DNA of 33,079 nucleotides from Bacteroidota bacterium (GCA_029907355.1 JARYLZ010000031.1:1-33079); one strand, 5' to 3'. Positions 1 through 33,079 are shown, counted from the first letter of the stretch. Program-made: numbers and translations. The notes: generated by a model not told the origin, from the letters alone.

Positions 1-967
1 CGCCGGGCAGTCCCGGCGGGATCCACCAGGAACAGTGCACGACGTCGAAAGAGGCCGGGCCCGGGGCGCCGTAATTCGGCGGGTTCCCCCAGCGGTAGAG
101 GAAGTCGCCGCCGCGCCCGTGCCTCCCGCCGGTGTGGCCGGCCGCCTCCTCCCGCGTCGTGCTGTGGTCGATCACGTACAGCTCGCTCGTGTAGTGCGAG
201 CTCACCGTCACGAGGTCGCGGACGGGGTCGTAACTCACGGCGTTCATGTGCAGCCAGTCACCGCCCCAGGGGCCCGTCACCCCCTGGCAGAGGTTCACGT
301 CGAGGATTTCGGGGTGTTCCCGCACGACGCCGTAATTCTTCTTCGCGGTGTCCTTGTCCTGGATGATGTGATCCCACGCATGCCACTCCCAGACGATCTC
401 CCCGTCCGTCGGGCCGGTCGGCTTGACTTCGACGAGATGGTCCACCCACATGGCCGTCGGGTTCACGCGGCCTGCGGCGGCGGCTTCCGCGGCGCTCTTC
501 ACTTCCCACGCGATGAGAAGGACGTTCCCGTTCGGCATCGGTTCGATATCGTGGTGCGCGATGCGGTCCTGCGACGAGTAGCGGTACTGCCAGAGCACGT
601 TCCCGTCCCAGTCGACCCGCTCGATGATGCCGGTGTAGGCGCCGGTGCGCAGTATCGCATTCGGGTCCGCGGCGGGGCGGAGGAGCGATCCGTCCGGCAG
701 GAGGTACGTCGAGTACACGGTGGTGAGCGTGTGCTGCCAGGTATGGACCGGCGTCCCGTCCATGCCGATGAGGTAGGTCGTCCGGCTGTTGGTCGGACCG
801 AAGAGCGTGTATCCTCCGTACGCCTCCTGTGCGACCGAAGTGCAGTATACGGAGAAGAGGGACAAGACCAGCACAGCGACGGCGGTGGATATGCGTCCGA
901 GCGGAGAAACGCGAGCCGCTTTCCGAGAGCGTGCGCCGCTCCAGTGATACGTCGTTTTTTCTCTCAT
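1..967 (-). CDS. Arylsulfotransferase (ASST)-like secreted protein, 3' end outside window
   Basis: No stop codon is reached before the window edge, so only the first 322 codons are present and the C-terminus is missing. The N-terminus is basic (MREKTTYHWSGARSRK) and leads into a hydrophobic segment ending near VAQ at about residue 47, which looks like a signal peptide. The rest matches the arylsulfotransferase family as I know it: repeated blade-like units with YLIGMDG, HHDIEPMPNGNVLL, WEWHAWDHIIQD, DWLHMNAV, VIDHSTT and DFLYRWGNP. ASST enzymes move sulfate between phenolic compounds in the periplasm, but many relatives are untested beta-propellers, so the substrate is open. It lies 24 bp after the CotH gene and is probably the third gene of that operon. 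The ATG at 967 has no clear Shine-Dalgarno site, as is common in this phylum. Confidence 0.8.
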   Translation of the reverse strand, partial: MREKTTYHWSGARSRKAARVSPLGRISTAVAVLVLSLFSVYCTSVAQEAYGGYTLFGPTNSRTTYLIGMDGTPVHTWQHTLTTVYSTYLLPDGSLLRPAADPNAILRTGAYTGIIERVDWDGNVLWQYRYSSQDRIAHHDIEPMPNGNVLLIAWEVKSAAEAAAAGRVNPTAMWVDHLVEVKPTGPTDGEIVWEWHAWDHIIQDKDTAKKNYGVVREHPEILDVNLCQGVTGPWGGDWLHMNAVSYDPVRDLVTVSSHYTSELYVIDHSTTREEAAGHTGGRHGRGGDFLYRWGNPPNYGAPGPASFDVVHCSWWIPPGLPG

Positions 968-991
968 ACTTTTTATGGTTCGTCAATCCGT

Positions 992-2578
992 TTATCGGGT
1001 GAGTGCGAGCCGGTACGTCCCGCTTCGGTACGAGCCGAGCGCGTCCGTGAACGCCAGCCTGCAGTGGTAGACGCCGCTCGGCAGGCCGTCGAAAGCGTTC
1101 GGGATCTCGTGAGCGCCCGCGAGCCGGTCGCCCGCGTCGAGGCGCCGCACCTCCCTCCCGAGCAGGTCGTACACCGAGAGGCCGACGCGGCCGCCCCGTC
1201 GCAGGACGAAACGCACCGATGCGCCGCCGCGCGAGGGATTGGGGTAACCGTCGACCGACACGAACGGCTGGACTGCCGAGTAATCCGCCCCTGCGGCGGA
1301 ATACGCGTCGACCTGCGACCGGACATTGTCCCCCCGCAGGCGTACGAAGGGGATCAGGGCGGGAATCCTCATGTTGATCCCCACGTACACATCGCGCTCG
1401 AAGTTCTCGAGGAAGAGATCGTACGGGTAGAGCTTGTGGGGATCCGAGCGGACGAGGGGGTCGAGGAAAGGTTTCCAGCGGGCGACAGCCGCCGCGATGG
1501 TGTCCCCCGACGCCGGGCCGTCGACGAGGTTGCGGATCACGGCGAGATAGGCAGTGCGGAGGGAATCGTTCTCCACGATGCGCCGGAGCAACGGGCGCCT
1601 CGAGAGATTCGAGGGGGTCAGAACGTCTTGGCGGATGACGTCCCACTCGTTCGAGTACGCGCCGAAGGCCTCGTTCGGGTCCCAGGGCAGGATGACGAAC
1701 TTCCCGGCGACCCGGTCATCGTACAGGTAGTAATTCCTCCCGGATCCGGTGTAACTGTCGAAATTCGACACCGCCATGTTGAATGCGAGGAGACGAATGC
1801 ACCGGTCGAGGTCGAGCGTCGCCCCCGCACGCGAAACGAAGGAATCCCTGGGCGCGTCGTTCAGGACCTCCACCATGTCGATGAAGCGCGTCCAGTCGTC
1901 CTCCTTCTCGTTCGTCTTCAGCTCGAACTCCCTCTTGTAAGCCTCCTTGTCGCGTCCGCGGTACTCGAGCGTGGCGCCGTTGTCGCCCGCTTTATAGAGG
2001 TTGAATCCGTTGTCGGCGAAGTGCCTCTTCAGGAACGTCTTGTCGATCTGCTCGACCATCAGGTACAAGCCGAGCGGCTCGCCGTTGACCTCGATCCACG
2101 CGTACGCCGCCCGCGGCGAGGGCATGAGCCGGCCGAGGATGTCGTAGGCGAGCTTCTCGCGGAGGAAGGTCGGGTCCTTGACGGCGTTGCTGAAGTTTAG
2201 CGTCTTGACGCCGAAGAACGTCTGTTTGCTCCGGTACTCGTCGAACTTGAGTTTGAGGGGCTTCTTCGGCGTGTGGCGGGACTGCACGTACGAGGAGTTG
2301 CCCTTGTACCGGACACCCACGCTGTCGAACGCGAGACCGTCGTACTCGACGCGCGCCGGCATGTATACCTCCCCCGCGAGGTAGTTCGCCGTGAGAGAAT
2401 CCTGCCACCCCGGCACGGAGAACGTGATGCGGAAGGTGTGGAGCACCGCATCGTCGAAGAGCACACGGGACGAGTCGAGTTCCTGCGCACGAACGCCCCC
2501 GAAACACACCGTGAAGAGAATGACGGCAAGAACCCGCCTGGAGGGCGACGGCTGCCGGTTCGTGGTCATACCGGTCAT
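992..2578 (-). CDS. Secreted CotH kinase family protein with T9SS sorting-type tail
   Basis: The product is 528 aa. It has a signal peptide (residues 1-32, ending VRAQ), a CotH domain (about 40-430) with VRYKGNSS at 89-96, RNYYLYDD at 281-288 and LPWDPNE at 297-303, and a C-terminal domain from about 445 with GYPNPSRG and VYDLLGREVRRL typical of T9SS type A sorting tails. CotH proteins are atypical secreted kinases related to Fam20C; Bacillus CotH phosphorylates spore-coat proteins. Here the target is unknown, probably outside the outer membrane. The ATG at 2578 overlaps the stop of the upstream SUMF1-type gene (ATGA), arguing for translational coupling; a second ATG lies at 2569. A longer in-frame extension upstream runs through the neighbouring gene and was rejected. 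The second CotH at 3873-6140 is clearly related but not a recent duplicate. Confidence 0.92.
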   Translation of the reverse strand: MTGMTTNRQPSPSRRVLAVILFTVCFGGVRAQELDSSRVLFDDAVLHTFRITFSVPGWQDSLTANYLAGEVYMPARVEYDGLAFDSVGVRYKGNSSYVQSRHTPKKPLKLKFDEYRSKQTFFGVKTLNFSNAVKDPTFLREKLAYDILGRLMPSPRAAYAWIEVNGEPLGLYLMVEQIDKTFLKRHFADNGFNLYKAGDNGATLEYRGRDKEAYKREFELKTNEKEDDWTRFIDMVEVLNDAPRDSFVSRAGATLDLDRCIRLLAFNMAVSNFDSYTGSGRNYYLYDDRVAGKFVILPWDPNEAFGAYSNEWDVIRQDVLTPSNLSRRPLLRRIVENDSLRTAYLAVIRNLVDGPASGDTIAAAVARWKPFLDPLVRSDPHKLYPYDLFLENFERDVYVGINMRIPALIPFVRLRGDNVRSQVDAYSAAGADYSAVQPFVSVDGYPNPSRGGASVRFVLRRGGRVGLSVYDLLGREVRRLDAGDRLAGAHEIPNAFDGLPSGVYHCRLAFTDALGSYRSGTYRLALTR

Positions 2579-3528
2579 TTCGCCGGGCGGACCGTGCGGA
2601 ATCCGATGAAGTAGTACTGGTAATCCGGCACGGTGAAGGTCCTCTGCGAGGAACGGAGGACCGCCGCGTCGTTCCCCCAGCTCCCGCCGCGCAGGACGCG
2701 CCACGCACCGGAGGAGGGGCCGCGGGGGTCCGTCGCCGCAGAGGCGGTGTACGCGTCGTACCAGTCGTTGCACCACTCCCAGACGTTGCCGCTCATGTCG
2801 TAGAGGCCCCATGCGTTGGGGAGGAGCGAAGCGACGGGGTGCGTCCCGAAGGCGGGGTTATCCGAGCTGAGCATCCACGAGTTGCCTGCCCACACGGCGT
2901 GCGCGCTGAAGTCGGCCGTGTCGGCGCTCGTGGCGGGGTACGGCCCGAAGGTTTTCCCCCACGAGTAGTCCGTCGTGCTCCGGGCGCGGCATGCGTATTC
3001 CCACTCCGCCTCCGTCGGGAGGCGATACCCGTTGGCCGCGAAGTCGACGCTCACGCCTTCCAGCTTGCAGCCGTTCCCGGGAACCCCGGTGATCCCCGTG
3101 TATCGGTAAACCGTGTCCAAGCCTTCCCGCTTGCTCCGCGCGTTGCAGTAGAGGGCGGCGTCGTCCCACTCCACCTGATAGGCGGGGTACCGGGCGCCGA
3201 CGCCGTACGGGGCGTGCCACGACGGTGCGATGTAACCTGGGTACACGGCCCGCATCACCGCGTCGTAATCCCCCTGTGTGACCTCCGTCGTGTCCATCCA
3301 GAAATCGTAGGTGAACGACACCTGGTGCACGGGCCGCTCATCGGCGCTGCCCGTCGCCGATCCCATCGAGAAACTCTTCCCCTTCGCGGGGATTTTCACC
3401 ATACGGCCCGAGCGCTCCAGCCCGGTATTGGTGGGGTTCGCCGGGTTTCCCTCGTCGGAACTGCAGGAACTGAAAAAGAAAAAACAGGTAAGTGAAAGGA
3501 ACAGAAAAGAACGGATGGAAGAGATCAT
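2575..3528 (-). CDS. SUMF1/FGE-type (formylglycine-generating-enzyme fold) lipoprotein
   Basis: The product is 317 aa. Residues 1-22 form a lipoprotein signal with lipobox FFSSC (Cys22), so it is probably a membrane-anchored lipoprotein. The rest is a full SUMF1 domain: FWMDTTEVTQGDYDAVM, YQVEWDDAALYCNARS, YRLPTEAEWEYACRA, GLYDMSGNVWEWCNDW, VLRGGSW and a terminal GFRTVRPAK. True formylglycine-generating enzymes carry a catalytic Cys pair just after RGGSW. Here that stretch reads RGGSWGNDAAVLRSSQR with no cysteine, so this is probably a non-FGE member of the fold and not a sulfatase activator. A good ribosome site (GGGAG five bases before the ATG) supports the start at 3528. It is the first gene of an operon with CotH and the ASST-like gene. 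Confidence 0.9.
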   Translation of the reverse strand: MISSIRSFLFLSLTCFFFFSSCSSDEGNPANPTNTGLERSGRMVKIPAKGKSFSMGSATGSADERPVHQVSFTYDFWMDTTEVTQGDYDAVMRAVYPGYIAPSWHAPYGVGARYPAYQVEWDDAALYCNARSKREGLDTVYRYTGITGVPGNGCKLEGVSVDFAANGYRLPTEAEWEYACRARSTTDYSWGKTFGPYPATSADTADFSAHAVWAGNSWMLSSDNPAFGTHPVASLLPNAWGLYDMSGNVWEWCNDWYDAYTASAATDPRGPSSGAWRVLRGGSWGNDAAVLRSSQRTFTVPDYQYYFIGFRTVRPAK

Positions 3529-3872
3529 GCTTTCTCCCGGCTCAGATGTTGTAGATAGATGTTCGTGATTCGCTTCGCGATCATGTTCCCACCTCCACGA
3601 GAACGAGGTGGGGGAAATTCTTTCCCATGCTGCGTGAAGTGCTCAGCGGGCGGTGCCCCTAAGGGTGAACAAAAAGGGAGCACTCCGTCGTGAATCGGCG
3701 CGAAAGTTCACGCGTCCAGAGGGAAATGAGGGAAGTTCGACCGCACGGATGACCCGGTGTGATAGTCCCCGCGAATCGTTTCGCACGGACCGCGTCACCG
3801 TGCCGGTTCCGGGGCATCCCTCCTTCGCGTACCGCTTCGGCGACAGAGATGTACTTGGCATTCCAGGGCCTC
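3529..3872. other. Intergenic region upstream of the SUMF1-CotH-ASST operon
   Basis: A 344-bp gap separates the two minus-strand operons. Short open frames exist on both strands but none has a ribosome site, family resemblance or coding look. It probably holds the end of the CotH-VTC transcript and the promoter of the SUMF1 operon, although I cannot point to a convincing terminator or promoter. The only clear structure is the stem-loop listed separately at 3588-3612. Confidence 0.6.
3588..3612 (-). promoter_or_regulatory. Stem-loop in the leader of the SUMF1 operon
   Basis: CCCACCTC at 3588-3595 and GAGGTGGG at 3605-3612 form a perfect 8-bp inverted repeat around a 9-base loop, 60 bp upstream of the SUMF1-type start. 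No run of T follows on either strand, so it is not a standard intrinsic terminator. It could be a leader hairpin or a protein site; its role is unknown. Confidence 0.4.
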
Positions 3873-6140
3873 TCAATACCGGACAAAAAGCGCAGACGCA
3901 GACGTTCCACCCCTGCTTTCCGCGTTGTATCGGATGAAGTATGTCCCTCTCGCCAGCATGGAAATGTCTAATACGTGCATCGGCGACGCCCCCGCGATAT
4001 CCGTCTCGTACACCGTCCGGCCCAGCATGTCCAGGATGCGAATCCGCCCCCTCTCTGCCTGTCCCGTGCGGATGGCGATCGTGCCGGCCGGGGCGGGGTT
4101 GGGGAAGACGTCGAGTCGTGCAGGCTCAGGCGATGTTTCTGCGTCGATGCCCAGCGGCGCGTCGTTGTCCGCTCCCGGTGTCGGACGGCTGTACGTGAAC
4201 GGGCCCCTGCCGTTCGGCCGGCGCGCCCACGACGTGTCGCATCGGGAGACGAAATACCCCGTCGAGTCGAGGAAACCGTTTCCCCGCTCGTCCGAATCGA
4301 ACAGGTACAGAGCCTCCCCATCCTTGTCGATCTTGAAATTCGCATGCAAACCCGGCGTGTCCGTCGTATCGCGATCGGCCCACACGAGGAGGTAACCGTG
4401 CCCCTCGATGACCGTCCCGTCTGGGAATCTCCATTTCCGCGGGTTCGTGAACCGATCCGTCAAGTAGCATCCGCCCAGCGCCGTCGTCTCGCCGGACGTG
4501 TTGTAGAGTTCGATCCAGTCTTCATACTGCCCCTGGGGGTCCGCGATCGTCGAGTCGTTGCAGGCCATGACCTCGTTGATCACGACGGGCAGGTTCGATG
4601 CACGGTGGAGAAACGTGACCGCGTAGGTCGAGCGTTCAGCTCGTTCCGGGTCGAAGGATACGGTCCCGTCCGGGGTCACCGCTTCGATGTAGAAACGGAC
4701 GACGGTGCCGGCCTGGCAAGAAGGAATCTCTGCGAGAAAAACCCCGCTTTCCCTCTTCATCTCGAGTTTGCGAAAAGGTGCACCCCCCACGCTCCATCGG
4801 AGGAACACCCGTGCCGCGCCGGAAACCGTCGTCACGACCCGAAGCGTATCGCCCTCGCGAGGTGCGTGAGGAATCGCCGTCGTCCCCGAGATCGAAGCCG
4901 CTACACGATTCAGCTCCGGGACGGTCGCGAGGTATGCATTGCGGTTGTCCAACAGGGAAAGGATACCGGGTATGATCCCCGCCACGGGTCCGCCCGGACC
5001 GGTCTGGACATTCATCTCCACATTGTCGAAAAACGCCTGCATCGAATAGAGTTTCTTCGTATCCGCCGCGACATCCGCTTTGATGAGCTCTTGGTAGAGC
5101 CGGATACGCTCCATCCAATAGGGCCGGGTGAACGCTTCCCTCACCATGGTCCGATAATGGGCGAGATATCTCTCGCGGAACTCCGGGGCCGTCAGAAGTT
5201 TCGAAATCAGCGGCCGGTTCGGCGCCTGCATGTTATAGAACACCGGGAGACGCTCGCGTTCGGCAAGGGAGAGCTGCTGGCTGAATGTCCCCATGACTTC
5301 GTTGAGGTCCCAGGGGATGAAGACGAAGCGTCCGTCCGCGGGGTTGTGGTAGAAGTAGTAATTGTGCCCGCTGCCGATGTAGGAGTCGAGGTTGACGAGC
5401 AGGTTGCAGAAGACGAGGTACCACAATGCGGCATCCACGTCGAGGACGGTTTGGACGGCTTCGGAGAAACGGTCGGGCGGCGTCGTGCAGAGCGTCTCGA
5501 TGAAGCGCATGAGATCCGCATAGCCGTCGGGGGCGTCCTCCGTCTTGAGCTCGTAGTTCGCACGGTAGCGCGCCGTGTCGGGACCCGCCCACGTCAGGTC
5601 GCCGCGGGGATCGCATTTGTAGAGATTACCCTCGTCCGAGGCGAACCATTGGCGCAGGAAAGACTTGTTCGGCTGCTGCACGTTGAGGTACAGCCCCCAG
5701 TACTCGTCGTTGATGAACAGCTTCACGTACGCGGCTTTCACCGAGGGGAGGTAGTCCGCCGCGAGGCGGTAGGCGATCATCTCCCGGACGAAGGTGGGAT
5801 CCTTGAAGCAGTTGTTCAGGTTGAACGTCGTGTAGCCGCCTAATGATCGGCGGGGAAGGAAAGCGTCCACGGTGATGTTGAACGGTTTCTTTTCCCCGGG
5901 GATGTTGAAGGAGGAATTCCCTTTGTACCGGACGCCTACACTGTCCAGCGTGACGCCGTCCACCGTCAATGTCGCCGGGATGTCGCGTTCGAGGGGAGCG
6001 TTTGCCGCGAGGAGTTGCCGCCAGTCCGGTTGAGGGAATTTCAGCCGGAATTCCCAGATTACCAGCGGGTCGTAGAGATCCTGGGCATCCGCTAGGGAAA
6101 AACACAAGAGAGAGATCGTGACGAACGCTCGGACTCGCAT
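3873..6140 (-). CDS. Secreted CotH kinase with lamin-tail domain and T9SS sorting-type tail
   Basis: The product is 755 aa. Signal peptide 1-19 (ends LADA-Q), CotH domain about 25-400 with VRYKGNSS at 70-77, HNYYFYHN at 259-266 and IPWDLNE at 275-281, an Ig-like linker about 415-510, a lamin-tail domain about 515-640 (VVINEVMACN, YEDWIELYN) and a sorting tail from about 675 (FPNPAP, IRILDMLGRTVYETDI, GTYFIRYN). CotH proteins are secreted Fam20C-like kinases; the lamin-tail domain is an adhesive Ig-like fold common on surface proteins. The protein probably acts outside the cell after T9SS export. The ATG at 6140 is preceded by GAGGGGG and lies 21 bp after the DUF4956 stop, so it is the last gene of the HlyD-VTC-DUF4956-CotH operon. 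The physiological substrate cannot be read from sequence. Confidence 0.93.
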   Translation of the reverse strand: MRVRAFVTISLLCFSLADAQDLYDPLVIWEFRLKFPQPDWRQLLAANAPLERDIPATLTVDGVTLDSVGVRYKGNSSFNIPGEKKPFNITVDAFLPRRSLGGYTTFNLNNCFKDPTFVREMIAYRLAADYLPSVKAAYVKLFINDEYWGLYLNVQQPNKSFLRQWFASDEGNLYKCDPRGDLTWAGPDTARYRANYELKTEDAPDGYADLMRFIETLCTTPPDRFSEAVQTVLDVDAALWYLVFCNLLVNLDSYIGSGHNYYFYHNPADGRFVFIPWDLNEVMGTFSQQLSLAERERLPVFYNMQAPNRPLISKLLTAPEFRERYLAHYRTMVREAFTRPYWMERIRLYQELIKADVAADTKKLYSMQAFFDNVEMNVQTGPGGPVAGIIPGILSLLDNRNAYLATVPELNRVAASISGTTAIPHAPREGDTLRVVTTVSGAARVFLRWSVGGAPFRKLEMKRESGVFLAEIPSCQAGTVVRFYIEAVTPDGTVSFDPERAERSTYAVTFLHRASNLPVVINEVMACNDSTIADPQGQYEDWIELYNTSGETTALGGCYLTDRFTNPRKWRFPDGTVIEGHGYLLVWADRDTTDTPGLHANFKIDKDGEALYLFDSDERGNGFLDSTGYFVSRCDTSWARRPNGRGPFTYSRPTPGADNDAPLGIDAETSPEPARLDVFPNPAPAGTIAIRTGQAERGRIRILDMLGRTVYETDIAGASPMHVLDISMLARGTYFIRYNAESRGGTSASALFVRY

Positions 6141-6161
6141 GGCACACCCCCTCGTCTCGTT

Positions 6162-6836
6162 CTATTGGAACTCCTCGTCGAAGAACAGGTTCACGCGGTG
6201 CACGGAGCCGATCGCGCGCAGATCGCGCAAGAGCTTCACGCCGCCGTTCTCTTCCCTCAATCGGACATGGAAGGAGAGTTCCATCGCTCCGCCACCCTCG
6301 ACCGCCTTCACGTGGAGAAGGCGCGTGGATACGCAATGCTTCTTCAGGACGGGGAGGTAGGGTGGGTCGCCGTCCCCTTCGCCATCGTAGATGAACTGCA
6401 GGAGGTATTCCCGCCTTCCCTTCCTCGCCTGGGGAACATGACGCAGCGTCAGGGCGACGATCCCTACGGCGAGCGTGCCGGTGAGGGCGATCAGCGTCAA
6501 ACCGGCGCCTGCCGCCATCCCCGCCGCGAGCGCGAAAAAAATGAAGATGATATCCTGCATGTCCTTGACGGCGGTACGAAAGCGGATGATGGCCATCGCT
6601 CCCACCAGCCCGAATGCCCGAGCGAGGTTGCTTCCGATCACCATGATCACGACCGTCGTGATCATGGAGAGAAGCACGAGGGAATGCGCGAACGAAGGGG
6701 AGTACATGCGCCCCCCGAAACAGAGCCGGTAGAAGAACGCCACAAGCATCCCGCAGATCAGCGCGACGATGGTATTCTCGAGAACGACGGAGAACGTGAT
6801 CGGAAGCGTTGCGATTTGGTCGAGGTCTTGGAACAT
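6162..6836 (-). CDS. DUF4956 integral membrane protein
   Basis: The product is 224 aa counted from the ATG at 6836 (MFQDLDQIATLP). An in-frame upstream extension reads into the preceding VTC gene and is rejected. Three or four hydrophobic helices fill the first 140 residues, followed by a soluble C-terminal domain of about 85 residues ending FFDEEFQ. The block GAMAIIRFRTAVKD, followed by a glycine/alanine-rich helix, is the signature of the DUF4956 family. DUF4956 genes commonly sit beside VTC-domain genes, and that is the case here: 20 bp after the VTC stop and 21 bp before CotH. A role as the membrane partner of the VTC protein, for instance in moving polyphosphate, is inference only. Confidence 0.9.
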   Translation of the reverse strand: MFQDLDQIATLPITFSVVLENTIVALICGMLVAFFYRLCFGGRMYSPSFAHSLVLLSMITTVVIMVIGSNLARAFGLVGAMAIIRFRTAVKDMQDIIFIFFALAAGMAAGAGLTLIALTGTLAVGIVALTLRHVPQARKGRREYLLQFIYDGEGDGDPPYLPVLKKHCVSTRLLHVKAVEGGGAMELSFHVRLREENGGVKLLRDLRAIGSVHRVNLFFDEEFQ

Positions 6837-6856
6837 GTCGGTCGGCAGTGGGCGTT

Positions 6857-7591
6857 CTACAACGGCATGAGCGCTTCGCGCACGCCGCAGGCTTGCACAC
6901 CGATGCAGTATTTCGAGACGGTCTGCCGGATGAGCCCGAACGCCCCGAGGCAATCGGCCAACCAGAACGGGATTCCCCGCACACTCTTGATTTCGATGAC
7001 GCAGTACGGTTCGAGATACGGGGTGAAATCGTCTTCGGAAAAGATGTCATCCAGCCGGGGGTGCAAACGGCAGCGGAGGTTGTAATCGAAGGTCAGCCGG
7101 AGGCCGTGGTCGAAGCTCCCGTGGAAAGCCTGACGTTCGTAGGTCACGAGGGCGATGTTTTGAAGGTTGCAGGAGTACATGTGGTACAGGAACCGCCGGG
7201 CGTGTTCGTCCGCGGTGGGGAAACGGCGGAGCCGAAGAACGTACGACTCGATATCCCCCGTCGCGAGCAAGGCTTCCACGTTCGCGAACGCGACCGGAGC
7301 GCGGTTCTTCGAGATGGCCTCGCGGTCCTTCCTCTTGATCTCGAGGAACGCGATACTGCGTTCGCTCCGCTCGTTGTAAACACGGACACGGATTTTCTTC
7401 CGAACAGGCAAACCCTCGATCTTCTCCCGATAAAAACGGAGGTCGGTGGTGTCGTAGTAAATGCTTCGGACTGTGTACCATCCCCCGCCGTTCGTTTCTG
7501 CAAGGCCGTCCGGCACGAGGTACGGCGTGACGCTCTTGAAGAAACGATCCTTTTCTTCCTTTCGAATCAGGTATTTGTACTCGATACGCAT
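6857..7591 (-). CDS. VTC-domain polyphosphate polymerase-like protein
   Basis: The product is 244 aa from the ATG at 7591 (MRIEYKYLIRKEEKDRFF). The VTC catalytic domain fills the protein and shows the alternating basic strands expected of the tunnel fold: EYKYLIR at the start, SIYYDTTDLRFY, VRKKIRVRVY, AFLEIKRKD, LVTYERQAF, LRLTFDYNLRCR and CVIEIKS near the end. In yeast the same fold in Vtc4 makes polyphosphate from ATP, and bacterial single-domain members are thought to do likewise; activity here is not proven. The gene starts 2 bp after the HlyD-like stop and ends 20 bp before DUF4956, so the three are surely cotranscribed. There is no separate membrane anchor, so it is probably cytoplasmic and bound to the DUF4956 protein. 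Confidence 0.92.
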   Translation of the reverse strand: MRIEYKYLIRKEEKDRFFKSVTPYLVPDGLAETNGGGWYTVRSIYYDTTDLRFYREKIEGLPVRKKIRVRVYNERSERSIAFLEIKRKDREAISKNRAPVAFANVEALLATGDIESYVLRLRRFPTADEHARRFLYHMYSCNLQNIALVTYERQAFHGSFDHGLRLTFDYNLRCRLHPRLDDIFSEDDFTPYLEPYCVIEIKSVRGIPFWLADCLGAFGLIRQTVSKYCIGVQACGVREALMPL

Positions 7592-7593
7592 GG

Positions 7594-8724
7594 TCAACGG
7601 GCGCGGAAGATCCCTGCTATCCGATCGAAGAGCCACCGCCGGAGGCTCACCCTCCCGTGCGAGATTTCGCAGTCGGCGCGTATCCCGGGCGGAATATCCG
7701 TGCCCTCGGTGTCCAGTACAGCCGCAACGGTGACGTATTGCCTCCCCGTACGGGTCTGGACGATGTCGCTCTTCAAGACGACGCGTCCCGACAGGACGAG
7801 ATCCTGCATGGCGACGGTTGTGCTCACGGAATCGCCGACCGCCACAGCCCCCGCTTTCTCGAGGGGGACGGACATGACGGCCACGAAACGGGACGGGTCT
7901 CCTAAGCGAACGATCGTGTCCGAAAAGACGGTTTTGTATATGCGCCCTGGGAACGGTGCACGGAGGGAAAAGAACGACCGCTTCCGTTCCAAAGCTTCGC
8001 GCCTGCGCTGGAGTGCCGCGATCTGCGACTTGCTGTATTGGATCTGCTCCTCTTTCGCTCCGGTCGAGACCGCGCGGAAATGCGCTTCCGCTGCTGTGAG
8101 GGCGGCGCGGGCGGCGTCCGCAGATCGATCCGCCTCGTCCAGTTCCTGCTGGGCGATCAATCCTCGTTCGAACATGAGACGCGCCCGTGCCCGCGTCCTC
8201 TCGAGCCCCTCGTACTCGGCGCGCGCCCGTGCGAGATTCCCGCGCGCTTCTTCGACAAGGCTCGCTTTCTCCCCTGTCCTCTGCACATCGAGCGCGGCCG
8301 AAGCGGCGTCCAGCGAACCCTCCATCTCGGCTTGCAGGAGCGCGAGATCCGCGGAGTGAACGGTCACGAGCGTGTCCCCTGCTTGCACCCACCCACCCTC
8401 GGTGACGTGTCGCGACAGCTCCACACGAATGGCGTCCTGACGCTCGAACTGGTGGATGAGAATGGATTCCGTCGAGCCGGCAACATGGTCGTAGAGGATG
8501 ACTTCCAACGGCCCCCCAACAGGCCGCACCGCATGCCATTCGCGCGCCGGTAGGACGATCCCCGGCACGTGCACACGCTGAGGAACCGAGAGGGGGAGGA
8601 CGAGGATGAGGAGGAAAAAAACAGGTGCGACAAGGTAAAAGACGGAGTTTCTCATCCTCGAAAAGACAAAACACGCTTTCGACAAGTTACGTTCTTCGAC
8701 CGTTTCCGCACGTTTTTGCGTCAT
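7594..8724 (-). CDS. HlyD-like membrane fusion (periplasmic adaptor) protein
   Basis: The product is 376 aa from the ATG at 8724; a second ATG at 8655 (MRNSVFYLVAP) lies nearer the membrane segment and may be the true start, since neither has a good ribosome site. One transmembrane helix (about 28-50) is followed by a periplasmic part: the first half of a lipoyl-like barrel (about 100-120, GGWVQAGDTLVTVHSADL), an alanine/glutamate-rich coiled-coil hairpin (about 125-250), the second barrel half (SLRAPFPGRIYK) and a beta domain ending GIRADCEISH. This order is typical of HlyD/EmrA adaptors. No ABC ATPase, MFS pump or TolC gene is nearby, so its partner may be the DUF4956 protein. It is the first gene of the operon. 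Confidence 0.82.
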   Translation of the reverse strand: MTQKRAETVEERNLSKACFVFSRMRNSVFYLVAPVFFLLILVLPLSVPQRVHVPGIVLPAREWHAVRPVGGPLEVILYDHVAGSTESILIHQFERQDAIRVELSRHVTEGGWVQAGDTLVTVHSADLALLQAEMEGSLDAASAALDVQRTGEKASLVEEARGNLARARAEYEGLERTRARARLMFERGLIAQQELDEADRSADAARAALTAAEAHFRAVSTGAKEEQIQYSKSQIAALQRRREALERKRSFFSLRAPFPGRIYKTVFSDTIVRLGDPSRFVAVMSVPLEKAGAVAVGDSVSTTVAMQDLVLSGRVVLKSDIVQTRTGRQYVTVAAVLDTEGTDIPPGIRADCEISHGRVSLRRWLFDRIAGIFRAR

Positions 8725-8893
8725 CTTCGATCGAGAATCCCGGCAGGGACGGACCTTCCCTCGCAGTGAACACCCCTCCTTCCCGGATCGATTCGCTCGT
8801 CTTATCTGCTCTCCGAAATGTTATCCTCACCCCCGCGGAACAGCGGTCTCTCGACAGAGAATTCCATGCCGGGCCGTGGGCGGGGGTGATGGG

Positions 8894-8918
8894 AAAAAGG
8901 GCGCGACCATTCTCGCCC
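8894..8918 (-). terminator. Possible intrinsic terminator after the barrel-protein gene
   Basis: On the minus strand GGGCG and CGCCC pair across a 10-base loop and are followed by TTTTT, 20 bp beyond the stop codon of the gene at 8938-9264. The 5-bp stem is short, so this is only a candidate. It would separate that gene from the HlyD operon. Confidence 0.35.
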
Positions 8919-8937
8919 GTTGTCGGGCACGCCGTTT

Positions 8938-9264
8938 TCAGGGGTTCTTCTCACCCTCCGGGCTCAAACCCGTCTCGAGAGCGACCCCCACTTCGACCTT
9001 GCTCTGCGAGAGATCGAGGATCGAGGCGAGATGCGCCATTTGGCGCGAGAATTCAGGCCCCATCACGTGGGCGTTCCATTCGTCGAGACTGCGAATCGTA
9101 TAACGCGTGAAGAACGCGCCGCTTTCATCGTACAACTGCTGGTACATCTCGACGCGCACTGCACCCCAGCCTTTCAGGGTCGGCCAGACATGCGCCAGCC
9201 CCCGCCGATATTCGTCGAGGGTACGTCCCGGTTGGAGAACGTTTCGGTACGTGACGAAGAACAT
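8938..9264 (-). CDS. Putative small dimeric alpha-beta barrel protein (NIPSNAP/ABM-like)
   Basis: The product is 108 aa with no signal peptide, so it should be cytoplasmic. The pattern is a strand (MFFVTYRNVLQPG), a helix (TLDEYRRGLAHVWPTL), strands (VRVEMYQQLYDESGAFFTRYTI), a helix (LDEWNAHVMGPEFSRQMAHL) and a polar tail. That matches the ferredoxin-like fold of NIPSNAP and antibiotic-biosynthesis-monooxygenase proteins, but the family assignment is by shape only. A strong ribosome site (GAGGAAG a few bases before the ATG) supports the start at 9264. It is divergent from the GAF gene at 9323, with 58 bp between the starts. Confidence 0.72.
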   Translation of the reverse strand: MFFVTYRNVLQPGRTLDEYRRGLAHVWPTLKGWGAVRVEMYQQLYDESGAFFTRYTIRSLDEWNAHVMGPEFSRQMAHLASILDLSQSKVEVGVALETGLSPEGEKNP

Positions 9265-9322
9265 AGCTTCCTCACAGCCTGAATAGTTGGAAAAAGACGA
9301 TGGTTAAAACTTCACCAACCCC

Positions 9323-11248
9323 ATGCTGAAATGCAAGGGAAAAGCATGCGAGGTTGTTTTGGATATACGCGTTTTCTACTTTTCACCGTTGTTTTCAGCA
9401 CGTCGCCCCCGGGAAAAAATCTCCGTGTTCAGATCCATCGTCGGACTGTGTCTCGTTCTGGCAGCCAGTATCGCCGCCTTTTTCCTGTTCCCCGATCTCG
9501 CCGTTCGAATCGCTGCAGGCGGTGTTTTTTTCATTTCGACGATATCTCTGGGAATGACTCTTTTTAATTATTTCAATAAGCGGAACATACGCCAGGGAAC
9601 GGAAGGCGGAACGGAGGGGAGCGGAAATGAGGACGCGATCTCCGGGCGAGGCGAGATAGCTTCGACACATCGCAGCACATCGGAAAAACAGCGTCTTTCC
9701 GCGACACAGGGTGGACACCGGGTCGGACTCCCCGAGGAAATTCCCGAACATCTCTATCGTTTCGATGAACATGATCTCCCGACAGACGACCCGAGCGCGG
9801 AATTCAATTTCCTAACACGACGCCTTCTCGCCGCTCTCAAAGACCAACTGCTCGCTCACACGACCGCCCTGTTCTGGATCAACATAGACCGCCAGCAAAT
9901 CGTCATCGGGGAATTCGTCACCGACAGCAGGAATTTCACGACGGCACGGCGCATCCCTCTCGGAAGCGATCTGATCAGCAACATCGGGAAACTCGGCAAG
10001 CCTGTCGTCCTCCAGAACATCACGGAGAATGCGGAGGGGGACTTGCTCGTCTATTACGACGGGCGGGCGGGTATACGCTCCTTTGTCGGCGTGCCCGTCT
10101 TTTTCAAAGCCGAAACGATCGCCGTGCTCGCTGCGGACAGTACGGCTGCCGATGCGTTCGGAATCGAAACGGTGGCCTCCATGGGAACGTTCACCGGTAT
10201 CGTCTCGATGCTGCTGGCGAGTTACAATCACAAATTCGATCTCACCGCCGACGCGAAACTCCTCCAGGCGCTCGACCAGGGCAGGCGGGCGATGCAGTCC
10301 GCCATGGACCCCTATGGAATCGCGACCGCAGCGGCGGAAACCGCCGTGCGATTGCTGGACTGGGACTACGCGGCCGTCATCCTCTACAATTCGGAGAAAC
10401 AGGGGTGGGTTGTCATGCGGAGCATGACGCGCCTTCCGAACCTTCCCTACGTCTCGGAGGGCGTCACGGTGGACGTGGATCGTTCCGTGTTCCGTCCCGT
10501 TCTGCACTACCAGGAAGGGCGTATCCTCGACGCCCCTCAGCCCCCTGCATTCCGGTTCCATGAGAAAGAAGTCGTCGCTTCCAGCGGACAGTTGTGCGTC
10601 GCCCCCATCATGACGACCCGCCGATGCATCGGGTTCCTCATCGTCGAGTACCGCGAGGGTGCCCAGTACGGCTCACGGGATCTCGACGTCCTGACACGGG
10701 TCGGCGACCTCACGGGCATCTTCCTGGAATTGGCCGCGGGGCGCGAGCTTGCCCGCAAGCACCTCATCATCGACGAGGGAACCAAAACCGCCAGCCGCAC
10801 GCTCTTCCTCCAGCGCCTGCGGGAAGAGTACGAACGCATTCAACGGCACGGAGGGACCGCGGTCTTCTTCCTCGTCGCCCTCGACAGCCCGGAGGAAATG
10901 CTCGAACGGCACGGTGTGGAAGGCGTGGAGACGATCGTCGGGCAGATCGCGAACATCATCCGCGGGGCCCTGGCGCCCTATGACGTTCTCGGACGCTACG
11001 AGTCTACCCGATTCGGGCTTCTGCTCCTCCACAGCACGGCGGAAGAGGCTTTCATCCGCGGCGAAAAAATCCGGAAATCCGTGGCGAGCATGGTCCTCTC
11101 TCAGGACGGTTCCTCGTTTTCCGTGACCGTCAGTCTCGGCGGGTGCACGATCGTCCAAGGGCATGAGTACGACAATCTCTTCCGGATCGCCGAACAAGCC
11201 CTCACCTTGACCGCGGGCGACGGCGGGAACTCCGTCAAGGTCGTGTGA
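9323..11248 (+). CDS. Membrane-anchored GAF-GAF protein with degenerate GGDEF domain
   Basis: The product is 641 aa from the ATG at 9323. A GTG at 9425 (VFRSIVGLC) is a likely alternative because the first 34 residues look unlike coding sequence and neither start has a clear ribosome site. Two hydrophobic segments (about 38-57 and 60-82) form a hairpin anchor, then a charged linker, a first GAF domain (about 165-300), a second GAF-like domain (about 310-475) and a C-terminal domain with the diguanylate-cyclase fold (about 485-640). The catalytic GGDEF loop is replaced by GRYESTRF, so it probably makes no cyclic-di-GMP and may instead bind nucleotide or a partner. It probably senses a small molecule or redox state. 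It lies upstream of rpoD on the same strand. Confidence 0.85.
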   Translation: MLKCKGKACEVVLDIRVFYFSPLFSARRPREKISVFRSIVGLCLVLAASIAAFFLFPDLAVRIAAGGVFFISTISLGMTLFNYFNKRNIRQGTEGGTEGSGNEDAISGRGEIASTHRSTSEKQRLSATQGGHRVGLPEEIPEHLYRFDEHDLPTDDPSAEFNFLTRRLLAALKDQLLAHTTALFWINIDRQQIVIGEFVTDSRNFTTARRIPLGSDLISNIGKLGKPVVLQNITENAEGDLLVYYDGRAGIRSFVGVPVFFKAETIAVLAADSTAADAFGIETVASMGTFTGIVSMLLASYNHKFDLTADAKLLQALDQGRRAMQSAMDPYGIATAAAETAVRLLDWDYAAVILYNSEKQGWVVMRSMTRLPNLPYVSEGVTVDVDRSVFRPVLHYQEGRILDAPQPPAFRFHEKEVVASSGQLCVAPIMTTRRCIGFLIVEYREGAQYGSRDLDVLTRVGDLTGIFLELAAGRELARKHLIIDEGTKTASRTLFLQRLREEYERIQRHGGTAVFFLVALDSPEEMLERHGVEGVETIVGQIANIIRGALAPYDVLGRYESTRFGLLLLHSTAEEAFIRGEKIRKSVASMVLSQDGSSFSVTVSLGGCTIVQGHEYDNLFRIAEQALTLTAGDGGNSVKVV

Positions 11249-11320
11249 GAACGGACCGTCTCCGAAACACCCCGCTCGCGTAACCGTCCTGATCACGTCA
11301 TCGGGGGTGGGAATTCACCC

Positions 11321-11351
11321 TTGCAAAAAAAAATTTCAAACATTATGTTTG
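11321..11351 (+). promoter_or_regulatory. Candidate Bacteroidota-type promoter for rpoD
   Basis: TATGTTTG at 11344-11351 fits the Bacteroidota -7 consensus TAnnTTTG, and TTG at 11321-11323 lies 20 bp upstream where the -33 TTTG/TTG element is expected. The spacer is A-rich. It is the best-looking promoter in the window, but assigned by eye, and the start site is not known. Confidence 0.45.
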
Positions 11352-11356
11352 AAATT
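11332..11356. repeat. Perfect 25-bp palindrome over the rpoD promoter
   Basis: AATTTCAAACAT (11332-11343) and ATGTTTGAAATT (11345-11356) are exact reverse complements around a single base at 11344. The right arm contains the candidate -7 element, so a dimeric regulator bound here would cover the promoter. Read on the minus strand it is a hairpin followed by a T run, resembling an intrinsic terminator, but no minus-strand gene reads into it. Confidence 0.75.
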
Positions 11357-11639
11357 CGATTAAAACGAAGATTCATTTCTTGATGCATATACCCCGGCAA
11401 GGAATACGAGACATCCCCATACCCGGGGAAGCGAAGCAGGGACGGGTTCTCATCCCACCTCACAAACCTGCCAAGAAGACTTTTCAAAGAATGGAATACG
11501 GGCGCGTCCCGAGGTGATCGAGGGGGCAGAAACCAAACAGGGGTGCTGCGTTGTCCTTTCTTGGGGAAAGGGATTCTTGTGACAACCACTCTACGGAGAA
11601 AATCCGGTTACCGATTCGATAACACGGGAAGGTGAGAAC

Positions 11640-12503
11640 GTGAGAATTTCCAAACAGTACACGAACCGGGAAAGTCAATCGCTGGACAAGTATCTCCAGG
11701 AAATCGGGAGGGTGGATCTTCTGACCCCCGAAGAGGAGATCGAGCTCGCCAAGAAGATCAAGAGCGGAGGGAAGGAAGCACAGGCATCGTTGGAAAAGCT
11801 CACCAAGGCGAACCTTCGGTTCGTCGTGTCGGTCGCGAAACAGTACCAAAACCAGGGGCTGTCCCTCGGCGACCTCATCAACGAAGGGAATCTCGGCTTG
11901 ATCAAGGCCGCCAAGCGGTTCGATGAAACGCGAGGCTTCAAATTCATTTCCTACGCGGTGTGGTGGATCCGTCAATCGATCCTCCAAGCCCTGGCGGAGC
12001 AGTCGCGTATCGTCCGCCTACCGCTCAACCGCGTAGGCGCGTTGAATAAGATCGGCAAGAAATTCAGCCAGCTCGAGCAGACCTACGAGAGGGAACCCAG
12101 CGCGAGCGAACTCGCGAACGAACTGGAGATGACGCTCTTCGAGGTCGCAGACACATTGAAGATCTCGGGTCGGCATATCTCCGTCGATGCCCCGTTCGCC
12201 CAGGGCGAGGATAACCGTCTCCTCGACGTCATCCAGGACGATCGCCAGCCTGCGCCGGACAATTCCCTCATGAACGAATCGCTGAAAGTCGAGGTGCGCC
12301 GCGCCCTCGCTACGCTCAGCGAGCGTGAAGCCGAGGTCATCCGTTTGTACTTCGGACTCGACCGCGAGCATTCGCTCACGCTCGAGGAAATCGGGGAAAA
12401 ATTCAATCTGACGCGTGAACGCGTACGGCAAATCAAGGAAAAAGCCATCCGCCGCCTGCGACACGCGTCACGGAGCAAACAGCTCCGCACATATCTCGGC
12501 TGA
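11640..12503 (+). CDS. rpoD: Primary sigma-70 factor RpoD (SigA), short Bacteroidota form
   Basis: The product is 287 aa, starting at GTG 11640 with a strong ribosome site (GGAAGGTGAG). It lacks region 1.1 and the non-conserved insert, as in other Bacteroidota primary sigmas. Region 1.2 is [20 protein letters not shown]; region 2 has [34 protein letters not shown] and [15 protein letters not shown] (melting and -10 recognition); region 3 follows with [11 protein letters not shown]; region 4 has [19 protein letters not shown] and [16 protein letters not shown] (helix-turn-helix for the -35/-33 element). It directs RNA polymerase to housekeeping promoters. The gene is monocistronic by appearance: a long leader in front and a terminator behind. 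Confidence 0.97.
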
Positions 12504-12517
12504 CCGTTGGACCATTC

Positions 12518-12569
12518 CTCCGTCGCCCTTCGATAGCGCGAACGAAGGGGAAAACCCGAAGGGACGGAG
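12518..12569 (+). other. Large stem-loop in the rpoD 3' untranslated region
   Basis: CTCCGTC (12518-12524) plus CCTTCG (12527-12532) pair with CGAAGG (12557-12562) plus GACGGAG (12563-12569), giving 13 base pairs with a 2-base bulge and a 24-base loop. It starts 14 bases after the rpoD stop and no T run follows. It may protect the 3' end or be part of a two-hairpin termination region. Confidence 0.5.
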
Positions 12570-12579
12570 AACTGCATTG

Positions 12580-12617
12580 CCTTGTCGGGAAGACAGGGTT
12601 ATGTTTTGTTTTGCTTT
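12580..12617 (+). terminator. Intrinsic terminator of rpoD
   Basis: CCTTGTC (12580-12586) pairs with GACAGGG (12592-12598) with one G-U pair and a 5-base loop, followed at once by a T-rich tract (TT at 12599, then TTTTGTTTTGCTTT). This is the most terminator-like structure in the window and ends the rpoD unit about 80 bp after the stop codon. Confidence 0.55.
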
Positions 12618-12645
12618 CCACGGATGTCCTATCCGGAGCGAACGA

Positions 12646-12849
12646 ATGAGCAAATTGTTCCTGCTTCTCCCCGAGTATTTCACGGTTCATGCGACGGCGC
12701 TTCTCAATAAGGTCCACCAGCGGCCGGCACCGATCGCCGATAGGCGGGAGATGATCCTCGAACAGGCAAGGAAACGTCGTTTTTCAATCATGACGGTCGG
12801 AAAATCGTTCCCGACGGTTCTCGACCTTCTCCGCAGCCGAGACGAGTGA
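12646..12849 (+). CDS. Small hypothetical protein (67 aa)
   Basis: I do not recognise this product. It begins MSKLFLLLPEYFTVHATALL, is basic in the middle (ILEQARKRRFSIM) and ends LLRSRDE. The first 20 residues are hydrophobic but too interrupted for a clear signal peptide. GGAG lies eight bases before the ATG and third codon positions are GC-rich like neighbouring genes, which favours a real gene. It follows the rpoD terminator and converges with the SpoIID-like gene. The frame stays open upstream through the terminator, which weakens the case. Confidence 0.4.
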   Translation: MSKLFLLLPEYFTVHATALLNKVHQRPAPIADRREMILEQARKRRFSIMTVGKSFPTVLDLLRSRDE

Positions 12850-12925
12850 CCGTTCATCACCCGCAACGTCTCGCCTGCCTTGAACGCTTTGACGGCGTGT
12901 TCCGGGCGAAACGAATGCGGGGGAA

Positions 12926-14365
12926 TCAGTAGACCTTAGATATTCTCGTCCCGGGAAAATAGGACGAGAGGATGCGCGAAGCGTCGTGACCGCTCCGTGA
13001 GCGCTCGAGCGCTCCCCATTGACAGAGGCCTATCCCATGGCCTTCCCCTCCCCCGTGGATACGGATACGCGTAATCCAACGGGCGGCGTCGCGATCCACA
13101 TCGAGAGAAAAGAGCGTACTGCGCAGGGGAGCGTTCCCGTCCGGCCGGCGGAGAACGCGTCGGATGCGGTCGCCGCTAAGCGCGAAGACTCTTCGAGTCC
13201 GCCTGTCTCCCCATACGATACGGAGATCCGCGACGCGTCCTGACGGCATCCGCTTCACGACCCGGATATCGAGGAGGTAGCCGCCCGCGCGCAGTGCAGC
13301 GGCATCGATGGAATCATGGTACGAGGGCAGATACGTTCGAAGGATGTCCTCGAGTTCCCTCCGCGCGTACGTTTCATCCCACCGGTACGAGGGGGCGCGA
13401 CGGCAGAAATCGCCGGAATCATCCGCATCACGCACTCCCCGCAGGTACGGTTTGGCTTGCGAACGGCCCCAGATGAGCGAGACGGCCTCGGTGTTCCCCC
13501 CGCACACGGCATGATAGTAACACTCCGCGGGCTTTCCCCCATATTCGAGCACGTCACCGGAGGTTTCGCTCACGGCGCGTTTGAGAAGGTCCGATACGGC
13601 AACGACGCCGCTGTACACCTGGTCGCGCGCGTCTGCATACACGTCGAAAAAGCGGGCGAGAGGGACGCCGGCTTTCCGCATGGCGTACGTGCGCGCGAGA
13701 ATTGCCTGCGCTTTCACGGCTTCGAAATCGTCGATCGTCCGTTCCCCCCCGATCTCGTTCGGTAAAACACCGAGCAGATACCGTTCGAGGGGAAGGGTGT
13801 TGACGAGGACAAGACCGTCGCCGGATGCGAGGAGGCAGAGCGTGTCGGGATAACGGCGACCCGACATGGTGAAACACCGGTCTTTTTCAGTATGCCAGCA
13901 CCGGACGATATTCCCGCTCCCCACCCACTGTCTCCCCGCATGCACGTCGATCGTACCGCCCCCACCGATCGCACACGTCACTGCCGTGGAATCCGTGATC
14001 GGGACACGGTCCTGATCGATGAGAATCACGGCTCTGCCGGGAGTCGCGAGGAGTACGCTTCGCGCCCCTTCGGCGATGCAGACGCGCACGGCCGGTATGT
14101 TCCGCTCCCACTCGGTTCTCCGCGGGGGACCGGAGCAGGATGCGGCGATGACCAGCAACAAGAGTGCGGCCCACGCTCGTGTCGCCGTTGAGCGGCACCT
14201 TTCAGGCGGGATTACCGGCCGGATCTGTTTCCGGCGCTGCCCGAGATGGGACACGACATGACAGGAGGCTTTCGTGCCGGTTGTACTGCCCCGTCCGGAA
14301 ACGGCATCGACGAGGACCATTTCCTCGTGCGTTTCCCGTTCCCGGTTTCGCCCGGCGCCCCGCAC
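12926..14365 (-). CDS. SpoIID/LytB-domain lipoprotein
   Basis: From the GTG at 14365 the product is 479 aa, but the first 60 residues look non-coding and the real start may be GTG 14254 (VSHLGQRRKQIRP), just before a lipoprotein signal AALLLLVIAASC (Cys77 of the long form). The rest is a SpoIID domain: LERYLLGVLPNEIGG, FEAVKAQAILARTYAM, SGDVLEYGGKPAECYYHAVCGG and the C-terminal HGGGEGHGIGLCQWGA. SpoIID proteins cleave denuded peptidoglycan glycan strands; the Glu in LPNEIG probably corresponds to the conserved catalytic-site Glu, though I infer this from the motif alone. In a non-sporulating phylum it probably takes part in cell-wall remodelling. Its GTG directly follows the TAA of the upstream FN3-like gene, so the two are probably cotranscribed. 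Confidence 0.85.
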   Translation of the reverse strand: MRGAGRNRERETHEEMVLVDAVSGRGSTTGTKASCHVVSHLGQRRKQIRPVIPPERCRSTATRAWAALLLLVIAASCSGPPRRTEWERNIPAVRVCIAEGARSVLLATPGRAVILIDQDRVPITDSTAVTCAIGGGGTIDVHAGRQWVGSGNIVRCWHTEKDRCFTMSGRRYPDTLCLLASGDGLVLVNTLPLERYLLGVLPNEIGGERTIDDFEAVKAQAILARTYAMRKAGVPLARFFDVYADARDQVYSGVVAVSDLLKRAVSETSGDVLEYGGKPAECYYHAVCGGNTEAVSLIWGRSQAKPYLRGVRDADDSGDFCRRAPSYRWDETYARRELEDILRTYLPSYHDSIDAAALRAGGYLLDIRVVKRMPSGRVADLRIVWGDRRTRRVFALSGDRIRRVLRRPDGNAPLRSTLFSLDVDRDAARWITRIRIHGGGEGHGIGLCQWGALERSRSGHDASRILSSYFPGTRISKVY

Positions 14366-14770
14366 TTACCGGAACATCGCCTTGATGCTGCCCCACGTCC
14401 GCTTGACGCTGCTGACGCTGTGCGTCACGGCGACATCGCTCGAATAACTCGATGCTCCCCCTTTCTCGACGATGCGAAGACGGTAGATGTAGACGTTGTC
14501 GCTCGTTTTGTACGCGGAACGGTCCACGAATGTATAGTAAGAACCTTCCTCGCGTGCGGGAACCGACCCGATCGGAATGTAATCGCCGTTCCATCCCGCT
14601 TTTCGTTGAACCTCGAACAGTTCCACGTTGGATTCGCTGCGCGTCTTCCACTCGAGCGTGATATTCGCCCCGTCGCTTCTCCCGTGGAAAAATTCGAGGA
14701 ACGCCCCCGCGATGAGTGTCATGGACAGGAGAAGGGGAAGTGTCGCTATGGGGAATAAGATTTTACGCAT
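14366..14770 (-). CDS. Small secreted protein with FN3-like domain
   Basis: The product is 134 aa. Residues 1-23 form a signal peptide (MRKILFPIATLPLLLSMTLIAGA). The remainder is one fibronectin-type-III-like beta domain: ITLEWKTRSESNVELFEVQRK, GSYYTFVDRSAYKTSDNVYIYRLRIVE and YSSDVAVTH, with a short basic tail TWGSIKAMFR. I know similar small FN3 proteins from this phylum but no function for them. The ATG at 14770 lacks a ribosome site. The gene ends exactly where the longest SpoIID-like frame begins. Confidence 0.75.
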   Translation of the reverse strand: MRKILFPIATLPLLLSMTLIAGAFLEFFHGRSDGANITLEWKTRSESNVELFEVQRKAGWNGDYIPIGSVPAREEGSYYTFVDRSAYKTSDNVYIYRLRIVEKGGASSYSSDVAVTHSVSSVKRTWGSIKAMFR

Positions 14771-15143
14771 GGAAACAAGGCATGACTTAGGCGAAATGCA
14801 ATCTACTGTGTCGCTGGAGGAATGTCAAGGATGCTGTGCGAAAACGAACCCATCGTCTCCCTGCAGGTATATCCTTGCCGGTCGGCGAACGGTTAGGGGC
14901 GTCGGCATGAATGAGCTGTGACGGGAACAACTTTTTCCCGGCCCCACCCCGGTGAAAAGAAAAGTCTTGTCGCCTGCCCACGAGACAGGGGGACCATGTC
15001 CGTGCCGCAGCAACGAAACTCTGTACACGAGAGCCGTCGCTATCGGTCACCCCAACGGACCATCTATCGAGAGCCGCCGCGACATTCGACGGGGAATCAT
15101 CCGGTGTACAGTCCTGCAGACCTATCCTCCGCAGGCCCCAATC
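14771..15143. other. Intergenic region without recognisable gene
   Basis: These 373 bp lie between two minus-strand genes. Open frames are short and show no family features. A small hairpin (CGGGAA with TTCCCG near 14930-14945) and an imperfect minus-strand stem followed by TTTTCTTTTC (complement of 14953-14963) are present; the latter could terminate the membrane-protein gene at 15144 but pairs poorly. It probably also holds the promoter of the FN3-SpoIID pair. Confidence 0.5.
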
Positions 15144-15599
15144 TCATCGAACCGTTCCGAACGCTCGACGGATGAAATACAACAATGCCCCCGCCGCCGC
15201 GTAGACCATGATCGACGGGATATAATACATCGCGAAACTCCCTTCGGGATCGCCGCCGAAATAATCGACCATCCCCAAAGAGTCCAATACCGTATGCAGG
15301 AGAAGTGCGACGAGTGTGGTCCCTGCATAGGCGGCTTCGAGAACGGTGTACCGTTTCCAGAAACCGTAACGGTGCCAGAACCCCTTTCGCGAATCGAACA
15401 TGGAGAAGAGCAAAGCGGCCACACTGAAGGTGCTGAACCAGATGAAGAAAGGGGTGAACGACGGGAGGTTGCCGCGGAAGGGATGGGAAAAAGCTTCGAT
15501 GATGAAGAAAGGGACGACCCAGGAAGACATGAGCAGAAGGAATACGCCGGGGTTGCGGTGGAGTTTCATGCGATACCCATTTTCGATATTTGACGTCAT
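15144..15599 (-). CDS. Small four-helix membrane protein, unknown function
   Basis: The product is 151 aa from 15599, or 141 aa from the ATG at 15569 (MKLHRNPGVFLLLM), which puts positive residues right before the first helix and is perhaps better. Four hydrophobic helices are visible: GVFLLLMSSWVVPFFIIEAF, FTPFFIWFSTFSVAALLFSM, YTVLEAAYAGTTLVALLLHT and YIPSIMVYAAAGALLYFI. Basic residues follow helix 2 (DSRKGFWHRYGFWKRY) and end the protein (RRAFGTVR). I do not recognise the family. It stands alone, with the decayed methyltransferase upstream. Confidence 0.65.
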   Translation of the reverse strand: MTSNIENGYRMKLHRNPGVFLLLMSSWVVPFFIIEAFSHPFRGNLPSFTPFFIWFSTFSVAALLFSMFDSRKGFWHRYGFWKRYTVLEAAYAGTTLVALLLHTVLDSLGMVDYFGGDPEGSFAMYYIPSIMVYAAAGALLYFIRRAFGTVR

Positions 15600-15689
15600 G
15601 GGGAAATGCGGGTATGAAGCGTAACCAACGGTTCGGCGCTTTTGAGCGATCCGACCATGATCCCGGCTTCATCGAGGTCGACCGCTCTC

Positions 15690-16070
15690 ATTGCGCAGTT
15701 CCCTGCCGTCCGCCGGGACGAATGAGACTTTCTTCAATTTCACTGCATCCTTCTTCAACACACTTCATATCAATTCCGCGTGACGCTCAATCCAGCCGCT
15801 GCGGCGGCGCATTCGGTCACGGAGAGTATTCCCGACGAGATGTCGAAGCCGGTCATGAGATAACCGCCCCCGGCAAGTTCGATCGTGCGCCTCGCCGTCC
15901 CGCACCCTACCTCGAGTATCATGGCACCCAAGCGGATGGATAATTCCTCGATGAGGAAATCCCCCTCGGCGATGGTGTGTTTCGTGAAGACGTTTTTCCC
16001 CTACACAGCGGGATGCGTATCGAAAAACTCTCCCCAAGTTTTTTCCTCGGCATCGTGGTATGCGTTTTCA
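15690..16070 (-). pseudogene. Decayed class I SAM-dependent methyltransferase
   Basis: On the minus strand, residues ENAYHDAEEKTWGEFFDTH (from 16069), then TKHTIAEGDFLIEELSIRLG, then motif I ILEVGCGTARRTIELAGGG (about 15863-15919) and YLMTGFDIS are read in one frame, as expected for the N-terminal half of a Rossmann-fold methyltransferase. That frame is broken by a TAG at 16001-16003, which splits the N-terminal piece from motif I, and by a TGA at 15770-15772. After a frameshift the continuation KKVSFVPADGREL (about 15694-15757) matches the strand that normally follows. No intact start or C-terminus is seen. The gene appears dead; sequencing error could explain one but hardly all of the lesions. 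Confidence 0.7.
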
Positions 16071-16401
16071 AGGGATTATCGAGTCCATCCACGGGATCGA
16101 GACATGGGACAAGTTTGCTCATGACGCTTGCTCATTCGCGCGAGTACCTGCCTCTCGCCGTTGTGCGTCACGGCGTTCCCGAACATCATGATATCCGGTT
16201 CGCCGCGCGCGCGATCAACGCGTTCGTCATCGATCCCTCTATGCCGCGCTGTATCCGAGCGGATCGCCGGGGGGATTGTCTTCTTATCGGTGTGTTCTGT
16301 CTTGAATCGAAGAACATGCAAGGCTCTGATGGAGAAAGTCCGAAAAGCACCTATGGCCGGTCGAAAGACGGCTTCTCTTCGAAAGAGCTTGCACAGAGTG
16401 T
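16071..16401. other. Non-coding remnant upstream of the methyltransferase pseudogene
   Basis: No intact gene is recognised in these 331 bp. One minus-strand frame (NAVTHNGERQVLARMSKRHEQ) and one plus-strand frame stay open for about 100 codons, but neither resembles a family I know and neither has a ribosome site. It may be further debris of a lost gene. Confidence 0.4.
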
Positions 16402-16932
16402 TCATTCTCGTGTCCCTGTCGGATCCTTGACGAGATGGATATCGTCGACCCAAACCGTCCCTTTACCGTCCACGACGATATTCAACTTGACATTGTTCGG
16501 GTTTTCCCCTTCCCGCAAAAAGAACTCCGTCTCCTCCTGAGACCACTCTCTCGTCCCGCTCAAGGGCGAAATCAAGTCGCGCGAAAAGTACTCCCCCTTG
16601 GCTGGAAAACAGCACCACATTTCCAGGTATGCTTTCCCTTCGAGACCTTCCGTGCGCACCTTGGCACGATATGTTACCCGCGTGTTTTCAACATCGATGT
16701 CTCCCGTTTCGTAGAGCCGCACCGTCGTCGGCTCGTTCACGGTGATTCGGAGCGAACCGTTTCCGTCACTCGAAATCGCGGCATCGAGAGAAACAAGCGA
16801 GGCATCTACGACGCCCCGCATACTCTCGACAGGGTACGTTTTCAATTCGAGGGACTCGTTTTTCGAACACCCTGCGGAGATGATCATCGCCGCCGAGAAA
16901 CAACAGAGAAGGGTTGAATCGATGTTTCGCAT
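16402..16932 (-). CDS. Lipoprotein with jelly-roll (carbohydrate-binding-module-like) domain
   Basis: The product is 176 aa. The signal ends in lipobox ISAGC (Cys22), so it should be a membrane-anchored lipoprotein. The remainder is all beta: SLRITVNEPTTVRLYETGDI, VTYRAKVRTEGLEGKAYLEMW, REWSQEETEFFL, NNVKLNIVVDGKGTVWVDDIHL. The final strand, VWVDDIHL, is typical of jelly-roll carbohydrate-binding modules, in which an aromatic/acidic strand closes the sandwich. This suggests glycan or cell-surface binding, by fold only. A ribosome site (GGGAG seven bases before the ATG) supports the start at 16932. It stands alone between two gene-poor stretches. Confidence 0.8.
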   Translation of the reverse strand: MRNIDSTLLCCFSAAMIISAGCSKNESLELKTYPVESMRGVVDASLVSLDAAISSDGNGSLRITVNEPTTVRLYETGDIDVENTRVTYRAKVRTEGLEGKAYLEMWCCFPAKGEYFSRDLISPLSGTREWSQEETEFFLREGENPNNVKLNIVVDGKGTVWVDDIHLVKDPTGTRE

Positions 16933-18004
16933 TGGTCTGCTCCCGGAATATGGACGATGTGTGAGAACCGTCGTGCGCGTGGGAAAGAGATACGACCGAA
17001 ACCGTGAGGACCGAAACCGACCTCGGAGATCGAAGCAATGGGATTGTCACCAGGGGATTGCACCCATCCGGCGTCTTTCGACAGGACACGACCGCGGTGG
17101 ATATCAAGACGCGTGGCCGTACTATTGCGCGGGCGGGTTCCGTTTTGATTCACCCGCGTCGCCCCCAGGCAACATGCTCGGAATCGTCTTGCTTTCTCTC
17201 GCTCACCAGCCGTATATCATCGAACGGCATCAGGGAAGATACCGCCGGAGAAAAGCACCTTGCATAGGGGTGGAAAATCGATAGAAACGACCGGCTCAAC
17301 GTGGAGAACATAAAATCCGCATTCCCGGGAAACAAAACTTCCCGTCCGAAACGGTCGGACCTGTTCAACGGCGGATCTGTGCCCGTTCAAGCGGCCTCGG
17401 CTCAAAGGAACACACAGGAACGGTTATTTCGCGTTCCGTCTCGATCATCCTACACGACCACGGTACACCGGACGAGCGTACGTTGCGACCGCCATGGATG
17501 GGACCGGTAGACGCGAGCGACGCCGCTTTCCCTCAGGCTCTCGCTCGTTCACGCCCCCTCAAGGTGCAACCTGTTTCACGTTTCTCTCTCAGAGGCGGTT
17601 TCGAACACAGCGGGAATACGAGTACCTGACGAAATCGATTCCCCGGTTTCCTCCGCCGCTGCTCTCGAACCATCGTGTCGTTCCGACCGCCGCATCGACA
17701 CCTCTCGTGGGCACTTTTTCGAACGGCCGCCCCCGGACGGATGGGCCAATCATGATGATACGCGACCTGATATCCCGACACGAAGCATCGCCATCCCGTT
17801 CGGTAAGGTCGTTCGAGGTATTCCTCTGCCTACTCGACGAGTAACGAAACCCCTTCAGACGAAGAAATGCGATATATCAGGAGACCGGTCTCTCGGCCGA
17901 CGGGCAGAACGTCTCAGCATGGGCCGATGCTTTTTCCCGTTCACGTATGGCGGTTTGACAAGCTGTTTACCCGTCCGGGACCCGTCAGGCGTTCCGCAAC
18001 GATA
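16933..18004. other. Long stretch without recognisable gene
   Basis: These 1,072 bp lie upstream of the lipoprotein gene and downstream of the FMN reductase gene. Both strands have open frames of 60-180 codons because of the high GC content, but they are rich in Arg, Ser and Pro, lack ribosome sites and show no family motif. I see no RNA gene, repeat or mobile-element end. It may be eroded coding sequence. Confidence 0.5.
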
Positions 18005-18568
18005 TCACGTTTGGGAGGTGACGTGAACCCATTTCTTCAGGGCGAACAGGAGATCGCGGACGAACTTCCTCGTCGTTTCGTCTGTCACGTTCCCTTCGGC
18101 GTCGAATATCTGCTCGGCACGTGCGACGAAGACGTCCGGCTTTCCGAGCGGCAACGCGCCGATGTACGTGAGAACGTGCCGCAAATGCATCTGCGCGCGA
18201 ACCGTCCCGAAATTCCCCGTGCTCGCCCCCATGATGGCAACCGGTTTCCCGTTGAGCGGATGTTTGGGCGGGCGGGACGCCCAGTCGATCGCGTTCTTGA
18301 GCACGCCGCTGATCGACCCGTTGTACTCCGGGCTCGCGATCAGGACCGCGTCCGCTTGCGCGATGCACGAGCGGAAATCTTCTACCGAGGGGGGAAATGG
18401 TTTCTCGGTATCCTGGTTGAACAAGGGGAGTGTGGAGAGATCGAAGATCTCCATCGTCATGCCCGGCGGGAGCAGTTCACCTGCGAGACGCAGAAGAGCG
18501 GTGTTGTACGACGCTTTGCGCAGACTGCCGGAGATACCGAGAACACGAAGGGGCATGTTCGTTTCCAT
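18005..18568 (-). CDS. NADPH-dependent FMN reductase (flavodoxin-fold)
   Basis: The product is 187 aa from the ATG at 18568, or 183 aa from 18556 (MPLRVLGISGS). It has the flavodoxin-like FMN-binding loop GISGSLRKASYNTALLR near the start, the second conserved loop ASPEYNGSISGVLKNAIDWASR and the strand VAIMGASTGNFGTVRAQMHLR. These are the hallmarks of the NAD(P)H-dependent FMN reductase / chromate and quinone reductase family, which reduces flavins, quinones or metals in the cytoplasm. It is 185 bp downstream of the DUF1858 gene on the same strand; whether they share a transcript is uncertain. A short palindrome lies just before the start. Confidence 0.92.
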   Translation of the reverse strand: METNMPLRVLGISGSLRKASYNTALLRLAGELLPPGMTMEIFDLSTLPLFNQDTEKPFPPSVEDFRSCIAQADAVLIASPEYNGSISGVLKNAIDWASRPPKHPLNGKPVAIMGASTGNFGTVRAQMHLRHVLTYIGALPLGKPDVFVARAEQIFDAEGNVTDETTRKFVRDLLFALKKWVHVTSQT

Positions 18569-18578
18569 AGCACAATAC

Positions 18579-18588
18579 CACTATAGTG
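18579..18588. promoter_or_regulatory. 10-bp palindrome before the FMN reductase gene
   Basis: CACTATAGTG is a perfect palindrome 10 bp upstream of the ATG at 18568. It contains TATAGT, which could serve as a promoter element, or it may be an operator. It is too short for strong statistical weight. Confidence 0.25.
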
Positions 18589-18753
18589 AAATTGCGGATG
18601 ATATCCCGCCGATGGAACTCCCGTTCGAAACGTTACCCGGCTGGTGAAGTGCAATGGGGGAGGTCGTCGCCTCCTGCCGCGTCACAGCCGGGTTCCGGCG
18701 GGTGTATCGGTTCGAAACGATGCCGTTGCCCACGCTTCATGGTTTTCGGTTCC

Positions 18754-19275
18754 TCACCCGATGAACGTGAAATGCCTGCCCTGCACCGTGGGATCATGCT
18801 TGTGGAAGACCCGCCTCTTTCGCTTTCGCATGGCATCGATGAGCGGTACGGGTTCGAAATCGGTGATGAGCAGAATATACCGCCCCGGTTCGAGATCGTC
18901 GATCCGTTCGTCTACCTGTGCGAGGGGCACTTCGCCGCGCCGCAACAGGGCCGTCCCATCGACGATGAACTGCGGCTCCCCGTCGATCCATTCCGGATCC
19001 TCTGCCGAATATGGGATATCGGTCGCCGTCGGAGAGACGATCCCTACGACCAATTCATCCTGTCCCACCGCGCGTCGCAAGGTGTTCACCAGCCTCGACG
19101 GATCCATACCGGCGACCTGGGCGACTCTTTCCAACGTGGCGAGTTTTCCGACCGTCTTCCGAAGGACCGGGTTCTTCAAGTTCTTGAAGACCGGTGATAT
19201 GCTCATGATCTGCGGTTCCAGTTCGGGGAACGCCTCCAGAACGTCGAACAACCTGCATCCCGGTTCGATGTTCAT
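18754..19275 (-). CDS. DUF1858 + DUF2249-like protein
   Basis: The product is 173 aa and cytoplasmic. Residues 1-70 match DUF1858 (FDVLEAFPELEPQIM, FKNLKNPVLRKTVGKLATLERVAQVAGM), a helical domain related to the N-terminal part of the iron-sulfur repair protein ScdA/RIC. Residues about 95-173 resemble DUF2249, a TusA-like fold (VDGTALLRRGEVPLAQV, DLEPGRYILLITDFEPVPLIDAMRK). Such genes occur beside DUF438 and hemerythrin genes in anaerobes and denitrifiers and are linked to nitrosative or redox stress, but the biochemical role is not settled. A GGAGG ten bases upstream supports the start at 19275. It follows the DUF438-hemerythrin gene by 76 bp. Confidence 0.85.
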   Translation of the reverse strand: MNIEPGCRLFDVLEAFPELEPQIMSISPVFKNLKNPVLRKTVGKLATLERVAQVAGMDPSRLVNTLRRAVGQDELVVGIVSPTATDIPYSAEDPEWIDGEPQFIVDGTALLRRGEVPLAQVDERIDDLEPGRYILLITDFEPVPLIDAMRKRKRRVFHKHDPTVQGRHFTFIG

Positions 19276-19351
19276 CCAGTTGTGACCCTCCGTTCTACCG
19301 GCTCTTCAGCCATGTGACTGCCGACCTTCATGTCCTCGCAGACGGGGGTCG

Positions 19352-20599
19352 TCACACCGGCGGCTCATCGTACGTCAAGAGACGGCGTTCACCTTCGAGG
19401 GTTCTGACTTCCGTCAGGTCCTGTGTCACCTCGAGCGTCCCGAGGTACCGTCCTTCGGGATCGCGCACGGCATAGTAACAGATGGAGATCATCCGACCGC
19501 CCATGTTGATCCAAAACCGCGCGCGGTCCTGCTTGCCTTCCTTGAAGTCGCTCACGATCCGATTGACGATGTGGACGCTCTTGGGGGGGTGGCAGTACTG
19601 GACCTTTCGGCCGAGAATCGCACGTGATCGGTCGAAAATTCGGTTCCTGCCTGGACTGAAATAGCGCACGGTGTCGTCTCTGTCCACGAAGGTCAAATCG
19701 ACGGGAAGCGTGCCGAGCATCGCCGTAAGTTCCGCGAGGCTGAAACTGCCCGTCGGCATGCGCACATGGCCGCTGTCCGCTGCTTGTTTCATCGGTTCGC
19801 GGCTGATGCCCCCGGCCGGTTCCCATGCGGTTTCGGGGGCGTACAGGCAATACCCGTACTCGTCGCTCTGCAGGGAGATCTCGTACCAATCCTGCTCGGT
19901 CAAGAGGTCGAGCGCGGTGGGAAAGAGGATTTTCTCTTCCTTGTAGATCATCTCTTCGATCGCCTGAACGGCAGGTGCGACCGTGAAGGCGTTGTACGCT
20001 TTCGCTTCGGCGGCGCTCATGCGCTCCGTCCTCTGCAGGCCGTCGAGCGTCTCCTTCAACAACGAACGGACCTCGTCGTGCTTGCCCCACATCACCGTCG
20101 GCGGACCGGGGAGGTTGTTCTTTTCGAAGAACGGAAAGAGCAGGTATTCCTTTCGGCGGTAATGCTTGTCGACGTCGGTCAGGTCGTTCAGGAGACCCTG
20201 GATCTCACGCATGGGTTCGGTGGCGTCGACATTGTCGGGGAGGGATCCGAGTTGTTCCATCAGCGCGCGGATGCGTGCGGTCGTCTTCGACAGCTCGCGG
20301 TTCTCCTGCACGAACGTGTGGAGGGGGTGCCCCGGAACCGTTTCCGGCGTCCCGCTCTTGTCGAGATGTTTCCTGAGCACTCGCGTGTGTGCATCGCACA
20401 ACCGCTGGATCGATTCTGCGGGAATGCCTTCCTGGACCAGCTGGACCTCCATTTGGAAAACGTCCCCATAATCGGCTTCTTCGAGCAACTCTTCCAGCTC
20501 CCTTTTCACTTCCTCTTCGTCGGCACCCTCATGGAGGCGGCGAACCAGCTTTTTCATGGTCTCGATGCGCTGCCGGCGGTTGTCGATGATTTCGCTCAT
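19352..20599 (-). CDS. DUF438-hemerythrin-PAS protein
   Basis: The product is 415 aa and cytoplasmic. Residues 1-80 are DUF438 (MKKLVRRLHEGADEEEVKRE), about 88-240 a hemerythrin-like HHE domain with candidate iron ligands in GHPLHTFVQEN, DKHYRRKEYLLFPFFEK, MWGKHDEVR and MIYKEEKILFP, and about 290-405 a PAS domain (VDLTFVDRDDTVRYFS, VQYCHPPKSVHIVNRI, YLGTLEVTQDLTEVR). The set is a known architecture (DUF438 with PAS). It probably senses oxygen, nitric oxide or redox state with a di-iron site and passes that to the DUF1858 protein; this is inference. A strong ribosome site (AAGGAG five bases before the ATG) fixes the start. The ATG overlaps the stop of a 27-codon upstream frame. Confidence 0.93.
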   Translation of the reverse strand: MSEIIDNRRQRIETMKKLVRRLHEGADEEEVKRELEELLEEADYGDVFQMEVQLVQEGIPAESIQRLCDAHTRVLRKHLDKSGTPETVPGHPLHTFVQENRELSKTTARIRALMEQLGSLPDNVDATEPMREIQGLLNDLTDVDKHYRRKEYLLFPFFEKNNLPGPPTVMWGKHDEVRSLLKETLDGLQRTERMSAAEAKAYNAFTVAPAVQAIEEMIYKEEKILFPTALDLLTEQDWYEISLQSDEYGYCLYAPETAWEPAGGISREPMKQAADSGHVRMPTGSFSLAELTAMLGTLPVDLTFVDRDDTVRYFSPGRNRIFDRSRAILGRKVQYCHPPKSVHIVNRIVSDFKEGKQDRARFWINMGGRMISICYYAVRDPEGRYLGTLEVTQDLTEVRTLEGERRLLTYDEPPV

Positions 20600-20679
20600 A
20601 GGGGCTCCTTCGTCTCCGGGTTTCCAGGTTTATGGGGAATGTATTGGTGGTCTTCCTTGAACCGCAGATCGTCTCTCAT
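20596..20679 (-). CDS. Possible 27-aa leader peptide coupled to the DUF438 gene
   Basis: An ATG at 20679 with a GAGG site seven bases upstream opens a 27-codon frame (MRDDLRFKEDHQYIPHKPGN, then a charged tail). Its TGA at 20596-20598 overlaps the ATG of the DUF438 gene. Ribosome site plus stop/start overlap argue for translation. The peptide resembles nothing I know; it may act only through coupling. Confidence 0.4.
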   Translation of the reverse strand: MRDDLRFKEDHQYIPHKPGNPETKEPL

Positions 20680-21224
20680 TTCTCGACCTCTTCCCGCGCA
20701 ACGAGATGTGTCGGGACTCGGGCGACTCGTCCACTCTTCGGGAAGAGCATACAACCCGACCTGCCGTCGATGGCACCGTGCAGAGGTCTCCATACCAAAC
20801 ACGAATTCTCGCTTTCCGGTTCCACGCTCTCGCGGTTTCGACCTTCCTTCACGACCGAACCGCAAGGATCATGGATGTTCCAGAGGGAATACCTTGAGCA
20901 AGACGGAGCTCCCTCAAAGTGCAGGCGACACTCGATCCGTATTGAGCGGCGATTGCTCGTCTCCCGGCGGACACCCCGCTTCCATGGGGGGATACCTCCG
21001 TTGAGAGAGGGCCTTCATTCTTCAAAGGCGCTCGGGCATTTTCCTTGTCCTCTGCGCTCGACGACACGAGGGAAACGACACCGGCGGGAGAGATTTATCA
21101 TCGCCCGTTCACCTTCATCGTGTGCCGGAAGCCGTATAGTCTTTCATCCCCGCAGGGGCTACCGGTTTCCCGCTTCCACCTTCTCGCACCAGCCCCGGCG
21201 TGGTAACGAACTCTCACGGGACGA
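20680..21224. other. Intergenic region before the DUF438 operon
   Basis: No gene is recognised in these 545 bp between the CDF transporter gene and the DUF438 unit. TTGAG and CTCAA form a loose inverted repeat near 20893-20918, with a 16-base spacer. I looked for FNR- or NsrR-like sites and found no convincing match. The region should hold the promoter of the DUF438 operon. Confidence 0.5.
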
Positions 21225-22127
21225 TCAAGACACGCAGTTCCGCCTGTCCAGGGGGCAGCCGTTTTCTCCGGACGCTTCGAGCTGGATGGTCGCGTGTCCA
21301 ACACCGAATCGACAGCGGAGAGTGTCGTGGATTCCATTGAGGAACTCGTTGTCCGGCATAGCGTTGCTCACGACGAGATGGACGGTCAGAGCGGCTTCCC
21401 TCGTGCTCATCGGCCACACGTGCAGGTCGTGGAGGCTCTGGACGTTGTCGATGCCCTCCAGGTAGTTACGTATGCCGGCGATATCGATATGCTTCGGTAC
21501 GGCGTCCATGGCGTAGTTCACGGAATCTTTGAGCAAATCCCAGGTCCCTGCGAACACGACGGCCACGACGGCGAGAGTGACGACGGGATCCACCCACAAC
21601 CACCCCTTGAGGATGATGACGAGCCCTGCGGCTGCGACGCCGAGCGATACCGCCGCGTCCGCCGCCATGTGGAGAAAGGCGGCGCGGATATTGAGGTCGG
21701 ATTTTCTCTCACGGAGGAAGAGGGCGGCGGTCAGCGCGTTGATGACGACCCCGATGACCGCCACCGCGATGACCGTCATTCCCTGTACGGGTCTCGGTTC
21801 GATGAGACGCCCAACGGCCTCCCGTGTAATGCCGCCGAGCACGACGAGGAGAAGGACGGCGCTCACGAGCGAAGCCATGACGGTGGCTTTCCGAAAGCCG
21901 TATGTCCTTCGCTCCGTCGCGGTTTTCCGCGCGAGCGTGTTCGCCCCCCACGCCATCAGAAGGACGACGATATCGCTCGCGTTGTGCCCTGCATCTGCGA
22001 TGAGCACGAGGGAATCCGCCGCCAGTCCATAGGCGACTTCGACAGTGACGAAGATCGTGTTGAGCGCGATCCCGAGAGCGAAAGAGCGGCTGGCAACATC
22101 CGCCTTGTGTTCGTGAGCTGCAGGCAT
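21225..22127 (-). CDS. Cation diffusion facilitator (CDF) metal exporter
   Basis: The product is 300 aa. A short His-containing N-terminus (MPAAHEHKAD) precedes six transmembrane helices. The metal-site residues are visible in helix 2 (ADAGHNASDIVVLLMAWG, HxxxD) and helix 5 (AFLHMAADAAVSLGVA, HxxxD), the pattern of zinc/cadmium-type CDF proteins such as CzcD and ZitB. The cytoplasmic C-terminal domain follows from about residue 200 (YLEGIDNVQSLHDLHVWPMS, LTVHLVVS, GHATIQLE), and it ends in Cys-containing GCPLDRRNCVS. It exports divalent metal, most likely zinc, across the inner membrane by proton antiport. The gene is monocistronic by appearance. No metal-responsive regulator is adjacent. Confidence 0.95.
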   Translation of the reverse strand: MPAAHEHKADVASRSFALGIALNTIFVTVEVAYGLAADSLVLIADAGHNASDIVVLLMAWGANTLARKTATERRTYGFRKATVMASLVSAVLLLVVLGGITREAVGRLIEPRPVQGMTVIAVAVIGVVINALTAALFLRERKSDLNIRAAFLHMAADAAVSLGVAAAGLVIILKGWLWVDPVVTLAVVAVVFAGTWDLLKDSVNYAMDAVPKHIDIAGIRNYLEGIDNVQSLHDLHVWPMSTREAALTVHLVVSNAMPDNEFLNGIHDTLRCRFGVGHATIQLEASGENGCPLDRRNCVS

Positions 22128-22342
22128 GAATCACTCGGGCGAGGGGGATTGTATTCAGCGCGTGCGACGGGACGACTCGATCTTCCCCCGCCTCACGTGA
22201 AATACCATCGATCGGGAGATTCTCGAATCCGACATCCCGATTTCGGACAGGACGAGAAGATTCGCTATCGACATGCTCCCGGTCCCTTTCCTTCATCGAC
22301 GTTCGCGTAGCACAAAAGCTCCGTTCCTCCATTCGTGACGTC

Positions 22343-22849
22343 TCACGGCGCGATCAGCGTCCGCCTATTTTCACCGGATACCGATATCCAGATCGCCTCT
22401 ACGCCGATGGATACGATGCCGACCGCCTTGTAACCACGTGCGAAAACCCGGATCGCGAAATATCCGAAAGCGATAGCGGAAACGAACCCCAACCCGACAA
22501 CGGACACCGACAGCACGGGGACGGTGAACACGCCGACCGAGACGAAGACGACGGTGACCGGTGCCAAGGAAATGAGACCTCTCGAAATGACAAGGCCGAT
22601 GGCGAAGACACCGGTGGCGGATGTTCCGAGAGCAACGACGCCCTTCGCATGACGGAGGCTTCCATTCGGGTGCGGAGGACCGAGGTCGATCGAGAGGGGG
22701 GGCAATCCGAAAAGACGCCGAGGTGATTCGTACCTGTGAGGTTGTGAAACCATGGCGGCCGCTATCAGACGAAAAGGGTCGGCGACACGATCCATGAATC
22801 GCCCCCAGCGATTCATGCGAGCGTTCTCTTTCTCAATGTACTCGTTCAT
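22343..22849 (-). CDS. Membrane protein with Gly-rich hydrophobic repeats, unknown
   Basis: The product is 168 aa from the ATG at 22849 (MNEYIEKENARMNRWGRFMD). Residues 1-80 are soluble and charged. From about 85 on it is nearly all hydrophobic with regularly spaced Gly (GVVALGTSATGVFAIGLV, VSVGVFTVPVLSVSVVGLGF, GYFAIRVFARGYKAVGIVSI), suggesting about three helices or a short-period repeat. I recall proteins with alternating ALG/SIG-like repeats of this look, but no function. The upstream in-frame extension was not used because it lacks features and a ribosome site. Confidence 0.65.
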   Translation of the reverse strand: MNEYIEKENARMNRWGRFMDRVADPFRLIAAAMVSQPHRYESPRRLFGLPPLSIDLGPPHPNGSLRHAKGVVALGTSATGVFAIGLVISRGLISLAPVTVVFVSVGVFTVPVLSVSVVGLGFVSAIAFGYFAIRVFARGYKAVGIVSIGVEAIWISVSGENRRTLIAP

Positions 22850-23182
22850 ACCCGACCCATGTCGTGAAAACGATCCGCGAAGGAAACGAACGAAGAACCT
22901 GAAATGACACCTGCACATGAGACAGCCATCTCACATGGCATTCTGCCAACAGGACCTGCTCAATGTCGGGAAAACGGAAGAAATATTCACTCGAACGCGA
23001 CGTCCGTATCGTGCGGGGAGCGTGCAAAGGCATTCGTGGAATCGCTGATTTGAACCATGGATTTCAAGGATCGAACGGGACAGGATCCGGTGCTTCCATG
23101 AAAAGGCATCGGAGACAACTTTTCCATTCCAGGAACAATTTTTCCCGCCCCGGCGTACTGTCTCGCAATGACCGGAGGTTCG
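22850..23182. other. Divergent intergenic region
   Basis: This 333-bp region separates the divergent membrane-protein and lamin-tail genes and should hold both promoters. TTGAA (23050-23054) and TTCAA (23063-23067) form a small inverted repeat around CCATGG. No RNA gene or further structure was seen. Confidence 0.5.
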
Positions 23183-25735
23183 ATGGACGGGAAAATCGAA
23201 AAACCCTCGTTTTCATGGCGACGATACTTCACCCTCTTTGTCGTGTTCGGGTCGTGCGCTCGGTCGCAGGGAGTCCCCGTCATCAACGAGATCATGTACC
23301 GCCCCGCTGCAGGGGAATGCGAGTGGGTCGAATTGTTCAACCCCTCGAACGACACGGTGAACCTTCGGGACTGGATCCTCCACGACGCGACATCGACCCG
23401 CCCGCTCATCACATCCACCGATCTCTTTTTCCCGCCTGGGGGCTACATCGTCATTGCATCCGATTCCTCGATCCTTGCAACCGGGAGCGGATTTCCGCTC
23501 CACATCATGAAGAACTTCCCTTCATTGAACAACTCGGGCGACGATGTCTTTTTGAGGGCTCCCGATTCCAGCCTCGTCGAATGCGTTCCGTATCGATCCT
23601 CATGGGGTGGGGGGACGGGCGTATCGCTCGAACGGATCGACGTCGCCGCATCGCCGACGGATGCATCGAACTGGGGATCATCCCGAGCCCCTTCGGGATC
23701 GACCCCAGGTAGATGGAACAGTCTCGCGCCGCCGGAACACGATCTTGCCGTCGAATCCCTCGAGAAGATTCCTCCCCGCCCTTCGCGAGATCAACCGTTC
23801 GCGTTTCGTATCGTGATCCGGAATCTCGGGTTGCACGAGGCGGAAGCGTACCGAGTCGCCCTGTATGACGACACGAACGGCAACGAGTCCCCTGACCCCA
23901 CGGAATGTGTATTCGACAAGACGGTCGTCGACCCGTTGCCGCCCGGCGACCGCTCGATCGTGTCGTGTGAACTCCGCCCGGCACGGTGTCGGTCGAAGGT
24001 TTTCATCGCGGCCGTCGCGTGGGAGCAGGATGAGGCCGCGTACAACGATCACGTGGTAGACACTATTCGTTTCGCACCGCCTTACGGGAGTATCCTCATC
24101 AACGAGGTCATGTACGCACCGATGGCCGACGAACCGGAATGGATCGAGTTGGCGAATGCCACCGATGACAGTGTCGACCTCCGGGGGTGGTCCATCGGGG
24201 ACGAGGCGTCGTGGAGAAAAATCGGTCAAGATCCTGCGGCGATCGTCCCACCACGGGGTTTCGCCGTTTTGTCTTCGTCGGCGGAACTTGGGCGTTACTA
24301 CACTTTCACGACCGTCGACTTTATCACCACGACCCTGCCTTCCCTCAACAACGGCGGTGACGTCGTACGCATCGCAGACGAGACAGGCACCCTCATCGAC
24401 AGCATGCGTTACACTCCCCAGATGGGGGGAAACGACGGTCGTTCCCTCGAACGCGTGGATTTCCGCAAGCCGTCCACCGCTACGGAAAATTGGTCTCCCT
24501 GCGAGTCGGTTGAGCGGGGTACGCCGGGAAAGACGAACAGCGTCGCCGTTCGGGAACACGATCTCTCCGTGCGTTCGATCTCCGCCGAGGACGCTGACAT
24601 CATCGTGACGGTCATGAATACGGGGCTCACGCGATCTGATAACGCCGATGTGCACCTCTACCGGGACAGAAACGCCGATGCGCAGCCGGATACGGACGAG
24701 GAAATAGCGAACGAAACGCTTCCTCCCATCGTGAGCGGCGACTCCGCCCGGGTCGTCTTCCATCGGTCAGCCGTCGAGTCGGGGATCCTGTGGTTCATCG
24801 CGGTCGTCGATTACGCCGAAGATGAACGTCCGCGGGACAACATCCGGTCGGCGGTCATCGTTCGAGCCGCCCCGAAGGGTCAGCTGACGGTCAACGAAGT
24901 CCTCTTCGCGCCGCTCAGCGGGGATGCGGAGTGGGTGGAATACGTCAACCTCGCCGGTGAATCCGTGGACGTTGCGGGGTATCGCATCGCAGGAGCGCTC
25001 GGCAATACGGGGACGCGACCGACGATCGCGCTCCCCCTTACACCGTGCCGGGTCCCGCCGAACGGGTACCTCGTCATTGCCTCGGACAGCAGTGTATTCA
25101 CACGTTTCCCGTCTGTTCGTCTGGAAACCGGCGCCCGCGTCGTCGTCCTCAACCGCTCCTCGTTGGATTTGGGGGAAGACGACGAAATTCTGTTCATCGA
25201 TGCAGCGGGGGAAGTCGTTGACAGTGTCGCGTACACTTCGGATTGGCATAACCCTCACGCAGCCGACACGCGCGGCCGCTCCCTCGAGCGGCTCAACCCG
25301 ACTTTCCCTGCTTCCCTCCGGTCGAACTGGAGCACCAGCGCCGACCGAGAAGGCGGGACGCCCGGTCGCAGGAACTCTCTCTATACGGAACGCCCGCCTT
25401 GGCAGACGACATCGACGGCGAGGATCGAGGTACACCCGAATCCCTTTTCACCGGACGGCGATGGTTTCGAGGACCACACCGTGATCTCGTACGAGCTGCC
25501 CGGAACCATCTCCCAGGTACGTCTCCGCGTATTCGATGCGGTCGGGCGACCCGTCCGCACGATCGCCAACAACATTCCCGCCGGCACGACGGGCCAATAC
25601 CTTTTCGATGGGTTGGACGACAACGGACGCCGCCTGAGAGTCGGTGTATACATCCTTCTCCTCGAGGCCGTGGACCTTCACGGGGCGCGCATCGACGCCG
25701 TGAAGAGCACCATGGTCGTCGCAACTCCGCTCTGA
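23183..25735 (+). CDS. Secreted surface protein with three lamin-tail domains and FlgD-like C-terminus
   Basis: From the ATG at 23183, chosen because GGAGG lies four bases before it, the product is 850 aa; another ATG 15 bases upstream lacks such a site. A signal peptide occupies about 1-29. Three lamin-tail domains start at about 31 (VPVINEIMYRPAAGECEWVE), 302 (SILINEVMYAPMADEPEWIE) and 567 (QLTVNEVLFAPLSGDAEWVE), joined by two CARDB-like Ig linkers (VALYDDTNGNESPDP; VHLYRDRNADAQPD). The last 100 residues are a FlgD-like Ig domain (HPNPFSPDGDGFEDHTVISY, LRVFDAVGRPVRTIA). The protein is probably exported and adhesive or structural. The C-terminal domain takes the place of the T9SS tail seen on the CotH proteins, so the export route is less certain. 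Confidence 0.92.
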   Translation: MDGKIEKPSFSWRRYFTLFVVFGSCARSQGVPVINEIMYRPAAGECEWVELFNPSNDTVNLRDWILHDATSTRPLITSTDLFFPPGGYIVIASDSSILATGSGFPLHIMKNFPSLNNSGDDVFLRAPDSSLVECVPYRSSWGGGTGVSLERIDVAASPTDASNWGSSRAPSGSTPGRWNSLAPPEHDLAVESLEKIPPRPSRDQPFAFRIVIRNLGLHEAEAYRVALYDDTNGNESPDPTECVFDKTVVDPLPPGDRSIVSCELRPARCRSKVFIAAVAWEQDEAAYNDHVVDTIRFAPPYGSILINEVMYAPMADEPEWIELANATDDSVDLRGWSIGDEASWRKIGQDPAAIVPPRGFAVLSSSAELGRYYTFTTVDFITTTLPSLNNGGDVVRIADETGTLIDSMRYTPQMGGNDGRSLERVDFRKPSTATENWSPCESVERGTPGKTNSVAVREHDLSVRSISAEDADIIVTVMNTGLTRSDNADVHLYRDRNADAQPDTDEEIANETLPPIVSGDSARVVFHRSAVESGILWFIAVVDYAEDERPRDNIRSAVIVRAAPKGQLTVNEVLFAPLSGDAEWVEYVNLAGESVDVAGYRIAGALGNTGTRPTIALPLTPCRVPPNGYLVIASDSSVFTRFPSVRLETGARVVVLNRSSLDLGEDDEILFIDAAGEVVDSVAYTSDWHNPHAADTRGRSLERLNPTFPASLRSNWSTSADREGGTPGRRNSLYTERPPWQTTSTARIEVHPNPFSPDGDGFEDHTVISYELPGTISQVRLRVFDAVGRPVRTIANNIPAGTTGQYLFDGLDDNGRRLRVGVYILLLEAVDLHGARIDAVKSTMVVATPL

Positions 25736-25778
25736 ACAGGCCTTCTTTCCGTCGGGGTATCGATTCCACACCGTCCGC

Positions 25779-27491
25779 TCAGGATGGTTCGCCGCGGTAG
25801 AGGAACTCCGCGAGCGTCTGTTTCAGTTCCTCGATCTTGAACGGCTTCGAGAGGTAACGGTTGCAGCCTACCGCCAAGCACCGCTGTTTGTCCTCCGGGA
25901 ACGCGTGGGCCGTGATCGCGATGATGGGGATCGTATGGAACGTCTTATCCTGGCGTATCCTCTGCGTCAAATGCAGGCCGTCCTCGTCCCCCCGCAGGGA
26001 GAGGTCCATCAGGATGAGGTCGATCGTCGTCGCGTTGAGAATGTCCCAAGCTTCCCTCCCCGAATTCGCGACCTGGAGGTTGTAATCCCGTTTGAGCAGG
26101 GCGTTCATGTACTCCTGCGTTTCCACGTCATCCTCTACGAGGAGAATGCTCTTCGCATTTTTTCTTTCCGGGGGCAGGGGCTCGATAGCCATCGGGTGCG
26201 GGGACTCGACATGGAGCGGGAGTTCCTCCTGGATGCCGTCGAGCGCCGACGCGGTCAGGAAACGAACAGTAAACGTGGTCCCCATACCTTTCCTGCTCTT
26301 GACCGTGATACTGCCCTGGTTGAATTCCACGTAGCGTTTGGTCAGGGCGAGGCCGAGTCCGAGACCCTCGAAGGGACGCGTGTAACCGATGATCTCCTGG
26401 GAAAAGATGTTGAATACTTTCGGGAGATACTCCGCGGAAATCCCGATACCGGTGTCGCTGACTTCGATGCAGACACGGCGGTCCTGGCGGTAGGTTCGGA
26501 TGGTGACACCGCCGCGGTTCGTGAATTTGATGGCGTTGTCGATCAAGTTTATGAGAGCTTGATCGAAACAGTAACGGTCGGCGATGATCAAGGCGCCGGG
26601 GTAGTCGTTGACCGTTTCCAGCGTCAACCCTTTTTCCGCCGCGATGGACCGCATGTCGAGGATGAGCGTTTCGACCCGGTCGTTGACGTCGATGGGCTCC
26701 GGGTGCAGTTCGAACGTCCCTGCCTGTATGCTGGAGATGTTCAGGATGTGTTCGACGGTCCGCATGAGGCGCTGGCCTCCCCGCTCGATGCTCTCGAAGA
26801 ATGTGAGTTCCTCTTCCTTGATGCGGTCGGCCATCTCGCTCATGATCAGCGAGCTGTACCCGAGAATGACGTTGAGGGGCGTGCGGATTTCGTGGGAGAT
26901 GTTCGCGATGAAAGCGTCCTTGAGTCGGTCGGACTGCTCGGCACGCTCCTTGGCGGCGATGAGTTCCTGCTCCTGCCGCTTCCGCTCGGTGATGTCGCGA
27001 ATGACCACCTGGACGGCGTTCTGTCCCTCGAAGGTGATGGGGATGGCTGTTACCTCGATGTCCATGACGCGGCCGTCGTGGCGGACGAATTTTTCCTCGA
27101 TGGAAGTGAGCTCCTCGGGATTTTCGAGAAAGCGATGGATTCGGCTCTTGGCCTGCTCGTAGAAGGACGACCGCCCATACTCCTCGAGCGGTTTTCCGAT
27201 CAACTCCTCCGGGTTCATCGTCCCGAACAGCTTGGCCCCCGCGTCGTTCACGTAACGGATCACGCCACCGATGAGGACAACCATGGGGAAAGGGCTGAAA
27301 TTCACGAGCCGCCGGTACCGTTCCTCGCTTTCCGCCAGCACCTCCATGTTTTTCTGCTGGACGGCGAACATGCGCCGCTGCTGGATCAAGACGATCACGA
27401 TGACACCGACGACGAGCACCAACCCCGTCACCACGCCGGCGATGATGACGAGAACGTCGTCGAAGACACCCGCTAATGCGATCCCTTCCAT
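25779..27491 (-). CDS. Hybrid sensor histidine kinase (TM-PAS-HisKA-HATPase-REC)
   Basis: The product is 570 aa from the ATG at 27491. One transmembrane helix (about 15-36) is followed by a PAS domain (about 55-170, ending VIRDITERK), a HisKA domain with phospho-acceptor His200 in FIANISHEIRTPLN, a HATPase domain (ALINLIDNAIKFTN, SDTGIGI, FEGLGLGLALTKR) and a C-terminal receiver from about 455 (ILLVEDDVETQEYM, Asp acceptor in LILMDLSL, Lys in YLSKPFKIEEL). It autophosphorylates and relays phosphate to its own receiver. No output response regulator or Hpt protein is nearby. Its start lies inside the end of the seven-helix gene (19-bp overlap), so the two are made together and probably form one sensory unit. 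Confidence 0.94.
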   Translation of the reverse strand: MEGIALAGVFDDVLVIIAGVVTGLVLVVGVIVIVLIQQRRMFAVQQKNMEVLAESEERYRRLVNFSPFPMVVLIGGVIRYVNDAGAKLFGTMNPEELIGKPLEEYGRSSFYEQAKSRIHRFLENPEELTSIEEKFVRHDGRVMDIEVTAIPITFEGQNAVQVVIRDITERKRQEQELIAAKERAEQSDRLKDAFIANISHEIRTPLNVILGYSSLIMSEMADRIKEEELTFFESIERGGQRLMRTVEHILNISSIQAGTFELHPEPIDVNDRVETLILDMRSIAAEKGLTLETVNDYPGALIIADRYCFDQALINLIDNAIKFTNRGGVTIRTYRQDRRVCIEVSDTGIGISAEYLPKVFNIFSQEIIGYTRPFEGLGLGLALTKRYVEFNQGSITVKSRKGMGTTFTVRFLTASALDGIQEELPLHVESPHPMAIEPLPPERKNAKSILLVEDDVETQEYMNALLKRDYNLQVANSGREAWDILNATTIDLILMDLSLRGDEDGLHLTQRIRQDKTFHTIPIIAITAHAFPEDKQRCLAVGCNRYLSKPFKIEELKQTLAEFLYRGEPS

Positions 27492-28231
27492 AGCCGGTAC
27501 GTGCAGATGAAAGCCCAGGCATAGAGGAGATTCGAGGTGATCCCGAGAACGGAATGGATTCCCCACACGAGCACGTGTTCCCCGAACTCCTGCCGCAAAA
27601 CGTACTGTCCGAGTGCGAAGATGATGAGATTACCGGTGAAATACACGAGAATGGCGAAGACGAACCAGAAGCGGGGAGATTGAAAAACACCGAGGATATC
27701 TTCCGTTGTGAGCCGGATGAGCGCGAACATCCCCACCATGATGAGCATCACGCTTTCCATCGTGGCGGTGACGCTGTCGAATACCCTGAGACCCGCCTCT
27801 TCACGAAAGAAGACTTTTCCGAGAACCCAGATCGCGATAAAGATCAACACGGAAAACAGCATGATTTTCCTCCACGCGGGGCGGGTTTCCCACACCATGA
27901 AGATCACCATGAGGAGCCCGAACTCGAGAAGCGTGTAGATGTTCAGGAGCCATGTGCTGTTCCAATCCAGGTGGGAAAAGACCGCGAGGAGGAGCTCGAC
28001 GGTGAACGCCGTGATGACAAGCGCGAGGAGACAGCGCATATCGAACCCCAGCGCAACGAACACCCACAGACCGCTGATGAGCGGAACGAGGATGGAAAAT
28101 GCGGCGATGCGGTTGAGAATCGGAACGGAAGACTCGGAGATAGGAGCGGCGATCTCGACCACAATTACGAGAAGCACGGCGAGAATCGCCACCCCCCGCG
28201 GGAGGAGGGTACGGTGCCGTTCAACATTCAT
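27473..28231 (-). CDS. Seven-helix membrane protein, putative sensor partner
   Basis: The product is 252 aa from the ATG at 28231, which has a strong ribosome site (AAGGAGG eight bases before it). Seven hydrophobic segments can be counted, starting VAILAVLLVIVVEIAAP and ending VLGITSNLLYAWAFICTYRL. There is almost no soluble part. The polar positions include DWNSTWLLNIY and FQSPRFWFVFAILVYFTGN. The layout recalls seven-helix sensory modules that pair with kinases, but I cannot name the family. The gene overlaps the hybrid kinase by 19 bp, strong evidence of a shared function. Confidence 0.8.
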   Translation of the reverse strand: MNVERHRTLLPRGVAILAVLLVIVVEIAAPISESSVPILNRIAAFSILVPLISGLWVFVALGFDMRCLLALVITAFTVELLLAVFSHLDWNSTWLLNIYTLLEFGLLMVIFMVWETRPAWRKIMLFSVLIFIAIWVLGKVFFREEAGLRVFDSVTATMESVMLIMVGMFALIRLTTEDILGVFQSPRFWFVFAILVYFTGNLIIFALGQYVLRQEFGEHVLVWGIHSVLGITSNLLYAWAFICTYRLWKGSH

Positions 28232-28374
28232 AGGACCGCCTCCTTCCCCCGCGCACGAGAGGAAGAGAAACGGGGATGCGGATGATCTCTCTCGTTTCCG
28301 CGGCCACCCGCGGTATCTCGACACGGGATTCCTGCGCCCACACGCGCAAGATATCCTTTTCCGCTCGAATCACA

Positions 28375-28400
28375 ATGCGGGAACGAAAAACGTCCCGCAT
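28375..28400 (-). terminator. Strong hairpin after the 135-aa protein gene
   Basis: ATGCGGGA(A)CG at 28375-28385 pairs with CGTCCCGCAT at 28391-28400, giving about 10 base pairs with one bulge and a 5-base loop, 25 bp past the stop of the gene at 28425. The T run expected after the stem is missing on the minus strand, so it may be an atypical terminator or an attenuator between that gene and the seven-helix gene. Confidence 0.4.
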
Positions 28401-28424
28401 CCCCGTTCAGAGAGGCGTATTGTC

Positions 28425-28832
28425 TCAGCTGTTGAGTTCGTTGAAGAAACCGCAGAACGGCGGGCACGGGATCGAGCGCTCAAGCAGGAACCCCTCGACC
28501 AGATCGCGCCCCGTCGCGTCCACGCCGACCAGAACCAGCACCGGACGGTCGTCGTTCTCCTGCCCGTAGTAGTACCGAACACCCACGACACCTTCCTGGT
28601 CCAGCAGCTGCTGCAAGGCAGCCTGACCGAAAAACCCGCCCTTGATCGCGTTCTTCCCCGCGCGCTCGCGGTAGTTGCGCGTCAGTTTCGCGGCATCGGC
28701 AAGCGATATGTCGTGGTCCTCGTTGCCCGTGAACATCGGACGGCGGCGCTCACGGATCTGCGGCTTCGACGGTGCGACCGGCACATCGATGTACGACTCG
28801 AGCGTCTGCGGTTTCAGCATCGTGGTTTCCAT
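28425..28832 (-). CDS. Small conserved-looking hypothetical protein (135 aa)
   Basis: From the ATG at 28832, with AGGAG six bases upstream, the product is 135 aa and has no signal peptide. The N-terminal 50 residues are polar and Pro-rich. A helical part (ISLADAAKLTRNYRERAGK, FFGQAALQQLLDQEG) follows, then an alternating beta part (VVGVRYYYG, RPVLVLVGVDATGRDLVEG) and a Cys-containing end IPCPPFCGFFNELNS with Cys123 and Cys127. I recall similar hypothetical proteins in Bacteroidota but no assigned role. It is 193 bp upstream of the seven-helix gene. Confidence 0.75.
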   Translation of the reverse strand: METTMLKPQTLESYIDVPVAPSKPQIRERRRPMFTGNEDHDISLADAAKLTRNYRERAGKNAIKGGFFGQAALQQLLDQEGVVGVRYYYGQENDDRPVLVLVGVDATGRDLVEGFLLERSIPCPPFCGFFNELNS

Positions 28833-28947
28833 GGGGAACTCCTGAATTTGATTGATAGGAAAGAGTTTATGGGAGAGAAGAAATTCCACTACTTCTGCAA
28901 AGGACCCTCCACCCCGGCATGGAGGCGGCGCCTGCTCCTTCGGAGAA

Positions 28948-28967
28948 TTAAGACATATTTGTCTTAA
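28948..28967. promoter_or_regulatory. 20-bp inverted repeat upstream of the 135-aa protein gene
   Basis: TTAAGACA (28948-28955) and TGTCTTAA (28960-28967) are exact reverse complements around TATT, 116 bp upstream of the ATG at 28832. The symmetry and spacing suit a dimeric helix-turn-helix repressor. The regulator is unknown. Confidence 0.5.
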
Positions 28968-29314
28968 ATATGACCGCACAGACAGCGCGAATCGAATGAT
29001 TCTACGGTCCGACGGGCGTTAGAATGTTGAAATGAGAGAAATGAGCACTGAGCTTCAACAGGACCTACACCGGAAACGCTACGTGGGGCGTTCCTTGAGC
29101 GCAGTTTTCATCCTTTTTGAAGGGGCACCTCAGTTGCTTGTAACACGAATCTATATTCTGCGCAACAAGAACGCAATATTTTCTATGCATTTTTTTCACT
29201 TTTTATGACCGATTCCAGTGTTTTTATTTCTTAAGTAATCGTTGAAAATTCTTTCGAAAATTTAAAAAAATTATTTATCTACTTTCTTTTTCAATAAAAA
29301 ATCTTGAAACGACG

Positions 29315-29331
29315 AATTATCATTGATAATT
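29315..29331. promoter_or_regulatory. 17-bp palindrome in the AT-rich region
   Basis: AATTATCA (29315-29322) and TGATAATT (29324-29331) are perfect arms around one base. The 7-1-7 shape recalls Fur-family sites, but the half-sites point the opposite way from the usual TGATAAT-n-ATTATCA, so I do not call it a Fur box. It is 358 bp upstream of the permease start. Confidence 0.4.
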
Positions 29332-29688
29332 ACACGAAAACTATACCGAACGATATTTTTGTCATACGGAAAGGATCTGGATACGGTCATGCTGAGAAAT
29401 TGGTGCGCTTTCGTCATGGTCTTACGATCGACCTGATCGACATTGCCTTGGTGAACGGGATACCGCAAGACCACCGAATCCTCGACGAGCAGTTTCTTTC
29501 TTGAATCCGCCCCTGTCCTCGATGTCGGGTGATGGTGTTTCCAGTTCCCAATTTTCTGCGGATGGGCATCCTCGTTGCGTTTAGCCCGGTGTCGTATCCC
29601 CGTGGACCTTGGTCACCTCGCCTTCCCGAGCAGGAGGCGGTTCATCTGCGATATTGCGGTCGGAGTGATTTCCGTGTAGTTTCGATGC

Positions 29689-30558
29689 ATGGGGACGGTA
29701 CAAGTGAAAATGCCCGGGCGAATGCGTGAAGGGGAAAAGGCTTATTCGGTCGATATCCTCCCCGGTCCCATTCCCTTGCGGGAGCTTTTCCGCGACGTGT
29801 GGAGGCACCGCGAACTCATCACCGTCCTCGCGTCTCGGGACATCCGGGTCCGTTACAAGCAGACCGCCCTCGGAGTTTTGTGGGCAATCGTAAGACCGGC
29901 GGTAGCAACGTTCGTGTTCACCTTCGTGTTCGGGAATGTGGCGGGTTTGCCCTCCGGCACAATCCCGTATCCTCTCCTGGCGCTCAGCGGCGTTCTCGCC
30001 TGGAGCCTTTTCTCGGAGGGGGTGTCGGCGGGAAGCCAGAGCATGCTGGTGAATCCGAACCTCGTGACGAAGGTGTATTTCCCTCGTATCATCATGCCGA
30101 TGTCCGCCACGCTTCGCGGGCTCGTAGATTTCGCAGTGGCGGCGACGTTCTATTTCGCTCTCGCCTGGATCTACGGTATGCCGCCCGGTTGGAAGGTCGC
30201 ATTCCTTCCGATCGCCGTTCTCTATGCGTTGTTCGTTTCCACGGGGTTTACACTCTGGTTCAGTGTGCTCGGCGTTCGGTACCGCGATGTCGCGCATGCG
30301 CTCCCGTTCGTCCTGCAGGCGCTGTTCTGGATCTCACCCGTCGGCTATGCGATCGCTGCGATACCCGAACGCTGGGCGGTGCCGTATTGGTGCAATCCGC
30401 TCACGAGCGTCATCGCGATATTCCGTGTGTCGCTCTTGAACGAGCCGCTGCCCGAAACCCCGCTGTTCCTTCTCTCCGTTGCCGTCTCGATCATCGTGTT
30501 CACAGGGGGGCTTTCCCTTTTTCGGCGTGCCGAAACGCGTTTCGCCGACGTGATATGA
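29689..30558 (+). CDS. wzm: Wzm-like ABC-2 permease for polysaccharide export
   Basis: The product is 289 aa from the ATG at 29689; ATGs at 29710 and 29722 are also possible, and none has a clear ribosome site. The cytoplasmic N-terminus leads to LRELFRDVWRHRELITVLASRDIRVRYKQTALG (read in pieces), the interfacial region typical of Wzm/TagG, then six transmembrane helices with PYPLLALSGVLAWSLFSE, VTKVYFPRIIMPMSATLRG and a GVRYRDVAHALPFVLQALFW loop. With Wzt it forms the pore that carries lipid-linked polysaccharide, such as O-antigen, across the inner membrane. The stop overlaps the Wzt start (ATGA). The position in an operon with glycan genes supports the role. Confidence 0.92.
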   Translation: MGTVQVKMPGRMREGEKAYSVDILPGPIPLRELFRDVWRHRELITVLASRDIRVRYKQTALGVLWAIVRPAVATFVFTFVFGNVAGLPSGTIPYPLLALSGVLAWSLFSEGVSAGSQSMLVNPNLVTKVYFPRIIMPMSATLRGLVDFAVAATFYFALAWIYGMPPGWKVAFLPIAVLYALFVSTGFTLWFSVLGVRYRDVAHALPFVLQALFWISPVGYAIAAIPERWAVPYWCNPLTSVIAIFRVSLLNEPLPETPLFLLSVAVSIIVFTGGLSLFRRAETRFADVI

Positions 30559-31829
30559 ACCAATCCGCCATTTCCACCTCCGGACTAGGGAAACGGTACC
30601 TTCTCGGGGAACGCGGCCCCGCCTTGGGTGGACGTACGCTCCGGGACGCGATGGGATCCGCTGTGGGGCGCATCCTGCGGAAAGAACCGCGAAGAGATGA
30701 AAACCCGGAAATCTGGGCACTGCGCGACATATCCCTCGAGGTCCACGAGGGCGAGATCGTCGGGATCGTCGGCAGGAATGGGGCGGGTAAAACGACGCTC
30801 CTGAAGATCCTCTCCCGCATCACGCGTCCGACGGAAGGTCGCGCCCGTGTCCGCGGCCGTGTCGCTTCCCTGCTCGAAGTCGGGACGGGTTTCCACCGCG
30901 AACTCACCGGGCGTGAAAACATCCGTCTCAGCGGCGCTGTTCTCGGCATGAGACGGGCCGAAACGGAAGCACGGTTCGATGAGATCGTGTCGTTTGCAGG
31001 CGTCGAAGATTTTCTCGACACGCCGGTCAAACATTACTCCACCGGCATGTACCTGCGCCTCGCGTTCTCGGTGGCAGCACATCTTCAACCGGATATCCTC
31101 CTCGTCGACGAGATTCTCGCCGTCGGGGACCTGGAGTTCCAGAAGAAATGCCTCGGTAAAATGGGGGAGGTCGTCCGCGGCGGAAGGACCATCCTGTTCG
31201 TCAGCCACAACCTGCCTGCCGTCCAGGAGCTCTGCCCCCGTACGATCCTGATCGACGGCGGTCGAATCCTCCAGGACGGGAGAACCGACGAGGTACTCCG
31301 CGCCTACGTGGGGATGTACGACAAACGAGGTTCTTCCAGCGAAATCACCCCCGAGATGCATGACCTCCAGTACAACGGCGACGCCTTCGTGCGACTTCTC
31401 CGTGTCGAACTCGAAAACCCCTATGCCGGTTCTTTCGCCGTGCGGTGGCGTGAACCGATCCGGCTCACGTTCCACTTCGAAGTCCGCCGCGATTTGCCGG
31501 ATGCCGTGTTCGGCCTCCGCGTCGACAGCATGCACGGAACGGCGGTGTTCGGTTCCCATCATACGGACGGGGGAGACGCGCCATTCCGCCTGCCGCGGGG
31601 GACGTATTCCCTTTCCGTCATCGTGGAAAACCCGCTTCAGGCAGGGCGTTTTTCCATTTCCATCGGCGCACACAGCGCCGTCACACGCGATATCTACTTC
31701 CTCGTGCCCCATGCCGTCTCGTGCGAAGTGCTCGACATCCCCTTCGACGCCCCCCGATATATCGGGAAGCACCTCTGCCTCGTGAACGGCGATGCACAAT
31801 GGTCAAAGCCGGAGCCGTTCGAACCATGA
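30555..31829 (+). CDS. wzt: Wzt-like ABC ATPase with C-terminal sugar-binding-type domain
   Basis: The product is 424 aa from the ATG at 30555. The ATPase domain (about 1-250) has Walker A GRNGAGKTT, Q-loop region RVASLLEVGTGFHRELTGREN, signature YSTGM, Walker B ILLVDEILAVGD and switch His in FVSHN. The long C-terminal part (about 255-424, VRLLRVELENPYAG, IRLTFHFEVRRDLPDAVFG, HAVSCEVLDIPFDAP) matches the Wzt C-terminal Ig-like domain that recognises the end of the glycan. Presence of this domain predicts export of a polymer capped or marked at its non-reducing end. The gene overlaps both neighbours by ATGA. A longer upstream frame reads through the permease gene and is not used. Confidence 0.95.
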   Translation: MNQSAISTSGLGKRYLLGERGPALGGRTLRDAMGSAVGRILRKEPRRDENPEIWALRDISLEVHEGEIVGIVGRNGAGKTTLLKILSRITRPTEGRARVRGRVASLLEVGTGFHRELTGRENIRLSGAVLGMRRAETEARFDEIVSFAGVEDFLDTPVKHYSTGMYLRLAFSVAAHLQPDILLVDEILAVGDLEFQKKCLGKMGEVVRGGRTILFVSHNLPAVQELCPRTILIDGGRILQDGRTDEVLRAYVGMYDKRGSSSEITPEMHDLQYNGDAFVRLLRVELENPYAGSFAVRWREPIRLTFHFEVRRDLPDAVFGLRVDSMHGTAVFGSHHTDGGDAPFRLPRGTYSLSVIVENPLQAGRFSISIGAHSAVTRDIYFLVPHAVSCEVLDIPFDAPRYIGKHLCLVNGDAQWSKPEPFEP

Positions 31830-32566
31830 GGCGGACACTGGTCATCCGCGTCCCTTTCGGGGGTCTCGGCGATCACCTTTTCCGAAGTCACCTGCCGCGG
31901 ATCGCCAAGGAGACCGGCGTGTACGAACGCGTCCTGGTTTCGAACCTATCCGAGTACCGTGACCCGGAAATCCGCACACTCGTCTGGGAACAGAACCCCT
32001 TCATCGACGGGTTCACGGATGAAGACGCTCCCGTGCCGGTTTTCCCCTCCGTTCCGAAGGGAATGAATCTCCTCGACCGCATGATGCTCGAGTACGGGAT
32101 GGATGACGGCACGAGATTCCACGAGCCCGAGATATACTACCGACCCGGCAAAGCGGAGGCCGCGGCCGGGAAATCCGTCTATGACCCGAACTGGGTCAGC
32201 AACACGGGTATCATCTCGAAAAGAAAGCTCCACAAGCATTTCCGTCGTTCAGGGCTCCCCGATTTCCAAATGCCGCCGCGCGCGAAAACGGTCCTGCTCG
32301 ATGGGATCCCCTTCTACCCGCACCCCACGTCGCTTTTCGAGTACTGCAACATCCTCGCATCAGCAGAGCGGTTCACATGTCTGCTTTCCGGCGGTGCAAC
32401 GCTCGCCGCAGCCCTAGGCGTACCCGCCGTGGTTCTCTACGGCCGCCGCGCTCCCGCCGCGATGTTTCGCCATTCGCGCCTCCATCGTTACGAGTACATC
32501 GGGCCCTCCTTCCCCGAACGGCTCATGCGCCGCCTCGCACGCGGCGCGAAAGGAGACCGCTCATGA
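31826..32566 (+). CDS. GT9-like (heptosyltransferase-like) glycosyltransferase
   Basis: The product is 246 aa from the ATG at 31826, which overlaps the Wzt stop. The N-terminus RRTLVIRVPFGGLGDHLFRS resembles the first strand and glycine loop of GT-B enzymes of family 9, and the C-terminal block SLFEYCNILASAERFTCLLSG followed by ATLAAALGVPAVVLYG matches the nucleotide-sugar site of ADP-heptose heptosyltransferases. It is shorter than typical GT9 enzymes (about 340 aa), so it may be a reduced or distant member. It probably adds a sugar to the exported polysaccharide or its lipid anchor in the cytoplasm. The donor cannot be inferred. Confidence 0.75.
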   Translation: MRRTLVIRVPFGGLGDHLFRSHLPRIAKETGVYERVLVSNLSEYRDPEIRTLVWEQNPFIDGFTDEDAPVPVFPSVPKGMNLLDRMMLEYGMDDGTRFHEPEIYYRPGKAEAAAGKSVYDPNWVSNTGIISKRKLHKHFRRSGLPDFQMPPRAKTVLLDGIPFYPHPTSLFEYCNILASAERFTCLLSGGATLAAALGVPAVVLYGRRAPAAMFRHSRLHRYEYIGPSFPERLMRRLARGAKGDRS

Positions 32567-33079
32567 ATGGGTACCGCGACTCGGACGCCTTCCTCCGTGA
32601 AGTGAATCGGTGGATTGACCCCGGAAGCGTAAGCGTTATTATCGACGCCGGAACGCTGGACGGGGCGGATGCGCTCGCGCTCGCCGCGCATTTCCCTTCC
32701 GCGGTCGTCTACGCGTTCGAGTGCAACCCCGCGGCCATCACCCGTTGTCGCGAACGTCTCCGGAACACCGAGCGGGTTCACCTGATCGAGGCAGCCGTTT
32801 CCGAAAAGGACGGGGAGACGGATTTCTACGCCATTGACCCGGGACGGACCATGACATCCCATGCCGACGGCAACATCGGAGCGTCTTCGCTCTTCCGCGC
32901 CAGCGGCCTTTACCCGCATGAACGGTACGTCCAACATGCCATCCGCGTGCGGACCGTGCGCCTGGACAGTTGGGCTGCCTCGGCAGGTGTTACCTCCGTC
33001 GATATTCTCTGGCTCGACCTCCAAGGCGCCGAATTGCTGGCCCTTCGGGGCCTCGGCCGGTTGCTCGAAACGGTGCGGG
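32563..33079 (+). CDS. FkbM-family methyltransferase, 3' end outside window
   Basis: The ATG at 32563 overlaps the previous stop and has a strong AAGGAGA site. 172 codons are present and the frame continues beyond the window. SAM-binding motif I is VSVIIDAGTLDGADALALA, followed by VVYAFECNPAAITRCRERL (acidic ribose-binding residue in AFE) and VHLIEAAVSEKDG. The C-terminal visible part VDILWLDLQGAELLALRG matches the DxxKxDxQGxE-type block of FkbM enzymes. It probably methylates a sugar hydroxyl, perhaps to cap the polymer recognised by the Wzt C-terminal domain. That link is inference. Confidence 0.88.
   Translation, partial: MNGYRDSDAFLREVNRWIDPGSVSVIIDAGTLDGADALALAAHFPSAVVYAFECNPAAITRCRERLRNTERVHLIEAAVSEKDGETDFYAIDPGRTMTSHADGNIGASSLFRASGLYPHERYVQHAIRVRTVRLDSWAASAGVTSVDILWLDLQGAELLALRGLGRLLETVR

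Follow-up and report, generated by a model that had tools for sequence, protein, structure and literature searches.

How could a bacterium place polyphosphate at its surface? Polyphosphate occurs outside several bacteria, and we know of no established bacterial machine dedicated to its export. The question is raised here by an operon of a Bacteroidota bacterium, in which the gene of a predicted polyphosphate polymerase lies between those of a periplasmic adaptor and a membrane protein, followed by genes of surface enzymes. The window, meaning the whole stretch of DNA that was analysed, is an entire contig of 33,079 nt, and its relevant features are the following:

7594..8724, minus strand: HlyD-like periplasmic adaptor, 376 aa (PF13437, HlyD_3, 2.5e-6)
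6857..7591, minus strand: predicted VTC-type polyphosphate polymerase, 244 aa, soluble (PF09359, E 8e-39)
6162..6836, minus strand: DUF4956 polytopic membrane protein, 224 aa (PF16316, 9e-12)
3873..6140, minus strand: secreted CotH kinase-fold protein, 755 aa (PF08757, 8e-61), with a lamin-tail domain (LTD, PF00932, 1e-15) and a T9SS type A sorting domain (Por_Secre_tail, PF18962, 3e-8)
2575..3528, minus strand: FGE/SUMF1-fold lipoprotein (PF03781, 4e-52)
992..2578, minus strand: second CotH kinase-fold protein (PF08757, 4e-64), with a weak T9SS tail (6e-4, below the cut-off)
2..967, minus strand: arylsulfotransferase-fold protein, truncated at the contig end after 321 aa (PF05935, 1.2e-17)

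The HlyD-like, VTC, DUF4956 and first CotH genes, all on the minus strand, are separated by gaps of 2, 20 and 21 bp. A sequence-only reading of this DNA had described the four genes with their families and spacing, which the coordinates and the Pfam and profile matches bear out; it had also ended the cluster at CotH, and in this it fell short, as the FGE-fold lipoprotein, the second CotH and the arylsulfotransferase continue downstream. A 344-bp gap separates the first CotH from the FGE-fold lipoprotein with the strand unchanged, and the start of the second CotH overlaps the stop of the lipoprotein gene as ATGA. The gene order in sister genomes is FGE, CotH, arylsulfotransferase, HlyD, VTC and DUF4956, and since the same pieces stand together there, the downstream genes are counted as part of the set. 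Between the CotH and FGE genes (window 3528-3873) lies a hairpin, CCCACCTC/GAGGTGGG, a candidate terminator or regulatory element; Rfam and tRNA searches gave no match.

The polymerase and the membrane protein are tightly linked. Among 100 relatives, VTC is present in 23 genomes, DUF4956 in 26 and both in 22 (p 4e-17), with the genes neighbouring. A phylum-wide sample of 247 Bacteroidota genomes, taken so that loci were not chosen by similarity, carries VTC in 43 genomes, and DUF4956 is linked to VTC in all 46 loci examined, adjoining it in 44, a count which leaves out two contig-edge fragments of one genome. For this pair, the neighbourhood survey that the sequence-only reading had called for thus reveals a linkage far beyond chance. 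The loci fall into a type A with a longer VTC, to which the window belongs, and a type B with a shorter one, a boundary that was set after the data were seen, so that p-values between the types are descriptive and not a test. The HlyD adaptor stands beside VTC–DUF4956 in 27/27 type A loci, either before VTC or after DUF4956, giving two gene orders (at L193 and L196 it is confirmed by Pfam), and in 0/19 type B loci, where DUF2490 occurs in 14/19; DUF2490 is found in no type A locus. In one case DUF2490 also matches an outer-membrane barrel family, and it is probably such a barrel. At L069 the adaptor is of a different, HlyD_D23 type, and a TolC gene lies between DUF4956 and VTC. The short-VTC loci paired with DUF2490 are L056, L057, L200-L206, L208-L211 and L213.

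The invariant unit is VTC–DUF4956, joined in diderms by an outer-envelope partner. A protein-level scan of plasmids and named genome loci provided seven loci from Pseudobutyrivibrio, Planococcus, Nonomuraea, Paenibacillus, Acetoanaerobium, Enterococcus and Anaerolineae, which we take to be single-membrane (monoderm) taxa. VTC stands beside DUF4956 in all seven, HlyD and DUF2490 in none (0/7 each), and CotH is present in four. The third component tracks the outer membrane, because HlyD is found in 71/72 informative named diderm loci of the window's type (all but L111, from Stahlbacteria) and in 0/7 monoderm loci, a comparison in which phylogeny is confounded with envelope type. A recognised outer partner is absent from five short-type loci, as from L111. 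On the L111 contig, DUF4956 is split across two frames (9737-10475), through sequence error or decay. One of the monoderm records, an Enterococcus faecalis plasmid with VTC–DUF4956 and CotH (L180, 9004-14024), is without annotation.

The adaptor has the parts of a periplasmic bridge: an N-terminal membrane helix, an alpha-hairpin, a barrel-sandwich and a beta-barrel. Its AF2 model (pLDDT 93) finds MacA, EmrA and AcrA as best Foldseek matches (E 4e-15), and the hairpin tip is of the RLS type (R180-x3-M184-x6-A191), with R in 99%, L/M in 95% and S/A in 84% of 94 homologues. The motif R-x3-L-x6-S is, as we take it from the adaptor literature, the one that docks to TolC. No TolC gene was found in the window; a TolC-family gene lies inside the operon at four loci (L069, L121, L160, L173), and TolC-type channel genes, along with the T9SS translocon SprA, are present elsewhere in the source genome, where one of the channels may serve as partner. 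Tandem TolC genes on contig C22 were considered as the orphan partner and are probably not it, the lengths of the ORFs among which they lie suggesting a MacAB-type operon.

The polymerase appears equipped for synthesis. As a single sequence, the window VTC had no match in the PDB; with a profile, the yeast Vtc4 structures are reached at E 6e-21. At least 119 of 120 bacterial homologues retain equivalents of Vtc4 K200, R264, R266, R361, E426, K428 and K458, residue numbers being assigned by counting along the alignment with R264/R266 as a check. Every Vtc4 active-site residue checked is present in the window protein, K6, R68, R70 and E200 corresponding to K200, R264, R266 and E426; in the yeast complex, R264A/R266A/E426N is an inactivating mutant (PMC9911596). 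There, synthesis is coupled to translocation, and the chain enters a channel lined with basic residues (PMC9911596). No SPX domain was found in the window VTC, the VTC profile alone covering the 244 aa end to end. PPK1 is present elsewhere in the source genome, so VTC is not required as a housekeeping polymerase. We infer from the active site that polyphosphate is the cargo; literature searches on bacterial VTC function found nothing. A VTC fragment with an internal TGA (G049:C8:91769-91957) reflects either sequence error or decay.

The membrane protein is the least familiar part. DUF4956 matches PF16316 at 45.4 bits (gathering score 30.6), and its AF2 model (pLDDT 86) has five helices and a C-terminal ACT-like domain; the ACT-like domain alone matches solved structures, the membrane part giving no match. 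R85 and R87 are invariant in 140/140 sequences from both VTC types and from monoderms, and, judging by helix limits and charge, they would sit at the cytoplasmic mouth if the basic C-terminal domain is cytoplasmic.

We lean towards the reading that HlyD–VTC–DUF4956 forms an envelope-spanning unit for polyphosphate synthesis and export, holding it somewhat more probable than its negation. Cytosolic VTC would polymerise phosphate from ATP, like yeast Vtc4, and the nascent anionic chain would pass through DUF4956, with the invariant arginines at its cytoplasmic mouth. The HlyD adaptor would join DUF4956 to a TolC-family outer-membrane channel, bringing polyphosphate to the cell surface, where CotH kinases, the arylsulfotransferase and the FGE-fold lipoprotein, and elsewhere glycoside hydrolases, may build or modify a matrix at the site of delivery. 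The sequence-only reading had likewise proposed that VTC makes polyphosphate and that DUF4956 with HlyD exports it, and at the level of comparative evidence this agrees with the invariant linkage, the catalytic residues, the TolC-docking adaptor, the TolC genes in four operons and the way in which the third component follows the outer membrane. Several observations speak against export: an outer partner is not recognised at the five short-type loci or at L111, the window has no TolC gene, the monoderm and diderm sets also differ phylogenetically, and a Hymenobacter plasmid (L173, 5844-9084) has a T9SS protein gene after HlyD–DUF4956–TolC, with VTC not found nearby.

The similarity of DUF4956 to the regulator MgtC, together with its ACT-like domain, likewise counts against export and leads to a different explanation, in which an MgtC-like DUF4956 gates VTC for regulation or phosphate homeostasis, polyphosphate is kept in the cell and HlyD handles a different substrate. 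The relation to the NCBIfam MgtC/SapB family is a distant resemblance only (E 7e-6, 25.7 bits, curated cut-off 214 not reached). In Streptococcus intermedius, whose Pel-locus trio is SIR_1592-1594, deletion of DUF4956 raises Pel, deletion of CotH lowers it and both alter aggregation, whereas no aggregation phenotype is reported for deletion of the VTC gene (PMC12345266). DUF4956 may therefore act without VTC, a result that counts for the regulatory pair and against export. However, gating leaves unexplained why HlyD or DUF2490 stands beside the pair only in diderms and why TolC genes occur in the operon, and we regard it as improbable, the weakest of the alternatives weighed here.

The same families have a published setting. 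The cotH–PPP–DUF4956–DUF4832 genes accompany Pel exopolysaccharide loci of Gram-positives as an accessory set (PMC7112168), and the sequence-only reading, which was right that VTC, DUF4956 and CotH are neighbours in other phyla, needs amending where it saw no known joint function (PMC7112168, PMC12345266). The cotH–PPP–DUF4956 synteny was not found outside Pel loci by the 2025 authors (PMC12345266); in the loci of the present surveys it is common outside them. In NELoc-2 of C. perfringens, VTC lies beside a gene annotated as a 226-aa tubulin/FtsZ, and genes of CotH, HEAT and a glycosyltransferase come next (PMC2879425); this order nearly matches that of the Planococcus plasmid, and the 'tubulin' gene is probably DUF4956. 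Identity of the window's operon with a Pel locus was rejected, since PelG (PF16933) has no match in the source genome. In a literature search that covered few subscription journals, neither the HlyD-linked nor the DUF2490-linked form turned up.

The operon could still be an exopolysaccharide accessory module, in which VTC–DUF4956 is a source of phosphate for a surface polysaccharide, attaches phosphate to it or adjusts its production, CotH phosphorylates glycans or proteins of the matrix and HlyD helps to export the modified glycan. The trio's place in the Pel accessory set (PMC7112168), mutants with altered Pel levels (PMC12345266) and core neighbours such as GH16 (10/92), GH5 (7/92), CBM6 (5/92) and glycosyltransferases (near the core at L061, L174 and L175) fit this explanation; T9SS proteins are also among the neighbours. 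Against it, the core is not repeatedly accompanied by any one polysaccharide synthase, PelG is missing, most diderm loci have no adjacent polysaccharide gene and VTC keeps its chain-polymerisation residues, which leaves the module unlikely in our estimate. In the Neomarinimicrobiota loci L106, L108, L109, L114, L116, L136 and L143, secreted GH5 and GH16 are among the genes around the core.

What, then, is the place of CotH? The first CotH aligns to B. cereus CotH (5jd9, E 2.5e-16), and both catalytic-Asp motifs are kept, as NLD/IPWD in the first and NFD/LPWD in the second; the positions that probably correspond to D228 and D251 of B. subtilis (PMC7821199) were located in the aligned B. cereus structure through the 23-residue spacing of that pair. 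Scored with a kinase-domain profile, CotH is present in 23/23 VTC genomes and 22/77 others among the 100 relatives (p 1.7e-10; genus level p 2e-5). It lies inside the locus in 22/75 named loci, in varying order and copy number, and adjoins the core in both diderm subtypes and in 4/6 monoderm plasmid loci. CotH is thus a frequent, facultative associate of VTC–DUF4956 outside the core, because only 22/75 loci contain it; the sequence-only reading, which had made it a member of the system, is upheld for co-occurrence and not for core membership. A more modest explanation is that HlyD–VTC–DUF4956 is one system and that CotH, the FGE-fold protein and the arylsulfotransferase are surface genes merely co-located with it, with no functional tie, which is compatible with export and a rival to the sequence-only reading. 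The low share of loci and the loose order favour it, the genome-level association and the recurrent adjacency oppose it, and we give it a substantial minority chance.

The other surface enzymes recur as well. An arylsulfotransferase and CotH stand beside the core again at L089 (Zixibacteria), L111 (Stahlbacteria), L153 (Bacteroidales) and L059 (Ignavibacteria), and an intact arylsulfotransferase homologue at L074 matches FlgD_ig and Por_Secre_tail (8e-4, below the cut-off). Literature searches for CotH together with arylsulfotransferase found nothing. The FGE-fold lipoprotein was rejected as a true sulfatase activator and shares the fold only, since the catalytic cysteine pair is absent in its alignment to the formylglycine-generating enzyme 2q17.

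Every member belongs to a family already known, and the set has in part been published. The operon resembles the eukaryotic VTC complex (Vtc4 with Vtc1/Vtc3 membrane domains) in that a tunnel-fold polymerase, whose catalytic residues are the same, is joined by a membrane protein bearing conserved basic residues; it differs in lacking SPX, in having DUF4956 instead of a Vtc1-type domain and in adding an envelope adaptor, so that at most it may work like such a complex. The Gram-positive Pel accessory set has the same three families adjacent and no reported HlyD, whereas the operon has no Pel genes (PelG absent) and adds a T9SS-exported CotH, an FGE-fold lipoprotein and an arylsulfotransferase. 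MacAB/EmrAB-TolC pumps have in common the MacA/EmrA-fold adaptor with its TolC-docking tip and, in some operons, a TolC gene, but the inner-membrane part would here be DUF4956 and not an ABC, MFS or RND transporter. The Bacillus spore-coat kinase CotH shares the kinase fold and both catalytic-Asp motifs, while the operon's CotH carries lamin-tail and T9SS sorting domains; to our knowledge, no spore coat is known in the source organism's class.

Beyond the single operon, we tentatively put forward, at somewhat less than even chances, a new class of secretion machine, in which VTC–DUF4956 makes polyphosphate and drives it through the inner membrane, interchangeable outer parts (HlyD with TolC, a DUF2490 barrel, or no such part in monoderms) carry it on to the surface, and CotH may draw on it for phosphate independently of ATP. 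If true, the operon would answer how some bacteria place polyphosphate outside the cell, and it may also explain how secreted kinases could work without ATP. As a concrete candidate for export, it has parts and residues that can be named; it is common across Bacteroidota and related phyla, has a counterpart in Gram-positives and gives a testable function to DUF4956, DUF2490 and bacterial VTC proteins.

Two further genes of the window may be recorded. Away from the operon, 23168-25735 encodes a protein with three lamin-tail domains, a CARDB and an FlgD-type domain, and 29799-31829 encodes an ABC ATPase with a Wzt C-terminal domain, which hints at O-antigen-type polysaccharide export genes nearby.
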